The translations under genes and the position numbers were made by a program. Below, piece by piece: positions 1 to 64,000 of a DNA stretch of 64,000 nt (positions within the stretch are counted from its first letter, which is position 1; every line of letters begins with the position of its first letter). The DNA is taken from the NCBI RefSeq assembly GCF_024207115.1, contig NZ_CP100128.1, forward strand, positions 2,852,001 through 2,916,000, given 5' to 3'. Below the pieces are notes generated by a model that saw nothing but the letters and a program-made list of their open reading frames with translations, was not told the origin of the DNA and made no database searches. Source of the stretch: Chromobacterium sp. IIBBL 290-4 (lineage in GTDB: Bacteria; Pseudomonadota; Gammaproteobacteria; Burkholderiales; Chromobacteriaceae).

Positions 1-162
1 CCGGCGCGTTTGCATGCCGGCGGCTGGCTGATGGTGGAGCACGGCTACGATCAGGGCGAGGCGGTGCGAAGCCTGTTCGCCGCCACGGGCTTGCTCGAGG
101 TGGAAACCATCCGCGACCTGGCCGGACAGGACCGCATCACCGTCGGCCGCAAGGCGGGATGA
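1..162 (+). CDS. prmC: Release factor glutamine methyltransferase PrmC, C-terminal fragment
   Basis: Only the last 53 codons are inside the window; the reading frame is open from base 1 and ends at TGA 160-162. The segment GGWLMVEHGYDQGEAVR is the typical C-terminal stretch of PrmC/HemK, the enzyme that methylates the Gln of the GGQ motif in peptide release factors RF1 and RF2 using S-adenosylmethionine. The catalytic NPPY motif and the SAM fold lie upstream of the window and cannot be checked. The stop codon overlaps the ATG of the next gene (ATGA), so the two are probably translationally coupled. Identification rests on the short tail alone. Confidence 0.75.
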   Translation, partial: PARLHAGGWLMVEHGYDQGEAVRSLFAATGLLEVETIRDLAGQDRITVGRKAG

Positions 163-914
163 GGGTTGTGAGCATATTGCGGCGCTTCTGGCCGGCGGCA
201 TGGATGCTGGCTGCCTGCGCGGCGCTGGCTTGGCGGCAGGATTGGAATCGCGAGCTGTTTTTGTTGCTGCATCAGGCCAGCCATATTGTGGCGGCGCCGC
301 TGTGGCGCTTCGCCAGCGTGTTCGGCGACTGGCTGACTGTGTTTTCGCTGATGCTGTATCTGTCCTGGCGCGATCCGCGCCGTTTGCCGGCGATGTTGAT
401 CGGCAGCGCGCTGGCCGTGTTGTTGGCTATCGGCCTGAAGGCCGGTTTTGCCATGCCCAGGCCGCCGCTGGTGCTGCCGCCGGGCAGCTTCGATTTGCTG
501 GACCGTTTGCCGGGCAGCGGTTCTTTTCCTTCCGGGCATGCGATGGCGGCGGCGGCATTGGCGACCTTCGCCGCGCGCGGCATGGCCTGCGGCCGCGCGG
601 CGGTCTGGGCGGCCCTGGCGGGCATCGTAATGCTGTCTCGCATCGCCATCGGCGTGCACTGGCCGCTGGACTTGCTGGCAGGCGCTTTGCTGGGCTGGGG
701 ATCGATGGCGATGGCGCTGCGCTGGGCCTGGCCGCAAGGCTGGCCGCGCGATGTGACGCGCACGCTGCAATTGATTTTATTGGTGACGCTGGCTGGCGGC
801 GTCGCCTGGCTGCTGGGGCATAGAGGCGTGTTCGCCGAATACTGGCTGCGGGTGGGCATCGCCTCGGCCTCGATGTTGGCCGGTTTCTGGCGCGCGTCGA
901 GGCTTGGGCATTAG
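159..914 (+). CDS. PAP2-family membrane phosphatase
   Basis: A 251-residue integral membrane protein with about six hydrophobic segments. It carries the three parts of the PAP2 phosphatase signature: K94-x6-RP102, PSGH at 124-127, and SR160-161 followed by H167 and D171 (SRIAIGVHWPLD). Relatives dephosphorylate lipid pyrophosphates such as undecaprenyl pyrophosphate or phosphatidylglycerophosphate at the periplasmic face; the substrate here cannot be told from sequence. The ATG overlaps the prmC stop, suggesting the two genes are co-transcribed. A hairpin at 923-946 follows the stop codon. The motif assignment is secure; the physiological role is open. Confidence 0.85.
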   Translation: MRVVSILRRFWPAAWMLAACAALAWRQDWNRELFLLLHQASHIVAAPLWRFASVFGDWLTVFSLMLYLSWRDPRRLPAMLIGSALAVLLAIGLKAGFAMPRPPLVLPPGSFDLLDRLPGSGSFPSGHAMAAAALATFAARGMACGRAAVWAALAGIVMLSRIAIGVHWPLDLLAGALLGWGSMAMALRWAWPQGWPRDVTRTLQLILLVTLAGGVAWLLGHRGVFAEYWLRVGIASASMLAGFWRASRLGH

Positions 915-922
915 ATAAAACA

Positions 923-947
923 AAAGCGAGCCCGCAGGCTCGCTTTC
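923..947. terminator. Convergent hairpin terminator between PAP2 gene and slyD
   Basis: A 10-bp perfect stem (AAAGCGAGCC / GGCTCGCTTT) with a CGCA loop. The A/T ends on both sides suit termination from either direction, matching the two convergent genes. Confidence 0.75.
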
Positions 948-978
948 TACTATCCACCGCGGCGGAGGCCGCCGGGGA

Positions 979-1458
979 TCAGTGGTGGTGGCCGTGTTCG
1001 CCGTGGGCGTGGCCGTGGCTGATTTCGTCAGCGGAGGCGGCGCGCACTTCGACCACCTTGGCGGCGAAGCGGATGCTTTGGCCGGCCAGCGGGTGGTTGG
1101 CGTCGACCACGGCCTTGCCGTCGGCGATGTCGGTGACGCGGAACAGCAGCAGTTCGCCGGTTTCCGGATCGTCGGCTTCGAAGACCATGCCGATTTCGAC
1201 GTCAGCCGGGAACACTTCCAGGTCTTCCACGCGGATCAGCTCTTCTTCCGGATCGCCGAAAGCGTCGTCGGCCGTCAGCTTCACGTCGACGGATTCGCCA
1301 ACGTTCTTGCCTTCCAGCGCCTCTTCCACCAGCGGGAAGATGCCATCGTAGCCGCCATGCAGGTAGCTGATCGGCTCTTCGGTCTTGTCGAGCAAGTTGT
1401 TGTCTACGTCGAACATCTCGTAGTGGAGCGTGACGATGGTGTTTTTGGCGATTTGCAT
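979..1458 (-). CDS. slyD: FKBP-type peptidyl-prolyl isomerase SlyD
   Basis: A 159-residue FKBP-family cis-trans prolyl isomerase and metallochaperone. An FKBP core (residues 1-70 and about 120-140) flanks an inserted IF chaperone flap. The C-terminus is His-rich (HGHAHGEHGHHH), a shortened form of the Ni/Zn-binding tail of E. coli SlyD that supplies nickel to hydrogenase maturation. The start MQIAKNTIV at 1458 was chosen because SlyD proteins begin there; an in-frame extension to 1530 has no family support. The gene is divergent from roxA, and the region between them (1459-1599) must hold both promoters. Confidence 0.93.
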   Translation of the reverse strand: MQIAKNTIVTLHYEMFDVDNNLLDKTEEPISYLHGGYDGIFPLVEEALEGKNVGESVDVKLTADDAFGDPEEELIRVEDLEVFPADVEIGMVFEADDPETGELLLFRVTDIADGKAVVDANHPLAGQSIRFAAKVVEVRAASADEISHGHAHGEHGHHH

Positions 1459-1599
1459 GAGATGGATATCCGTGATGGATGGTGAAAAAACTTGACAGGG
1501 GCTGCCCGCAGGGTGTTCCTTCCACCGCAAGAGCAGACCGTTTTAGCGTCTGGCCGTATTGTAAACCATAGATGGGCCGCGAGGTCCGTAAAAAGCGTT

Positions 1600-2733
1600 A
1601 TGAACACCACAAACTTGCTGGGCGGCATGCCGCCCGAACAATTCCTGGCCGAATACTGGCACAAGAAGCCGCTGCTGATCCGCGGCGCGCTGACCGATGT
1701 CGGGCCGCATGTCGATTTTTCGGTGTTGTCGGAGCTGGCGCAGCGCGACGACGCCGAGTCCCGCCTGATCGAATACAAGCAGGGCAAATGGCATCTGGAG
1801 CGCGGCCCGTTCCGCGCTTCGCGCTTCCGCCGGCTGGCGGAGACCGACTGGACCATCCTGGTGCAGGGGGTGAATCAGCTGTTGCCGCATATCGACGAGA
1901 TTTTGTGGCGTTTCAACTTCATCCCTTATGCCAGGCTCGACGATCTGATGATCAGCTATGCTCCTCCTGGCGGCACGGTCGGCCCGCACTTCGACGCCTA
2001 CGATGTGTTCCTGCTGCAAGTGGGCGGCAAGAAGCGCTGGCAGATCTCGTCGCAGCGGGACGACGATTTCATCGAGGACGCGCCGATCCGCGTGCTGAAG
2101 GATTTCCGGATGGAGCAGGAGTTCGTGCTGGAGCATGGCGACATGTTGTATCTGCCGCCGCACTGCGCGCACTACGGCGTGGCTCTGGAGCCGGGCATGA
2201 CTTACTCGATCGGTTTCCGCGCGCCGCCGGCGCAGGAGCTGGCGACGCAGTTTCTGGTGTACTTGCAGGACCGGCTGTGCCTGGATGGCGTGTATGCGGA
2301 CCCGGATTTGAAATTGCAGCCGGATCCGGCCCGCATCGGCGACGAGATGATAGAGCAGGTCGCCGAGCATCTGTCCAAGATACGTTGGGACAAGGATACG
2401 GTTTGCGATTTCCTCGGCCATTATCTGACCGAACCTAAGGCGCATGTATTCTATGACGCGCCTGAAGACGAGCTGGATGAGGACGAGTTCGAGGAGGCTG
2501 TGGCGGAAGCCGGCGTGGCGCTGGATCGCAAGAGCCAGATTCTGTTCTGCGACGCCTGCGTGTATTGCAACGGCGAAAAGATCGAACACGAAGCGGAAGA
2601 CTTCGACGCCTGGCGTCATTTCGGCAACGCGCGCAGTCTGCCAAAAGGGAAATATTCCGGCGCTATGCTGTCCGCGCTATACGAAGGTTACCTGTCAGGT
2701 TATTGGCATCTTGGCGATAATGTAGCAGAATAA
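1600..2733 (+). CDS. roxA: Ribosomal protein arginine hydroxylase RoxA/YcfD (JmjC-type cupin)
   Basis: A 377-residue 2-oxoglutarate/Fe(II) oxygenase of the YcfD family, which hydroxylates an arginine of ribosomal protein L16. The JmjC fold shows the iron ligands H130-x-D132 (GPHFDAYD) and H191 (CAHYG), followed by the C-terminal dimerisation and winged-helix regions typical of the family. Length matches E. coli YcfD (about 373). The start at 1600 (MNTTNLLGGM) is preferred over upstream in-frame codons because homology begins there. The gene is monocistronic and divergent from slyD. The L16 substrate is inferred from the family. Confidence 0.88.
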   Translation: MNTTNLLGGMPPEQFLAEYWHKKPLLIRGALTDVGPHVDFSVLSELAQRDDAESRLIEYKQGKWHLERGPFRASRFRRLAETDWTILVQGVNQLLPHIDEILWRFNFIPYARLDDLMISYAPPGGTVGPHFDAYDVFLLQVGGKKRWQISSQRDDDFIEDAPIRVLKDFRMEQEFVLEHGDMLYLPPHCAHYGVALEPGMTYSIGFRAPPAQELATQFLVYLQDRLCLDGVYADPDLKLQPDPARIGDEMIEQVAEHLSKIRWDKDTVCDFLGHYLTEPKAHVFYDAPEDELDEDEFEEAVAEAGVALDRKSQILFCDACVYCNGEKIEHEAEDFDAWRHFGNARSLPKGKYSGAMLSALYEGYLSGYWHLGDNVAE

Positions 2734-2992
2734 CAACAGATCGAGTTCTTGTATCCGGAAAGCAACGGAGGATGCGGCTCAAATGCGGGGTTAAACGCTC
2801 GTTTTTGCGTTTGCGTTCGCGCTTGTGCGGCAATGGTCGGCGATGTGTTTTTTTTAGAATTTTGCCCTCTATACAGCGTTTTTTTTCGTGATACAATTTG
2901 CTCACTGATGGATTTTCAGTCGCCCGGCTTTTCTATTGAGACCGTGCGATGACTGACGTCTTGTTCAACTTATCCTCAAAGGTAAAGAAAAA

Positions 2993-3196
2993 ATGAAACA
3001 GTCGCTCCTCGTTGCTGCCCTGCTGGCCGTAGCCCTGTCCGCTTGCGGTAAGAAAGAAGCTCCGGCTGAAGCTTCCGCTCCGGCTGCTGAAGCTTCCGCT
3101 CCGGCCGCTTCCGCTCCGGCCGCTGAAGCTTCCGCTCCGGCAGCTTCCGCTCCGGCTGCTGACGCTTCCGCTCCGGCTGCTTCCGCTGCTAAGTAA
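2993..3196 (+). CDS. Small Ala/Ser/Pro-repeat lipoprotein
   Basis: A 67-residue predicted lipoprotein: signal peptide with lipobox LSAC (Cys18), a KKE spacer, then an almost perfect repeat of EASAPA/ASAPA units to the end, with a final lysine. The DNA of the tail (about 3057-3190) is itself repetitive, built on GCTTCCGCTCCGGCT units, so length variation by slippage is likely. A possible extended -10 (TG-A-TACAAT, 2889-2897) lies about 95 bases upstream and a good terminator follows at 3219-3242, so it looks like a separate transcription unit. Function unknown; similar short AP-rich lipoproteins occur in related Neisseriales, from memory. Confidence 0.8.
   Translation: MKQSLLVAALLAVALSACGKKEAPAEASAPAAEASAPAASAPAAEASAPAASAPAADASAPAASAAK
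3057..3190 (+). repeat. In-gene tandem repeats encoding ASAPA units
   Basis: Imperfect direct repeats of about 15-33 bases (GCTTCCGCTCCGGC core, alternating with GCTGAAGCTTCC) make up the coding region after the lipobox. They encode the Ala-Ser-Pro tail of the small lipoprotein. Confidence 0.75.
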
Positions 3197-3218
3197 TTCG
3201 CAGCAAGCAACAGCAAAA

Positions 3219-3242
3219 AAACCGGCTCCGGCCGGTTTTTTT
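3219..3242 (+). terminator. Rho-independent terminator of small lipoprotein gene
   Basis: Stem AACCGGC/GCCGGTT with a TCCG loop followed by seven T. Confidence 0.85.
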
Positions 3243-3404
3243 GTGCCCGTCGTTTGGCGATTCATTACGACGAGTTGTAAATTTGGTGGAAAAACCACAG
3301 AATTTATTGTGGAATACAAAACGTTACATTTTGCGGGAGCAAGGACTTTCCGGCTTTAATCGGCGGCAGGTTTGCCGTGAAAACCAAATGATTCGCGCAT
3401 AAAA

Positions 3405-3428
3405 AACAGCCCGCAAATGCGGGCTGTT
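3405..3428 (-). terminator. Terminator of the dapA-bamC operon
   Basis: A 10-bp stem AACAGCCCGC / GCGGGCTGTT with an AAAT loop. Read on the minus strand it ends in a T run (3401-3406 on the plus strand is poly-A), just after bamC. Confidence 0.8.
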
Positions 3429-3452
3429 GTATTTCCAGAATGGGGTGTTGCT

Positions 3453-4571
3453 TTATTGCAGTTCGGTTTGCAATTTGCCCAGCGCGGCTTTGACGAAGTC
3501 GTCGGCCAGCGGCTTGCCTTGCTTGTCCTGAATTTGCAGCGTGGTGGCGTTGGCGTTCTGCTCCAGCAGCTTGATGCGGTATTCCTGCTCGCCCGGCTTG
3601 ACCGTTTTGCCGTCGCTGCTCTTCCAGAAGGCCAGGCTGGACCAGAAGCCGCCGCCCTCGTCCTTGCTGTCGGTCTCGCCCTTGGCCGGTTTCACGAAGT
3701 ACACGCCTTGCGAACGGTCGCGGTCGGTGACGATCAGGCCGACGCGGTCCAGCGCCAGGCCTACGCGGCGCCAGGCGCGGTCGAAGCCGTCGTTCAGCTG
3801 CAGTTGGCCGTCCACGATGGGATCTTGCGGCTTGGCCGGCTTGGCCAGCGTCTGCTGCACCTGCGCCTTGGCTTTGTCTTCGGTCATGCCCAGACGGATC
3901 ATGAAGCGGCCCAGCAGTTCGGCTTCCAGATTGGGGTCGGTCGGGCGCGCCTGCCAGATGGTGTTGGTCTTGCTGTTGTCGGCGTAGACCTCTTCCATGC
4001 CGCGGTGCGAGAAGTACACCTCGGTGCCTTGCGGCGTGTTTTCCAGGCGGATGCGGAACTTGTCGCGCTCGCCGGTGGAGTAGACGCTGCCGAGGCCGAC
4101 GGTTTCCAGCAGTTTGCGCAGGCCGTCGTTCGGCAGCTTGGCGCGATTTTCCGCCCAGTCGGTTTCCATGATGCCGACGCCGGGATCTTCGGTTTTGATC
4201 ACGAAGCCGTTTTCCTGCCAGAAGGCTTTCAGCACCGGCCACAGTTCAGCGGCTTTCTTATTGCCTACCAGCAGCCAGCGTTGCGTGCCGGCGCGCTCCA
4301 TTTTGACGTTGTCGATTTGATTCAGCGCGACAGGCGAGGCGGCCGCGGCGGTTTGCGCATCGGCGTCTGCGGTGGTGACGCCGCCGGGCAAGTTGAACTT
4401 GTTCTGGATTTGCGGCGTGGTCAGGTCGGGCGGAACTTCCAGTCCGGCAACGGTCTTGGCCGGCGCATCGGACTTGTAGTCCAGCGGTTTGTTAAGCGGG
4501 GCTTGGGTGCTGCTGCAGGCGGCCAAGGTGCCGGCTGCCAGCAAAATAGCGGCGGACGCGCTGAATTTCAT
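3453..4571 (-). CDS. bamC: Outer membrane protein assembly factor BamC (NlpB)
   Basis: A 372-residue lipoprotein of the BAM complex that inserts beta-barrel proteins into the outer membrane. The signal peptide ends at lipobox LAAC with Cys19. A flexible N-terminal region containing LEVPPDLT follows, the segment that in E. coli BamC contacts BamD, and then two helix-grip domains (roughly 95-210 and 225-340). It lies 25 bases downstream of dapA on the same strand, the same dapA-bamC pairing seen in E. coli. Length is slightly above the 344 of E. coli. bamB of the same complex is at 45469-46608. Confidence 0.9.
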   Translation of the reverse strand: MKFSASAAILLAAGTLAACSSTQAPLNKPLDYKSDAPAKTVAGLEVPPDLTTPQIQNKFNLPGGVTTADADAQTAAAASPVALNQIDNVKMERAGTQRWLLVGNKKAAELWPVLKAFWQENGFVIKTEDPGVGIMETDWAENRAKLPNDGLRKLLETVGLGSVYSTGERDKFRIRLENTPQGTEVYFSHRGMEEVYADNSKTNTIWQARPTDPNLEAELLGRFMIRLGMTEDKAKAQVQQTLAKPAKPQDPIVDGQLQLNDGFDRAWRRVGLALDRVGLIVTDRDRSQGVYFVKPAKGETDSKDEGGGFWSSLAFWKSSDGKTVKPGEQEYRIKLLEQNANATTLQIQDKQGKPLADDFVKAALGKLQTELQ

Positions 4572-4596
4572 GCGGACTCCCAGAGTGCAGGGTGAC

Positions 4597-5472
4597 TCAG
4601 ATTACTTCGGCTTGTTTGAGGGCCGCTTCTACGGCCGGCAGGGCGGCTTCGTTGAGCGGGGTGAGCGGCAGTCGGATGCCTGCGGGGATGCCCAGCATCC
4701 GCGTCAGGGCCCACTTGGCCGGAATCGGGTTCGGTTCAATGAACAACTGTTTGTGCAGGCCTTGCAACTTGTCGTTGATGGCGCGCGCCTGGTGGGTTTC
4801 GCCGGCGATGGAGGCTTTGCACAGTTCGCTCATTTGCTTGGGGGCGATGTTGGCGGTGACCGAAATCACGCCGTGGCCGCCGCACAGCATGAAGGCCATG
4901 CCGGTGGCGTCGTCGCCGGAATACAACGCGAAATCCTTGGGCGCGCGCAGCGCCAGATCGCAGGCGCGGCCGATGTCGCCGGTGGCGTCCTTCAGACCGA
5001 CGATGTTCGGGTGTTCGGCCAGGCGCAGCGCGGTGACGTTGCTCATGTCCGCCACGGTGCGGCCGGGCACGTTATAAAGGATGACCGGCAGCGGGCTCGC
5101 GTCGGCGATGGCCTTGAAGTGTTGGTAAATGCCTTCCTGGGTCGGCTTGTTGTAGTAGGGCACTACGGACAAGACCATGTCGGCGCCGGCGTCGGCCGAG
5201 CGTTGGCCCAGATCGATGGCCTCGCTGGTGGCGTTGCCGCCTGCGCCGGCGATGACTTTGACGCGGCCGGCGGCGTATTTGACTACGGCGGCCACGACTT
5301 CGATGTGTTCTTCGACCGACAGGGTCGCCGATTCGCCGGTGGTGCCGACGGCGACGATGCCGGAGGTGCCATTCTCGATATGGAATTCAACCAATCGTTG
5401 CAACGCCGAAAAGTCCACCGCGCCATCGCTGGCCATCGGTGTCACAAGCGCTACCAAGCTGCCGGTAAGCAT
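4597..5472 (-). CDS. dapA: 4-hydroxy-tetrahydrodipicolinate synthase DapA
   Basis: A 291-residue cytoplasmic TIM-barrel enzyme that condenses pyruvate with aspartate semialdehyde, the first committed step to diaminopimelate and lysine. The Thr pair T44-T45 (GTTGES), the catalytic Tyr (LYNVPGRT, about 133) and the Schiff-base lysine (GLKDATGD, about 161) are all present. The length matches the 292 of E. coli. It is the first gene of a two-gene unit with bamC, linking precursor supply for peptidoglycan with envelope assembly. It is divergent from ybiT across a 173-base intergenic region. Confidence 0.95.
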   Translation of the reverse strand: MLTGSLVALVTPMASDGAVDFSALQRLVEFHIENGTSGIVAVGTTGESATLSVEEHIEVVAAVVKYAAGRVKVIAGAGGNATSEAIDLGQRSADAGADMVLSVVPYYNKPTQEGIYQHFKAIADASPLPVILYNVPGRTVADMSNVTALRLAEHPNIVGLKDATGDIGRACDLALRAPKDFALYSGDDATGMAFMLCGGHGVISVTANIAPKQMSELCKASIAGETHQARAINDKLQGLHKQLFIEPNPIPAKWALTRMLGIPAGIRLPLTPLNEAALPAVEAALKQAEVI

Positions 5473-5587
5473 AGTTCTGCCTATCTGGAATAAGGATTTA
5501 CAAGCTCATGATTGTAGCGGAATTCGTCTGGCTGGCAAAAGTTAGCGGCAAAGCGGGGCGGAAGGGCTCGGGAAATGGCGGCCGATG

Positions 5588-5596
5588 TGCTAGAAT
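5588..5596 (+). promoter_or_regulatory. Putative extended -10 promoter element for ybiT
   Basis: TGC followed by TAGAAT, about 50 bases before the start codon. No good -35 hexamer is seen at 17 bases, as is usual for extended -10 promoters. Confidence 0.4.
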
Positions 5597-5645
5597 CCTA
5601 CGTTTTTCCGATACTTACGGCTAGCTGGCTGAAGGATCCTCAAGC

Positions 5646-7277
5646 GTGATTACCACAAGCAATATTACGATGCAGTTTGGCGTGAAACCTTTGTTCGAGA
5701 AGGTGACCGTCAAATTCGGCGAAGGCAACCGTTACGGCCTGATCGGCGCCAACGGTTCCGGCAAATCCACTTTCATGAAAATCCTGGGTGGCGACCTGGA
5801 GCAGACCGCGGGCGAAGTCGCCATCGAGAATGGCCTGCGCCTGGGTAAGCTGCGTCAGGACCAGTTCGGTTACGAAGACCAGCGCGTGATCGACGTGGTG
5901 ATGATGGGCCACACCGAGATGTGGGCGGCGATGAGCGAACGCGACGCCATCTACGCCAACCTGGAAGCCACCGAAGACGATTACATGCGCGCGGCCGACT
6001 TGGAAGCCAAGTTCGCCGAGTACGACGGCTACACCGCCGAGGCGCGCGCAGGCGAGCTCTTGATGGGCGTCGGCATCCCGGTGGAACAGCATTTCGGTCC
6101 GATGAGCGAAGTGGCCCCGGGCTGGAAGCTGCGGGTGCTGCTCGCTCAGGCGCTGTTCTCCAACCCGGACATCCTGCTGTTGGACGAACCGACCAACAAC
6201 CTGGACATCAACACCATCCGCTGGCTGGAACATGTGCTTAATGAGCGCAACGCCACCATGATCATCATTTCGCACGACCGCCACTTCCTGAACTCGGTGT
6301 GCACCCACATGGCGGACTTGGACTACAACACCATCCGCATCTACCCGGGCAACTACGACGACTATATGATCGCGTCGGCTCAGGCAAGGGAGCGCCAGCT
6401 GTCGTCCAACAGCAAGGCCAAGGAGCGCATCCAGGAACTGCAGGAGTTCGTGGCCCGCTTCTCCGCCAACAAGTCCAAGGCCCGCCAGGCGACTTCGCGC
6501 CTGAAGCAGGTGGACAAGCTGAAGTCCGAGATGGTGGAAGTGAAGCCGTCCAGCCGCCAGAACCCGTTCATCCGCTTCGAGATGGATGACAAGTTCAAGC
6601 TGCATCGCCAGGCGGTGGAGGTGGAGGGCTTGAACAAGGCTTACGACCCCAAGGTGCTCTTCAAGGATCTGAACCTGATCCTGGAAGCCGGCGCGCGCCT
6701 GGCCGTCATCGGCCCCAACGGCGCGGGCAAAACCTCGCTGGTCAAGCTGCTGGCCGGCGCTTTCGAGCAGGCTTACGCGGAAGGCCTGACCGCGGACCGC
6801 GGCTCGATCAAATGGGCGGAAAAAGCCCAGATCGGCTACTTCGCCCAGGACCATGAGGCTGACTTCGACAGCGATTGGACGTTGACCGAATGGATGCGCC
6901 AATGGGGCCAGGAAGGCGACGACGAGCAGGTGATCCGCGGCACGCTGGGCCGCCTGCTGTTCGGCGGCGACGAAGTGGGCAAGCCGGTGCGCGTGCTGTC
7001 CGGCGGCGAAAAGGGCCGCATGCTGTACGGCAAGCTGATTCTGCAAAAGCCGAACGTGATGATCATGGACGAGCCGACCAACCACATGGACATGGAATCG
7101 ATCGAATCCCTGAACATGGCCTTGGAAAAGTACAAGGGCACCTTGATCTTCGTATCCCACGACCGCCAGTTCGTGAGCAGCCTGGCTACCCACGTGCTGG
7201 AACTGGACGGCAAGGGCGGTTACGACTACTACACCGGCAACTATGAAGACTACCTGGCCAGCAAGGGCCTGGAATAA
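5646..7277 (+). CDS. ybiT: ABC-F ATPase YbiT
   Basis: A 543-residue protein with two ABC ATPase domains and no membrane segments. Walker A motifs are GANGSGKST (near residue 36) and GPNGAGKTS (near 357); each domain has a LDEPTNN or MDEPTNH Walker B and an ABC signature (LSGGEKGRM in the second). The linker between domains is the helical P-site tRNA interaction motif of ABC-F translation factors. Sequence follows E. coli YbiT closely over its whole length, including the [10 protein letters not shown] segment. The start is GTG at 5646, where the family begins. Members act on ribosomes rather than in transport; the exact role of YbiT is not settled. Confidence 0.9.
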
Positions 7278-7312
7278 TCCGGTTACGGCCTGTTTCGGGC
7301 CGTAACTTTACC

Positions 7313-7362
7313 AGCGGGAGGGCGTGCGCTATATTGCAGCGCACAAACTCCCGCTTTTTTTA
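7313..7362 (+). terminator. Two-tier terminator hairpin after ybiT
   Basis: Outer stem AGCGGGAG/CTCCCGCT and inner stem GTGCGC/GCGCAC, followed by seven T. A second hairpin without a T run (GTTACGGCC/GGCCGTAAC, about 7282-7307) precedes it. Confidence 0.8.
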
Positions 7363-7486
7363 TGCGCTTTCGGGCGCGATAACAATAATCAGGGACCGGG
7401 CCGGGAAGGCCGATGTGGGAGACCATGGCGCTCATCCGTCCTGGAGAACTGATGAGATCTGCAAAGCAGTGAGAGAAGGAAATATC

Positions 7487-8227
7487 ATGCGTTTGAAAGG
7501 GAAAGTATCCATCATCACCGGCTCTGCCAGCGGCATCGGCAAAGCGACCGCAGAGAAGTTCGTCAAAGAGGGTGCCATCGTCGCGGTGTGCGATCTCAAC
7601 CTGGAAGCCGTCAACGCCGTGGTCGACGAGCTGAAGGCGCTGGGCGGCGAGGCTTACGGTTACAAGGTGGATGTGACCAATAAGGGGCAGATCGCCGAAA
7701 TGGTCGCCGACTTGAAAAACCGTTGCGGCCGCATCGATGTGCTGGTCAACAATGCCGGCATCGTGCAGGACGCGCAACTGATCAAGATGACGGAAGATCA
7801 GTTCGACAAGGTGATCGACATCAACCTGAAGGGCGTCTACAACTGTGCCCGCGCCGTGGTGGACACCATGGTGGAGCAGGGCGGCGGCGTGATCCTGAAC
7901 GCGTCCTCGGTGGTGGGCGTTTATGGCAACTTCGGCCAGACCAACTACGCCGCGGCCAAGTTCGGCGTGATCGGCTTCGTCAAGACCTGGTCCAAGGAAT
8001 TGGGCAAGAAGGGCATCCGCGCCAACGCCGTATGTCCGGGCTTCGTGGCCACGCCGATTCTGAAGGCGATGCCGGAAAAAGTGCTGCAGGCGATGGAAGA
8101 AAAGGTGCCGATGCGCCGCATGGCCGATCCGGCCGAAATCGCCAACGTCTATGCCTTCCTGGCGTCGGACGAAGCCAGCTACATCAATGGCGCCGCCATC
8201 GAAGTGACCGGCGGCCTGACGCTGTAA
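7487..8227 (+). CDS. SDR-family NAD(P)-dependent oxidoreductase, FabG-like
   Basis: A 246-residue short-chain dehydrogenase. It has the nucleotide-binding TGSASGIG (residues 11-18), NNAG (about 88-91), the catalytic Ser in NASSVVG, and YAAAK (about 153-157), with a C-terminal EVTGGLTL like that of FabG. It could be a 3-oxoacyl-ACP reductase or an acetoacetyl-CoA reductase, but it stands alone with no fatty-acid or PHB genes beside it, so the substrate is undecided. The start at 7487 is supported by a strong ribosome site (GAGAGAAGGA, 7471-7480); the in-frame upstream extension runs through the ybiT terminator and is not used. A strong terminator follows. Confidence 0.85.
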
Positions 8228-8243
8228 GCGGCGATCACGCTCG

Positions 8244-8278
8244 ATGCAAAACGCCCCGGATGCCGGGGCGTTTTGCAT
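8244..8278 (+). terminator. Terminator with 16-bp perfect stem
   Basis: ATGCAAAACGCCCCGG paired with its full complement at 8263-8278 around an ATG loop. The A/T arms allow use in both directions. Confidence 0.8.
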
Positions 8279-8434
8279 GGCGGAAAGGCTTTTCTCGCCT
8301 TCTTGATGGCGAGGCGCCCTGGCAGGGCAAGGGCGGAGGGACGCTATGGGCAGGCTGTGGACGCCGCCAACTGGGTGGCGAGGCCAGGCTTTGCGCGGCA
8401 TCGCCCCCGATTATCTTGTCTCAGCCTGGTCCGA

Positions 8435-9379
8435 TCATTCGTCCAGATCGCCATCGTAAGCCAGCAGGGCGGAATCCACCTCGCGCCGGTGCAGGTGGGG
8501 CGCGAACAGCTCGATGAAGGTGTAGGCGAAGCCACGCAGATAGGCGTCCTTGCGAATGCCGATCTTGGTGGTGGACGGGTCGAACAGGTGGCCGACGTCG
8601 ATGGATACCAGGTTTTGATCGCGCTCCGGCTCGAAGGCCATGCTGGCGATGATGCCTATGCCCAGGCCCAGCGAAACATAGGTCTTGATCACATCGGTGT
8701 CGATGGCGGTCAGCACCACATTGGGCGTCAGCCCCTGGTCGGAGAAGGCCTTGTTGATCTTGGAGCGGCCGGCGAAGGCAAAGTCGTAAGTGACGATCGG
8801 ATGATCGGCGATGTCGGCCAGCGTGATTTCGCGCCCCAGCTCCGTCAAGGGATGATTCTTGGGCACCACCACCGAGCGGTTCCACTCGTAGCAGGGCAGC
8901 ATCGCCAGTTCCTTGTACAGGGAAATGCCTTCGGTGGCGATGGCGAGATCGGCCTCGCCGGATACCACCATCTCGCAAATCTGGGTGGGACTGCCTTGCT
9001 TCAGCGACAGGCGCACTTTGGGATAGCGGCGCACGAATTCCGCGATGGCTTGCGGCAGCGCGTAACGGGCTTGGGTGTGGGTGGTGGCGATGGTGAGGGC
9101 GCCCTCGGATTCTCGGGAGAATTCATCGCCGACGCGCTTCAGGTTCTGTGCTTCGCGCAGGATGCGTTCAGAGATGCGCAGCACTTCCTTGCCGGGCTCG
9201 GATACCGACACCACGCGCTTGCCATTGCGGATGAATACCTGGATGCCCAGCTCGTCTTCCAGCAGGCGGATCTGCTTGGAAATGCCTGGTTGTGATGTGT
9301 GCAGTTTTTCAGCGGCCTCGGAGACATTCAATCCCTGCTTGGCCACTTCCACCAAATATCTGAGTTGTTGTAATTTCAT
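8435..9379 (-). CDS. cysB: LysR-type regulator of the CysB/Cbl type
   Basis: A 314-residue LysR-family regulator with an N-terminal winged helix-turn-helix (residues 1-60, KLHTSQPGISKQIRLLE) and a type-2 periplasmic-binding-protein effector domain (about 90-300). The sequence runs like CysB (MKLQQLRYLVEVAKQGLNVSEAAE). CysB binds O- or N-acetylserine and activates sulfate assimilation genes. The start MKLQQL at 9379 is where the family begins. It is divergent from cysH and its partners, with about 112 bases between, the usual layout of a regulator next to its target. Whether it is CysB or the close paralogue Cbl cannot be settled here. Confidence 0.87.
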   Translation of the reverse strand: MKLQQLRYLVEVAKQGLNVSEAAEKLHTSQPGISKQIRLLEDELGIQVFIRNGKRVVSVSEPGKEVLRISERILREAQNLKRVGDEFSRESEGALTIATTHTQARYALPQAIAEFVRRYPKVRLSLKQGSPTQICEMVVSGEADLAIATEGISLYKELAMLPCYEWNRSVVVPKNHPLTELGREITLADIADHPIVTYDFAFAGRSKINKAFSDQGLTPNVVLTAIDTDVIKTYVSLGLGIGIIASMAFEPERDQNLVSIDVGHLFDPSTTKIGIRKDAYLRGFAYTFIELFAPHLHRREVDSALLAYDGDLDE

Positions 9380-9491
9380 GTCAGGGGTCTGTCCTCTATA
9401 AAACCTGCAGTCATTAAATACTAACACAATATTCTTTTAGGTTTATAAGCCCTTTGATTAGGATAGGCTCGAACCATCCTCGGAGCGCTTG

Positions 9492-10196
9492 ATGAGCCTG
9501 GAGTCCAAATTGGCCGCCGCCACGGCCTTGCTGCAAACCATCGCCGATGAACATCCCGACGCCGTGCTGGCTAATAGCTACGGCGCCGAAGACATGGTGT
9601 TGACCGACCTGATCGCCAGGCTGAATTTGCCCTTGCAAAGCTTTAGCCTGGATACTGGCCGTCTGCCGGCGGAAACCTATGAGCTGATGCAGCAGGTGGC
9701 CGAGCGCTATCCCGGCCATCCGGTCAGGGTGTACTTCCCTGACACTGCCGCCACCGAGCAATATGTCAGCCTGCATGGCGTCAATGGCTTTTACCAAAGC
9801 GTGGAAGCGCGCAAGTCCTGTTGCGCCGTGCGCAAGCTGGAACCGCTGAAGCGCGCGCTGTCCGGACGCGCCGCCTGGATCACCGGCCTGCGCCGCCAGC
9901 AATCGCCGACGCGGCAGGATCTGGCCGAGCGGGAGTTCGACGCCGATAACGGCCTGCTGAAATTCAGCCCGCTGTTGGAGTGGACCGAAGCCGAGGTCTG
10001 GCAATATCTGCGTGAAAATGAAGTGCCTTATAACGCCTTGCACGACCGGCACTACCCATCCATAGGCTGCGCGCCCTGTACGCGGGCCATCAGCGTGGGC
10101 GAGGACATCCGCGCCGGCCGCTGGTGGTGGGAAAACCCGGAAACCAAGGAGTGCGGGCTGCATGCCAAGGCCAGCCCGCTCAAGCGCCCCGTCTGA
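9492..10196 (+). CDS. cysH: Thioredoxin-dependent adenylylsulfate (APS) reductase CysH, Fe-S type
   Basis: A 234-residue PAPS/APS reductase family enzyme that reduces activated sulfate to sulfite. It has the nucleotide-binding SYGAEDM loop, a KSCCAVRK pair, a GCAPCTR pair (CC...CxxC, the four ligands of a [4Fe-4S] cluster), and the C-terminal catalytic ECGLH. The Fe-S ligands mark it as the APS-using type rather than the cluster-free PAPS reductase of E. coli. ATG 9492 is preferred over the TTG just before it because GGAG (9482-9485) is correctly spaced. It is followed after 34 bases by the sulfite reductase gene and is probably under control of the divergent CysB-type regulator. Confidence 0.92.
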   Translation: MSLESKLAAATALLQTIADEHPDAVLANSYGAEDMVLTDLIARLNLPLQSFSLDTGRLPAETYELMQQVAERYPGHPVRVYFPDTAATEQYVSLHGVNGFYQSVEARKSCCAVRKLEPLKRALSGRAAWITGLRRQQSPTRQDLAEREFDADNGLLKFSPLLEWTEAEVWQYLRENEVPYNALHDRHYPSIGCAPCTRAISVGEDIRAGRWWWENPETKECGLHAKASPLKRPV

Positions 10197-10230
10197 CCCG
10201 CCGCCATCGGCTTATCTGCAGGAATCTAAA

Positions 10231-11889
10231 ATGTATCGATATGATGAAGTCGATCATCGCCTGGTGCGCGAGCGCGTCGACCAGTTCCGCGACCAGACCC
10301 GCCGTTTTCTGGCGGGAGAGCTGACCGAGGACGAATTCCGCCCTTTGCGGCTGATGAATGGCTTGTATGTGCAGCGCCACGCGCCCATGCTGCGGGTGGC
10401 CATACCCTATGGCCATTTGCGCAGCATCCAGCTGCGCAAGCTGGCCGATATCGCGCGCCGCTATGACAGGGGCTATGGCCATCTCACCACCCGGCAGAAT
10501 ATTCAATTCAACTGGCCGGAGCTGGCCAAGGTGCCGGACATTCTGGAAGAGCTGTCGACGGTGGAGATGCATGCGATCCAGACCTCCGGCAACTGCGTGC
10601 GCAACACCACGACCGACGCCTTCGCCGGCGTGGCGGCCGATGAGTTGTTCGATCCGCGGCCGTATTGCGAAATCATTCGCCAGTGGAGCACGCTGCATCC
10701 GGAATTCACCTTCCTGCCGCGCAAGTTCAAAATCGCCGTTTCGGGCAGCGTCGAAGACCGCGCTGCCACCATGGTTCACGACATCGGCCTGCATGTCAGC
10801 CGCAACGCGGCCGGCGAGTCCGGCTTCAAGGTGATCGTCGGCGGCGGCCTGGGCCGCACGCCGATGGTGGGCGAAGTGATACGCGAATTCCTGCCCCGCC
10901 AGCATCTGCTGACCTATCTGGACGCGGTGCTGCGGGTGTACAACCGCTTCGGCCGCCGCGACAACAAATACAAGGCGCGGATCAAGATTTTGGTCAAGGC
11001 CATGACGCGCGAAGGTTTCGCCGCCAAGGTGGAAGACGAATGGCTGCACCTGAAAGATGGCCCGGCCACGCTGCGCGAAGAAGATGTCGAGCACTACGCC
11101 AGCTTCTTCGGTGATCCGGAATATGCGGCCTTGGCCGATAATCCCGCGGAACTGACCGAGGCGTTGGCGGCAGACAAGGCCTTCGCCCGCTGGTATGAGC
11201 GCAATACCAAGCCTCATCGCCACCCGGGGTATCGTTCGGTGGTGCTGTCCCTGAAAGAAACCGGCGCGCCGCCCGGCGATATCGGCGCGGAGCAGATGGA
11301 AGCCGCCGCGGAGTGGGCGGATCGCTTCGGCTTTGGCGAACTGCGCGTGGCGCATGAGCAAAACCTGGTCTTGCCGGATGTGGCGCAAAAGGATTTGCAC
11401 GCCTTGTGGCTGGAGGCGCGCGCGCAAAGAATGGCTACGCCGAATATCGGCCTGTTGACCGACATCATCAGCTGTCCGGGCGGCGACTTCTGCGCGCTGG
11501 CCAATGCGCGTTCGATTCCGGTGGCCAACGCCATCCAGAAAACCTTTGACGATCTGGATTATTTGTACGATCTGGGCGATATCGCCTGTAATTTCTCAGG
11601 CTGCATGAACGCCTGCGGCCATCACCACATCGGCAACATCGGCATACTCGGCGTCGATAAGAATGGCGAGGAGTGGTATCAGATCACCTTGGGCGGCAGC
11701 CAGGGCAGCGATACCGCCATCGGCAAGGTGATCGGCCCGTCTTTCGCCCAGGCGGACGTGCCCGCGGCTTTCGCTAAAATCATGCAGGTCTACTTGGAGC
11801 GGCGTCTACTTGGCGAGCGCTTTATCGAAACGCTGCGCCGAGTGGGCGTGGAGCCTTTCAAGGAGAGGGTCTATGCCCCAGTTCATTAA
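10231..11889 (+). CDS. cysI: Nitrite/sulfite reductase hemoprotein (CysI/NirA type)
   Basis: A 552-residue sirohaem and [4Fe-4S] reductase that takes sulfite to sulfide with six electrons. Ferrodoxin-like half-domains occur in the order expected for the family, with the cluster ligands C415-x5-C421 (CPGGDFC) and C458-x3-C462 (SGCMNAC). TTRQNIQ and RNTTTDAF are the sirohaem-binding N-terminal segments. Its position between cysH and the DUF934 gene points to sulfite rather than nitrite as the substrate. There is no flavoprotein CysJ gene in the window, so the electron donor may be ferredoxin or a separate reductase. The start at 10231 (MYRYDEVDH) is set by homology. Confidence 0.88.
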   Translation: MYRYDEVDHRLVRERVDQFRDQTRRFLAGELTEDEFRPLRLMNGLYVQRHAPMLRVAIPYGHLRSIQLRKLADIARRYDRGYGHLTTRQNIQFNWPELAKVPDILEELSTVEMHAIQTSGNCVRNTTTDAFAGVAADELFDPRPYCEIIRQWSTLHPEFTFLPRKFKIAVSGSVEDRAATMVHDIGLHVSRNAAGESGFKVIVGGGLGRTPMVGEVIREFLPRQHLLTYLDAVLRVYNRFGRRDNKYKARIKILVKAMTREGFAAKVEDEWLHLKDGPATLREEDVEHYASFFGDPEYAALADNPAELTEALAADKAFARWYERNTKPHRHPGYRSVVLSLKETGAPPGDIGAEQMEAAAEWADRFGFGELRVAHEQNLVLPDVAQKDLHALWLEARAQRMATPNIGLLTDIISCPGGDFCALANARSIPVANAIQKTFDDLDYLYDLGDIACNFSGCMNACGHHHIGNIGILGVDKNGEEWYQITLGGSQGSDTAIGKVIGPSFAQADVPAAFAKIMQVYLERRLLGERFIETLRRVGVEPFKERVYAPVH

Positions 11890-12376
11890 GGATGGCCGCG
11901 TTCAGGCGGATGAGTGGCTTTTGTTGCGGCAGGATGAGCAAGGCGCGTTGCCGGATGCGCCGGTGGAGGCAAGGCTGATCGTGCCGATGGCCGCTTGGCT
12001 GGCGGATGCGTCCGGCTGGCAGTCGCGCGCGGGGCAGGTCGGCGTCTGGCTGGCGCCGGATGACGATCCCGCCGCATTGTCGCCTTACTTGGCGGTTTTG
12101 CCGGTCATCGCCATTGATTTTCCGGCCTTTACCGATGGACGGGGGTATAGCCAGGGACGGCTGTTGCGCGAACGTTATGGATTCTCTGGAGAACTTCGGG
12201 CGATAGGCGATGTCTGGTCTGATGTGATTCGGCCATTATGGCTGGTGGGTTTCGACGCATTCGCGATCAAAGACGGCAAAACTTGGGTTGGCGAGGATTG
12301 TTATAACACTTTTAGTGAAAACTATCAGGTGACATATCGCCAACCGGTCCCACTGTTTCGCCGACGCGTCACATGA
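11873..12376 (+). CDS. DUF934 protein linked to sulfite reductase
   Basis: A 167-residue protein of the DUF934 family, which is almost always encoded next to cysI/cysH in betaproteobacteria and is thought to serve sulfite reduction, perhaps as an electron-transfer or assembly partner. There are no cysteine clusters; the conserved DGRGYSQGRLLRERYGF segment (about 83-100) is the family hallmark. The ATG at 11873 overlaps the end of the sulfite reductase gene by 17 bases, so the two are translationally coupled. The biochemical role is not known. Confidence 0.85.
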   Translation: MPQFIKDGRVQADEWLLLRQDEQGALPDAPVEARLIVPMAAWLADASGWQSRAGQVGVWLAPDDDPAALSPYLAVLPVIAIDFPAFTDGRGYSQGRLLRERYGFSGELRAIGDVWSDVIRPLWLVGFDAFAIKDGKTWVGEDCYNTFSENYQVTYRQPVPLFRRRVT

Positions 12377-12472
12377 TGGTAATGTGTCGCGAGTGAGATA
12401 CAGTGATGAATAAAATTAGTGAAATGTGATGCATTTATGCAACGAAAGCAGGGGGTCGCGTTGCATAGCGTG

Positions 12473-12501
12473 TTGACACGGGGTTGCCGCATTTCTATAG
12501 T
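12473..12501 (+). promoter_or_regulatory. Sigma70 promoter of ompA-like gene
   Basis: -35 TTGACA (12473-12478), a 17-base spacer, and -10 TATAGT (12496-12501). A long (about 110-base) leader precedes the start codon. This near-consensus promoter suits a very abundant outer membrane protein. Confidence 0.8.
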
Positions 12502-12621
12502 GCGGGTTAACTGCATCAACACAGCATGTAGCCATCTCTGATGTTTGCAGTCAACTTGTTTCGCGTGGTCTTTGCGTCAGCCCGCATTGCTACCCATTTT
12601 ATAGATTGAAGAGGGAATAAC

Positions 12622-13308
12622 ATGACTAAACAGCTGAAACTGAGCGCACTGGTTGCCGCCCTGTTGGTTTCTGCTAGCGCTTTTGCTGCCAAACCGGGTT
12701 ATGCCGTTGACCAATCCACTGACGCAGTGACCCGCAATAGCTACGGCGAATGCTGGAAGACCACCTACTTCGACAAGGCCAAGGACGGCCTGGTTGAGTG
12801 TGGCGACCGCGAAGCCGCCAAGCCGGCTCCGGTAGTGGAAGCGCCGAAGACTGTTCTGGTTGCCCAGAAGGAAAAGGTTACCCTGTCCGCCAAGGTTCTG
12901 TTCGACTTCAACAAGACCGTGCTGCGTCCGGATGCCAAGAACGAACTGGATCCGCTGGTTGCCAAGCTGAAGGCCCACGCTGGCCAAGGCCACCTGAACG
13001 GCGTTGAAATCGACGGTTACACCGACTTCCTGGGTTCTGACAAGCTGAACAACGCTCTGTCCCAGAAGCGCGCTGACGCTGTGAAGGCTTACTTTGTTGA
13101 CGCTGGTGTGCCGGCTGAGAAGGTAACCGCCGTTGGCAAGGGCAAGGCTGAAGCCAAGATGACCGACGAGTGTAAGGCCAAGTTCCCGAAATACGTGAAG
13201 AACAAGAAGCAAAACGCCGAAATCAAGGCTTGCATCGAGTCTGATCGTCGCGTGGAACTGACCATCGACGCAGTCAAGGAAACCATGATCGAAAAGAAAG
13301 CCAACTAA
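12622..13308 (+). CDS. ompA: OmpA-family outer membrane protein
   Basis: A 228-residue secreted protein. A signal peptide (about 1-22, cleavage after ASAFA) is followed by a short N-terminal region of about 65 residues and a C-terminal OmpA/MotB peptidoglycan-binding domain (about 88-220), with LFDFNKTVLRPDAK, GYTDFLGSDKLN and LSQKRADAVKAYF. A full eight-stranded barrel is absent, as in the short OmpA-like proteins (Rmp/class 4) of Neisseriales; two Cys pairs may be disulfide bonded. It probably links the outer membrane to peptidoglycan and may partner porins. The codon choice is strongly biased to CTG/AAG/GCT, as expected of a highly expressed gene. Confidence 0.88.
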   Translation: MTKQLKLSALVAALLVSASAFAAKPGYAVDQSTDAVTRNSYGECWKTTYFDKAKDGLVECGDREAAKPAPVVEAPKTVLVAQKEKVTLSAKVLFDFNKTVLRPDAKNELDPLVAKLKAHAGQGHLNGVEIDGYTDFLGSDKLNNALSQKRADAVKAYFVDAGVPAEKVTAVGKGKAEAKMTDECKAKFPKYVKNKKQNAEIKACIESDRRVELTIDAVKETMIEKKAN

Positions 13309-13328
13309 GCTTTCCTTTCGCATGAAAG

Positions 13329-13356
13329 AGCCTCGCAGCGATGCGAGGCTTTTTTG
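13329..13356 (+). terminator. Terminator of ompA-like gene
   Basis: Stem AGCCTCGC / GCGAGGCT with an AGCGAT loop and a T6 tract. Confidence 0.85.
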
Positions 13357-13439
13357 TTTTTGGAGAGGCGGATAACGGCTGGACGCTATTGACCGTGCGC
13401 GGCTACAATCGAAGGTTTCAGGATGTGTGAAGACCGCAA

Positions 13440-14375
13440 ATGCAGGTATTTCTTGGGGATCCTAGCCGTTTCGGCCTGCCGGGCTGCGCGTTGACCATCG
13501 GCAATTTCGATGGCGTGCACCAGGGGCATAGACGCATGTTGCAGCGCTTGCGGCAGGAAGCCGCAGGCCGGGGCTTGCCGACCGCCGTGCTGACGTTCGA
13601 GCCGCATCCGCGCGAGTTCTTTTCCCGCGCCAATCCGCCCGCGCGCTTGTCCACCTTGCGCGACAAGCTGGTGGAGCTGGAGGAGTCGGGGCTGGTGGAT
13701 TACGTGTTCGTATTCCGCTTCAACCATAGCTTCTCGAAAATGACGGCGTCGGAATTCATCGAGCGAGTGCTGGTCAAGGATTTGAAAACGCGCTACCTGC
13801 TGATTGGCGATGATTTCCAGTTTGGCACGGCCAGGCAAGGGAATTTCGAGTTGCTGGCTTCCTGTCCGCATTTCGTCACCGAGGCGATGCCGTCGGTGCT
13901 GGTGCAGGGCGAGCGCGCTTCCAGCACCTTGGTGCGGCAAAAGCTGGCGGCCGGCGATCTGGAGGCGGCCAACGCTTTGCTGGGCGATATCTACCGCTTG
14001 TCCGGCAAGGTGATGCACGGCAAGAAGCTCGGGCGTACCATAGGCTTTCCCACGGCCAACATTCATTTGCCGCATTTGAAGCCGGCCTTGCAAGGCGTGT
14101 TCGTGGTGCAGGCGGATACGCCGTTCGGCCGTTTGGGCGGCGTGGCCAGCCTGGGTTTGAACCCGACGGTCAGCGATACGCCGGATTACAAGCTGGAAGT
14201 GCATTTGTTTGATTTTTCCGGCGATCTGTACGGCAAGCGGCTGACGGTGCGCTTCCTGAAAAAATTGCGCGATGAAGCGCGCTATGATGATTTGGCGACG
14301 TTGGTGGCGCAGATTGAACGCGACGCGGCCAGCGCCAAGACCTATTTGACAAGTTTGCAGCGAGAGCAGGCATGA
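13440..14375 (+). CDS. ribF: Bifunctional riboflavin kinase/FMN adenylyltransferase RibF
   Basis: A 311-residue enzyme that phosphorylates riboflavin to FMN and adenylylates FMN to FAD. The N-terminal FAD synthetase domain has the nucleotidyltransferase motif [11 protein letters not shown] (21-31) and the ISSTLVR-like ASSTLVRQ motif; the C-terminal flavokinase domain begins near 185 with [15 protein letters not shown]. The length is normal. Its stop overlaps the ileS start (ATGA), and the ribF-ileS-lspA-ispH order is widely conserved in proteobacteria. Confidence 0.94.
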
Positions 14376-17149
14376 GCATCGATTATCGTAAAACCGTAAA
14401 CCTGCTGGATACACCCTTCGCCATGCGCGGGGATCTGGCCAAACGCGAACCGGCCTGGGTCAAGAGCTGGCAAGAAGAGAAGCGCTACGAAAAGCTGCGC
14501 AAATTGTCGGCCGGCCGTCCCAAGTTCATCCTGCATGACGGCCCGCCGTACGCCAATAACGACATTCACCTTGGCCATGCGGTCAACAAGGTGTTGAAGG
14601 ACATCATCGTCCGCTCCAAGACGCTGGCCGGCTTCGACGCGCCTTACGTGCCGGGCTGGGACTGCCACGGCCTGCCGATCGAGCTGATGGTGGAAAAGCT
14701 GCATGGCAAGGACATCCCGGCGGCCAAGTTCCGCGAGCTGTGCCGCGAATACGCCAAGGAGCAGGTGGCGCGCCAGAAGAAGGGCTTCATCCGCCTGGGC
14801 GTGCTGGGCGATTGGGACAATCCCTATCTGACCATGGACTTCAAGACCGAGGCCGACATCGTCCGCACCCTCGGCAAGATCCATGAAAACGGCTATCTGA
14901 CCAAGGGCGAGAAGCCGGTGCACTGGTGCATCGAGTGCGGCTCGTCGCTGGCCGAAGCCGAAGTGGAATACGAAGACAAGGTGTCGCCGGCGATCGACGT
15001 CGGCTTCAAGGTGATCGACGCCGACAAGGCCAGCGCCGCCTTCGGCGCCGACGCGAATGGCGCGATGGCGGTGATCTGGACCACCACGCCGTGGACGCTG
15101 CCGGCCAACCAGGCGGTCGCCGCCGGCGCCAACCTGGATTACCAGTTGGTCGATACCCCCAAGGGCAAGCTGATCCTCGGCAAGGACCTGGTCGAGTCGG
15201 CGATGAAGCGCTACGGCGTGGAAGACTTCCGCGTGCTGGGCGAAGCCAAGGGCGAGGCGCTGGAGCTGATCCAGCTGCAACACCCGTTCTACAGCCGCCA
15301 AGTGCCGGTGATCCTGGGCGACCACGTCACCACCGACGCGGGCACCGGCCTGGTGCACACCGCGCCGGCTCACGGTCTGGAAGACTTCCAGGCCGGCCTG
15401 CAGTACAAGCTGCCGATCGCCAATCCGGTGGCCGATGACGGCCGCTACAAGAGCACGACCGAGATTTTCGCCGGCATGCTGGTATGGGACGCCAATCCGC
15501 GCGTGATCGAAACGCTGGAAGCACACGGCGCGCTGGTGCACAAGGCCAAGCTGGAGCACAGCTACCCGCACTGCTGGCGCCATAAAACGCCCATCATCTT
15601 CCGCGCCACGCCGCAATGGTTCATCAGCATGGACCGCCAGGCCAATGGCGGCGAGACGCTGCGCGAAATCAGCCAGCGCGCGGTGGACGCCACCGAGTTC
15701 TTCCCCGCCTGGGGCCGCGCCCGCCTGGACGCGATGATCAAGAACAGCCCCGACTGGTGCGTATCGCGCCAGCGCAACTGGGGCGTGCCGATGACCTTCT
15801 TCATCCACAAGGAGTCGGGCGAGCTGCATCCGCGCTCGGCGCAATTGCTGGAGGAAGTGGCGCTGCGCATCGAGCAGCAGGGCATCGAAGCCTGGTTCAG
15901 CCTGGACGCCAAGGAGCTGCTGGGCGACGAGGCCGAGCAATACCGCAAGCTGACCGACACGCTGGACGTATGGTTCGATTCCGGCGCCACCCACTTCGCG
16001 GTGCTGAAGCAGCGCCCGGAGCTGGCCTGGCCGGCTGATCTGTACCTGGAAGGCTCGGACCAGCACCGCGGCTGGTTCCAGTCGTCCTTGAAGACCGGCT
16101 GCGCCACCATCGGCCGCGCGCCGTACAAGCAATTGTTGACCCACGGCTTCACCGTGGACGACAAGGGCTACAAGATGTCCAAGTCCAAGGGCAACGGCAT
16201 CGATCCGGAAGAAATATGCGGCACGCTGGGCGCGGACATCCTGCGCTTGTGGGTGGCCAGCGCCGACTACTCCGGCGACATGTCGCTGTCGCAGGAAATC
16301 CTGAAGCGCACTACCGAGAGCTACCGCCGCCTGCGCAACACCATCCGTTTCCTGCTGGCCAATCTGTCGGACTTTGATCCGATCGAACACGCCGTGCCGG
16401 TGGCCAAGATGGTGGAGATGGACCAATACGCGCTGCTGCGCGCGCGCCAGGTGCAAGAGAAGGTCGTGGGCGAGCTTTACTCCCGCTACGCCTTCCACCA
16501 TGTGGTGCAGGAAGTGGTCGGCTATTGTTCCGAGGACTTGGGCGCCTTCTATCTGGACGTGATCAAGGACCGCCTGTACACCACCAAGGCCGACAGCCAC
16601 GCTCGCCGCAGCGCCCAGACCGCGCTCTATCACATCACCCGCAGCCTGTTGCTGATGGTGGCGCCTATCCTGTGCTTCACCGCCGACGAGGCCTGGAATG
16701 TGCTGGTGGATAGCGAAGAAGAGTCGACGCTGTATCACATCTGGCACGAATTCCCGGCGCAGGCCGCCGAGCGCGAGGATGCGCTGGCGATCAAGTGGCA
16801 AGCCATCCGCGAGCTGCGGGCCGCCGCCAACAAGCAGATCGAAGAGCTGCGCAGCGCCGACAAGCTGGGCTCCTCGCTGCAGGCTGAACTGGAGATCGCG
16901 GCCCCGGCCGAACTGGCCCGCGCTTTGCTGAGCCTGGGCGACGAGCTCAAGTTCGTGCTGATCGTGTCCAAGGTGGCGGTGAGCGAAGCGGCTGAACTGG
17001 CTATCCGCGTGACGCCGTCGACGCATGAGAAGTGCGATCGCTGCTGGCATTACCGCACCGACGTCGGCAGCCATGCCGGCCATGGCGCGGTGTGCGGCCG
17101 CTGCGTGGACAACCTTGACGGCCAGGGCGAGCAGCGCCTGCATGCCTGA
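14372..17149 (+). CDS. ileS: Isoleucyl-tRNA synthetase
   Basis: A 925-residue class I synthetase charging tRNA-Ile. HIGH-type motif HLGH at 66-69, the CP1 editing domain (about 200-400), KMSKS at 601-605, an anticodon-binding helical domain, and a C-terminal zinc ribbon with CDRC starting at C888 and a second CGRC pair. The bacterial-type sequence with the Zn ribbon matches IleRS1. It overlaps ribF by four bases and is followed by a GC-rich hairpin (17155-17177) with no T run, so transcription probably continues into lspA. Confidence 0.96.
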
Positions 17150-17197
17150 TCCATCCGGGGCCGCAAGGCGGCCCCGGTGTTGAATGGAAAGCTATAG

Positions 17198-17698
17198 ATG
17201 GATTCTGCAATGACGATGCCGGGCGCAGGGCGCTGGATGAAATGGTTTGTGCTGGCGGCCCTGGTGGTGGTGCTGGACCAGGTCAGCAAGCTGTATTTCA
17301 ACGGCAATTTCCAGTATGCGGAAGTGCGTTCGGTGATAGAGGGCTTTTTCAGCTTCACCTTGATTTACAATTCCGGCGCAGCCTTCAGTTTTCTGCACGA
17401 TGCGGGCGGTTGGCAAAAGTATTTATTCACCTTGCTGGCCTTTGCCGTGTCGGGCTGGCTGGGCTGGAACATCGTCAAGGGGCGCTTTAGCGGCCTGATG
17501 AATCTGGCCGCCGCCTTCATCATCGGCGGCGCGCTGGGCAATGTGATAGACCGTTTGGCCTATGGCCATGTGATCGACTTCATCATGGTGCACTACTACA
17601 ACCAGTGGTACTACCCGGCTTTTAATCTTGCGGATTCCTTCATCTGCGTCGGCGCGGCGCTGATGGTGCTGGACAGCCTGAAAAAGCCGACGCCTTGA
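17198..17698 (+). CDS. lspA: Lipoprotein signal peptidase (signal peptidase II)
   Basis: A 166-residue inner-membrane aspartic protease with four transmembrane segments that cleaves the signal peptide of prolipoproteins after diacylglyceryl transfer to the lipobox Cys. The catalytic aspartates are D127 (GHVIDFI) and D146 (FNLADSF), 19 residues apart as in the structurally solved enzyme; the GNVIDR motif is at 114-119. Substrates in this window include BamB, BamC, the phosphoesterase at 56159 and several small lipoproteins. It is part of the ribF-ileS-lspA-ispH cluster. Confidence 0.95.
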   Translation: MDSAMTMPGAGRWMKWFVLAALVVVLDQVSKLYFNGNFQYAEVRSVIEGFFSFTLIYNSGAAFSFLHDAGGWQKYLFTLLAFAVSGWLGWNIVKGRFSGLMNLAAAFIIGGALGNVIDRLAYGHVIDFIMVHYYNQWYYPAFNLADSFICVGAALMVLDSLKKPTP

Positions 17699-17722
17699 GC
17701 GGACGGTGATTGGATTCAAAGC

Positions 17723-17745
17723 AATGGCCCGCGGCGCGGGCCATT
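17723..17745 (+). other. GC-rich hairpin between lspA and ispH
   Basis: Perfect 10-bp stem AATGGCCCGC / GCGGGCCATT with a GGC loop. There is no following T run, so it is more likely an mRNA-stabilising or processing element, or a weak attenuator, than a full terminator. Confidence 0.45.
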
Positions 17746-17790
17746 CGTGCATGCGCAGGGCAAAACCCTGGACAGATTAAGGAAATACAG

Positions 17791-18720
17791 ATGACGAAGA
17801 CCATCATGCTTGCCAACCCGCGCGGCTTCTGCGCCGGCGTGGATAGGGCCATCGCCATCGTCGAGCGCGCCATCGAGCTATACGGCGCGCCCATCTATGT
17901 CCGCCATGAAGTGGTGCACAACCGCTTTGTGGTGGAAGACCTGCGCAATAAGGGCGCGGTGTTCATCGAAGAGCTGAAGGACGTGCCGGCCGGCAGCACG
18001 CTGGTCTATTCCGCCCATGGCGTGCCCTTGTCGGTGCGCGCCGAGGCGGAGGCGTTGGGATTGAACGTGTTCGACGCCACCTGTCCGCTGGTCACCAAGG
18101 TGCATGTCGAGGTGAAGCGGATGAACAAGGCCGGCATGGAAATCGTCATGATCGGCCATGCGGGCCATCCCGAGGTGGAAGGCACCATGGGGCAGGTCGG
18201 TTCCGGCATGTATCTGGTGCAGACCGTGGACGACGTGGCGACGCTGGAGGTGAGGCATCCGGAACAGCTGTCCTATGTCAGCCAAACGACTTTGTCGGTT
18301 GATGAGACGCGCGACATCATCGCCGCGCTCAAGGAGCGCTTTCCGGCCATTCATAGCCCCAAGAAAGACGATATCTGCTACGCCACGCAGAACCGCCAGG
18401 ATGCGGTGAAGCAGTTGGCTGAGCAGTGCGATATCGTGGTGGTGGTCGGCTCGCCCAATAGCTCGAACTCCAACCGCCTGCGCGAAGTGGCGGCGTTGAA
18501 GGGCGTGGACGCCTATATGGTGGACCAGGCCGAATTATTGGAACCGGACTGGTTCGTCGGCAAGACCCGTGTCGGGGTGACGGCCGGCGCCAGCGCGCCG
18601 GAGGTGCTGGTGCAGGCGGTGATCGATCGCATCAAGGCATTCGATGTCAGCCATGTGACGGAATTGCCCGGCGTGGAAGAGAATACGGTCTTCGCTTTGC
18701 CGCCGGCGCTGCGCTCCTGA
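17791..18720 (+). CDS. ispH: 4-hydroxy-3-methylbut-2-enyl diphosphate reductase IspH
   Basis: A 309-residue Fe-S enzyme for the last step of the MEP isoprenoid pathway, making IPP and DMAPP. The three cluster cysteines are C14 (RGFCAGV), C98 (DATCPLV) and C196 (DDICYAT), with the catalytic glutamate E128 in HPEVEGT. The start at 17791 fits both the family N-terminus and the AAGGAAA ribosome site. The preceding pathway enzyme, IspG, is encoded at 42230-43513. Confidence 0.95.
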
Positions 18721-18922
18721 GCAGAGCGCCGTGACGTGAACAGGCCGCCCGTTTGAGGCGGCCTTTGCGTATGCGCAGAGTGTTGGCGCGGACCATGGGG
18801 CGAGGAGCGCGCGGCAAGGCTAAAGGGGGCCATTTACAGGGTGGGATTGTTTGAATAGGATAATGGAATAAGGCAAGACTGCGTGCGCCGACGCCAATCT
18901 TTTTCCATAGGATGAACACCAT

Positions 18923-19159
18923 ATGAAGCTCATTAAAATAGTCTTGCCGCTATTGGTCTTGCTGATATCCGGCTGCGCCGCGGCGCCTTCCGGCGATAAG
19001 CAAAGCGAAGAGGATCAAAATTGGCAAGTGCCGGCGTATTCCTTAGGCAGCAATATCGCGCGTCACAGCGACAGCAGAACGACCACGCTTACCGATGGCG
19101 CCCAGCAGGAGCTATTTGATCAAATTCGGCATGCCAGCCCGACGACGCCCAGTAAATAG
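18923..19159 (+). CDS. Small orphan lipoprotein
   Basis: A 78-residue predicted lipoprotein: hydrophobic signal of about 18 residues with lipobox LISGC, then a polar mature part of about 60 residues with no recognised domain. AGGA lies nine bases before the ATG. It stands alone between ispH and a terminator at 19184-19214. Lower GC than its neighbours, especially around the start, suggests a less constrained or recently acquired gene. Function unknown. Confidence 0.65.
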   Translation: MKLIKIVLPLLVLLISGCAAAPSGDKQSEEDQNWQVPAYSLGSNIARHSDSRTTTLTDGAQQELFDQIRHASPTTPSK

Positions 19160-19183
19160 TCTAAAGCGTTAGCATTATCCCAA

Positions 19184-19214
19184 AAGACGGCGGCGCGCCT
19201 TGCGCCGCCGTCTT
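19184..19214 (+). terminator. Terminator of orphan lipoprotein gene
   Basis: A 13-bp stem AAGACGGCGGCGC / GCGCCGCCGTCTT around five bases, followed by a T-rich stretch. Confidence 0.7.
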
Positions 19215-19340
19215 CATTTCTATTCTATCGCTGGTTTGGGGCTCATCCATGCCATGTTTGGCTTGATCTCGCCTTGGGTCGATCCGCCAAGGCGGACCAT
19301 TTCACATGGCTCAAGTCGTGGCGCGGTTTTGAACCGGCTT

Positions 19341-19413
19341 AGCCGCTCGCGGGCGGTTCACGCCTGAACTGTCGATTGAACGCGCGGCGGATGTCCGCAT
19401 TCCGCGAGCGGCT
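19341..19413. repeat. Perfect 12-bp inverted repeat with 49-base spacer
   Basis: AGCCGCTCGCGG (19341-19352) and CCGCGAGCGGCT (19402-19413) lie just past the stop codon of the minus-strand MFS gene. They could form a long hairpin acting as that gene's 3' end, or a cruciform. The spacer holds a further small hairpin (GTTCA/TGAAC). The rest of 19215-19423 shows no gene. Confidence 0.6.
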
Positions 19414-19423
19414 TGCTGAATTG

Positions 19424-20644
19424 TCAGTCGCAGGACGGCTGGCGTGTCGCATCGTCGCGCGGGCTAACGGCCGGAGAAAGCCGCGAGCGCCATAGCACGG
19501 CGGCGCTTAGCGATAAGCCGCTGCCGCTGCAAAGCAGCAAAGCGGTTTGACTGCCAATTTCATCGGCCAGCAAGCCTGCTGCTGCGGCGCTCAAGGCAGC
19601 CACCCAAACTTGCCGCCGATAGCTGCAAGCGCTGGCGGCGGCAATCTGCGCCGCGTCAAACCGCCGCAGCAGGCCATGCCAGCCCAGGCAGAACACCACA
19701 TTGCTCAGCACATGGGCCAGGAAAACCAGGATCAGCGCCGCACTCAGCCATGGCAGGACCGCTGCCATTTGATAGCAGCCGACGAAACCGGCCAGGCACA
19801 GCAGAATCAGGCGCAGCGGCTGGTTTTGCAGCTGCCGCTCGCGGATCAGCAGCGGGCCGCATAGTTGGCCAAGGCTGCGGGCGAATAATAGCGCCAGCAC
19901 GGTTTGCTGCGGCGAGGATGCATGAGGCGTCAGCGTGGGCAGCAAGGCCATGGCCGGCGCGCCGACCGCCGTCAGCGCAGGCAACAGCAGCAGACTGCCG
20001 CGCTGCGCGCTATCTAGCTGCGGCGGCAGCGCCTGAACGGGTGCTTGCGCTCCGGTTTCGCTGCGCAGGGCGGGCAAGCGGCAGAGCAGGGCGATGGCCA
20101 GCGCGTAGCTGCCGGCATTCAGCAGCAACAGCAGGCTGTCGTCGATGCGCCCCTCCAGCCAGACGCCAATGCCTATGCCGAGCAACACATGGCAGGCGAA
20201 GACCAGCGTATCGATAAAGGCCGCGGCGGCCAGCTCGTTTTCTGCCAATTTTGCTTTGCTGTAATGGCTGATGGCGGGCAAGGCCAGTCCTGCGGCCAAG
20301 GAGGAGACGGATTCCGCCAACTGCAAGACGGGAATGGACTGCCAGTGCAGGCCAAGGGCCGGCAGGATCAGGCCTATCAAGCCTATTGCCTTGGCCAGCA
20401 TCAGCGCATGGCGGCAATCGGCGCGGCGCAGCAGTTTTTCCCCCAGTTTGCTGCCCGCTAAGCCGGGGGCGGAGGACAAGATAAAGGCCAGCGCGAACGA
20501 TGAGGGCGAGGCCTGCAGTCGGCTGAGCGCCGCGAAAACGACGATGAAGGTGAGGCCGCTGCCGATGGAGCTGAGCGCCAGCGCGCCGCAGAACAGGCGC
20601 AGCCAAGCATGGCGGCGCAAGGCCTGCCGGAAAATCAGGAACAT
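19424..20644 (-). CDS. MFS-type transporter, possible peptide exporter
   Basis: A 406-residue integral membrane protein with about 12 hydrophobic segments, organised like a major facilitator with a central break near residue 190-215. The N-terminal half resembles MFS exporters of the EntS/macrolide-efflux type (GSGLTFIVVFAAL), though the classic motif A is poorly kept. ATG 20644 has a strong ribosome site (GGAAGGA six bases upstream); the upstream TTG in frame is not needed. It lies on the same strand as the leader-peptide gene (21009-21203) but 364 bases downstream, so operon membership is uncertain. A role in exporting the peptide is inference only. Confidence 0.72.
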   Translation of the reverse strand: MFLIFRQALRRHAWLRLFCGALALSSIGSGLTFIVVFAALSRLQASPSSFALAFILSSAPGLAGSKLGEKLLRRADCRHALMLAKAIGLIGLILPALGLHWQSIPVLQLAESVSSLAAGLALPAISHYSKAKLAENELAAAAFIDTLVFACHVLLGIGIGVWLEGRIDDSLLLLLNAGSYALAIALLCRLPALRSETGAQAPVQALPPQLDSAQRGSLLLLPALTAVGAPAMALLPTLTPHASSPQQTVLALLFARSLGQLCGPLLIRERQLQNQPLRLILLCLAGFVGCYQMAAVLPWLSAALILVFLAHVLSNVVFCLGWHGLLRRFDAAQIAAASACSYRRQVWVAALSAAAAGLLADEIGSQTALLLCSGSGLSLSAAVLWRSRLSPAVSPRDDATRQPSCD

Positions 20645-21008
20645 GATGTGTCCTTCCAAGAGGTTTCGGAATTCAAAAATGGTCGAAACGCGTCTGGCCG
20701 GACATCACATGGGTGGGGGTCTCAATCTTAAAAAGCGCTTAGGCCGGGCATGGCTGATGCCTGGCGTTCAATTGCGGCGGTGATCAAGGGGGCGTTTCCG
20801 CTTTGCCTATCGGGCACGCCATGCCGCCTGTACGGCTTGGCTGGCTGTCGAGGCGGTACGATGGCATTCACTAGCCGGCAGGCGCAACGGCGCTGCGGAA
20901 CATGCGATCTATATTATTTTTCCGCGGCAAACTTGTAAATATATGGATGTCATTTTGCGGCGCGAAAGCCGGCGCGCCTCAAGCATGCCGGCTTGCTGCG
21001 CGTTTAGC
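20645..21008. other. Intergenic region downstream of leader-peptide gene
   Basis: No gene is supported here. A weak hairpin follows the peptide gene (AAGCCGGC 20966-20973 / GCCGGCTT 20987-20994, three T on the minus strand). An AT-rich patch at about 20900-20945 could hold a promoter for the MFS gene. A plus-strand open frame at 20750-20938 has no ribosome site and no recognisable content. Confidence 0.5.
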
Positions 21009-21203
21009 TTACTGCTGGACTGGCGCGAAGCCGGTGGTGCGCGGCGGCGGCGGGGCGAAACCGGTGGTCGGGCCATAGGTGGTTTTGCCGCCGGAGACGC
21101 CTTGCACTTCGTCGTCGCTCAAGCGCGCCATGCGAGCCAGCGCCAAGCTTTGCTCCAATTGCGCGTCGAGTTGATCGGCTGCGATGGTTTGACACTTCTT
21201 CAT
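21009..21203 (-). CDS. Candidate RiPP precursor with double-glycine leader
   Basis: A 64-residue peptide with two clearly different halves. Residues 1-39 are an acidic amphipathic leader ending LSDDEVQGVSGG, the form of double-glycine bacteriocin and RiPP leaders recognised by C39 peptidases. Residues 40-64 are a core rich in Thr, Gly, Phe and Pro with a duplicated TTGFAP unit around PPPPR, preceded by a related TTYGP. The core has no Cys, so lanthionine chemistry is excluded. A good ribosome site (AGGAAAG, then CAGC) precedes ATG 21203. The Cys-rich protein gene lies 56 bases upstream on the same strand and an MFS transporter lies downstream. No C39 peptidase is in the window. The assignment is inference from leader form and context. 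Confidence 0.62.
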   Translation of the reverse strand: MKKCQTIAADQLDAQLEQSLALARMARLSDDEVQGVSGGKTTYGPTTGFAPPPPRTTGFAPVQQ

Positions 21204-21259
21204 GCTGCTTTCCTTTCATTGTCAGAGGGGTGAAAAATCCGGAATGCCGCGTCCGCCGT

Positions 21260-21703
21260 CTAGTTGGCGGCGGGGGTGGGGGGGATGCGGGCTTGGGCGA
21301 TGACCTCATCGGGATTCATGTCCATCGACACCACCTGCGGGCAGCGCTCACAGGCGTTGCGGCCATGTTGGTCCCACCAGACGCATCGCGGGCGAATGGC
21401 GCAATAGGCCAATTGTTCGACCACAGGCGGCGCGGTCTCGACGATCCGGTTAGCCAGCGTGCATTGCGAGCTGCCTTTGTCGTGATGGAGGCAGTCTTGC
21501 TGGGCGCAGAGGCCTGCGGTGCGGAAGATCTCTTCTGGCGCGATCTCGCCCAAGCGGCTGCGGTCGATGCTTTCGACCGGCACAATCTGTTTCAGATACA
21601 TCACCCGTCGTTGTTCGGCGCTGCCGCCCACCATGCCGAACACCATGGTGCCGTTGCTGCCGAAGGCCGAGCTGGGGCAGAGCTTGTCTTTGTCCTGATT
21701 CAT
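21260..21703 (-). CDS. Cys-rich protein upstream of the leader-peptide gene, function unknown
   Basis: A 147-residue soluble protein with eight cysteines: C9, C66, C71, C81, C101, C107, C118 and C121. The spacing C66-x4-C71-x9-C81 and C101-x5-C107-x10-C118-x2-C121, with His73 and His74, suggests one or two metal or Fe-S sites. The pattern FRTAGLC, then IRPRCVWW, then ACERCPQVV resembles, from memory, a family of short Cys-rich proteins in cyanobacteria and proteobacteria sometimes labelled nitrogen-fixation protein; this was not verified. It probably forms an operon with the leader peptide 56 bases downstream and may modify or carry it. No catalytic motif is recognised. Confidence 0.7.
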   Translation of the reverse strand: MNQDKDKLCPSSAFGSNGTMVFGMVGGSAEQRRVMYLKQIVPVESIDRSRLGEIAPEEIFRTAGLCAQQDCLHHDKGSSQCTLANRIVETAPPVVEQLAYCAIRPRCVWWDQHGRNACERCPQVVSMDMNPDEVIAQARIPPTPAAN

Positions 21704-22046
21704 GGGCTCATTCCTGCCTGCGAGATAATTCAGCTGCGCGGCGCGCGTTCTGAGGTCGATGCCGTGAGCGCTTGCAGCCGTTTGTCATATGGTTCGCGAT
21801 TCATGCCTGGATAGGCTGGGATTTGTTGCTACAACTAAATAGCTATCAAAATAAAGCAATAAAATTTCAATTAATTAAAATATCAAGCAATATGTATGAT
21901 GTGTCGCTGCTGTTGCGAATAATGACAAATGGAAATAATAGAGTCAAATATATTGATAGTTTGGGAAGGAATAAGGCGGGACGTGTTGCGCGGGGGAGAC
22001 GGCGGCAGACGCCAGCGTTCAGCTAGCGCCTGCGGATTGGGAGGAC
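21704..22046. other. AT-rich upstream region of the peptide operon
   Basis: This 343-base stretch between xseA and the Cys-rich gene has no supported gene. Bases 21835-21965 are strikingly AT-rich compared with the surrounding sequence, of the kind often seen upstream of acquired operons and bound by H-NS-like proteins (inference). Confidence 0.5.
21858..21886 (-). promoter_or_regulatory. Putative promoter for the Cys-rich protein/leader peptide operon
   Basis: On the minus strand: -35 TTGATA (21886-21881), a 17-base AT-only-like spacer, and -10 TTTATT (21863-21858). It would give a leader of about 150 bases before ATG 21703. The region is so AT-rich that chance matches are likely. Confidence 0.35.
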
Positions 22047-23402
22047 TTAGAAGGGCAGTTCAGGCTGGGCGCCGCTGGGGTGCTCAATGCGCGCCACGGC
22101 ATCGCCTTGCGCCAGGCGCAGCGTCACTTTTTCGTGATTCAGCAATTCCGCGGGATTCTTCACCGCTTGGCCGTTTTGCTTTTGCACGATGGCGTAACCG
22201 CGCGCCAGCACGGCCTCTGGGTTGAGGGCGGTCAAGGTGGCGGCGAGTTGCGCCAGTTGTTGCCCGCGGCGCTCCAGCAGGCGGTCGCGCGCGCGCTCCA
22301 GCCTGCTTTGCTGGGCTTGCAGCATCTGGGCGTGCGCCGCGGTGTCGGGCAGATGGCGGCTGAGTTTGGTGTTGGCCAGTTGCAGACGCCAGCGGCCTTG
22401 TTCGAAGGCGGCGTATACCCTTTGCCGCAGCCGGCTTTCCAGCGCCTGCAGCTTCTCGCGCTGAGCCTGCAGCTTGGCGCCGGGGTGGGTCAGGCGGCGC
22501 GAGAGGAAATCAAGCCGCTGGCTTTTGTCGGTCAGCAAGCGTCCCAGCGCACGCTCCAGCGTGCGCTTGGCCTGTTCCAGCTGCATCGCCAAGTGCTCGC
22601 GGTTGGGCGACACCAGTTCCGCGGCGGCAGTGGGTGTCGGCGCGCGGCGGTCGGCGACGAAGTCGCAAATGGTGAAGTCGGTTTCGTGGCCGACGCCGCT
22701 GACGGTGGGGATGGGGCTGTCGGCCACGGCGCGGGCGACCACCTCCTCGTTGAACGACCACAAGTCCTCGATGCTGCCCCCGCCGCGGCAGACGATCAAC
22801 ACTTCCACCTCGCGTCTTTCGCCAGCCAGGCGGATGGCGTTGGCGATTTGCTGCGCCGAGCCCTCGCCCTGGACCTGGGCGGGATAGAGTATCAGCGGGA
22901 TGCCGGGCATGCGGCGGCGCAAGGTGCTGACCACATCGCGCAGCGCGGCGGCGGCCGGCGAGGTGACGATGCCGATGGCGGCGGGGTGGCTGGGCAGCTC
23001 GCGCTTGCGCGCGGTGTCGAACAAACCTTCCGCCTGCAGCTTGGCTTTCAGCTTCTCGAATGCTTCGAACAGGCGTCCCAGGCCGGCGGCGCGCATATCG
23101 GCGACATTGATCTGAAAATCGCCGCGTGCCTCGTACAAGGTGACCTGGCCGCGCAGCTCCACCTGCATGCCCTCGCGCAGGCGGAACGGCAGCAAGGACA
23201 GCTTGTGGCGGAACATCACGCAGCGCACCTGGGCGCCGCCATCCTTCAGCGAGAAGTAGCCGTGGCCGGAGGCGGCCAGCGTCAGGTTGGAGATTTCGCC
23301 GCCTATCCAAACCGGCGGAATGCCGGCTTCCAGCAGGTCGCGGGCCATGCGATTGAGCGAAGAGACGCTGATGACATCTCGATTGCGATCAAGGAAATCC
23401 AT
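22047..23402 (-). CDS. xseA: Exodeoxyribonuclease VII large subunit
   Basis: A 451-residue catalytic subunit of exonuclease VII, which degrades single-stranded DNA from both ends together with XseB. An N-terminal OB fold (about 15-110) is followed by the XseA nuclease core with RGGGSIEDLWSFNEE and VSGVGHETDFTICDFVADRRAPTPTAAAE-type motifs (about 225-275), then a long coiled-coil region and a C-terminal segment ending RGYAIVQ and beyond. The start is set at ATG 23402 (MDFLDRNRDV); a TTG 36 bases upstream is in frame but without a better ribosome site. xseB is not in the window. Confidence 0.93.
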   Translation of the reverse strand: MDFLDRNRDVISVSSLNRMARDLLEAGIPPVWIGGEISNLTLAASGHGYFSLKDGGAQVRCVMFRHKLSLLPFRLREGMQVELRGQVTLYEARGDFQINVADMRAAGLGRLFEAFEKLKAKLQAEGLFDTARKRELPSHPAAIGIVTSPAAAALRDVVSTLRRRMPGIPLILYPAQVQGEGSAQQIANAIRLAGERREVEVLIVCRGGGSIEDLWSFNEEVVARAVADSPIPTVSGVGHETDFTICDFVADRRAPTPTAAAELVSPNREHLAMQLEQAKRTLERALGRLLTDKSQRLDFLSRRLTHPGAKLQAQREKLQALESRLRQRVYAAFEQGRWRLQLANTKLSRHLPDTAAHAQMLQAQQSRLERARDRLLERRGQQLAQLAATLTALNPEAVLARGYAIVQKQNGQAVKNPAELLNHEKVTLRLAQGDAVARIEHPSGAQPELPF

Positions 23403-23603
23403 TCTTGTCAAGTGATCCACAAGGCGCTTCTGGAGCAATTATTCGATGCCCGGCCTGGCGCGAGGTCGGACGGAGTGTTCGGTATCAGATTTAAAAATCA
23501 ATAAAATCAGCGGCTTACTTATTGTTGGACACAGGGTTTAATTTCAATGGAAGCCTTGACTGACGGGCTTCTCAGGCAGCTGTGCACCGACTTGTCAACA
23601 AAG

Positions 23604-23612
23604 TTATCCACA
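23604..23612 (+). promoter_or_regulatory. Consensus DnaA box
   Basis: TTATCCACA, a perfect match to the high-affinity DnaA site. A one-mismatch relative (TGATCCACA) lies near 23413-23421. There is no AT-rich unwinding element or dnaA/dnaN gene nearby, so this is not oriC; a regulatory or titration site is possible, or chance. Confidence 0.45.
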
Positions 23613-23739
23613 GTTCGGCCCGGGTTGCCGGGATAAGCAAGCCCGGCGCGGGATTCGGTAAATATGCCTGCTGCAATTCTCGTTTGGCATTGTTGTGCCG
23701 CAGCACTCGTGGAGTAAGCACTTGCTATTTGCGACGCAA

Positions 23740-23754
23740 CATGAAATTTTCATG
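23740..23754. repeat. Palindrome CATGAAATTTTCATG
   Basis: A perfect 7+1+7 palindrome about 115 bases upstream of the macrodomain gene; its form is that of an operator for a dimeric regulator. The regulator is unknown. Confidence 0.4.
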
Positions 23755-23870
23755 ACAATCTGCCCCGGCCATGACTTGCCGCGGCGGTAGCTACGCTGCG
23801 GCCAGGCTGCATGATAACAAGCGACGGCCATCGTATCATCGACGAAGCGCGTAAAAATGAGGAGCGGAAC

Positions 23871-24374
23871 ATGGAGCTGCGCTGTTTGCAGGGCGATATC
23901 ACCTTGTTGAGCGTCGATGCCATCGTCAATGCCGCCAATAACAGCCTGCTCGGCGGCGGCGGGGTGGATGGGGCGATACACCGGGCGGCGGGGCCGGAAT
24001 TGTTGGCCGCGTGCCGGGTATTGGGCGGTTGTCCCACTGGCGAAGCCAAGCTGACGCCAGGCTTCAATCTGCCGGCGCGTTTTGTGATTCATACCGTGGG
24101 CCCGGTTTGGCAGGGCGGCGGCCAGAGAGAAGCTGCACTGCTGGCAGCCTGCTATCGCAACAGCCTGGCGCTGGCCGCCCGCCACCAGTTGGCAAGCATC
24201 GCTTTCCCCGCCATCAGTTGCGGCGTATACGGCTACCCCCTGGCAGAGGCTTGCGCGCTGGCGGTGGCGGAAGTGCGCGGCTGGTTGGCCAGCCAGCCGC
24301 ATGCCTTGCGCGAGGTGAGCTTCGTCGCTTTCGATGCCGCGGTTTTGGCGGCCTATCGCCGGGAAGTCAGCTGA
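23871..24374 (+). CDS. ymdB: Macrodomain ADP-ribose hydrolase, YmdB-like
   Basis: A 167-residue single macrodomain. The ADP-ribose-binding signature [20 protein letters not shown] (residues 21-40) and the second loop SCGVYGYPL (about 117-125) are intact. Relatives deacetylate O-acetyl-ADP-ribose and remove mono-ADP-ribose from proteins; E. coli YmdB also modulates RNase III. GAGGAGC precedes ATG 23871. The 3' end overlaps the convergent channel gene by eight bases. The gene symbol is by similarity, and the exact substrate is not determined. Confidence 0.87.
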
Positions 24375-25236
24375 CCTCGCCCTTGGACGGCCGCGGCAGT
24401 TGTCCGCCGCAATGCTTGCAGAAGCGGGCATCCCAATCATGGCCTTCGGTGAAGCAGTGCGGGCACAGGCGGGTGGCGGAGCGGTTGTCGGGCATGGGGT
24501 CGGGAACGCTGCGGGCGATTTCCGCGCTGACAATGCCGGTGGGCACCGCGATGATGCCGTAGCCGGTGATCATCACCAGGCTGGCCAGCGCCTGTCCCAG
24601 CGGCGTTTTCGGGGTGATGTCGCCGAAGCCGACTGTGGTCAGCGTGACGATGGCCCAGTAGATGCTGATCGGAATGCTGGTGAAACCGTGCTCGGGGCCT
24701 TCAATCACATACATCAGCGTGCCCAGCACGATCACCAGCAGAATGACGGTGACCAGGAACACGGTGATCTTGCGGCGGCTGGCGAGCAGCGCTTTTTGCA
24801 GTTGCGCGGCCTCGCCGAGGTGGCGGCTGAGCTTGAGGATGCGGAACATCCTGAGCAGTCGCAGGATGCGGATGTCGGCCAGAAAGCGGCTTTCCGGGAT
24901 GAACAACCCCAGGTACAGCGGCAGGATGGACAGCAGATCGATGATGCCGAAAAAGCTTTTCATATAGCGCAGCGGCTTGTGCACGCAGATCAGCCGCAGG
25001 GCGTATTCGATGGTGAACAGAATGGTGAACAGCCAGTCCAATACGGTCAGCAGCGTGCCGTAGCGCTGGCGGATGGACGCCACGCTTTCCAGCATCACGC
25101 AGGCGACGGACACCAGAATGGCGATGGTCAGTGCCAGGTCGAACAGGCGGCCGGCGCGGGTGTCCGCCTCGTAAATGACGATGTACAGCTTGCGGCGCCA
25201 GCCGGACAGCGGAATGAGGTTTTCCTGGGTAGGCAT
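24367..25236 (-). CDS. Voltage-gated-type potassium channel with C-terminal zinc ribbon
   Basis: A 289-residue channel with six transmembrane segments. An S4-like helix with regularly spaced arginines ([17 protein letters not shown], about 123-139) and the K+ selectivity filter TLTTVGFGD (about 200-208) before the last helix are clear. After S6 comes a short cytosolic tail with two CxxC pairs (CPHC and CKHCG), a zinc ribbon unusual for Kv channels but common in bacterial homologues of this type. The start at 25236 ([12 protein letters not shown]) was chosen; upstream in-frame codons cover non-homologous sequence. Its 3' end overlaps ymdB convergently. Confidence 0.87.
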
Positions 25237-25403
25237 GGGAATCGGGTTCAGGTTTCTTTTGACTATAACAAAGCCGGTTAGAGCGACGGCCTGGCATTTG
25301 GTTTGCAGGATATAAGCAAACAATATTAGGTTCGAGCAAGGGCTTTGATTATGATGTCGAGGAATATCGAGACAGTCATTGTCGGTTCATAAGGAATAAG
25401 ACT

Positions 25404-26336
<933 letters not shown>

Positions 26337-26361
26337 TCATCGCCTGCCGCATGCACCAAGA

Positions 26362-26386
26362 ACCCGGCCGCGCGCCGGGTTTTTTG
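26362..26386 (+). terminator. Terminator of cysK
   Basis: Stem ACCCGGC / GCCGGGT with a CGCGC loop and a T6 tract. Confidence 0.85.
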
Positions 26387-26458
26387 TCGTCATCGGTCAC
26401 GGAGCGTCAGACATTGGCCATTGACGGCGCAAGGGCGGGGCGGGCTACAATGGCCGCC

Positions 26459-26929
26459 ATGAAAAGACCGCTAATCGTGTTTTCTCTGTTGGGATCGTTG
26501 ACGGCATGCAGCGCGCTGCAGCAATTGGGCGCGCCGGTCCATGCCGGCAGCGAGGCCGCCCGTCCCGCGCCCGCCGCGCCGGTCAAGGCCAAGAGCAAGG
26601 TGGACCTGCTGCTGGCCGAGGCCAATAGCCTGGCCGACAAGGTCAAGTCGGGCGAATTGACGCGCACCGCCGCGGCCGATCAGCTGGGCGCCGCGCGGCT
26701 GCGCATCGCCGGCGGCAATCCGGTCGACAATGACAACTTCGCCGTCTATCGGCAGTTGACCGTGGACCGGGAGGCCGGGCGCATAGACTCCGATGCTTTC
26801 CGCGCCAAACTGGAAGCGCATTTGCGCGAGTGGATGCGGCGCTGGCCCAAATACGCCCCCAAGCCGGCCGATCCGGCGTTTACCAATTTCCTGCTTAAGT
26901 TGTACGGCCTGCCGCCTTTAGGTTACTGA
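26459..26929 (+). CDS. Orphan lipoprotein upstream of YchJ-like gene
   Basis: A 156-residue predicted lipoprotein with signal peptide and lipobox LTAC, an Ala/Pro linker, and a helical mature domain (VDLLLAEANSLADKVKSGEL...REWMRRWPKY) with no recognised family. ATG 26459 gives the cleanest signal peptide; ATG 26450 three codons earlier is an alternative. The stop codon is directly followed by the ATG of the next gene (TGAATG), so the two are probably co-translated. Function unknown. Confidence 0.72.
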   Translation: MKRPLIVFSLLGSLTACSALQQLGAPVHAGSEAARPAPAAPVKAKSKVDLLLAEANSLADKVKSGELTRTAAADQLGAARLRIAGGNPVDNDNFAVYRQLTVDREAGRIDSDAFRAKLEAHLREWMRRWPKYAPKPADPAFTNFLLKLYGLPPLGY

Positions 26930-27337
26930 ATGAAGTCCAAGAAACAAGCGAATACCGCCTGCCCTTGCGGCGGCGAGAGCCTGGCCGCCTGCTGCGGCCG
27001 TTATCATCATCCCGACGCGCCGCCGGCGCCGACTGCCCAAGCCTTGATGCGCGCGCGCTACAGCGCCTTCGCGCTGGGGCTGGAAGACTATCTGCTGGCC
27101 ACCTGGCACCCCTCCACCCGGCCGGAAAAGCTGGACCTGGAGGAAGATGCCGGGGTGGTGAAATGGATAGGCTTGGAAATTCTCCGTTGCGAAGCGGGGC
27201 TGGAAGGCGACAGCGAAGGCGCGGTGGAATTCGTCGCCCGCTGGAAAGTGGGCGGCAAGGCAGAGCGGATGCGCGAAACCAGCCGCTTTGTCCGCGAAGA
27301 CGGGCGCTGGTATTACCTGTCCGGCCAGCTGGCCTGA
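26930..27337 (+). CDS. YchJ-like SEC-C domain protein (UPF0225)
   Basis: A 135-residue protein of the UPF0225/YchJ family. The N-terminal SEC-C zinc motif is CPCGGESLAACCGRYH (residues 11-26), followed by the conserved MRARYSAF block and a NTF2-like domain (about 40-130) with ETSRFVREDGRWYYLSG at the end. The family may have a chaperone-associated role through the SEC-C motif, but function is unproven. Translation is coupled to the upstream lipoprotein. Confidence 0.85.
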   Translation: MKSKKQANTACPCGGESLAACCGRYHHPDAPPAPTAQALMRARYSAFALGLEDYLLATWHPSTRPEKLDLEEDAGVVKWIGLEILRCEAGLEGDSEGAVEFVARWKVGGKAERMRETSRFVREDGRWYYLSGQLA

Positions 27338-27431
27338 CCCGCGCTTGTCCTGGCGCAAGTTTGCGCCTATCTCTGTTTGACCCTGAGCGGAGGATGGCGG
27401 GAGCATAAGGTTTTCCATGGCGGGAAAAATC

Positions 27432-28463
27432 ATGCTCACCGTTTACTCCGATTCCCACCGTCTGCAGCATGGCAAGGCCGAGCTGATCGACGGCACCCTC
27501 AAGCCCTGCTTTGAAACCCCTTCGCGCGCCGATATGGTGCTGGCCGCCGTGCGCGAGCGCGATGTCGGCGATGTCATCCACCCGCGCCGTCATGGCGTGG
27601 AACCGATTTTGCGCGTCCATGACGCCGCTTATGTCGAGTTTCTGCAAACCGCTTGGCAGCGCTGGAGCGCCATGGGCCGCGACTACGACGCGCTGCCCAA
27701 GATGTGGCAGATCCGCCGCCTGCGCGAGGCCATTCCCGAGCATGTGGAAGGCCAGCTTTGCTATTACTCGATGGACTGCGGCACGCCGCTGACCGCCGGC
27801 ACCTGGGAGGCGATCACCGCGGCCGCGGATTGCGCGCTGACCGGCGCGGACCGCTTGGTGGGCGGCGAGCGGGCGGTGTTCGCGCTGACCCGGCCGCCGG
27901 GCCACCACGCGGCGCGGGATTACTGCGGCGGCTATTGCTTCTTCAACAACGCCGCCATCGCCGCGCAGTCATTGCGCGACCACGGCTGCCGCAAGGTGGC
28001 GGTGCTGGATGTCGATTACCACCACGGCAACGGCACGCAAGATATCTTCTATCAGCGCTCCGATGTCTTGTTCCTGTCCATCCATGGCGATCCGCGCACC
28101 GAATACCCCTTCTTCCTGGGCTTTGCCGACGAAAAGGGCGAAGGCGAGGGGCTGGGCTACAACTTCAATTTCCCCCTGGCTGCGGGCGCTTGCGTCAGCA
28201 CCTGGTTTGTCGCGCTCGATTGCGCGCTGGAGCAGATCGGCCGTTTCGGCGCTGATGCGCTGGTGGTGTCGCTGGGCGTGGACACCTTCCGCGGCGATCC
28301 CATTTCCCGCTTCCAACTGGATTCGCCCGACTTCGTCACCCTGGGCGCGCGGCTGGCGGGACTGAAGCTGCCTACGCTGTTTTGCCTGGAAGGGGGCTAT
28401 GCCGTCGATCCAATCGGCACCAATGTGGCCAATGTTTTGGCCGGTTTCGAGGCGCGCGGCTAG
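27432..28463 (+). CDS. Acetylpolyamine amidohydrolase (histone deacetylase family)
   Basis: A 343-residue class II HDAC-fold enzyme, colinear with the acetylpolyamine amidohydrolases of Pseudomonas aeruginosa as I remember them. The zinc ligands D195 and H197 (DVDYHHGNGTQ) and D284 (LGVDTF), and the catalytic histidine pair PPGHHA (about 154-159), are present. It removes acetyl groups from acetylated cadaverine, putrescine or similar polyamines. ATG 27432 (MLTVYSD) is where the family begins; an ATG 15 bases earlier is possible. It may aid polyamine reuse. Confidence 0.87.
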   Translation: MLTVYSDSHRLQHGKAELIDGTLKPCFETPSRADMVLAAVRERDVGDVIHPRRHGVEPILRVHDAAYVEFLQTAWQRWSAMGRDYDALPKMWQIRRLREAIPEHVEGQLCYYSMDCGTPLTAGTWEAITAAADCALTGADRLVGGERAVFALTRPPGHHAARDYCGGYCFFNNAAIAAQSLRDHGCRKVAVLDVDYHHGNGTQDIFYQRSDVLFLSIHGDPRTEYPFFLGFADEKGEGEGLGYNFNFPLAAGACVSTWFVALDCALEQIGRFGADALVVSLGVDTFRGDPISRFQLDSPDFVTLGARLAGLKLPTLFCLEGGYAVDPIGTNVANVLAGFEARG

Positions 28464-28544
28464 CGGAGAATTTTGTTGCGGGGTGGTCTATCCTCAAAGA
28501 GTCTTTCGCCGTTTCGGCGGCGGAGCGAAACGTGGAGAAGTCAG

Positions 28545-28826
28545 ATGGGGAAGAGCGTGGACAATTTGTTGTTTGGGCTGGGCAGGCCGCTGCCGCCGTT
28601 CGACGGCATGGCGGAGTCGGCCAGGAAAAATGTAGCGGCGGCCTTGTCGGGAGAGCAGGCGCTGGAGTTATTGGCGCTGGCCTCGGTTTTCGAGGAGCGC
28701 GGCGAGGCGTTGGCCGGCAGATTGCTGGGCGCGGCGATAGCCGATGCCTGGGAGGCGCTGGATGATGCGCAGATGCTGAAGGCTACCCAAGCCTGCAGAA
28801 GGATCTTGGGAGGCACCCGGCATTAG
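28545..28826 (+). CDS. Small helical protein of unknown function (paralogue 1)
   Basis: A 93-residue soluble, mostly helical protein with no recognised domain and a good ribosome site (GGAGAAG before ATG 28545). Residues about 41-72 align without gaps with residues 44-75 of the next gene's product (shared ELxxLAxVF ... LA ... L.AA..D..E.L), about 14 identities in 32 by eye, so the two are probably tandem paralogues. The likeness supports both being real genes. Role unknown. Confidence 0.68.
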   Translation: MGKSVDNLLFGLGRPLPPFDGMAESARKNVAAALSGEQALELLALASVFEERGEALAGRLLGAAIADAWEALDDAQMLKATQACRRILGGTRH

Positions 28827-28891
28827 CGGGCAGAGGACTTTGCGCATGGCGTGCGCAAAGGGAGTCGGAACGCGACAGGGAGGATATTCGC

Positions 28892-29176
28892 ATGGGCTTG
28901 GCCTTGAAAACCTTGTTGTCGGAACTGGAGGATCAGAGGGCTGGAAATCCGGACGTGGTGGCGGTGCTGGCGCTGGAGCAGGTGCGCACGCTGGTGGTGC
29001 CGCTGGATTTGACCGCTTGCCGCGAGCTGCGGGTGCTCGCGCATGTGTTCAATGGAGATCAAGCCGAGCTGGCGGCCGCGGTATTGCGCGCGGCGCTGAT
29101 CGATATCCAGGAGCACCTGGGTCAGGATCTCGATGATCTGGCGTCGGTGGCGAGAAAGCATATCGACGCTTGCTGA
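28892..29176 (+). CDS. Small helical protein of unknown function (paralogue 2)
   Basis: A 94-residue helical protein, preceded by a strong ribosome site (CAGGGAGGA). It shares a gapless block with the product of the gene 65 bases upstream (ELRVLAHVF... matching ELLALASVF...). No signal peptide, membrane segment or known motif is seen. The two genes probably form one transcription unit ending at the hairpin 29215-29242. Confidence 0.68.
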   Translation: MGLALKTLLSELEDQRAGNPDVVAVLALEQVRTLVVPLDLTACRELRVLAHVFNGDQAELAAAVLRAALIDIQEHLGQDLDDLASVARKHIDAC

Positions 29177-29214
29177 TGGCGGCGCAAGCCGCAGAGTGCC
29201 GCGATGGCGGCGAA

Positions 29215-29242
29215 AGAGCCGGGCGATGATGTCCCGGCTCTT
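29215..29242. terminator. Bidirectional hairpin between small gene pair and gpx
   Basis: Stem AGAGCCGGG / CCCGGCTCT with a nine-base loop, between convergent genes. Confidence 0.65.
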
Positions 29243-29243
29243 G

Positions 29244-29726
29244 TCATTTTTGCCTCAGCAAAGCCTCTATCCGCGCCGCCAGTTTTTCCGGCCGGGTGAA
29301 GGGCGAGAAGCGGGCGACGACGCGGCCCTGGCCATCCACCAGAAACTTGGTGAAGTTCCAGCGTATGGCTTGCCCCAGCCAGCCTGGTTTTTGCTGCTTC
29401 AGATAGCGCCACAGCGGCGCGGCGGCCTCGCCGTTGACGTCGATCTTGTCGGCCATGGCGAAATCCACGCCGTAGTTTTTCTGGCAGAAGGCGCCGATCT
29501 CGGCGCTGCCGCCCGGCTCCTGCTGGCCGAATTGGTTGCAGGGAAAGCCTATCACCACCAGGCCCTGGCCGGCGAAGCGCTGGTGCAGCGCCTCCAGGCC
29601 GGCGTATTGCGGGGTGAAGCCGCAGCGGCTGGCGGTATTGACCAGCAGCATCACCTTGCCCTGATAGGCATCCATCTTTTGCTCGCCGCCATCCAGGCGG
29701 CGGAAGCTGAAATCGTAAACGCTCAT
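29244..29726 (-). CDS. Glutathione peroxidase family protein (BtuE-like)
   Basis: A 160-residue thioredoxin-fold peroxidase. The peroxidatic Cys is C35 in NTASRCGFTPQY, a second conserved Cys is C63 in FPCNQFG, and Gln and Trp of the catalytic tetrad are in QEPG and WNFTKF. Being Cys- rather than Sec-based, and having this form, it probably uses thioredoxin or glutathione to reduce peroxides in the cytoplasm. The length is normal. It stands alone. Confidence 0.9.
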   Translation of the reverse strand: MSVYDFSFRRLDGGEQKMDAYQGKVMLLVNTASRCGFTPQYAGLEALHQRFAGQGLVVIGFPCNQFGQQEPGGSAEIGAFCQKNYGVDFAMADKIDVNGEAAAPLWRYLKQQKPGWLGQAIRWNFTKFLVDGQGRVVARFSPFTRPEKLAARIEALLRQK

Positions 29727-30088
29727 GGCGAGCCATCATTCGCGGGAAAAGCCTTGGATGATGGCGGCAATGGCCGGGCCTGGCAAGCGCGCCAGGACGC
29801 AGTTTTCGCAATGAGAGGGGAGGCGGCGGAATGCTGCCGCGGGCGCAAACATGCGAGCCTGAGCTGGCGAGGCGAAATAAAAAGGGGGCGCAGCGGCAAG
29901 GGGGAACCGCGACGCCCCAAGAAGAAACAGCTTGCTGTGCAAAGGGTCGGCATAACCGGGAAGTCAGCTAACCCTTTGTTTATCCTAGAACAGATGCCGC
30001 GAATTGCGAGTGGGATTTTCTCGCGTTGCGGAAACAAAACAGGATGGCCTGGGCCATCCTGCGGGTAGAGCGCGGCGGGCGCTGAAGA
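29727..30088. other. Intergenic region between gpx and dcd
   Basis: 362 bases with no supported gene; minus-strand open frames here lack ribosome sites and recognisable content. The dcd terminator is at its right end. Confidence 0.5.
30036..30060 (-). terminator. Terminator of dcd
   Basis: AGGATGGCC / GGCCATCCT with a two-base loop. On the minus strand it is followed by a T-rich tract (TGTTTTGTTTCC). Confidence 0.65.
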
Positions 30089-30661
30089 TCAGGGGCGGGG
30101 CAGGGTGACGCCAACCTGGCCCTGGTATTTGCCGGCGCGGTCTTTATAGGACACATCGCAGACTTCGTCCGACTCGAAGAACAACACCTGGGCGACGCCT
30201 TCGTTGGCGTAGATCTTGGCCGGCAGCGGCGTGGTGTTGGAGAATTCCAGCGTCACATAGCCTTCCCATTCCGGTTCGAAGGGCGTGACGTTGACGATGA
30301 TGCCGCAGCGGGCGTAGGTGGATTTGCCCAGGCAGACGGTCAGCACGCTGCGCGGAATGCGGAAATATTCCACGGTGCGCGCCAGCGCGAAGCTGTTGGG
30401 CGGAATGATGCAGTAGCCCTTGCCCGACACTTCCACAAAGGAGTTCGGGTCGAAGCTCTTGGGATCGACGATGGTGCTGTTGATATTGGTGAACACCTTG
30501 AATTCGTCGGCGCAGCGGATATCGTAGCCATAGCTGGAGGTGCCGTAGGAAATCAGCTTCTGGCCGTCGGCGGCCATTTTCACTTGGTTGGCCTCGAACG
30601 GCTCGATCATGCCCTGTTCGGCCGCCATCCGGCGGATCCACTTGTCCGATTTGATGCTCAT
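30089..30661 (-). CDS. dcd: dCTP deaminase
   Basis: A 190-residue trimeric enzyme converting dCTP to dUTP, the main source of dUMP for thymidylate. The conserved [13 protein letters not shown] (42-54), KSTYARCG and the catalytic-site [31 protein letters not shown] block (about 128-154) are intact, and the C-terminal [14 protein letters not shown] closes over the nucleotide. Length and sequence are typical of the E. coli-like monofunctional enzyme. Confidence 0.95.
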
Positions 30662-30867
30662 AGTTTTTGGCCCGTTTGTCGATATTGCAATGGCTGCGAT
30701 TTTAACCGCTTAGCCTCATGTTGGGGGGCTGAAATTGTCCTCCGCGTGCTGATTGCTCGCAGGCCTATCCCATTTTCCGGCATCATCACCGGTTTGCGTC
30801 AGGTCAAACCCTTATCGGATTGCGGCAATTTGCCGCAGGAGCCGGGAAGGGGCTGCGATATACTAAT

Positions 30868-30886
30868 GCAAACTATTCGCATTATC
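30868..30886 (+). promoter_or_regulatory. Putative Fur box upstream of feoAB
   Basis: GCAAACTATTCGCATTATC matches the 19-base Fur consensus at about 12 of 19 positions and lies within a local inverted repeat TAATGC...GCATTA. It is 16 bases before the feoA start codon. Iron-dependent repression of ferrous iron uptake would be expected. Confidence 0.55.
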
Positions 30887-30902
30887 TTGGGATTTCAACG
30901 AT

Positions 30903-31133
30903 ATGCTGTCTCTGGATCGATTTCCTAGCGGCGCCGCCGGCGTCGTGGACCGGCTGGAATTGGCTGACGAGGCCTTTCGCCGCGTCGCCGCTTTCGGCTT
31001 GGTGCCGGGCTGCCGTTTTCATCTGCGCCGCGCCGCGCCATGGGGCGGCCCCTTGTTGCTGGAGGTGGGGGCCACCCGTTTCCTGCTGCGTCGCAGCCTG
31101 GCCCGCCATATCCAGGTGAGGGCCGAAGCATGA
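30903..31133 (+). CDS. feoA: Ferrous iron transport protein A
   Basis: A 76-residue SH3-like cytoplasmic protein of the FeoA family that supports FeoB. The GLVPGCRFHLRRAAPWGGPLLLEV segment type (turn after the conserved G-x-x-P-G) is typical, as is the closing FLLRRSLARHI. The stop overlaps the feoB start (ATGA). A Fur-like site lies just upstream. There is no feoC. Confidence 0.87.
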   Translation: MLSLDRFPSGAAGVVDRLELADEAFRRVAAFGLVPGCRFHLRRAAPWGGPLLLEVGATRFLLRRSLARHIQVRAEA

Positions 31134-32899
31134 AGCGTTTCGCCCTGATAGGCTTGCCCAATACCGGCAAGTCGACTTTGTTCAACCGTTTGACCGGCAT
31201 GTCGCAGCGGGTGGGCAACTGGCCCGGCCTGACCGTGGAGCTGATCAGCTCGCGCCTGCTGCTGGGCGGCAAGATGGTGGAGCTGATCGATCTGCCCGGC
31301 GTCAACGACTTGACCGGTTACACCGACGACGAGGCGGTGGTGCGCGATGTGCTGCTGTCCAGCGCCTTCGACGGTGCGGTGCTGGTGCTCAACGCCAGCC
31401 AGCTGGACCGTCAGCTGCCGCTGGCGCTGCAGGTGATCGCCAGCGGCCTGCCTTGCCTGGTGGCATTGAATATGGCCGACGAGGCCAAGCTGCTGGGCGT
31501 GACGGTGGATGCCGACGCGCTGGCGGAGCGGCTGCAGGCGCCGGTGGCGCTGGTGTCGGCCAAGCGCATGGAGGGCTGGCCCAAGCTGATGGCCGCGCTG
31601 AACCAGTTGGCCGCCCAGACCGGCCCGGCCGTGCATGCCCAGCTGGAGCGCGTGCCGGAGGCGCAGCGCGCCATCGATCTGGCGCGCCGCAAACTGGACG
31701 GCTGCTGGCGCTTGCCGCCGGTGCTGCCGACCTTGATGACGGAAAAGGTGGACCGCTGGTTGCTGGATCCCTGGCTGGGCTTGCCTTTGTTCTTCGCCTT
31801 CATGGCCTTGCTGTTCAATCTGACCTATCAAATCGGCACGCCGCTGCAGGACGCGGTGGGCGGCGGGCTGGATTGGATCAAGGATCACGCCTTGTCGCCG
31901 GTCGTCAGCGCGTTGCCGCCGATTTTGCAGAGCCTGATGGTGGATGGCATCTGGCAGGGCGTGGCCACGGTGCTGACTTTCGCGCCCATCTTGTTCGTGT
32001 TCTTCGTGCTGATGGCCATGGTGGAAGACAGCGGCTATCTGGCGCGCGCGGCTTTTCTCACCGATGCGATGATGGCCAGACTGGGGCTGGATGGCCGCGG
32101 CTTTGTGATGCAGTTGATGGGTTTCGGCTGCAATGTGCCGGCGATACTGGGCACGCGGGTGATGCGCGAACGCAAGCAGCGGCTGTTGACCATGCTGGTG
32201 ATTCCGTTTTCCTTATGCTCGGCCCGTTTGCAGGTGGTGGTGTTCTTTTCCGGCATCCTGTTCAGTAAAACCGTTGCGCCGTGGGTGGTGTCCGGCCTGT
32301 ATCTGATGACCTTTGTCGCCGCCATCATCACCGCCTGGGTGTTCAAGCGCCGTTACCGCGGCGACGAGGCATTCTTGCTGGAAGTGCCGCCTTATCGCTT
32401 GCCCGGCGCGCGCCATATGCTGACTCGGGCGGTGGGCGAGGTCAGCGCCTTTCTGCGGCTGGCTTCCACCTTTATCCTGGCCGGCGTGGTGATGGTGTGG
32501 CTGCTGACCCATATTCCAGCCGGGCATGACAAGACCCTGGCCTATGTGTTGGGCGAGGCGCTGTCGCCGGTGCTGGACCCGATAGGCATCCGCGCCGAGC
32601 TGGCCGTGGCCTTGCTGTTCGGCTTCATCGCCAAGGAGATTCTGCTGGGCAGCCTGGCGGTGATCTATGGCGTGTCCGAGGCTGGTTTGGGCGGCGTCTT
32701 GGCGCAGCATCTGGACTGGGTGTCGGCGATGAGCTTCCTGATCTTCACGCTGGTGTATGTGCCTTGCCTGTCCACGGTGGCGGCGATGCACCGCGAGTCC
32801 AAGAGCTGGCGTTTCACCGCGATGTCGGTGGCTTGGTCGGTGCTGCTGGCTTGGGTTTTGTCGTTTGCCTTCTACCAGGGCGTGCATCTGCTGCGCTGA
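31130..32899 (+). CDS. feoB: Ferrous iron transporter FeoB
   Basis: A 589-residue inner-membrane Fe(II) transporter. The N-terminal G domain has G1 GLPNTGKST (8-16), G3 DLPG and G4 NMAD; two Gate-type membrane cores follow with GFGCNVPAI and CSARLQV, and eight or more membrane segments. At 589 residues it is shorter than the 773 of E. coli, like the compact FeoB of Neisseriales. The start at 31130 is fixed by the G1 loop and the overlap with feoA. Bacterioferritin lies 45 bases downstream, joining uptake with storage. Confidence 0.94.
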   Translation: MKRFALIGLPNTGKSTLFNRLTGMSQRVGNWPGLTVELISSRLLLGGKMVELIDLPGVNDLTGYTDDEAVVRDVLLSSAFDGAVLVLNASQLDRQLPLALQVIASGLPCLVALNMADEAKLLGVTVDADALAERLQAPVALVSAKRMEGWPKLMAALNQLAAQTGPAVHAQLERVPEAQRAIDLARRKLDGCWRLPPVLPTLMTEKVDRWLLDPWLGLPLFFAFMALLFNLTYQIGTPLQDAVGGGLDWIKDHALSPVVSALPPILQSLMVDGIWQGVATVLTFAPILFVFFVLMAMVEDSGYLARAAFLTDAMMARLGLDGRGFVMQLMGFGCNVPAILGTRVMRERKQRLLTMLVIPFSLCSARLQVVVFFSGILFSKTVAPWVVSGLYLMTFVAAIITAWVFKRRYRGDEAFLLEVPPYRLPGARHMLTRAVGEVSAFLRLASTFILAGVVMVWLLTHIPAGHDKTLAYVLGEALSPVLDPIGIRAELAVALLFGFIAKEILLGSLAVIYGVSEAGLGGVLAQHLDWVSAMSFLIFTLVYVPCLSTVAAMHRESKSWRFTAMSVAWSVLLAWVLSFAFYQGVHLLR

Positions 32900-32944
32900 G
32901 CGCCTAGAATGACGCTTTGAATACCCATAACAACAGGACCTATC

Positions 32945-33412
32945 ATGCAAGGCGATCCGAAAACCCTGTCGTTGCTCAATGATCTTCTGGCCGAGGAGCT
33001 GTCCGCAGCCGATCAGTATTTCATCCATGCCGAGATGTACAAGGACATGGGTTTGCACAAGCTGTTCGAAAGAATAGACCACGAGCGCGAGGATGAGCTG
33101 GAGCATGCGCGCACGCTGATCGCCCGCACTTTGTTTCTGCAAGGCAAGCCCAATGTGGCGCGCCGCGTGCCCATCGAGGTGGGCGAGGACGTGCCGGCCA
33201 TGCTGAAGGCCGACCTGGAGGTGGAGTACCGCGTCGGCGCCTTGTTGAAAGAAGTGATCGCTCATTGCGAAAGCGTGCGCGACTACGTCACCCGAGACGG
33301 GCTGATGGTGCTGTTGGAAGAAACCGAAAACGATCATGCCCACTGGCTGGAGCAGCAGTTGAAGCTGATCGAGCTGATGGGCGTGGAGAACTACCAGCAG
33401 TCGCAGATGTAA
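32945..33412 (+). CDS. bfr: Bacterioferritin lacking the haem-ligand methionine
   Basis: A 155-residue ferritin-like four-helix protein that oxidises and stores iron in a 24-subunit shell. The ferroxidase ligands E18, E51, H54, E94, E128 and H131 are all present. Residue 52, the Met that ligates haem between subunit pairs in E. coli Bfr, is Leu here (DELEHA instead of DEMKHA). This matches the haem-free subunit type found in two-subunit systems of Neisseria and Pseudomonas. A partner subunit is not in the window. It is close downstream of feoB, with a terminator following. Confidence 0.92.
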   Translation: MQGDPKTLSLLNDLLAEELSAADQYFIHAEMYKDMGLHKLFERIDHEREDELEHARTLIARTLFLQGKPNVARRVPIEVGEDVPAMLKADLEVEYRVGALLKEVIAHCESVRDYVTRDGLMVLLEETENDHAHWLEQQLKLIELMGVENYQQSQM

Positions 33413-33440
33413 GCTGGGTTGGTTTAGGATGGTTTGTCGA

Positions 33441-33467
33441 ATGCCCGGCCTGGCGCCGGGCATTTTC
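33441..33467 (+). terminator. Terminator after bfr
   Basis: Stem ATGCCCGGC / GCCGGGCAT followed by TTTTC. Confidence 0.75.
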
Positions 33468-33595
33468 ATTGAGCGGGCCGAGAGAGGGGCGCGGCCCCGC
33501 CGGTGGCATTCGCATCAAGCTTGACCCCGCTCAGCGCGGCGCGCGGCTATTGCCTTGATAATGCGGCGGATTTCAATTCCAACCGGAGCGCCGCG

Positions 33596-34543
33596 ATGTA
33601 CGAGCATCACTCAACCGATTTATCCGTCACCTGGCTGGGGCAGACCATGCCGGGCTGCCTTTACAATGCCTCGGGCGTGTGGTGTCGGGAAGAGAGTGAG
33701 TTGGAGGCGGTGCGCCAGTCGGCCGCCGCGGTGATCAGCAAGAGCGCCACGCTGGCGCCGCGCGAAGGCAACCCCGAGCCGCGCTATTGCCAGACGCCGC
33801 TAGGCAGCATCAACTCCATGGGCTTGCCCAACCGCGGCTTTGCATACTATCTGGATTACGCGCGCCGCTACGATTACCTCTGCGGCAAACCTTTGTTCTT
33901 GTCCCTGTCCGGCATGACGCTGGAGGACAATTGCGAGATGTTGCGGGTTTTGTCGGAACAGGGCTTGCCGGCTATCCCCGAGGTGAATCTGTCCTGCCCC
34001 AATGTGCCGGGCAAGCCGCAGCTGGGCTATGACTTCGCCGCCACGGCGGCGGCGCTGGACGCTTTTGATCGAGCTTATTCCGGCCTGTATGGAGTCAAGC
34101 TGCCGCCGTATTTCGATCCTGCCCATTTTTCTGCGATGGCCGACATTCTCAATCGCCACCCGCGTTTGGCTTTCGTCACCTGCATCAACTCCATCGGCAA
34201 TGGTTTGGTCGTCGATGTCGAGAGCGAATCGGTGGCGATCAAGCCCAAAGACGGCTTGGGCGGTTTGGGCGGCGACTATGTGCTGCCGACGGCGCTGGCC
34301 AATGTGCGCGAGTTCCATCGCTTGTTGCCGGGCAAGGAGGTGGTGGGCTGCGGCGGGGTGAAAAGCGGCCGTGAAGCCTTCATGCATATTCTGGCCGGCG
34401 CGCGCGCGGTGCAGGTCGGCACTTGCCTGTATCACGAAGGCCCGGCGGCCTTTGCCCGCATCGCCGCGGAGCTGGCGCAATTGATGCGGGACAAAGGCTA
34501 TCGTTCGCTGGATGATTTCCGCGGCAAGCTGCGCGTCTTGTAA
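33596..34543 (+). CDS. Dihydroorotate dehydrogenase, class 1A-like (fumarate type)
   Basis: A 315-residue cytosolic FMN enzyme that oxidises dihydroorotate to orotate. It is colinear with the class 1A (PyrDA) enzymes of Lactococcus and trypanosomatids as I remember them: NASGV (24-28), REGNPEPRY (56-64), GSINSMGLPN (70-79), catalytic Cys134 in NLSCPNVPGKPQ, and KPKDGLGGLGG. It lacks the N-terminal membrane-binding helices of class 2 enzymes usual in proteobacteria, and there is no PyrK partner as in class 1B. CCGGAGC precedes ATG 33596. This type uses fumarate as electron acceptor. Whether it is the only DHODH in the genome is unknown. Confidence 0.88.
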   Translation: MYEHHSTDLSVTWLGQTMPGCLYNASGVWCREESELEAVRQSAAAVISKSATLAPREGNPEPRYCQTPLGSINSMGLPNRGFAYYLDYARRYDYLCGKPLFLSLSGMTLEDNCEMLRVLSEQGLPAIPEVNLSCPNVPGKPQLGYDFAATAAALDAFDRAYSGLYGVKLPPYFDPAHFSAMADILNRHPRLAFVTCINSIGNGLVVDVESESVAIKPKDGLGGLGGDYVLPTALANVREFHRLLPGKEVVGCGGVKSGREAFMHILAGARAVQVGTCLYHEGPAAFARIAAELAQLMRDKGYRSLDDFRGKLRVL

Positions 34544-34546
34544 GGC

Positions 34547-35326
34547 TTAATCGAACCGCCAGCAGGCCATGGACAGCGAGCCCGCTCGCCAGTCGTCATG
34601 CAGCTTGACGGGCACGGCGTTTTCGTCGGCCGCGCCCAGCGCCGCCAGCAGCGGGTTGAAATGCTCGTCGCTGGGGTGATTGTCGCGGGCATGCGGCGCA
34701 AGCTGCAGCCAATTGACGATATCGCCGTGGCGTCTTTCGAGCAGCGCCTGATCCATCCAGCCCGCGAAGGCCGTGGCCCAGGGTTGGGGCGCGCTGCCTT
34801 CGGGGCTGAGATTCCATAAATTATGCGTATAGCTGCCGCTGCCCAGGATCAGCACGTTCTCATCGCGCAAGGGCCGCAGGGCGCGGCCTAGCGCGTAATG
34901 CTCCGCGGCGCTGGCTCTGTGGCGCAGCGAGATCATCACCACGGGGATGTCGGCCTGCGGATACATCAGCAGCAGCGGCGTCCACATGCCGTGGTCAAGC
35001 GGCCGTTCGGCCGTGGTCGACGCGCGCAGGCCGGCGGACGCCAGCAAGCCGGAAACCTGCGCGGCCAGCGCCTGATCCGTGGCGGCGGGATAGAGCAAGG
35101 TGCGCAACACCGGCGGGAAGCCGCCGAAGTCATACAGCGTGCCGGGATGCGCCTGCTGGTTGACGGTGAAGGCGTGAGTTTCCCAGTGCGCCGAGAGGAT
35201 GATGATGGCGCGGGGCCTGGGCCAGTCTTGGCCGAGTTGTTTCAGAAAGCGGCGGGTGGGGCTGTCTTCAATCGGCAGCGTGGGCGCGCCGTGGGAGATG
35301 AACAGAGCGGCTTGTCGAATGCTCAT
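34547..35326 (-). CDS. ygiD: LigB-family extradiol dioxygenase (4,5-DOPA dioxygenase, YgiD type)
   Basis: A 259-residue member of the class III extradiol dioxygenase (LigB) family, close to E. coli YgiD, which opens the ring of L-DOPA in vitro and binds zinc. Metal-site histidines are in ISHGAPT (H12), SAHWET (H47), and the GSYTHNLW segment (about 165); DHGMWTPL is also conserved. The true substrate is unknown. It converges on the DHODH gene with only three bases between stop codons. Confidence 0.85.
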   Translation of the reverse strand: MSIRQAALFISHGAPTLPIEDSPTRRFLKQLGQDWPRPRAIIILSAHWETHAFTVNQQAHPGTLYDFGGFPPVLRTLLYPAATDQALAAQVSGLLASAGLRASTTAERPLDHGMWTPLLLMYPQADIPVVMISLRHRASAAEHYALGRALRPLRDENVLILGSGSYTHNLWNLSPEGSAPQPWATAFAGWMDQALLERRHGDIVNWLQLAPHARDNHPSDEHFNPLLAALGAADENAVPVKLHDDWRAGSLSMACWRFD

Positions 35327-35444
35327 GATCGTGTGCCTGTGTAGGGGATGGCAACAGCTTACGCCGCGATCATGGTTAAAAAAATGCCGGTTTGCTTACT
35401 TAATTGTTTCTTATTATTCAATAGTTGGCCGATTCCGCCTGTGG

Positions 35445-35579
35445 TCAGGCCAGACTTTGCCGGGCCAGCAGGAGCAGGCCAAGCAGGAAAATGGCCAGGC
35501 CTAACCAAAAACGCGGACGACGCGTGGACCGGGTTGGCGTTGCGCGGCGGGCGGCGTGAAACGGGCTGCTGGTTTGCAT
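35445..35579 (-). CDS. 44-residue single-span membrane peptide next to a Fur box
   Basis: A short gene missed by length cut-offs. ATG 35579-35577 and stop TGA at 35447-35445 give 44 residues: a basic, Thr/Arg-rich N-terminus (about 1-24) and one hydrophobic helix (WLGLAIFLLGLLLLA, about 25-39) with a short polar end. A strong ribosome site (AGGAGCG) sits just before the ATG and a 15/19 Fur box lies 33-51 bases upstream. The topology suggests N-in, C-out. Unknown function; an iron-starvation-induced membrane microprotein is inferred. Confidence 0.6.
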   Translation of the reverse strand: MQTSSPFHAARRATPTRSTRRPRFWLGLAIFLLGLLLLARQSLA

Positions 35580-35611
35580 GGGATCGCTCCTCTTGGTGAT
35601 GGTTTAATATT

Positions 35612-35630
35612 GATAATGATTCTCATTTTA
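35612..35630. promoter_or_regulatory. Strong Fur box
   Basis: GATAATGATTCTCATTTTA matches 15 of 19 positions of GATAATGATAATCATTATC. It lies between the divergent 44-residue membrane peptide (minus) and an 81-codon open frame (plus), and could control either. Confidence 0.75.
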
Positions 35631-35642
35631 ATCAAGGGATAA

Positions 35643-35888
35643 ATGAAACCCATGGCGCATCTTTGTTCCGCGGCCCGCGCAGAGCAGGGCCATCATGGTT
35701 CATCGGGCCTTGCTAAGGCGGATGAAACGGCGATCAGGCAGCTCCGAGGCTACGTCTATTGCATCCAGGCGAAGCTGGACCACATGTCTATCAAGGCATC
35801 GCGCCAGTGCTTGCTCATGATGAGGCTCCGGTTATGGCATGAAAACAGTGTCCGTCTTTTTGAGGGCGCTGTTAAATTTATTGTTTAA
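35643..35888 (+). CDS. Doubtful 81-codon open frame behind the Fur box
   Basis: ATG 35643 is preceded by AAGGGATAA, a passable ribosome site, and by the Fur box 12 bases further up. The 81-residue product has several Cys and His residues but no recognisable fold, and its composition is not clearly that of a native protein. Its only support is position; it may not be translated. Confidence 0.28.
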   Translation: MKPMAHLCSAARAEQGHHGSSGLAKADETAIRQLRGYVYCIQAKLDHMSIKASRQCLLMMRLRLWHENSVRLFEGAVKFIV

Positions 35889-35941
35889 AACTCATGGGTT
35901 TAATTTCACTATCGAAGGGCGCAGGTCGGAGGCGAGGACGT

Positions 35942-35965
35942 AAAAAAACCCGGCAGGGCCGGGTT
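35942..35965 (-). terminator. Terminator of rdgC
   Basis: Stem AACCCGGC / GCCGGGTT with an AGG loop. On the minus strand it ends in seven T. Confidence 0.85.
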
Positions 35966-35987
35966 GGGCGTGCGCTTGTTTGGGTGT

Positions 35988-36977
35988 TTAATCCCAAGGC
36001 ACGTCGACGGAGCCGCCGGCATCAGCCGGGGCGTTGCTTGGCGCGGCTGCGGCAGGGGCGGCCGGGCTGGCGGCTTGGCTTTCTTCCAGGCCGCCCAGCG
36101 CTTCGACGAGGGCGTCCACCAGTTCGCCCAACTCCTCGCTCATCAGCAGGAAGGTGGCTTCGAACAAGCTTTCCCTATCGTCGCCGGCCTGGCTGGCTTC
36201 GTCCTGCAGCACGTCCAGGAACTGGATGCGCTTCAACTGCAGCGTGTCGGTGAGCTGGAAACGGATCTTCTCGTTCCAGATCAGGCCCAGCTTGGTGGCT
36301 TGCTTGCCGGTGGCGATGTGTTGGCGGATTTCATCGCTGGTCAGGTCGATGCGGCTGCAGCGAACGATGGCGCCGTTTTCGCTGCTGTCTTTCAACTCGC
36401 AATCGGCATCCAGCTCGAAACCGCCGGGCGCCTCGCCGGCGGCCAGCCAATCGGTCATGGCGGTATGCGGCGCCAGCTTGGTGCGCGGCAGCGCGGCCGG
36501 GAAAGGCGGCAGCGCTTCGCGCAGCTTGGACACCAGGGCTTCCGCCTTGGCGGACGCGCCGGAGTCCACCATCAGCCAGCCGCGCTGCAAGTCCATATAG
36601 GCTTGGGTGCGGCCGCTGCGGACAAAGGCGCGCGGCAGCAGGTCGTCGGTCACCTGTTCCTTCAGCGCCAGCTTTTCCTTGCGGCCCACCTTGCGCAGCT
36701 CTTTATCCTCGATCTCCTGCACCTTCATGTCGACGAAGTCGCGGATCACTGAGGCCGGCAGAACTTTGTCTTCGCGGCGCAGCGCCACCATCAGGCTGCC
36801 GCGGCCTGCGTGCAGCGGCGCGCCCAGGTGTGAGGCGGGCGGAACCCAGCCTTCACTGAACCAGTCCAGGCCCATGCAGGGCTGGAACGGACGCTTTTCC
36901 AATGCCGACAACAGCTTATCGGCGGAGATGGCATTTTTTTCAGTCAAACGATAAAAAGATAGTTGCCTAAACCACAT
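35988..36977 (-). CDS. rdgC: Recombination-associated protein RdgC
   Basis: A 329-residue ring-shaped DNA-binding protein that limits RecA activity and, in Neisseria, supports pilin antigenic variation. The family start MWFRQLSFYRL and the segments GLDWFSEGWVPP and RREDKVLP are clear. The last 35 residues form an Ala/Pro-rich tail (ASPAAPAAAAPSN...) beyond the usual 303-residue length. The start is set at 36977, where the family begins; an upstream in-frame ATG at 37055 would run toward the tRNA cluster. Confidence 0.92.
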   Translation of the reverse strand: MWFRQLSFYRLTEKNAISADKLLSALEKRPFQPCMGLDWFSEGWVPPASHLGAPLHAGRGSLMVALRREDKVLPASVIRDFVDMKVQEIEDKELRKVGRKEKLALKEQVTDDLLPRAFVRSGRTQAYMDLQRGWLMVDSGASAKAEALVSKLREALPPFPAALPRTKLAPHTAMTDWLAAGEAPGGFELDADCELKDSSENGAIVRCSRIDLTSDEIRQHIATGKQATKLGLIWNEKIRFQLTDTLQLKRIQFLDVLQDEASQAGDDRESLFEATFLLMSEELGELVDALVEALGGLEESQAASPAAPAAAAPSNAPADAGGSVDVPWD

Positions 36978-37070
36978 ATTTGTTCCATAATGCGCGTCCT
37001 CTGAAGCCGCTAATTGTACCGCAGCAAGCGATGCAGCAGCAGCTTTTTCAGACAAGCAGTGATTGGTCGT

Positions 37071-37147
37071 CGGAGTGTAGCTTAGCCTGGTAGAGCGCTA
37101 CGTTCGGGACGTAGAGGCCGGAGGTTCGAATCCTCTCACTCCGACCA
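37071..37147 (+). tRNA. tRNA-Pro(CGG), copy 1
   Basis: A 77-base cloverleaf with encoded CCA. The anticodon stem CTACG/CGTAG encloses TTCGGGA, giving anticodon CGG with G37. It is identical to the copies at 37216 and 37523. Confidence 0.95.
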
Positions 37148-37215
37148 GTTCCTTCCTTGTCAGAAAAGAGAGATTGAGGTAAATTAGCTTATCCCTTTTT
37201 TTGGGATCGGGTAAT

Positions 37216-37292
37216 CGGAGTGTAGCTTAGCCTGGTAGAGCGCTACGTTCGGGACGTAGAGGCCGGAGGTTCGAATCCTCTCACTCCGACCA
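37216..37292 (+). tRNA. tRNA-Pro(CGG), copy 2
   Basis: Identical 77-base sequence to copy 1, 68 bases downstream of it. A terminator-like hairpin follows (37299-37339). Confidence 0.95.
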
Positions 37293-37298
37293 GAATTT

Positions 37299-37339
37299 AA
37301 AGCCTTGATTTTTCTTGATTGGAGAGTCAAGGCTTTTTT
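37299..37339 (+). terminator. Hairpin with T run inside the tRNA cluster
   Basis: AAAGCCTTGA...TCAAGGCT followed by T6, between the second tRNA-Pro and tRNA-Thr, so the cluster may be more than one transcript. Confidence 0.6.
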
Positions 37340-37352
37340 GACGGTTTGGTTT

Positions 37353-37428
37353 GCCGGTATAGCTCAGTTGGTAGAGCAGCGCATTCGTAATGCGAAGGTC
37401 GGGGGTTCGACTCCTCTTACCGGCACCA
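37353..37428 (+). tRNA. tRNA-Thr(CGU)
   Basis: A 76-base cloverleaf with CCA. Anticodon loop TTCGTAA gives CGU, and the sequence is close to E. coli thrW. Confidence 0.93.
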
Positions 37429-37522
37429 TTAATAAAAGGCTGGCTTAGGCTTGGCCTTTTTGTTTTCCGGCTGGTTTTAATTTGGGCCGAAAAACCATTG
37501 CGATTCAATTCGCAATAAAAAT

Positions 37523-37599
37523 CGGAGTGTAGCTTAGCCTGGTAGAGCGCTACGTTCGGGACGTAGAGGCCGGAGGTTCGAATCCTCTCACTCCGACCA
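37523..37599 (+). tRNA. tRNA-Pro(CGG), copy 3
   Basis: Third identical 77-base copy, 94 bases after tRNA-Thr. Confidence 0.95.
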
Positions 37600-37754
37600 G
37601 TTTTAATTGAGTTGTTTTAGAGTTGCATGGTTTTGCTTGCTGTATTGGAAAGCCGGAAGATTTAAAAAAGTTCAAAATCTTCTTGCAACAAAAAAACAAT
37701 TCAAGTATAGTTCGTTTCTCTCGGTTGGCTGAGAAGCCTGATTCGAGATAGTGT

Positions 37755-37830
37755 TGGCGGTTAGCTCAGTTGGTAGAGCATCGGATTTTGATTCCGAGGG
37801 TCACAGGTTCGAACCCTGTATCGCCTGCCA
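37755..37830 (+). tRNA. tRNA-Gln(UUG)
   Basis: A 76-base cloverleaf with CCA. Anticodon loop TTTTGAT gives UUG. U1 faces U72 (no pair) and the discriminator is G73, both in line with GlnRS preference for a weak first pair and G73. The anticodon arm resembles a tRNA-His arm apart from the first anticodon base, but the lack of G-1 and of C73 rules out His. Confidence 0.85.
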
Positions 37831-37837
37831 GATTCAG

Positions 37838-37871
37838 AAAAAAGCCCTGTGCGAAAGCGCAGGGCTTTTTT
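37838..37871 (+). terminator. Terminator of the tRNA cluster
   Basis: Stem GCCCTGTGC / GCGCAGGGC with a GAAA tetraloop and T6. Confidence 0.85.
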
Positions 37872-37910
37872 CATTGTTTTTGACGCGAGCTTGCGTTTGT
37901 TGATTGGATT

Positions 37911-37944
37911 AAAAAAAGCACCGCGGGTTTGCGGTGCTTTTTTC
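37911..37944 (-). terminator. Bidirectional terminator of the SPOR gene
   Basis: AAAGCACCGC / GCGGTGCTTT with flanking A and T runs, directly after the stop codon of the minus-strand gene. Confidence 0.85.
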
Positions 37945-37960
37945 TTGTCGGCTTGCTGGC

Positions 37961-38788
37961 TTATTGCGTGGCGAGCAGCGGCGAGTAGCCTAGTTCGCGC
38001 AGCTTTTTCATGGCTTCTTCCGCTTCCGCGCGCGATTTGAATGGGCCGACTTGCACCTTGGTGACGGTGTGGGCGGCGATGCCGTGTTTTTGCAGCTCCT
38101 TCACCAGTTTTTGCGCGTTGCCGACGCTGCTGAATAGTCCCATTTGCACTTGGTAGCCCATGGAACTGCCGGCGGGTTCGGCTTTGGCGATTTGGGGTGC
38201 GGGCTCTGGGGCGTTGGCTTTGGGGGCTGGCGCGGTTGCTGCGTTGGCGGGCGGCAGTTGCGCGGCCTCGTTGCGGGCGCTGGCGGCGGCGCTCGGGGCG
38301 GCGGCTTTTGCCGGCGCTTCTTTGTTGCTTGCCGCGGCGGCGGGTTTGGCCGCGCTGCTGTGGGGCTCGGCTGCCGCGTGAGGCGCTGCCGCGGGGTGTC
38401 TGGCGGCGGCTTGCTGATTGGCGATGGCGGGGGTTTTGCTCAGGTCGGGCGCGGCTGGCGTGGTTGCGGCCGGCGCGATCGGCGATTGGCTGGGTGTTTC
38501 CGCCGCGGGCGCGCTGGCTTGGATGGCGGGCGCGCTGGCGGTTTTGGCCGGCGTGATGACGCCGGCGGCTGGGCTGGACGTCGGTTTGATGATCTTGCCT
38601 GAGCTTGGACTTTGCGAGTCGCTGCTCATTTCCATCTTGGGTTTGGTCAGCGTATCCATCAGCGGAATGGCGGCGAGGGCGACGGCGACCAGGCCGCCGG
38701 CGATCCAGAGCCGTTTTTTCAGCTTGCTGTTGATGTCGGAGTCTTCTTCGCCGTCGTAGGGCGTCTGCTGTTGGTTTTGTTCGCGCAT
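37961..38788 (-). CDS. SPOR-domain cell-division-type membrane protein
   Basis: A 275-residue type II membrane protein: a cytosolic N-terminus of about 27 residues, one transmembrane helix (about 28-46), a long Ala/Pro/Ser-rich periplasmic linker (about 60-195), and a C-terminal SPOR domain (about 203-275, YQVQMGLFSSVGNAQKLV... VQVGPFKSRAEAEEAM). SPOR domains bind denuded peptidoglycan at the septum, as in FtsN and DedD. The layout fits either; the position gives no decision. The start at 38788 (MREQNQQQ) gives a normal cytosolic tail. Confidence 0.85.
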   Translation of the reverse strand: MREQNQQQTPYDGEEDSDINSKLKKRLWIAGGLVAVALAAIPLMDTLTKPKMEMSSDSQSPSSGKIIKPTSSPAAGVITPAKTASAPAIQASAPAAETPSQSPIAPAATTPAAPDLSKTPAIANQQAAARHPAAAPHAAAEPHSSAAKPAAAASNKEAPAKAAAPSAAASARNEAAQLPPANAATAPAPKANAPEPAPQIAKAEPAGSSMGYQVQMGLFSSVGNAQKLVKELQKHGIAAHTVTKVQVGPFKSRAEAEEAMKKLRELGYSPLLATQ

Positions 38789-38920
38789 GGTGCCTGCTTG
38801 GATTGTGCAGCACGTGTTTGAAAACACTGCTAAAATAGCGGGTTCGTCAGAATTGGGTAACCCGACTGGCGTCATAATACTTAAGTTTAGCCAGTTGTCT
38901 TGTCGTTAGGGAGAATTTAT

Positions 38921-39346
38921 ATGGCAATCGAACGTACCTTGTCCATCGTTAAGCCGGACGCAGTCGCCAAGAATGTAATCGGCAAAATCTACGACCGTTT
39001 CGAATCCAACGGCCTGAAGATCGTCGCCGCCAAGATGAAGCAACTGTCCCGCGCCGAAGCCGAAGGCTTCTACGCTGTGCACAAAGAGCGTCCGTTCTTC
39101 ACCGCTCTGGTTGATTTCATGATTTCCGGCCCGGTGATGATCCAGGCGCTGGAAGGCGAAAACGCCGTGCTGAAGAACCGCGAACTGATGGGCGCCACCG
39201 ATCCGAAGAAGGCTGAAGCCGGCACCATCCGCGCCGATTTCGCCGATTCCATCGATGCGAACGCCGTTCACGGCTCCGACAGCGTGGAAAACGCCGCCAT
39301 CGAAGTGGCTTATTTCTTCGCCGCTTCCGAAATCTGTGGCCGCTAA
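38921..39346 (+). CDS. ndk: Nucleoside diphosphate kinase
   Basis: A 141-residue enzyme that equalises nucleoside triphosphate pools. The phosphohistidine is H117 in NAVHGSDS and the nucleotide-site [11 protein letters not shown] is at the start. TAGGGAGA precedes ATG 38921. It opens the conserved run ndk-rlmN-pilF-rodZ-ispG-hisS-yfgM-bamB-der seen across betaproteobacteria. Confidence 0.97.
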
Positions 39347-39416
39347 GCCCCGGATAGCAGTTGTTTGACCGGAGGCTGCCGGATGCTCGGCGGCCTCTTC
39401 CCCTTTTGAGGATTGC

Positions 39417-40511
39417 ATGAAAACCAACCTGCTCGATTTCAATCTGGACCAACTGACGCAACACTTTGCCGAGATGGGCGAAAAGCCTTTCCGCGCCAAG
39501 CAAGTGATGCGCTGGATGCACCAGATGGCCGAAAACGATTTCGACGCGATGACCGATCTCGCCAAGAGCCTGCGCGCCAAGCTGCACGAGCGCGCCGTGG
39601 TGGGCGTGCCGTCGCTGATGACCGGGCAGGCGTCCAGTGATGGCACCCGCAAGTGGCTGCTCGATGTCGGCACCGGCAACGGTGTGGAAACCGTGTTCAT
39701 TCCGGAAGACGATCGCGGCACCTTGTGCGTGTCATCCCAGGTGGGTTGCGCGCTGGAGTGCACGTTCTGCTCCACCGGCCGCCAGGGATTCAACCGCAAT
39801 TTGTCAACCGCCGAAATCATCGGCCAGCTGTGGTGGGCCAACAAGGCCATGGGCGTGACGCCCAAGAACGAGCGCGTCGTCTCCAATGTGGTGATGATGG
39901 GCATGGGCGAGCCGCTGGCCAACTTCGACAACGTGGTCAGCGCGATGCAGATCATGCTGGACGACCACGGTTACGGCTTGAGCCGCCGCCGCGTGACGCT
40001 GTCCACCTCCGGCCTGGTGCCGCAAATGGACCGGCTGCGCGAAGAATGCCCGGTGGCGCTGGCGGTGTCGCTGCATGCGCCCAACGACGCGATCCGCGAC
40101 GAAATCGTGCCGATCAACAAGAAATATCCGTTGGTGGAGCTGATGGCCGCCTGTCGCCGCTATCTGGAAAAAGCGCCGCGCGATTTCATCACCTTCGAAT
40201 ATGTGATGCTTGACGGGGTCAACGATAGACCGGAACATGCTCGCCAGTTGCTGGAATTGGTGAGGGACGTGCCGTGCAAGTTCAACCTGATTCCGTTTAA
40301 TCCTTTCCCGAACTCGGGTTATGATCGCTCCAGCAACAACGCGATTCGCATTTTCCGTGAAATACTGCAGGAAAAGGGCTATGTCGTGACAGTGCGCAAG
40401 ACGCGCGGCGAAGATATCGACGCCGCCTGCGGCCAGTTGGCGGGCCAGGTGCAGGATAAAACCCGGCGCCAGGCCAAGTGGATGCAGATCATAGAGGATA
40501 AAAAACTATGA
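39417..40511 (+). CDS. rlmN: Dual-specificity rRNA/tRNA methyltransferase RlmN
   Basis: A 364-residue radical SAM enzyme that methylates C2 of A2503 in 23S rRNA and A37 in some tRNAs. The cluster cysteines are C111, C115 and C118 (CALECTFC), the GEP motif is in MGMGEPLAN, and the mechanistic methyl-carrying Cys338 is near the C-terminus (DAACGQL). Its last bases overlap the pilF start (ATGA). Confidence 0.95.
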
Positions 40512-41251
40512 GAGCATGGCGGGTGTGTCTGGCTGGATGGCTGTTGGCCTTTAGCGCAAGCGCACCTGCCGCGGCGGGCAATGCTCAGGATCTTGCCCGC
40601 ATCCGCAGCCAGTTGGCGGTGGAGTACGCGAAGATAGGCAATCTGAAGGTGGCGCTGGACAACGCCAATCAGGCGGTTCAAGCCGACCCCACCCTGGTGA
40701 GCGCCTATCTGACCCGCGCGTATGTGTTGAATTTGCTGCAGCAGTCGGGCCCGGCGGAAGAGGATTTCCAGCGCGCGTTACGGCTGGACCCCGCCAGTCC
40801 CGAGGTCAATAACAATTACGGCCTGTTCCTGTGCGAACATGGCAAGCCGCAGGAGTCGCTGGCCTGGTTTCAGAAGGCTTTGGCCAATCCCCTGTATGAT
40901 TCGCCGCAGAGCGCCTATTTGAACCTGGGCCGCTGCAGCGCCAAGCTGGGAAGGCAGGAGCAGGCGAACGATTATCTGTTGAGCGCTTTGCGCGCGGCGC
41001 CGGAGTACGCGCCCGCATTGCGCGAGCTGGCCAATTTGCAGCTGGAACAGGGCAACGCCAGGCTGGCGGCCTTTTATTTCGGGCGCTTGCGCCGCGCCGC
41101 GTCAAGCGCGCTGGATGCGGCTGACTGGTGGTTGGGAGCCAGAATCGCCCGCAAGGCTGGTGACGACGCGTTGGAGAGCGAGTGCGCCAACGTGTTGAAA
41201 AACCAGTATCCGGACTCCAGAGAAACGCAACTGTTGTTGAGTGGAAGCTGA
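40508..41251 (+). CDS. pilF: Type IV pilus biogenesis/stability protein PilF (PilW)
   Basis: A 247-residue protein with a signal peptide (about 1-23) and about six TPR repeats. It is the pilotin-type factor that helps the PilQ secretin assemble in the outer membrane. It sits between rlmN and rodZ, the usual place of pilF/pilW in beta- and gammaproteobacteria. Pilotins are usually lipoproteins; here the signal region ends [10 protein letters not shown] with no clear lipobox Cys (the only nearby Cys is C7), so the anchoring is uncertain. Confidence 0.85.
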
Positions 41252-41253
41252 GG

Positions 41254-42216
41254 ATGGAAAAAAAAATCGAAGATCATGACACGCCGAAGCCGCGCGGCAT
41301 CGGCGCCACTCTGAAGGCCGCTCGCGAGGCGGCCGGACTCGGCTTAGGGGAAGTGGCCGACAGACTGAAGCTGTCGCTTAGACAGTTGGAGGCGATAGAG
41401 CGCGACGATTTCGACGCCTTGCCCGGCGCGACTTTCGTCCGCGGCTTCGTGCGCAATTACGCCCGCTTCCTGGAAGTGGATCCCGAACCGCTGATGGAGG
41501 CGCTGGAGCAGCACTTCCCGTCGGCGGTGAACGAGGTCGCCAATCTGGTCAAGGGCACGGCGGCCCGCGAAGCGCAGCCGCAGCCCCAGGCTGCCGCGCC
41601 CGTCGAGGCGGAGCCCTCATCCGGCGCCGCCGGAAAGTGGGTGGTGCTGGGTTTGCTGGCCGCCGGGCTGGTGGGCGGCAGCGTCTGGTACGCCAATCGG
41701 GATGCGAGCGGCGCCAAGCCGGCGCAAGAGGCTGAAAGCGGCCTGGCGCCGATGCTGACGCAGCACGAAGCCTCGATGGCCTCCGCCTCCGCTCCTGTCG
41801 CCGCCTCCGCGCCGGCAGTGAAGACGGTTGCGGCGAAGACAGCTTCGGCGCCGGTGGCGGCAGCCAAGCCCGCCTCCGCGCCGACGGCGCTGGCCAAGGC
41901 GGCTGCCAAACCGGTAGCCAGCGCGCCGGCCAAGCTCGCGGTCAACAAGCCGCAAGCCAGCGCGCCGGCGGCGCAAGGCAGCGACAAGGTCAGCGTCAAT
42001 GTCAAGGATGCGGCCTGGGTCTCGGTGCAGGACGCCAATGGCAGAAAACTGATTTACAAGGTGATGCAGCCCGGCGATCAAACCGAAGTGACCGGCTCCG
42101 CGCCGTTCAAGGTGGTGGTTGGCAATGCCAGCCAGGTGGAGCTGAGCTACAACGGCAAACCGGTGGATCTCGCAGACAAGATCAAGGGCACCACCGCCAA
42201 GATTCAACTCAAGTGA
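41254..42216 (+). CDS. rodZ: Cytoskeletal protein RodZ
   Basis: A 320-residue bitopic membrane protein that links MreB to the cell-wall elongation machinery. An N-terminal HTH of the Cro/XRE type (about 15-80, ATLKAAREAAGLGLGEVADRL), one transmembrane helix (129-147), an Ala/Ser/Pro linker with repeated SAPA units (about 170-240) and a C-terminal DUF4115 beta domain (about 245-320) are all present. ATG 41254 lies two bases after the pilF stop, with AGG overlapping. Confidence 0.92.
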   Translation: MEKKIEDHDTPKPRGIGATLKAAREAAGLGLGEVADRLKLSLRQLEAIERDDFDALPGATFVRGFVRNYARFLEVDPEPLMEALEQHFPSAVNEVANLVKGTAAREAQPQPQAAAPVEAEPSSGAAGKWVVLGLLAAGLVGGSVWYANRDASGAKPAQEAESGLAPMLTQHEASMASASAPVAASAPAVKTVAAKTASAPVAAAKPASAPTALAKAAAKPVASAPAKLAVNKPQASAPAAQGSDKVSVNVKDAAWVSVQDANGRKLIYKVMQPGDQTEVTGSAPFKVVVGNASQVELSYNGKPVDLADKIKGTTAKIQLK

Positions 42217-42229
42217 CGCAGGGTAGCGA

Positions 42230-43513
42230 ATGGATAGCGTGAACATCGCGCGCCGCTCCACCCGCCTGGTGCGGGTAGGGCATGTTTTGGTGGGTTCGGC
42301 CGCGCCGGTCGTGGTGCAGTCGATGACCAATACCGACACCGCGGACGCGGCGGCCACGGCCGAGCAGGTATACCAGCTGGCGCAAGCCGGCTCCGAAGTG
42401 GTGCGCATCACCGTCAACTCGCCGGAGGCGGCCGCCCGCGTGGCGGAAATCCGCCAGCGGCTGGACGATATGGGCAGCAGCGTGCCGCTGGTGGGCGACT
42501 TCCATTTCAACGGCGATCGGCTGTTGAAAGAGTTTCCGGACTGCGCCAAGGCGCTGGCCAAATACCGGATCAATCCGGGCAATGTGGGCAAGGGCGCCAA
42601 GGGCGACGACAAGTTCGCCTTCATGATCCGCGCGGCGATGGAGCACGACAAAGCCGTGCGCATCGGCGTCAACTGGGGCAGCCTGGACCAGGCCTTGCTC
42701 GCGCGGATGATGGACGCCAACAGCCGCGCGGCCCATCCCTTGCCGCTGCCCAAGCTGATGCAGGAGGCGCTGATCGTGTCGGCGCTGGAGTCGGCTGAGA
42801 AGGCGATGGAGATCGGCCTGTCGCCGGACAACATCATCTTGTCGTGCAAGGTCAGCAATGTGCAGGACCTGATCAGCGTTTACCGCGATCTGGGCCGGCG
42901 TTGCGACTACCCTCTGCACCTGGGCCTGACCGAGGCCGGCATGGGCAGCAAGGGCATCGTCGCCTCCAGCGCCGCCTTGGCGGTGCTGTTGCAGGAAGGC
43001 ATAGGCGACACCATCCGCATCTCGCTGACGCCGCAACCGGGCGAGGCGCGCACCAAAGAGGTGGTGGTGGCGCAGGAGCTGTTGCAGACCATGGGCCTGC
43101 GCAGCTTCACGCCGCTGGTGACCGCCTGTCCGGGCTGCGGCCGCACCACCAGCACCTTCTTCCAGGAGCTGGCCGACCATATCCAGAGCTATCTGCGCGA
43201 GCAGATGCCGGTATGGCGCTTGCAGTATCCCGGCGTCGAGGACATGAAGGTGGCGGTGATGGGCTGCGTGGTGAATGGTCCGGGCGAGTCCAAGCTCGCC
43301 GACATCGGCATCTCGCTGCCGGGCACCGGCGAAGTGCCGGTGGCGCCGGTGTATGTGGATGGCCACAAGGATGTGACGCTGAAGGGCGACAACATTCCGG
43401 CCGAATTCACCGCCATCGTCGACAACTATGTGAAAACGCGTTACGGCGAGGGCGGGGCCAAGCGCCGCGAAAGCGCCAGCCGCACCATCCCGATCCAGCC
43501 GGTTAAGGCCTGA
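42230..43513 (+). CDS. ispG: 4-hydroxy-3-methylbut-2-en-1-yl diphosphate synthase IspG
   Basis: A 427-residue [4Fe-4S] enzyme of the MEP isoprenoid pathway. A TIM barrel (about 10-270, [18 protein letters not shown]) is joined to a C-terminal Fe-S domain with CPGCGR and the later [10 protein letters not shown]. At 427 residues it is longer than the 372 of E. coli, with an insert in the middle typical of betaproteobacterial IspG. IspH is encoded at 17791-18720. Confidence 0.95.
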
Positions 43514-43547
43514 CGGAACAGAATTCAGCAGATACAAGAAGATAGCA

Positions 43548-44819
43548 ATGGCTCAGAAATACCAAGCGGTCAAAGGCATGAACGATGTGCTGCCGGCCGA
43601 ATCCTACCAGTGGGAATACTTTGAAGAAGTGCTGCGCAAGCTGTTGGCCGATTATGGCTATCAGAACATCCGCACCCCCATCGTCGAAGGCACGCCGCTG
43701 TTCGTCCGCTCCATCGGCGAAGTGACCGACATCGTCGAGAAGGAAATGTACACCTTCATCGACAGCCTGAACGGCGACAGCCTGACGCTGCGCCCGGAAG
43801 GCACTGCCGGCACGCTGCGCGCGGTGGTCGAGCACAACCTGCTGTACAACGCCACGCCCAAGCTGTGGTACATGGGCCCGATGTATCGCCACGAGCGCCC
43901 GCAGAAGGGCCGCTACCGCCAGTTCCACCAAGTGGGCGTGGAAGCGCTGGGCTTCGCCGGCCCGGACATCGACGCTGAAATCATCGCGATGACCGCCGAT
44001 CTGTGGCGCCGTCTGGGCATCAGCCAGTACGTGCGCCTGGAGATCAACTCGCTGGGCAACGCCGAAGAGCGCGCAGCCCACCGCGAGGCCCTGGTCAAGT
44101 ACCTGGAACAGCACGTAGACATTCTGGACGAAGACGGCAAGCGCCGCCTGTACACCAACCCGCTGCGCGTGCTGGACACCAAGAACCCGGCGCTGCAGGA
44201 GATGGCCAACGCCGCGCCCAAGCTGTCCGACTATCTGGGCGAGGAATCGCGCGCGCATTACGCCGGCTGGAAGGCGATGATCGCCGCGCTGGGCATCGAG
44301 TTCGTGGAAAATCCGCGCCTGGTGCGCGGCCTGGACTACTACAACCGTTCGGTATTCGAGTGGGTGACCACCGAGCTGGGCGCGCAAGGCACCATCTGCG
44401 CCGGCGGCCGTTACGACGGCCTGATCGAACAGCTGGGCGGCAAGGCCGCGCCGGGCATAGGCTTCGGCATGGGCATGGAGCGCGTGCTGTTGTTGCTGCA
44501 GGACAAGGGCCTGCTGCGGGCGCAGCGCAATGTCGACGTCTACCTGGTGAACCAGGGCGAGGGCGCCGGGCTCTATTCGATGAAACTGGCGCAAACCCTG
44601 CGCGCCGCCGGCTACTCGGTGGTGCAGCATCTGGGCGAAGCTAGCTTCAAGTCGCAAATGAAAAAAGCGGACGGCAGCGGCGCGGCATTCGCGCTGATCG
44701 TCGGCGAAAACGAAATCCAGGCGGGTCAGGTGGTGGTGAAGGCGCTGCGCGCCGACGTCGCCCAGCAGACCGTGGCGGCTGATGCGCTGGTGGCCACCCT
44801 TGCCTCTCTGAAAGCTTGA
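43548..44819 (+). CDS. hisS: Histidyl-tRNA synthetase
   Basis: A 423-residue class II synthetase charging tRNA-His. Motif 2 ([16 protein letters not shown]), the His-specific [12 protein letters not shown] and motif 3 ([12 protein letters not shown]) are present, with an anticodon-binding domain from about 325. It is a paralogue of HisZ (51768-52919), which lacks the anticodon domain. Confidence 0.96.
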
Positions 44820-44834
44820 TAGAAAGGGGACGCG

Positions 44835-45464
44835 ATGGCGTTCGACTTGCAGGAACAGGAACAGATCGATTCGATGAAGGCCTTCTGGCAACAGTGGGGC
44901 AAGCTGATCGGCGGCGCGGTGTTGGCCGTCAGCCTCGGCTACCTCGGCTACAAGGCTTACAATATGTACCAGCTGCAACAGGCCGAAAAAGCCGCCGCCT
45001 CCTATGAGGCGGTGGATAACGCCGTCGCGGCCAAAGACATCGCCAAGCTGAAATCCGCCGCGCTGCAACTGCAGGGCGAGTACGCAGGCACGATTTACGC
45101 CAGCCGCAGCGCGCTGGTGCTGGCCAAGGCCGCGTTCGACAAGAACGATTTGGATCTGGCCGCATCGCAACTGCAATGGGTGCTGCAAAACAGCAAGGAT
45201 GACGCGGTGAAGGCCATCGCCCGCCTGCGTCTGGCCGCTTTGCATCTGGATCAGAAAAAGTACGACGCCGCGGTATCCGAGCTGAATCAGGAGCACCCGG
45301 CCGCCTTTGACGCGCAATACCTCGAGTTGAAGGGTGATGTGTTCGTCGCCAAGGGCGACAACGCCGCGGCTCGCGACGCTTACAAGGCGTCGCTGGCCAA
45401 ACTCACCGATGACGACGCCGGCCGCCAGCTGGTGCAAACCAAACTCGACGCGCTGGGAGGCTGA
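44835..45464 (+). CDS. yfgM: YfgM-like ancillary SecYEG subunit
   Basis: A 209-residue bitopic protein: a short cytosolic N-terminus (FDLQEQEQIDSMKAFWQQWG, the family hallmark), one transmembrane helix (about 24-42) and a periplasmic TPR-like domain. E. coli YfgM binds the Sec translocon and PpiD and aids folding of periplasmic proteins. Its location between hisS and bamB is the same as in E. coli. GAAAGGGGA precedes the ATG. Confidence 0.88.
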   Translation: MAFDLQEQEQIDSMKAFWQQWGKLIGGAVLAVSLGYLGYKAYNMYQLQQAEKAAASYEAVDNAVAAKDIAKLKSAALQLQGEYAGTIYASRSALVLAKAAFDKNDLDLAASQLQWVLQNSKDDAVKAIARLRLAALHLDQKKYDAAVSELNQEHPAAFDAQYLELKGDVFVAKGDNAAARDAYKASLAKLTDDDAGRQLVQTKLDALGG

Positions 45465-45468
45465 CCGA

Positions 45469-46608
45469 ATGCGCCGCCAACTGTTGCTTGCCGCTGTACT
45501 TTCCTCATTGACGCTGGCCGGTTGCGCCAGCTGGTTTGAAGGTTCCACCCAGTTTCAGCCGACGCCGCTGGTGGCGATCAAGCCGCTGCAAACGATAGAT
45601 GTGAAATGGACGCTGCAGCAGGCGGCGCCTGCCGGCAGCTTCCTGCCGGTGTACGCCAACGGCAATGTGGTGACGGCTGACGCTGAGGGCCGCATCCGCA
45701 GCGTGGACGCGCTGTCCGGCCGCGTGCAGTCCGATGTCTCCTTGAAGCAGGCCTTGACTGCCGGCGTGGCGGTCAGCGACGACACCGTGCTGGTGGGCAC
45801 GCCGGACGCCACGCTGCTGGCGGTGAACCGCGTCAGCGGCAAGGTGTTGTGGCAGCAGACGCTGACCAGCATCATGCTGGAGCCGGCGCAGATCGCCGGC
45901 GCGGTCGCCGTGGTGCGCACCAATGACGGCCGCCTGACCGGCTTCAATGTCGCCGACGGCAAACAGCAATGGTCGGTCGGCAACGTGTTGCCGCAGCTGA
46001 CGGTGCGCAACAACGGCTCCATGCGCGCAGTGGGCCGCGAAGCGGTGATGGTGGGGCAGGCCGGCGGCCGCCTCGACATCATCAATCCGGTGACCGGCAA
46101 CGCGCTGTGGCAAGGTTCGGTGGCTACGCCGCGCGGCGCCACCGAGCTGGAGCGCATCACCGACATCACCAGCCGCCCGGTGTTCGACAACGGCCAGGTG
46201 TGCGCGGTGGCCTACCAGGGCCGCGTGGCGTGCTTCGACGCGCGCAATGGCAGCCTGCAGTGGGCGCGCGATGTGTCGTCCAGCAGCGGCGTGGCGGTGG
46301 ATGCCCGCAACGTCTATGTGACGGCGGAAGACGGTTCGGTCTGGGCGTATGATCGCCAAACCGGCCGCAACGTCTGGAAAAACGACGAACTGAAGTACCG
46401 CAGTGTTTCCGGCCCGGCCTTGATCGGGCGCTTCGTGCTGGTGGTGGATGGCGAAGGCTACGCTCATCTGCTATCCAACGAGAGCGGCAGCATTGTCGGA
46501 CGCAACAAGATCGGTACCTCCGGTCCGGTCAATCAACCGGTATCGCTTGGCTCCACCGCCCTGGTGCAGGGACGGGATGGCCGCCTGGCGATGCTGAATT
46601 TGGGATAA
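45469..46608 (+). CDS. bamB: Outer membrane protein assembly factor BamB
   Basis: A 379-residue lipoprotein of the BAM complex with lipobox LAGC (Cys19) and an eight-bladed PQQ-type beta propeller (repeats with the xGxLxAxxxxxGxxxW form, e.g. VDALSGRV, VNRVSGKVLW, YDRQTGRNVW). GGGAGG precedes the ATG. The order yfgM-bamB-der is conserved with E. coli. Confidence 0.93.
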   Translation: MRRQLLLAAVLSSLTLAGCASWFEGSTQFQPTPLVAIKPLQTIDVKWTLQQAAPAGSFLPVYANGNVVTADAEGRIRSVDALSGRVQSDVSLKQALTAGVAVSDDTVLVGTPDATLLAVNRVSGKVLWQQTLTSIMLEPAQIAGAVAVVRTNDGRLTGFNVADGKQQWSVGNVLPQLTVRNNGSMRAVGREAVMVGQAGGRLDIINPVTGNALWQGSVATPRGATELERITDITSRPVFDNGQVCAVAYQGRVACFDARNGSLQWARDVSSSSGVAVDARNVYVTAEDGSVWAYDRQTGRNVWKNDELKYRSVSGPALIGRFVLVVDGEGYAHLLSNESGSIVGRNKIGTSGPVNQPVSLGSTALVQGRDGRLAMLNLG

Positions 46609-46618
46609 GCAGTTTTAG

Positions 46619-48031
46619 ATGAAACCTACCGTAGCGCTGGTCGGCCGCCCCAATGTGGGCAAGTCGACCCTCTTCAACCGGCTCACCCGCAGTCGCGACG
46701 CCCTGGTGGCGGACCTGCCGGGTCTGACGCGCGACCGCCATTATGGCCAAGGCCGCGTCGGCGAGAAGCCGTATCTGGTGGTCGATACCGGCGGCTTCGA
46801 GCCGGTGGTGGACGAAGGCATTCTGTTCGAAATGGCCAAGCAGACCCTGCAGGCCGTGGACGAGGCGGATGCCGTGGTGTTCCTGGTGGATGGCCGCTCC
46901 GGCCTGACGCCGCAAGACAAGATCATCGCCAACCGCCTGCGCCAGCTGGACCGTCCGGTCTATCTGGCGGTCAACAAGGCGGAGGGCATGCGGCATGCCA
47001 TCGCCGGCGCCGAGTTCCATGAACTGGCGCTGGGCGAACCCTTGGTGATTTCCGCCGCCCACGGCGACGGTGTGCGCGAGCTGATGGAGCTGGTGCTGGA
47101 AGACTTCCCCGAAGAAGTGGAAGAAGAAGACAGCCGCCATCCGAAGTTCGCCATCATCGGCCGCCCCAATGTCGGCAAATCCACCCTGGTGAACGCCATC
47201 CTGGGAGAAGAGCGCGTGATCGCTTTCGACCAGGCGGGCACCACTCGCGACAGCATCTATATTGATTTTGAGCGTGAAGGCCATACCTACACCATTATCG
47301 ATACCGCCGGCGTGCGTCGCCGCGCCAAGGTCAACGAGATGCTGGAGAAGTTTTCCGTTATCAAGACCATGAAGGCGATAGAAGACGCCAACGTCGCGGT
47401 GCTGGTGCTGGACGCGCAGCTGGATATTTCCGAGCAGGATGCGACCATCGCCGGTTTCGCGCTGGAAGCGGGCCGCGCGCTGGTGGTGGCGGTGAACAAG
47501 TGGGACAACCTGGACGGCGAACAAAAGGAAAATGTGCGGCGCGAGATCGCTCGCAAGCTGAATTTCCTGGATTTCGCAAAGTTTCATTACATCTCGGCCA
47601 TCGAAGGCCGCGGTGTGGCAGACTTGTTCAAGTCCATCGACGAGGCTTACCGCGCCGCCATGGTCAAACTGGCGACGCCCAAGCTGACCCGCGTGCTGCA
47701 AGTGGCGATCGAGCGCCAGCAGCCGCCGCGCGCCGGCCTGATCCGTCCCAAGATGCGTTATGCGCACCAGGGCGGCCAGAATCCGCCGGTGATCGTGGTG
47801 CACGGCAATGCCTTGGACAATATTCCGGCCAGCTACACCCGCTATCTGGAACATACTTTCCGCAAAGTGTTCAAACTGCAGGGCACCCCGCTGAGAGTGC
47901 AGTACAAGTCGTCTGAGAACCCGTTCGACAAGGAAGAGGGCAAGGAGAAATCCCGAGCCAAGCCTAAGCCGATGTCCAAAATGCGGGGCAGGGAAAAAGA
48001 AGTTCGCTACGGCAAGAGCAGCAAAAAATAG
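46619..48031 (+). CDS. der: Ribosome assembly GTPase Der (EngA)
   Basis: A 470-residue GTPase with two tandem G domains (GRPNVGKST at 8-16 and about 181-189; DTGG and DTAG as G3; NKAE and NKWD as G4) and a C-terminal KH-like domain. It is needed for 50S subunit assembly. The C-terminus ends in a Lys-rich tail, as common in the family. Confidence 0.96.
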
Positions 48032-48123
48032 TACGACGGTATGTTTTCTGCTAAAAATAAGCAGGCCGCCGCGCTGTTAGACTGCGCAGTTAATACAACA
48101 ATCATCGATTCGGAGAAAAACGA

Positions 48124-48384
48124 ATGAGCTCTAAAGGGCAAATGTTACAAGACCCGTTCCTGAACATCCTGCGCAAGGAACACGTGCCGGTTTCCATTTA
48201 TCTGGTCAACGGCATCAAGCTGCAGGGCCAGGTCGAATCTTTCGACCAATATGTTGTTCTGCTGAAGAACACGGTGACCCAGATGGTTTACAAGCACGCC
48301 ATCTCCACCGTGGTTCCGGCCCGTCCGGTCAACATCCCGCACGAACATCCGGCGCAAAAGCAGGATCAGGCTCAGGACGCCTAA
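48124..48384 (+). CDS. hfq: RNA chaperone Hfq
   Basis: An 86-residue Sm-like hexamer that pairs small RNAs with mRNAs. The Sm1 region ([20 protein letters not shown]) and Sm2 ([10 protein letters not shown]) match closely, with a short unstructured tail. CGGAG precedes the ATG. The hfq-hflX-hflK-hflC order is conserved. Confidence 0.97.
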
Positions 48385-48481
48385 TCCTAATCTGTCGCAC
48401 CGATCGGGCCGATTGGCCGCATCGCAAGATGTGGCCATTCGGCCTTTATCATGTTCTGCGTTATTCATTATTGGTAAATGC

Positions 48482-49612
48482 ATGTTTGACCGTCCCGACT
48501 TGGGCGACCAGGCCATCCTGGTCAGCCTCGATTTTGGCGACCCCGATTATCAGGAAAATGTCGCCGAGTGCGCCGAGCTGGTGCGCGGCAGCCAAGTGGA
48601 AATTCTCGGCATGGTGCAGGGCAAGCGCCAGCGGCCCGACGCAGCCTTGTTCGCGGGCAAGGGCAAGGTGGAAGAGATTGCGGCCATGGTGCGCGCGACC
48701 GGCGCCAATGTGGTGATCTTCAATCACGCCTTGTCGCCCGGCCAGGAGCGCAATCTGGAGCGCAAGCTGGAATGCCGGGTCATAGACCGCAATAGTTTGA
48801 TTCTCGATATTTTCGCCCAGCGCGCGCGCAGCCACGAAGGCAAGCTGCAGGTGGAGCTGGCGCAGTTGTCGCACTTGTCCACCCGGCTGGTGCGCGGCTG
48901 GACCCACTTGGAGCGGCAAAAGGGCGGCATCGGCCTGCGCGGCCCCGGCGAAACGCAGCTGGAAACCGACCGCCGCTTGCTCGGCATCCGGGTGAAATCG
49001 CTGAAAGATCGACTGGCCCAGGTGCAGAGGCAGCGCCACACCCAGCGCCGCAGCCGCAATCGCGCCGGCATCGCCTCGGTGTCCATCGTCGGCTATACCA
49101 ATGCCGGCAAGTCCACTTTGTTCAACTCGCTGACCAAGGCCAATATCTACGCGGCCGACCAGTTGTTCGCCACGCTGGACACCACCAGCCGCAAGCTGTT
49201 CCTGCATCATCGGCTTTCCGTCGTGATTTCGGATACCGTCGGTTTCATCCGCGATCTGCCCCACACCCTGGTGGCCGCTTTCCGCGCCACGCTGGAAGAG
49301 ACGATTCAGGCGGACCTGCTATTGCATGTGGTGGACTGCGCCAACGAGATGCGCGATGCGCAGATCGAAGAAGTGAATAAAGTGCTGGCCGAGATCGACG
49401 CCGACGGCATTCCGCAGCTGATCGTGTGGAACAAAAGCGATTTGAAAGGCCTGCCGCCGGAAATCGAGCGCGGCGAAAACGGCGAAATCGTTTCGGTGCG
49501 GGTGTCCGCGCTGAAGGGCGAGGGCTTGGAACTCTTGCGCGAAGCGATTGCCGAAAGGGTGCAACCTTCCGCCAACAACCAAGAAGAATCCTACGAGCAT
49601 GTCGTCGAATGA
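48482..49612 (+). CDS. hflX: Ribosome-splitting GTPase HflX
   Basis: A 376-residue GTPase that dissociates stalled 70S ribosomes after stress. It has the N-terminal HflX domain with GPGETQLETDRR, then a G domain with GYTNAGKST, DTVGF and NKSD. ATG 48482 is preferred to in-frame starts further up because homology begins at FDRP. Its end overlaps hflK by 14 bases. Confidence 0.94.
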   Translation: MFDRPDLGDQAILVSLDFGDPDYQENVAECAELVRGSQVEILGMVQGKRQRPDAALFAGKGKVEEIAAMVRATGANVVIFNHALSPGQERNLERKLECRVIDRNSLILDIFAQRARSHEGKLQVELAQLSHLSTRLVRGWTHLERQKGGIGLRGPGETQLETDRRLLGIRVKSLKDRLAQVQRQRHTQRRSRNRAGIASVSIVGYTNAGKSTLFNSLTKANIYAADQLFATLDTTSRKLFLHHRLSVVISDTVGFIRDLPHTLVAAFRATLEETIQADLLLHVVDCANEMRDAQIEEVNKVLAEIDADGIPQLIVWNKSDLKGLPPEIERGENGEIVSVRVSALKGEGLELLREAIAERVQPSANNQEESYEHVVE

Positions 49613-50789
49613 CCCGAACCGCGGCCGCCAGAACGCGCCGCCGGACCTGGATGAAGTTTTCCGCGATCTGAACCGCAAATTCGCCCGCCTGCTGGGTTCG
49701 AAGAACGGCGGTCCAGGGGGCGGCCGAGCATCCGGGCCGCAACCATCTTATAAGCTTGTCGCGCTGGCGGCCATCGGCGTGGTCGGCGCTTTGTGGCTGG
49801 CCAGCGGCCTGTATGTGGTGGACGCCCGCGAAGAGGGCGTGGTGCTGCGGCTGGGCAGCTTCAACCGGCTGACCGAGCCTGGCCTGCAATGGCACGCGCC
49901 GTATCCGATCGAGAAGGCGGAAATCGTCAATCTGACCGAATTGCGCAGCGTGGAAGTCGGTTATCGCGCCAGCGCGCAGAATCGCGTGCCGGAAGAGTCG
50001 CTGATGCTGACTTCCGATCAGAACATCATCGACGTGCAGCTGTCGGTGCAGTACGACATCAAGGACGCGCGCGCCTATCTGTTCAACAACGCCGCGCGCG
50101 AGCGCGACGGCAAGGACCTGGTGAAGCAGGCGGCCGAAACCGCCATTCGCGAAGTGGTAGGGCGCAACAAGGTGGACTTCGTGCTGAACGAAGGCCGCGC
50201 GCAGATCGCCTCCGATGCGCGCAAACTGATCCAGGAAGTGCTGGACCGTTACCAGGCAGGCATCCGCATCGCCAAGGTCAACATCAATGACGTGCAGCCG
50301 CCGCAGCCGGTGCTGGCGGCCTTCGACGACGCGGTGAAGGCTGGGCAGGACAAGGACAAGCTGCTGAACGAAGGCATGGCCTACGCCAACGAGGTGGTGC
50401 CCAAGGCCAAGGGCATGGCCGCGCGGCTGGTGCAGGAAGCCGAAGCCTATCAGCAGCAGGTGGTGGAGCGCGCCCAGGGCGATGCCCAGCGTTTTAAACA
50501 AGTGTTGCCTGAATACAACAAGGCGCCCAAGGTCATGCGCGACCGCCTGTATCTGGACATGATGCAGCAAGTCATGAACAACAGCAGCAAGGTATTGGTG
50601 GATCAAAAAGCCGGCAACAGCCTGCTGTACCTGCCCCTGGACAAGCTCACCCAGATGACGGCGCCTGGCGCCGCACCAGCCGCAGCCCCCCAGACGCCGG
50701 TTGCGCCGGCGCCCGCCGCCGCGCAAGCGCCGGCGAAGAATGGACGCGATGCTTCGCGTGGCCGTGATTTCTTTGGAGCGGAGCGATGA
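49599..50789 (+). CDS. hflK: FtsH protease regulator HflK
   Basis: A 396-residue bitopic membrane protein of the SPFH/band 7 family that, with HflC, encloses FtsH. A Gly/Pro-rich cytosolic N-terminus, one transmembrane helix (about 52-72, LVALAAIGVVGALWLASGLYV region), the SPFH domain and a long coiled-coil are followed by an Ala/Pro tail. The start at 49599 lies inside the end of hflX, indicating coupling. The hflC ATG overlaps the stop. Confidence 0.93.
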   Translation: MSSNDPNRGRQNAPPDLDEVFRDLNRKFARLLGSKNGGPGGGRASGPQPSYKLVALAAIGVVGALWLASGLYVVDAREEGVVLRLGSFNRLTEPGLQWHAPYPIEKAEIVNLTELRSVEVGYRASAQNRVPEESLMLTSDQNIIDVQLSVQYDIKDARAYLFNNAARERDGKDLVKQAAETAIREVVGRNKVDFVLNEGRAQIASDARKLIQEVLDRYQAGIRIAKVNINDVQPPQPVLAAFDDAVKAGQDKDKLLNEGMAYANEVVPKAKGMAARLVQEAEAYQQQVVERAQGDAQRFKQVLPEYNKAPKVMRDRLYLDMMQQVMNNSSKVLVDQKAGNSLLYLPLDKLTQMTAPGAAPAAAPQTPVAPAPAAAQAPAKNGRDASRGRDFFGAER

Positions 50790-51670
50790 GCGAGAAACTG
50801 ATTCCAAGCGTAGTGGCGATTTGCGGCGTTTTGTTCGTGGCCGGCCTGTCGCTGTTTACCGTCGATCAACGCCAGTACGCGCTGGTTTTCCAGTTCGGCG
50901 AAGTGGTGAAGGTGATCGACCAGCCGGGCATCCAGTTCAAGATCCCGCTGTTGCAGAACGTCCGTTATTTCGACCGCCGCGTGCAAACCATAGACGCCGA
51001 GGCACCGGAACTGTTCAACACCCGCGAGAAGAAGAACGTGCTGGTGGACAGCTTTGTGAAGTGGCGTGTGGTAGATGTGTCACAGTTCTACAAGAGTGTC
51101 GGCTCTGAGGCCGCCGCGGTGGCGCGACTCAAGCAAACCATCAACGATGGCCTGCGCGCCGAGTTCGGCCTGAAGACGGTTTCCGACGTCATTTCCGGCC
51201 AGCGAGACCAAGTCATGGAGACTGTTCGCAAGCGCGCGGACGCGGATGCGCGTAAAATAGGTGTAGAAATTCTCGATGTCCGCTTAAAACGAGTCGATTT
51301 TCCGGATAAAATAAGCAGTTCCGTCTACGACCGCATGCAGTCCGAGCGACGCACCGTCGCCAGCCAGCTGCGCAGCGAAGGTTCAGCCGACGCCGAGCGG
51401 GTGAAGGCGGAAGCCGACAAGCAGCGCGATGTGATCCTGGCCACGGCGTATCGCCAGGCGCAGGAGCTCAAGGGCGCGGGCGACGCCAAGGCGGCGGCGA
51501 TTTATGCCGAGGCCTATGGCAAGAATCCGGAGTTCTATTCCTTCTGGCGCAGCATGGAGGCGTACAAGGAGTCGTTCAAGAACAAGAGCGACGTGCTGGT
51601 GCTGGATCCCAGCAGCGACTTCTTCAAATACCTGAAGAATCCGCAGGCGGGGCAAGGCAAGAGCAAGTAG
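50786..51670 (+). CDS. hflC: FtsH protease regulator HflC
   Basis: A 294-residue partner of HflK with one N-terminal membrane helix (about 6-24), SPFH domain (DQRQYALVFQFGEVV) and helical tail ending in FFKYLKNP. It starts within the hflK stop (ATGA), and a terminator follows before hisZ. Confidence 0.94.
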   Translation: MSEKLIPSVVAICGVLFVAGLSLFTVDQRQYALVFQFGEVVKVIDQPGIQFKIPLLQNVRYFDRRVQTIDAEAPELFNTREKKNVLVDSFVKWRVVDVSQFYKSVGSEAAAVARLKQTINDGLRAEFGLKTVSDVISGQRDQVMETVRKRADADARKIGVEILDVRLKRVDFPDKISSSVYDRMQSERRTVASQLRSEGSADAERVKAEADKQRDVILATAYRQAQELKGAGDAKAAAIYAEAYGKNPEFYSFWRSMEAYKESFKNKSDVLVLDPSSDFFKYLKNPQAGQGKSK

Positions 51671-51727
51671 CTGACAATTTGGTATAAAGAAGACTGGCCG
51701 GGGCGACCTGGCCAGTTTGCTGATAAC

Positions 51728-51752
51728 AAGGCGGGTCCTTCCCCGCCTTTTA
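51728..51752 (+). terminator. Terminator between hflC and hisZ
   Basis: Stem AAGGCGGG / CCCGCCTT plus TTTATT. hisZ starts only 16 bases further on, so it may be partial, letting some transcripts read through. Confidence 0.65.
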
Positions 51753-51767
51753 TTCTGTTGAAACGAA

Positions 51768-52919
51768 ATGCGCAATTGGCTGTTACCTGAATATATCGCG
51801 GACATCCTGCCGGCAACCGCCCGCCAGGTCGAATCCGCCAAGGCCGCGATGCTGGAAGGCTTTCGCGTGGCTGGCTACGAGCTGGTGCTGCCGCCGCTGA
51901 TCGAGTACATCGACTCGCTGGTCAGCGAAGGCGACGCCACGCTGGATCTGAAAACCTTCAAGCTGGACGACCAGTTGTCCGGCCGCCAGCTGGGCTTGCG
52001 CGCCGACATCACGCCGCAAGTGGCGCGCATCGACGCGCATCTGCTGGGCAGCCGCACCGGCGTGACTCGTCTGTGCTATGCCGGCAGCGTGGTGCATAGC
52101 CGCCCGTCCGGCCTGACCAGTTCGCGCGAGCCGCTGCAGGTGGGCGCCGAGTTGTACGGCTACGCCGGCATCGAGGCCGACTTGGAAATCATCGAGCTGA
52201 TGCTGGGCACGCTGGAGCGCGCTGGCGTGAAAAAGCTGCGCCTGGACGTGGGCCATATCGCCATTTACCGCGGCCTGGCCGCGGCGGCGGGCCTTGCGCC
52301 GGACGTCAGCCGCGAGCTGTTCGGCCTGCTGCAAAACAAGGACGCCGCGGGCATCGCCTCGCTGGTAGCCGGTGTGGCCGAGCCGTACAAGAGCGCCTTC
52401 CTGGCGCTGCCGGAGCTGTATGGTCCGGCTTCGGTGCTGGAAAAGGCGCGCACCCGTCTGCCGTCTTTGCCGGAGGTGGAACTGGGCTTGATGCAATTGA
52501 CCGCCATCGCCCGCGCGATGGAGGGCAGGGTGGAGCTGAGCTTCGACCTGGCCGAGTTGCGCGGCGACTTCTACCACACCGGCCTGATGTTCGCGGCTTA
52601 CGCGCCGGGCTGGTCCGACGCCATCGCCCGCGGCGGCCGTTACGACAATGTCGGCCGCCGTTTCGGCCGCGCGCGTCCCGCCACCGGCTTCAGCCTGGAT
52701 CTGCGCGATCTGGTGCGCATCCTGCCGGAGCGCGACCCTAGCCGCGGCATCCGCGTGGCCGCGCGGCTTCTGCCGGCGGCCGCCTCGGAAGTGGCCCGTC
52801 TGCGCGCCGAAGGCGAGATGGTGGTAATCGATTATCTGGGTGAATCGGCCGCGGCGCTCAATTGCGACCGCGAACTGGCGCCGGCCGAAAATGGCTGGCA
52901 ACTGACGCCGTTTCACTGA
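51768..52919 (+). CDS. hisZ: ATP phosphoribosyltransferase regulatory subunit HisZ
   Basis: A 383-residue HisRS-like protein without tRNA-charging function that forms an octamer with short-form HisG and makes it sensitive to histidine. It has the HisRS core (LPEYIADILPATA, RADITPQVARIDA, GGRYDN) but no anticodon-binding domain. Its presence implies the short HisG form elsewhere in the genome. The position before purA is standard in betaproteobacteria. Confidence 0.93.
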   Translation: MRNWLLPEYIADILPATARQVESAKAAMLEGFRVAGYELVLPPLIEYIDSLVSEGDATLDLKTFKLDDQLSGRQLGLRADITPQVARIDAHLLGSRTGVTRLCYAGSVVHSRPSGLTSSREPLQVGAELYGYAGIEADLEIIELMLGTLERAGVKKLRLDVGHIAIYRGLAAAAGLAPDVSRELFGLLQNKDAAGIASLVAGVAEPYKSAFLALPELYGPASVLEKARTRLPSLPEVELGLMQLTAIARAMEGRVELSFDLAELRGDFYHTGLMFAAYAPGWSDAIARGGRYDNVGRRFGRARPATGFSLDLRDLVRILPERDPSRGIRVAARLLPAAASEVARLRAEGEMVVIDYLGESAAALNCDRELAPAENGWQLTPFH

Positions 52920-52935
52920 TTTTGTTTCTTTTTGA

Positions 52936-54252
<1,317 letters not shown>

Positions 54253-54277
54253 TCGAACGCTGGCCCCAGCATCAAGA

Positions 54278-54302
54278 AACCCGCCTGTTGGCGGGTTTTT
54301 TC
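54278..54302 (+). terminator. Terminator of purA
   Basis: Stem AACCCGCC / GGCGGGTT with a TGTT loop and T6. Confidence 0.87.
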
Positions 54303-54320
54303 GTTTTGGCGGGGCGAGTC

Positions 54321-54671
54321 TCACTCGTGCTGCAGGATGTTCAGCAGATTGCCCAAGGGGTCGCGGACAAAGAATCTCCGCACTTTCCAGGGTTCGCTGA
54401 CCGGGCCGTATTCAATGGCGATGCCGGCATGGCGCACTCTGGCCAGCGCCTGATCCAGATTGTCCACCTCTATGGACAGCGTCGGCACCGGGGTGCCTGA
54501 GCCGCCTTCGCTGGCGAAGCTGATCTGCGGCTGCATGTCGGATTCAGCGGCGTAAAGCCGGATCCAGCCGTGATCCATGACCATTTCCAGTCCCAGCACC
54601 TGCTGATAGAAAGCATCCGCGGCTGCCGGCGACTGCGTGGCGATATTGGCGACGATGCGTTTGACTATCAT
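54321..54671 (-). CDS. VOC (glyoxalase/bleomycin resistance) family protein
   Basis: A 116-residue small metal-binding-fold protein with two beta-alpha-beta-beta-beta modules (AADAFYQQVLGLEMVMDHGW and VDNLDQALARVRHAGI, ending FFVRDPLGNLLNILQ). Members range from glyoxalases to resistance proteins; the substrate cannot be told. A single-gene unit. Confidence 0.85.
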   Translation of the reverse strand: MIVKRIVANIATQSPAAADAFYQQVLGLEMVMDHGWIRLYAAESDMQPQISFASEGGSGTPVPTLSIEVDNLDQALARVRHAGIAIEYGPVSEPWKVRRFFVRDPLGNLLNILQHE

Positions 54672-54730
54672 GGCGTTTTCCCCTGCGCGAAGTCAGCCAT
54701 TCAGCATAGGCCGCCTTCGCGCGGCTTGCC

Positions 54731-55981
54731 TCAGCTGCCTTTGCGGCGCGCGGGTTGATAGCCGTCATTCAGCGTTTTCAGAAAGGCCAGCATGTCGCTG
54801 ATATCGCTTTCGCTGTAAGCCGGTTTGCCGCCGGGCTTGCCGCCGAAAGGGGCTTCCATGTTTACGTTGCCATGATAAGAGGCGGGGATGTCGTCGAACT
54901 TCGCCGTCTTGCCGTCCTTGCCGCGTGGATACCATTTCTCAGGCCTGACATCTCGTTCGGCGTAGAAACGCAGCACCTGGCGCAAGTCATGGAAGGCGCC
55001 GTTGTGGAAGAAAACCTGGCGGCTGGCGACATTGCGCAAGCTGGGGGTGCGGAACAGGCCGCAATACTCGGGGTGGGTTTTCAGATCGGTTCGATAGGGG
55101 CCGCACAGGCCTAAATCGTAATAGCGCTTGTTTTGATTGGCGGAGATGGCTGCATTGCGCGGCACGCCGACGGCGATGTGGCCGAAGTCGCTGAACAAGG
55201 GAAAGGCGCCGCTTTCGCTGCGCGCGCTGAGATGGCAGGAGGCGCAGTTGCCTTTGGCCGGATCATTGAAGACGGTGAGTCCGCGCATTTCTTGAGCGTT
55301 CAGCCTTGTTTGGCCCCTTAAGTAAGCATCGTATTTGCTGTTGTACGGGGAGAATTCCTTGGGGTTTTGCTGGAAAACCTCCAAGGCCAAGACGGCTTTG
55401 CCGAATGCTTGATCGGGATGTTTGAAGATGTCCTGGCCAAAGAGCTTGCGGAAGGTGGCGGCATGCGATGAAGCTTCCAGGCGTTTGACCAGGGCGGAAG
55501 GCGTGCCGTTCGCCATCTCGTTGGCTGCCAACAGGGGGAGGGCGGCCTGGCTATGGGTGGAGTCTGTCCTCCCGTCCCAGGTGAAGCCGCCTGTGGGGCC
55601 GGCGTCTTCGCTGTCGTTGCCGTCATCGTCGTGGAAGTGTTCGCTGAACGGCGGCACGGTTTGCAGGTAGCGCAGCGATGGCACGGCGCGCGTGCCGGCT
55701 TGTTTGCCGTCTTGGCCTCCCAGTTGGACGGCAAGCCCGTTGGGCGGTCCATAGGCATGGCTCGGGCTGTGGCAGGTGGCGCAAGACATTTTGCCGGATG
55801 CCGACAGGTTGCGATCAAAGAACAGTTGCCGGCCCAATGATTCCAGCTGCTTGGCGCTGACAGGATGCGGACCGGGCGCGTAAATGGCTTGAGTGTAGGC
55901 CGGCTTGGCTGGGGCTGCTGCGTGAGCGGCTATCGGGGTCAAGCTTGCAAGGAGGGGCAGCAAGGAAAGAGTGCGGAGCAT
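54731..55981 (-). CDS. Periplasmic di-haem cytochrome c peroxidase/MauG family protein
   Basis: A 416-residue exported protein: signal peptide (about 1-22, ending AHA) and two c-haem sites, CATCH at 67-71 and CASCH at 246-250, in the layout of bacterial di-haem peroxidases and MauG. The insert with HFHDDDGND (115-123) and other acidic stretches is unlike classical CcpA. The gene is divergent from the phosphoesterase at 56159 and a PHO-box-like sequence precedes it, so it may serve phosphate starvation rather than peroxide defence. No clear ribosome site is seen before ATG 55981. Confidence 0.85.
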   Translation of the reverse strand: MLRTLSLLPLLASLTPIAAHAAAPAKPAYTQAIYAPGPHPVSAKQLESLGRQLFFDRNLSASGKMSCATCHSPSHAYGPPNGLAVQLGGQDGKQAGTRAVPSLRYLQTVPPFSEHFHDDDGNDSEDAGPTGGFTWDGRTDSTHSQAALPLLAANEMANGTPSALVKRLEASSHAATFRKLFGQDIFKHPDQAFGKAVLALEVFQQNPKEFSPYNSKYDAYLRGQTRLNAQEMRGLTVFNDPAKGNCASCHLSARSESGAFPLFSDFGHIAVGVPRNAAISANQNKRYYDLGLCGPYRTDLKTHPEYCGLFRTPSLRNVASRQVFFHNGAFHDLRQVLRFYAERDVRPEKWYPRGKDGKTAKFDDIPASYHGNVNMEAPFGGKPGGKPAYSESDISDMLAFLKTLNDGYQPARRKGS

Positions 55982-56010
55982 GAGTAAGCAGTGAAAATGG
56001 TTTGGCGGCG

Positions 56011-56044
56011 ACTGTACTGCGAATTCATGACTGAAATATGACAG
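56011..56044 (-). promoter_or_regulatory. PHO box and -10 for the di-haem peroxidase gene
   Basis: On the minus strand CTGTCATATTTCAGTCAT (56044-56027) matches 16 of 18 positions of the PHO-box pattern CTGTCAT-AWAW-CTGTCAY. A possible -10 TACAGT (56016-56011) lies 10 bases beyond, the spacing used by PhoB-activated promoters. Confidence 0.68.
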
Positions 56045-56090
56045 TGAGGGTTTTGTTTCAAAAGTGTTGGCTGGACTTGGATGTTAACCA

Positions 56091-56125
56091 TTTGTAAGTT
56101 GTTTGTAACATGCCGAAAGGATAAT
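56091..56125 (+). promoter_or_regulatory. PHO-box-like direct repeat and -10 for the phosphoesterase gene
   Basis: TTTGTAA-GTTG-TTTGTAA (56091-56108): an exact direct repeat with the 11-base period of PHO boxes, then 11 bases to GATAAT (56120-56125). The sequence is a weaker match to the PhoB consensus than the minus-strand site. Confidence 0.55.
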
Positions 56126-56158
56126 GCGCGCTGTCCATTTAACCTGGGGTTTTCCTTC

Positions 56159-58291
56159 ATGCAACGCCTGACCTGTGGCTTCGCGCTGACTCTGATCGGC
56201 GCAGCCGTGCTGACCGCCTGCGGCGGCGGCTCTTCTTCTTCGTCCGCGGCTTCAACCAGCAATACCACCGGGGTGGTCACCGGCAGTTATTTCCGTCATG
56301 CCAAAGTGTGCCTGGATCAAAATGGCAATGGCCATTGCGATAGCAATGAGCCCTCAACGTATACGGACAATAACGGCGCGTTTACTTTAAACGGCAAGGG
56401 CGCGGTGTTGGTCGAGGTGGGGACCGACGCGACGCGTTATGATCCCGATACCGGCGTGGCGACGCCTGTGAGCGATCCGTTGATTTTCCGCGCCCCCGCC
56501 GGAGCCAATAATGTCGTCGTCAGTTCCTTGAGCACCGAAGTGGCCGACTTGATGGATGGCGGAGTGGATCTGAATACGGCAACTAAGGCAGTGGCCGACC
56601 GGCTGGGTGTGGATTCGGAAAAAATCCTGGCGGACCATAACAAGGAAAAAGACCCGGATGCGAAGGCCGCGCTGAAGGCAGCGATCAATCAGAACATCGA
56701 CGCCATCGCTAGCGCAGTCAAGGAGGCGGGTCCGACTGGCGATATCAAGGGCAATCTGCACAAGCGGCTGGGGCTGAGCGATATCAAGAACGTGGTGGTG
56801 ATCTATGCCGAGAACCGAGGCTTCGACAACCTCTATGGCTTATTCCCAGGGGCGAATGGCATCCCTGGCGTGAACGCCAGTTCTGACAGCAAGGCTGCTA
56901 CGCCTCAAAAGGACTTCGATGGCAGTGTGCTGCCTGCGTTGCCGCCGACTTGGGGGGGGCTGACGGCGGGTGGCCAGAATGTGACGTTGACCCAGGCCCA
57001 AACCTTAGGCTTCGCCAATCAGCCGTTCCAGATCGATGATCCCAAGGGCTTGAACGGCACTGGCGTGGTGGTGTCTCAATCCATCATCACCCGCGACCTG
57101 GTTCATCGTTTCTATAACAATCAGATGCAGATCAATGGCGGCGCCAATGACAAGTTCGCGGCCTATTCCGATGCCGGCGGTCTTTCGATGGGCTACTACG
57201 ATGGCAGCCAGATGGCGATGTGGAAACTGGCCCAGCAATACACGTTAGCCGACAATTTCTTCATGGGCGCTTTCGGCGGCTCTTTCTTGAATCACCAGTA
57301 CCTGGTGTGCGCTTGCGCGCCTGAATATCCGAATGCTGACACCTCGGTGGCCAAGGGCAGTATTTCGGCGATCGATACCGACAGCAAGGGCAATTTCGTT
57401 CGTTTGACGCTGGCGGCCAATAGCCCTAAATCCGTTCTGGATGGCGCTGCGACATATAAGAATGACAGCACTTTGACGCCTAAGGACAAAAACGGAAAGT
57501 TCTATGCTGTCAATACCATGCAGCCGCCGTTTCAACCTAGCGGCAATGTTTCCTCGCCCGACGATAAGACTAACAAGTATGCTGATCCGAGCAAGGCTTC
57601 GACGCTGCCTGCTCAATCCCAGGCTACGATTGCTGACCGATTGGATGCTAAGAAGATCAGTTGGGCTTGGTATGCCGGCGCTTGGAATGCTGCATTGTCC
57701 GACCGGAAGGCGATTGGCAATAACACAAGTCCTGTTCCCGACTTCCAGACCCACCATCAGCCTTTCAACTACTTCTCCAGCTTTGATCCGGTTAGTCAAG
57801 CCGATTACCGCGCCAAGCACTTGAAGGACTTTGATCAAAGCTTCCTGGCGGATGCCGCTGCCGGCAAGTTGCCGCAAGTAGCTTTCTACAAGCCGCAAGG
57901 CAACCTGAATCAGCATGCAGGTTATGCCAGCGTGGCGGATGGCGACAGCCATATCGCTTCCGTGATTGGCCAGCTGCAGAAGAGCCCGCAGTGGAAGAAT
58001 ATGCTGGTGATCGTGACCTATGACGAAAACGGCGGTTTCTACGACCATGCCAAGGTGCCGAAGGGGGATGTTTGGGGGCCGGGCACGCGTATTCCTGCAA
58101 TCGTGATTTCTCCGTTCGCCAAGCAGAAGTTTGTCGATCATACCCAGTACGATACCGCGTCCATTCTGCGTTTCCTGACCCGCCGTTTTGGTTTGCAGGC
58201 CTTGCCGGGCGTGACGGTGCGCGACAAGGCGCTGGTGAAGAATGGCGGCAAACCGATGGGCGACTTCACGACGGCGCTGTCGTTTAAATAA
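56159..58291 (+). CDS. AcpA/phospholipase C-family phosphoesterase lipoprotein
   Basis: A 710-residue predicted lipoprotein (lipobox LTAC, Cys21) followed by a Ser-rich linker. An N-terminal domain with a calcium-type loop DQNGNGHCDSNEPS (about 52-65) comes next, then a phosphoesterase domain of the alkaline phosphatase superfamily that includes acid phosphatase AcpA and bacterial phospholipase C. Metal and nucleophile motifs are YAENRGFDNLYG (about 225-236), FMGAFGGSFLNHQ, and VTYDENGGFYDH (about 620-631). The start at 56159 is needed for the signal peptide. Upstream PHO-like repeats suggest induction on phosphate starvation. Substrate, phosphomonoester or phospholipid, is undecided. Confidence 0.85.
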   Translation: MQRLTCGFALTLIGAAVLTACGGGSSSSSAASTSNTTGVVTGSYFRHAKVCLDQNGNGHCDSNEPSTYTDNNGAFTLNGKGAVLVEVGTDATRYDPDTGVATPVSDPLIFRAPAGANNVVVSSLSTEVADLMDGGVDLNTATKAVADRLGVDSEKILADHNKEKDPDAKAALKAAINQNIDAIASAVKEAGPTGDIKGNLHKRLGLSDIKNVVVIYAENRGFDNLYGLFPGANGIPGVNASSDSKAATPQKDFDGSVLPALPPTWGGLTAGGQNVTLTQAQTLGFANQPFQIDDPKGLNGTGVVVSQSIITRDLVHRFYNNQMQINGGANDKFAAYSDAGGLSMGYYDGSQMAMWKLAQQYTLADNFFMGAFGGSFLNHQYLVCACAPEYPNADTSVAKGSISAIDTDSKGNFVRLTLAANSPKSVLDGAATYKNDSTLTPKDKNGKFYAVNTMQPPFQPSGNVSSPDDKTNKYADPSKASTLPAQSQATIADRLDAKKISWAWYAGAWNAALSDRKAIGNNTSPVPDFQTHHQPFNYFSSFDPVSQADYRAKHLKDFDQSFLADAAAGKLPQVAFYKPQGNLNQHAGYASVADGDSHIASVIGQLQKSPQWKNMLVIVTYDENGGFYDHAKVPKGDVWGPGTRIPAIVISPFAKQKFVDHTQYDTASILRFLTRRFGLQALPGVTVRDKALVKNGGKPMGDFTTALSFK

Positions 58292-58313
58292 GCGCGGCGT
58301 GGATGTTTCTGGC

Positions 58314-58342
58314 AACCGCCCCGCTGGGGCGGTTTTGTTTTT
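58314..58342 (+). terminator. Terminator of phosphoesterase gene
   Basis: Stem AACCGCCCC / GGGGCGGTT with a GCT loop, then TTGTTTTTG. Confidence 0.85.
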
Positions 58343-58414
58343 GTTATGACAGTTGCGGCACTGTTGACTTGGCTGGTGTTAAACTGAAATGCTAATCACC
58401 CCCACTTATTGCTC

Positions 58415-59821
58415 ATGCAGTTCAAAATCGCACCCGGCATGGCGACGCCGCTGATTGTCGCCACGGCGCTGTTCATGGAAAACATGGACGCGACCGTCAT
58501 TTCCACGTCTTTGCCGGTCATCGCGCAGGATCTGGCTGTCGATCCCATCTCTCTCAAGCTGGCGCTGACCTCGTACTTGGTCAGCCTGGCGGTGTTCATA
58601 CCCATCAGCGGCTGGATGGCGGACCGTTTCGGCGCGAGGCGGATATTTCGCGCCGCCATTCTGGTGTTCATGTTGGGCTCCTTGTTATGCGCGGGGACCA
58701 GCACGCTGCATGGTTTCGTGATGGCGCGCTTTCTGCAGGGCATAGGCGGCGCCATGATGGTGCCGGTGGGGCGTTTGGTCATTTTGCGGACCATAGACAA
58801 AGCCGATTTGGTGCGGGCGCTGAGTTATCTGACGGTGCCGGCGCTGCTGGGGCCGGTGATCGGTCCGCCCTTGGGCGGCTTTATCAGCACCTATTTCCAT
58901 TGGCGCTGGATTTTCCTGATCAATATCCCCATCGCCTTGCTGGGCTTGGCTTTGGCTGGGCGTTTCATCGCCAATCTGAAAGAGGATTCGGTGCCCAGGC
59001 TGGATATGGCGGGCTTTGTCCTGACGGGCGCCGGCTTATCCATGCTGATGCTGGGCCTGTCGTCGGAGGGCAAGCACATGGTGTCGGCGACGACTTCGAT
59101 CTGGCTGACGGCCGTGGGCGCCGCGCTGTTGCTCGGCTATCTCTGGCATTACCGCAGAAGCCAGGATGCTTTGCTGGATCTGTCGCTGCTGCGGCTGCCC
59201 ACCTTCAACGCCGGCGTGGTGGGGGGCTTCATGTTCCGAGTCGGCATCGGCACCATCCCGTTTTTGCTGCCCTTGATGCTGCAATTGGGTTTTGGTTTTT
59301 CACCGTTTGAATCGGGTTTGCTGACTTGCTCCACAGCCATGGGCGCCATAGGCATGAAGACGGTGGTCGCCAAGGTGCTGCAGAAATTCGGTTTCCGCCG
59401 GGTGCTGGTGCTCAATAGCTTGTTGGCGGGTTGTTCGGTGGCGATTTATGCGCTGTTCCGCGCGGATACGCCGCATTGGATTCTGCTGGCGGTGTTTGTG
59501 TTGGGCGGTTGTCTACGTTCCCTGCAGTTCACCAGCCTCAATGCCATCACTTTCGCCGATGTCGAGGCGGAGCGCTTGAGCAACGCCACCAGCCTGTCCA
59601 GCGTGGCGCAGCAGTTGGCCGCCGGTTTTGGCGTGACAGTGGGGGCGTTTGCTTTGCAAACCACTGCTTGGTGGCATGGCCATCAGCAATTGCAGGCCGT
59701 GGATTTCGGCCAGGCTTTCCTGATCATGGGGACATTGACGGCGCTGTCCAGTTGGCAGTTTTTGAAGCTGGACAAAAATGCGGGCAGGGAAGTCTCGGCG
59801 GGGCATGCCGCAGGGAAGTAG
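58415..59821 (+). CDS. DHA2-family (EmrB/QacA-type) MFS drug efflux transporter
   Basis: A 468-residue inner-membrane protein with about 14 transmembrane segments. Near the start is the DHA2 signature ENMDATVISTSLP (the D in the first helix), followed by motif A GWMADRFGARRIFR and the motif C-like GPVIGPPLGG. Substrates are not predictable; no EmrA-type adaptor or regulator is adjacent. ATG 58415 is preferred over the TTG six bases upstream. Confidence 0.88.
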   Translation: MQFKIAPGMATPLIVATALFMENMDATVISTSLPVIAQDLAVDPISLKLALTSYLVSLAVFIPISGWMADRFGARRIFRAAILVFMLGSLLCAGTSTLHGFVMARFLQGIGGAMMVPVGRLVILRTIDKADLVRALSYLTVPALLGPVIGPPLGGFISTYFHWRWIFLINIPIALLGLALAGRFIANLKEDSVPRLDMAGFVLTGAGLSMLMLGLSSEGKHMVSATTSIWLTAVGAALLLGYLWHYRRSQDALLDLSLLRLPTFNAGVVGGFMFRVGIGTIPFLLPLMLQLGFGFSPFESGLLTCSTAMGAIGMKTVVAKVLQKFGFRRVLVLNSLLAGCSVAIYALFRADTPHWILLAVFVLGGCLRSLQFTSLNAITFADVEAERLSNATSLSSVAQQLAAGFGVTVGAFALQTTAWWHGHQQLQAVDFGQAFLIMGTLTALSSWQFLKLDKNAGREVSAGHAAGK

Positions 59822-59866
59822 CATTGGGCCGGCATGCGCCGGCCTTGTTTCCGCGAGACGAATAAC

Positions 59867-59898
59867 AAAAAGCCGTTGATCAGTGATCAACGGCTTTT
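59867..59898. terminator. Bidirectional terminator between MFS gene and tRNA-Leu array
   Basis: AAAAGCCGTTGATC / GATCAACGGCTTTT, a perfect 14-bp stem with A/T ends on both sides. It ends the efflux gene and, on the minus strand, the tRNA-Leu array. Confidence 0.87.
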
Positions 59899-59902
59899 GT
59901 TT

Positions 59903-59989
59903 TGGTGCCCAAGAGAAGACTCGAACTTCCACACCCTTGCGGGCGCTAGGACCTGAACCTAGTGCGTCTACCAATTCCGCCACCTGGGC
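59903..59989 (-). tRNA. tRNA-Leu(CAG), copy 5 (promoter-distal)
   Basis: An 87-base class II tRNA with long variable arm and encoded CCA. Anticodon loop TTCAGGT gives CAG. Confidence 0.95.
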
Positions 59990-60045
59990 ATAAACTCATT
60001 GTGTTACTGCTTTTCAACCGGCGTTTGATGCGCCAGTTTTACAAC

Positions 60046-60132
60046 TGGTGCCCAGGAGAAGACTCGAACTTCCACACCCTTGCGGGCGCTAGGACCTGAA
60101 CCTAGTGCGTCTACCAATTCCGCCACCTGGGC
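60046..60132 (-). tRNA. tRNA-Leu(CAG), copy 4, acceptor-stem variant
   Basis: Same 87-base gene except that the acceptor 3' strand reads CCTGGGC instead of CTTGGGC, turning a G-U pair into G-C. Confidence 0.95.
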
Positions 60133-60194
60133 CAAACTCGAATTGTATTGCTGCTTCAAACTGCCGCGCTTGGCGCGTCAGTTTTCAAAATATC

Positions 60195-60281
60195 TGGTGC
60201 CCAAGAGAAGACTCGAACTTCCACACCCTTGCGGGCGCTAGGACCTGAACCTAGTGCGTCTACCAATTCCGCCACCTGGGC
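60195..60281 (-). tRNA. tRNA-Leu(CAG), copy 3
   Basis: 87 bases, identical to copy 5 by eye. Confidence 0.95.
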
Positions 60282-60330
60282 ATACCACTATCTACTGCTG
60301 ATCCAGCTGCTAAACTGGAGGTAATTCTGT

Positions 60331-60417
60331 TGGTGCCCAAGAGAAGACTCGAACTTCCACACCCTTGCGGGCGCTAGGACCTGAACCTAGTGCGTCTACC
60401 AATTCCGCCACCTGGGC
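60331..60417 (-). tRNA. tRNA-Leu(CAG), copy 2
   Basis: 87 bases, identical to copy 5 by eye. Confidence 0.95.
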
Positions 60418-60466
60418 CAACCAGATTTCATGATGCCAGCCAAACGCCGCGCTTACAATAGTAAGA

Positions 60467-60553
60467 TGGTGCCCAAGAGAAGACTCGAACTTCCACACCC
60501 TTGCGGGCGCTAGGACCTGAACCTAGTGCGTCTACCAATTCCGCCACCTGGGC
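60467..60553 (-). tRNA. tRNA-Leu(CAG), copy 1 (promoter-proximal)
   Basis: 87 bases, identical to copy 5 by eye, about 47 bases below the consensus promoter. Confidence 0.95.
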
Positions 60554-60599
60554 GTCGCTTTGCTGTATCATCGTGTTGCATTGCTGCAACGAGATGCGG

Positions 60600-60627
60600 A
60601 TTATAGACATTATCCTGAGGGTGTCAA
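60600..60627 (-). promoter_or_regulatory. Consensus promoter of the tRNA-Leu array
   Basis: On the minus strand TTGACA (60627-60622), a 16-base spacer and TATAAT (60605-60600). Both hexamers are perfect. The -35 hexamer takes in the A of the rnr start codon on the other strand. Confidence 0.85.
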
Positions 60628-63413
60628 TGGCTCAGCTAGCAAAAAAACAAAAAAAACTTTCCCTGCGCGACCAGGATCCTCATCTGGAGCGGGAAAAACT
60701 CAAATATTCCAACCCTTTGCCGAGCCGAGAGTTTGTCATGCAAATTCTGGCGGAGCAGGGGGTGCCGCTGTTTCCGGACGAGCTGGCGCACATGCTGTCG
60801 ATCCGGCGCGACGAAATTCACTTCTTTGAACGCCGCTTGCGCGCCATGGAGCGCGATGGCGAAATCATCATCAATCGCAAGGGCGCGGTCTGCGTCGCCG
60901 AAAAACTCGATCTGATCCGCTGCAAGGTGTCCGGCCATCGCGATGGCTACGGCTTCGCCATTCCGGATGAGGGCGAGGGCGCCGGCAACGATATCTTCCT
61001 GCCCGAACGCGAAATGAAAAAAGTCATGCATGGCGATCGCGTCATGGTGCGGCCATCTGGCGTGGACCGTCGCGGCCGGCAAGAGGGCAAGATCGTCGAA
61101 GTGCTGGAGCACGCCGTCACGCGGCTGGTTGGGCGTATTCAGCGCGAACGAGGCGTGTGGGTGGTGCTGCCGGAAGACAAGCGCATCAATCACGGCATCC
61201 TGATCGAGCCAGGCGGCGAAGCGGGCGCGACCGAGGGCCAAGTGGTGATGGTGGAGATCCTGCAGCAGCCGGATGCCTATCATCAGCCGGTCGGCAAGGT
61301 GGCGGAAGTGCTGGGCAACTATGCCGATCCGGGCATGGAGATCGAGATCGCGCTGCGCAAGCACGATCTGCCGCATCGCTTCCCGGACGAAGCTTTGGCG
61401 CAAGCCAAGGCCACGCCCAAGAAAGTGCGCAAAAAGGATTGGACCAAAGACCGGGTGGATCTGCGCGACCTGCCGCTGGTGACGATAGACGGCGAAACCG
61501 CGCGCGACTTCGACGACGCGGTCTATGCCGAGAAGCAAGGCAAGGGTTACCGCCTGGTGGTGGCGATCGCCGACGTCAGCTTCTACGTGCAGCCGGGCGA
61601 TGCGCTGGATGTGGAGGCGCACAGCCGCGGCACCTCGGTGTATTTCCCGCGCAGGGTCATCCCGATGCTGCCGGAGGCCTTGTCCAACGGCATCTGCTCA
61701 CTGAACCCGGAAGTCGAGCGCATGTGCATGGTGTGCGACATGCAGATCAATGCCAAGGGCGAGGTCAAAAAATACAAGTTCTACCCGGCGGTGATGCAGT
61801 CCAAGGCGCGGCTGACGTACAACCAGGTGTGGGACTGGCTGCAGAATGGCAGCGATCACCCCATGCTGCCGCATATCAAGGATTTGTACGCGCTGTTCAA
61901 GATCCTGCTGGCGGCGCGCGGCAAGCGCGGCGCGATCGAGTTCGACTCGGTGGAAACGCAGATGATCTTCAACGAAAACGGCAAGATCGATCGCATCGTA
62001 CCGGTGGTGCGCAATGACGCGCACCGGGTGATTGAAGAGTGCATGCTGGCCGCCAATGTCTGCTCGGCGGACTTCCTGCATAAGAACGGCCACAAGGCGC
62101 TGTATCGCGTCCATGAAGGCCCGACCGAAGAAAAACTGGAAAACCTGCGCACCTATCTGCGCTTGGTGGGACTGACCTTAGGCGGCGAAGACAAGCCGAG
62201 CGCCAAGGACTACGCCAAGCTGGCGGAGCAAATCCATGGCCGCCCGGACGCGCCTGTGCTGCAAACCATGCTGTTGCGCTCCATGCAGCAGGCGGTTTAC
62301 ACGCCGGACAACAACGGCCACTTCGGTCTGGCTTATGAGGCTTACACCCACTTCACGTCGCCTATTCGCCGTTACCCTGATTTGCTGGTGCATCGCGCCA
62401 TCAAGGCGGTGCTGAAGGGCGAAAAGTACAAGCCGGGCAAATGGGCCGCGCTGGGCGTGCATTGCTCGATGACCGAGCGTCGCGCTGATGACGCCAGCCG
62501 CGATGTGGAGTCATGGCTGAAGACTTACTATATGCGCGACAAGATCGGCGAGGTGTTCCAGGGCAAGATCTGCGCCGTCACCAGCTTTGGCGTGTTCGTC
62601 CTGTTGGATGACGTTTATGTCGAAGGCTTGGTGCATATTTCGGAGCTGGGCAAGGACTACTTCCACTTCAAGAAGGATGTGCAGGCCATTGTCGGCGAGA
62701 AGAGCGGCGTGCAATACCGACTGGGCGATGTCTTGAAGGTCAAGGTCATGGCGGCCAATCTGGAAAGCTCGCAAGTTGACTTCGCGCTGGTCAAGGATGC
62801 GCCTCCTGAGGCGGCTGAGCCTTCTCAGCAAGGAGGAAGCGAGCCAGCAGCAGCCAGAAAGCCGCGCCGTCGTCGCGGCGGCAAGCCTGCAGGCGGCGCA
62901 GAAGCACGGCCAGTGCCGCAGGAAGCGGCGCAGGCGCCGGCCAAGCCTGTTGAGCCTGTGGCAGAGAACAAGCCCACAGGCTTGCCATCGGCTCCCAAGG
63001 GGCGTCAGCGCCAAACCAAGCCGGTGGCAGCGCCGGCTAAACCCGTCGCGCAACAGGAGCCCAAATCGACGGTCGCCAAGGGCGAGGTCGCGCAGCCGCT
63101 TGCGGGTGTTGAGGCAAGCGTGCCGGCGGCGCAGCCGGTGCCGGCTGCCAAGGGGCGTCGTCGCGGCGGCCCGGCAAAAGCCGGCGAAGCGGCGGCTCCA
63201 GAAGCGCTTGGTGTCGAGGCTCAGGCCCAGGCGGACAGTTTGCCGCTTGCGCCCAAGGGGCGATCGCGGACCAAGCCTGCTCCGGAAAGCGCTGCGGGCA
63301 AGCCCGGCGAAGAGTCCGCAGCGGCTCAACCTGCGGCTGAGGCCGCGCCGCAAGCCAAGCCTGCGCCGCGCCGGCGTCGCCAAGGGCAGGCCAAGCGCTC
63401 CGGCGGTGAGTGA
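60627..63413 (+). CDS. rnr: Ribonuclease R
   Basis: A 928-residue 3'-5' exoribonuclease that digests structured RNA, trims rRNA and tmRNA-tagged mRNA. Order: N-terminal winged helix (about 35-95), two cold-shock domains, the RNB catalytic domain (about 270-600) with the metal-binding DGETARDFDDAVYAE, an S1 domain (about 640-725), then a long Lys/Arg/Ala/Pro-rich tail of about 190 residues with three PKGR-type repeats. The tail is far longer than in E. coli. Start MAQLAKKQKK at 60627 with GAGG six bases upstream; an in-frame ATG at 60501 would lie inside the tRNA gene. Divergent from the tRNA-Leu array. Confidence 0.95.
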   Translation: MAQLAKKQKKLSLRDQDPHLEREKLKYSNPLPSREFVMQILAEQGVPLFPDELAHMLSIRRDEIHFFERRLRAMERDGEIIINRKGAVCVAEKLDLIRCKVSGHRDGYGFAIPDEGEGAGNDIFLPEREMKKVMHGDRVMVRPSGVDRRGRQEGKIVEVLEHAVTRLVGRIQRERGVWVVLPEDKRINHGILIEPGGEAGATEGQVVMVEILQQPDAYHQPVGKVAEVLGNYADPGMEIEIALRKHDLPHRFPDEALAQAKATPKKVRKKDWTKDRVDLRDLPLVTIDGETARDFDDAVYAEKQGKGYRLVVAIADVSFYVQPGDALDVEAHSRGTSVYFPRRVIPMLPEALSNGICSLNPEVERMCMVCDMQINAKGEVKKYKFYPAVMQSKARLTYNQVWDWLQNGSDHPMLPHIKDLYALFKILLAARGKRGAIEFDSVETQMIFNENGKIDRIVPVVRNDAHRVIEECMLAANVCSADFLHKNGHKALYRVHEGPTEEKLENLRTYLRLVGLTLGGEDKPSAKDYAKLAEQIHGRPDAPVLQTMLLRSMQQAVYTPDNNGHFGLAYEAYTHFTSPIRRYPDLLVHRAIKAVLKGEKYKPGKWAALGVHCSMTERRADDASRDVESWLKTYYMRDKIGEVFQGKICAVTSFGVFVLLDDVYVEGLVHISELGKDYFHFKKDVQAIVGEKSGVQYRLGDVLKVKVMAANLESSQVDFALVKDAPPEAAEPSQQGGSEPAAARKPRRRRGGKPAGGAEARPVPQEAAQAPAKPVEPVAENKPTGLPSAPKGRQRQTKPVAAPAKPVAQQEPKSTVAKGEVAQPLAGVEASVPAAQPVPAAKGRRRGGPAKAGEAAAPEALGVEAQAQADSLPLAPKGRSRTKPAPESAAGKPGEESAAAQPAAEAAPQAKPAPRRRRQGQAKRSGGE

Positions 63414-63441
63414 TCAGTAGCTATCTATATTAATAGGTATC

Positions 63442-63480
63442 AAAAGCCGACCGGAAAGAGATTTTCGAGTCGGCTTTTTC
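63442..63480 (+). terminator. Terminator of rnr
   Basis: AAAAGCCGAC / GTCGGCTTTTT, a 9-bp stem with a 17-base loop and a T5 tract. Confidence 0.75.
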
Positions 63481-63618
63481 TTTGCGCGGCGCGCTGTGGC
63501 GGCGCGTTGGCGGCCGGTGTTTCGCTGTCAGGCTAAAATTCTTTTACTTCAGTTTCTTTACAAATCAGTAGCTTGTCGCGCTTGTGCGCAGAAAGTTCAT
63601 TTTTTCTCGCAAAAGGTG

Positions 63619-63647
63619 TTGACGACCCCAGGCCCCGGGCGTATAGT
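63619..63647 (+). promoter_or_regulatory. rRNA operon promoter
   Basis: -35 TTGACG, a 17-base spacer, -10 TATAGT (63642-63647). The GC-rich bases after the -10 (TCGCCTCC) are typical of growth-rate-controlled, ppGpp-sensitive rRNA promoters. Confidence 0.75.
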
Positions 63648-63724
63648 TCGCCTCCTCAGCTGACGCAGCGAACGAAACAGCGGAAACGAAACGGTTTCCG
63701 AGGTGACGAAAACTGCACCGGCAC

Positions 63725-63736
63725 TGCTCTTTAACA
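63725..63736 (+). promoter_or_regulatory. rRNA antitermination boxA
   Basis: TGCTCTTTAACA, a perfect match to the boxA element of rRNA leaders bound by NusB-S10. Confidence 0.8.
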
Positions 63737-63853
63737 GAACGAATAACCGATAGGTGTAAGTGCTTGGTGAAAGCCAAATACTTGCACTGCAAGAGACAAG
63801 AGATACTTGTTTATTTCTTTGAACTTGCGTGCCAGAAAATTTGCTATGAGATT

Positions 63854-64000
63854 GAACTGAAGAGTTTGATCCTGGCTCAGATTGAACGCTGGCGGCATGC
63901 TTTACACATGCAAGTCGAACGGTAACAGGGTGCTTGCACCGCTGACGAGTGGCGAACGGGTGAGTAATGCATCGGAATGTACCGTGTAATGGGGGATAGC
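63854..64000 (+). rRNA. 16S ribosomal RNA, 5' part
   Basis: The conserved start GAAGAGTTTGATCCTGGCTC aligns with E. coli 16S positions 6-25, putting position 1 near 63854. The remaining bases to the window edge cover the V1 region and look like Chromobacterium 16S from memory. The gene continues beyond the window. Confidence 0.97.

Follow-up and report, generated by a model that had tools for sequence, protein, structure and literature searches.

A small eight-cysteine protein encoded beside double-glycine leader peptides in Chromobacterium: a candidate two-gene RiPP-like system

The closest described systems are RiPP precursors of the NHLP/Nif11 type with C39 exporters (TIGR03793, TIGR03796), class II double-glycine bacteriocins and microcins, including those with CTB-family leaders (NF038167), and graspetides with ATP-grasp enzymes of the MvdC/MvdD type. 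Double-glycine leaders and C39 exporters also belong to class II peptides that stay unmodified. We assessed a pair of small genes in a 64,000-nucleotide stretch (the window) of the genome of Chromobacterium sp. IIBBL 290-4 (5.1 Mb, one contig), which an initial annotation had proposed as an undescribed RiPP-like locus. The peptide encoded there has a leader that ends in a GG-like site, as in NHLP/Nif11-type precursors, and the likeness extends to relatives of the pair, with a TIGR03793 precursor beside the Cys gene in Nostoc and genes annotated as NHLP exporters in Spirosoma. In contrast to those systems, the window peptide matched no NCBIfam model, and hence not the TIGR03793 (NHLP) leader model, and it is paired with an unclassified eight-Cys protein, not with a known maturase. 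Leader type and size are like those of class II bacteriocins and microcins, whereas the window locus has a constant eight-Cys partner and a short Pro/Gly/aromatic core. Graspetide-type clusters are present in the same genome, one of them with a peptide carrying the window's leader type, but the window core contains neither Asp nor Glu for crosslinking, and inspection by eye of the genes called near the pair revealed no ATP-grasp gene; the locus was not classed with the graspetides.

The Cys gene comes first and the peptide gene second, in the same direction and with 56 nt between them (Table 1), which confirms the earlier description of an eight-Cys protein directly upstream on the same strand. 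The peptide likewise proved to be as described, with a double-glycine leader that ends in LSDDEVQGVSGG and has a single Cys (C4), followed by the remaining 25 residues (KTTYGPTTGFAPPPPRTTGFAPVQQ), in which there is no Cys and TTGFAP occurs twice. This duplication had been noted in the initial annotation, and it is not unique, since four orthologous loci (L027–L030) have pairs of [TSAV]TGFVP. Both frames were called as genes, the peptide at a low score of 12 and the Cys gene at 23, by a simple codon model made for this analysis and trained on these same loci.

Table 1 Features of the window locus and of related clusters in the same genome
Feature	Position	Strand	Basis
Eight-Cys partner protein, 147 aa, ATG start	21260-21703	-	alignments A1, A2
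Precursor-like peptide, 64 aa	21009-21203	-	ORF, ATG start; homologues beside Cys gene in six other genomes of the genus
Leader, residues 1-39, ending VSGG, double-glycine type	21087-21203	-	15-peptide family alignment
Putative core, residues 40-64, Cys-free	21012-21086	-	sequence
First TTGFAP unit, residues 46-51	21051-21068	-	sequence, motif count
Second TTGFAP unit, residues 56-61	21021-21038	-	sequence, motif count
AT-rich intergenic region upstream of pair, up to xseA; probable promoter region	21704-22046	-	GC profile
MFS-like ORF	19424 to 20659 (TTG) or 20644 (ATG)		ORF list
Graspetide-type cluster, own genome ~1.437-1.444 Mb	L077 460-2631 and 3722-7157		
Second graspetide-type cluster, own genome ~0.52 Mb	L078 3005-8020		

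An alignment of 15 family peptides (A5) supported the leader–core appearance that had been noted for the single peptide, with a conserved leader and a variable end. M1, K2, Q15, S19, A23, E32 and G38 are invariant in the leader and R27, L28 and G39 nearly so, and the cores vary apart from xG[FYM]xP or TGK elements. The family shows the features of double-glycine leaders (GG or GA end, E/L/V pattern), and the window peptide those of a RiPP precursor, namely a leader and a core, presumably separated by cleavage, that are retained under selection. Two peptides of the genus matched NF038167 under the cut-off (17.3 and 16 bits vs. 32).

Separate searches for the two proteins, which had been suggested as a check of the pairing, found the Cys protein in 7 of 19 genomes of the genus, the peptide family in the same seven and neither in the other 12, based on family profiles of which that for the peptide was built from these very loci. 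The chance of such an overlap is 1 in 50,388 if genomes are independent, with kinship uncorrected. A search with a single peptide sequence returned the same seven genomes and one weak match (G021, E 0.056), which has an inner TGA, was missed by the family profile and was dropped. The 42 other genomes of the host family gave no Cys-protein match (7 of 61 overall, all within the genus). Three Cys genes are present in the window's own genome, accompanied by one, two and one peptides, and a family peptide lies on the same strand at each of the nine Cys genes of the genus, with the nearest 32–72 nt away. As in the window, the pair lies between xseA and ispH in L027–L030, where a second peptide with the core ENPPR[LM]TGKIV is found upstream of the Cys gene; this peptide is missing from the window, and no remnant of it was seen by eye in the three minus-strand frames. 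Empty sites were found in six of the 12 pair-less genomes (L102–L107), with xseA beside ispH and at most a lipoprotein-like gene between, and in the other six (L108–L113) xseA was absent from the 1.5 kb examined.

Selection was assessed with the Nei-Gojobori method, with paired values given as dN then dS. For the downstream peptide, the dN/dS ratio was 0.16–0.41 in ten pairs from L027–L030 and the window (0.05/0.27 in the closest pair and 0.12–0.38 / 0.64–1.80 in the others), and values were 0.07–0.26 / 0.52–1.54 for the upstream peptide in six pairs and 0.02–0.27 / 0.10–1.08 for the Cys gene in six pairs (L028, L029, L030 and the window). Between L031 and L032, they were 0.146/0.805 for the peptide and 0.178/0.392 for the Cys gene. 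Both frames are kept as proteins under purifying selection, and the protein-level conservation of the peptide frame in close relatives, on which the original proposal had been made to depend, was thereby borne out.

The pair is flanked by xseA on one side and by the MFS-like gene and a small lipoprotein-like gene, then ispH, on the other, with these names assigned by eye and by conservation. GC content drops to 0.36 at positions 21800–21999 compared to ~0.6 around them, as the initial annotation had observed when it took the AT-rich stretch for a mark of acquisition. The dip stands but its interpretation is not supported, since the 300 nt upstream of the first gene have a GC content of 0.37–0.48 in 9/9 genus loci, compared with 0.59–0.675 for the loci themselves rather than for other intergenic regions, such that the stretch belongs to the region that precedes the operon. 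Gain or loss is better indicated by the patchy distribution (7 of 19 genomes) and the empty sites than by AT-richness. Rfam gave no structured RNA match in the AT-rich region at E 0.1. In a BLAST comparison limited to L027–L030 and the sampled stretches of the 12 pair-less genomes, the MFS gene, which had been counted as part of the locus, had no match, and it therefore reads as a chance neighbour. Another MFS-like gene was seen by eye in L026, where it lies on the opposite strand at ~3 kb from the Cys copy, with two housekeeping-like genes in between. No known RiPP enzyme was recognised by eye among the genes called at ~13–30 kb of the window.

The window protein has exactly eight cysteines (residues 9, 66, 71, 81, 101, 107, 118 and 121), spaced as CP, C-x4-C, C, C-x5-C and C-x2-C. 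In the 22 aligned sequences of the family, C9, P10, G23, R61, C66, C71, C81, C101, R104, C107, W109, G114, C118 and C121 are invariant. None of these 22 members matched NCBIfam, and Pfam returned one chance-level match (Defensin_like, E 0.048), which places the family in no known RiPP maturase family covered by the two collections. The family profile found nothing in the PDB at E 5, and AlphaFold applied to the window protein with two relatives gave a useless model (mean pLDDT 38.8). Among the literature matches listed, no publication describing the family was recognised, with subscription literature mostly outside the search.

The Cys family is sparse, with relatives in Pseudomonadota, Cyanobacteriota, Bacteroidota and Actinomycetota. 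Two relatives, one in Chromobacterium piscinae and one in C. vaccinii, share 67% identity with the window's Cys protein. A first scan of genome contigs found no relative, a second found two Chromobacterium loci, and viral contigs had none. Across the order, 6 of 300 genomes matched at E 0.01, and the convincing matches were the own genome and G332, a member of another family in which a profile search found two tandem Cys copies; the matches in G218, G281, G289 and G339 (E 0.001–0.005, 18–20 bits) were taken as chance. The family was present in 1 of 369 genomes of the class, namely the window's own, and in 7 of 398 across the phylum (the own genome and six others). Eight of 198 genomes in one family of another class had it, seven of them new, and that class as a whole gave three matches in 385 genomes, none new. 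We take this class to be the Alphaproteobacteria because the alphaproteobacterial relative in Agrobacterium vitis has the same type of partner. A plasmid tblastn search added A. vitis (three records of equal score, one examined), Nostoc, Spirosoma, Polymorphobacter and three Streptomyces records with four loci. In Streptomyces NBC_00876 (L071), the Cys gene appears degenerate, as it lacks one or more of the eight Cys, and neither alignment A2 nor the tree includes it. The Streptomyces plasmids L060, L070 and L071 share an annotated order of condensation-domain gene, TetR, DUF2871, response regulator, HTH gene, tiny ORF and Cys gene.

We examined the neighbours of the Cys gene in 32 loci (9 genus, 2 G332, 13 other class, 8 plasmid). 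By eye, 26 of the 32 had on the same strand a small neighbour that either carries a recognisable leader or belongs to one of two recurrent partner families, including the broken locus L069, which has an apparent frameshift in both genes. Leaders are of the family type in the genus, end in GG in L043 and Spirosoma and in GA in L052, and are of the NHLP type in Nostoc. In L043, from another family of the order, double-glycine-type peptides are found upstream of both tandem Cys copies, at 314 and 483 nt, the first of which passes TIGR01847 (18.6 bits, cut-off 15.7). The Nostoc TIGR03793 precursor (110 bits, cut-off 50.9) lies upstream of the Cys gene, 455 nt from its homologous part and 167 nt from its annotated start, on a plasmid (L056 550-8345) where the Cys gene is found among annotated TOMM genes, Nif11 precursors and a nif11-class radical SAM maturase. 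The Spirosoma Cys gene is preceded at 40 nt by the gene for a GG peptide, which itself comes after two NHLP export ABC genes and one for a DUF7005 protein. From ~750 nt downstream, the same strand carries two glycosyltransferase genes and one for an SDR oxidoreductase, such that the Cys protein is not the sole candidate enzyme there. The row of ABC, DUF7005, peptide, Cys, glycosyltransferase and SDR genes on this plasmid (L058 1-9626) forms a compact system.

In the other loci, partners of type A carry a short motif near their end (TAGFFP in L050, TMGYFP in L051 and L063, IVGFFP in L057), and that of L052 has TMGMYP. Type B partners (L053, L055, L064–L069) share RFV[VI]DLG-like and FPxxW-G-I-like sequence and account for 8 of the 13 other-class loci. 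For six A and B partners (L050, L051, L053, L055, L057, L063), the spacing to the Cys gene ranges from an overlap of 7 nt (−7) to a gap of 9 nt (+9). By eye, a BMP-type binding-protein-like ORF lies upstream of the type B partner and Cys gene in L064–L067 and L069, and aldo/keto-reductase- or FAD-oxidoreductase-like ORFs follow in some of these. The pattern T.G[FYM].P was found in 7 of 9 genus loci, with DTGFLP in L025 and PAGYLP in L032. Within the last 40 residues, it occurred in 10 of 324 genes called in 17 loci, all of them partners, and anywhere in two further genes; L025 and L077 overlap, such that some genes are counted twice, and the pattern was chosen after the partners were seen, so the count describes specificity and is no blind test.

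Partner type follows the tree of the Cys protein. When ten partner labels were mapped onto a tree of 31 Cys proteins, they required 9 changes, the minimum possible, compared to a mean of 19.3 for shuffled labels (0 of 200 shuffles as low as 9), with labels assigned by the analyst, near-copies contributing to the low count and L069 entered as a fragment. Ten of 28 inner branches are weak, type A is supported at 74/92, and L054 and L061 interrupt type B.

We favour, at just short of even likelihood, the reading that the pair is a two-gene peptide system of undescribed RiPP-like type in which the Cys protein is most likely the maturase. The peptide would be made as a leader plus a short core, and the Cys protein, as we infer it, would contact the peptide directly and most likely modify residues in or beside the TxG[FYM]xP units. 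Eight invariant Cys with the spacing given above suggest a bound metal, for which two four-Cys sites holding zinc or Fe-S are the simplest guess. The protein is probably a metal-binding maturase and a candidate for a new kind of peptide-maturing enzyme. Several observations were counted against this explanation: the absence of a C39 exporter from the window; the further candidate enzymes in Spirosoma; the peptides of the own genome that share the leader but lie away from a Cys gene; the small ORFs of L054, L061 and the four Streptomyces loci, in which no leader or motif was recognised; the first conserved Cys of L060, which lies before the frame's only usual start codon; the radical SAM and TOMM genes close by in Nostoc; and the type B partners, which are without a leader–core look.

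The main rival, somewhat improbable but quite conceivable, is that the Cys protein is a dedicated non-enzymatic partner, such as a metal-stabilised chaperone, leader-recognition or immunity protein, with the peptide held until export and unmodified like a class II microcin. Its small size (147 aa) and the lack of matches to known maturase families would agree with this role, as would a double-glycine leader in a genome with C39 genes, which also suits class II peptides. However, the invariant R61, R104 and W109 together with the eight Cys, and the recurrence of the motif in partners with unrelated leaders, would fit a catalytic or substrate site better, and sequence variation that tracks the core would be anticipated for an immunity protein. 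The constant, substrate-like neighbour with its shared Gly-centred motif is the reason that we prefer a maturase over an escort.

Type B partners without a leader–core look, several of them near transporter and oxidoreductase-like genes, raise the prospect that the Cys family has a wider job. The family could serve small proteins in general, for instance as a factor for redox reactions or metal delivery, in which case the neighbours would be small folded subunits, not precursors, and RiPP-like settings would be one of several uses. We consider this unlikely: type B partners run ~75–81 aa from a conserved M[APT]RF start without a GG leader, and a BMP-type ORF lies upstream in 5 of 8 type B loci, but double-glycine or NHLP leaders are present in the nine genus loci, L043, L052 (GA), Spirosoma and Nostoc. 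Chance neighbours or a functionless ORF, as might be supposed for a short peptide first observed in a single genome, are highly improbable given co-occurrence, adjacency, purifying selection and motif recurrence.

A maturase role may extend beyond the genus. Rather tentatively, the eight-Cys proteins may be small peptide maturases of a new class, dependent on metal or Fe-S and present in four or more phyla, for which a Gly-aromatic/aliphatic site (often TxG[FYM]xP) is the recognition target whatever the leader. They would then define a new RiPP class with two genes as its smallest form. If the Cys protein does modify its partner, it would be a maturase outside all Pfam and NCBIfam models, and the pair a minimal two-gene system that is easily tested in E. 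coli. Genome mining based on known families would then miss it. Were it only an escort, the link of this conserved Cys family to leader peptides across several phyla would still offer a handle for finding precursors that are invisible to leader models.

A search for C39 peptidases elsewhere in the genome, as had been suggested, found five matches, none of which lies in the window as a same-locus cognate transporter. C39 peptidases cut at GG and are typically encoded outside ATP-grasp loci, according to one published account (PMC8939145). With C39 exporters present in the genome, cleavage and export in trans are plausible: the leader would be removed after GG, and a C39-type ABC exporter encoded at another site would carry the core out of the cell. 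The best match (G000:1441536) is an ABC gene adjoining an HlyD-like gene, and an MvdD-like ATP-grasp gene (379.9 bits, cut-off 475) lies in divergent orientation to both; the exporter and adaptor of this cluster also score under curated cut-offs. Two precursor-like ORFs with TT..VGEE units belong to the same cluster, as does a peptide that combines the window's leader type with the core LTGKVVLPPPLTGKIVVP. The second graspetide-type cluster has an MvdD-like ATP-grasp gene, two precursor-like ORFs (one with repeated TLAIGEES), a C39 ABC exporter and an adaptor-like ORF. Two peptides with a window-type leader are encoded away from a Cys gene in this genome (G000:1438906 and a weak partial match at 3917514), which indicates that the leader does not imply a Cys partner. 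None of the genome's three Cys genes lies near the second position, nor was one seen in the 700 bases read, where two tiny ORFs were observed by eye (L094 ~1297-1651, own genome ~3.9175 Mb), one of which has a window-like leader that ends in VSAAG and a different core.
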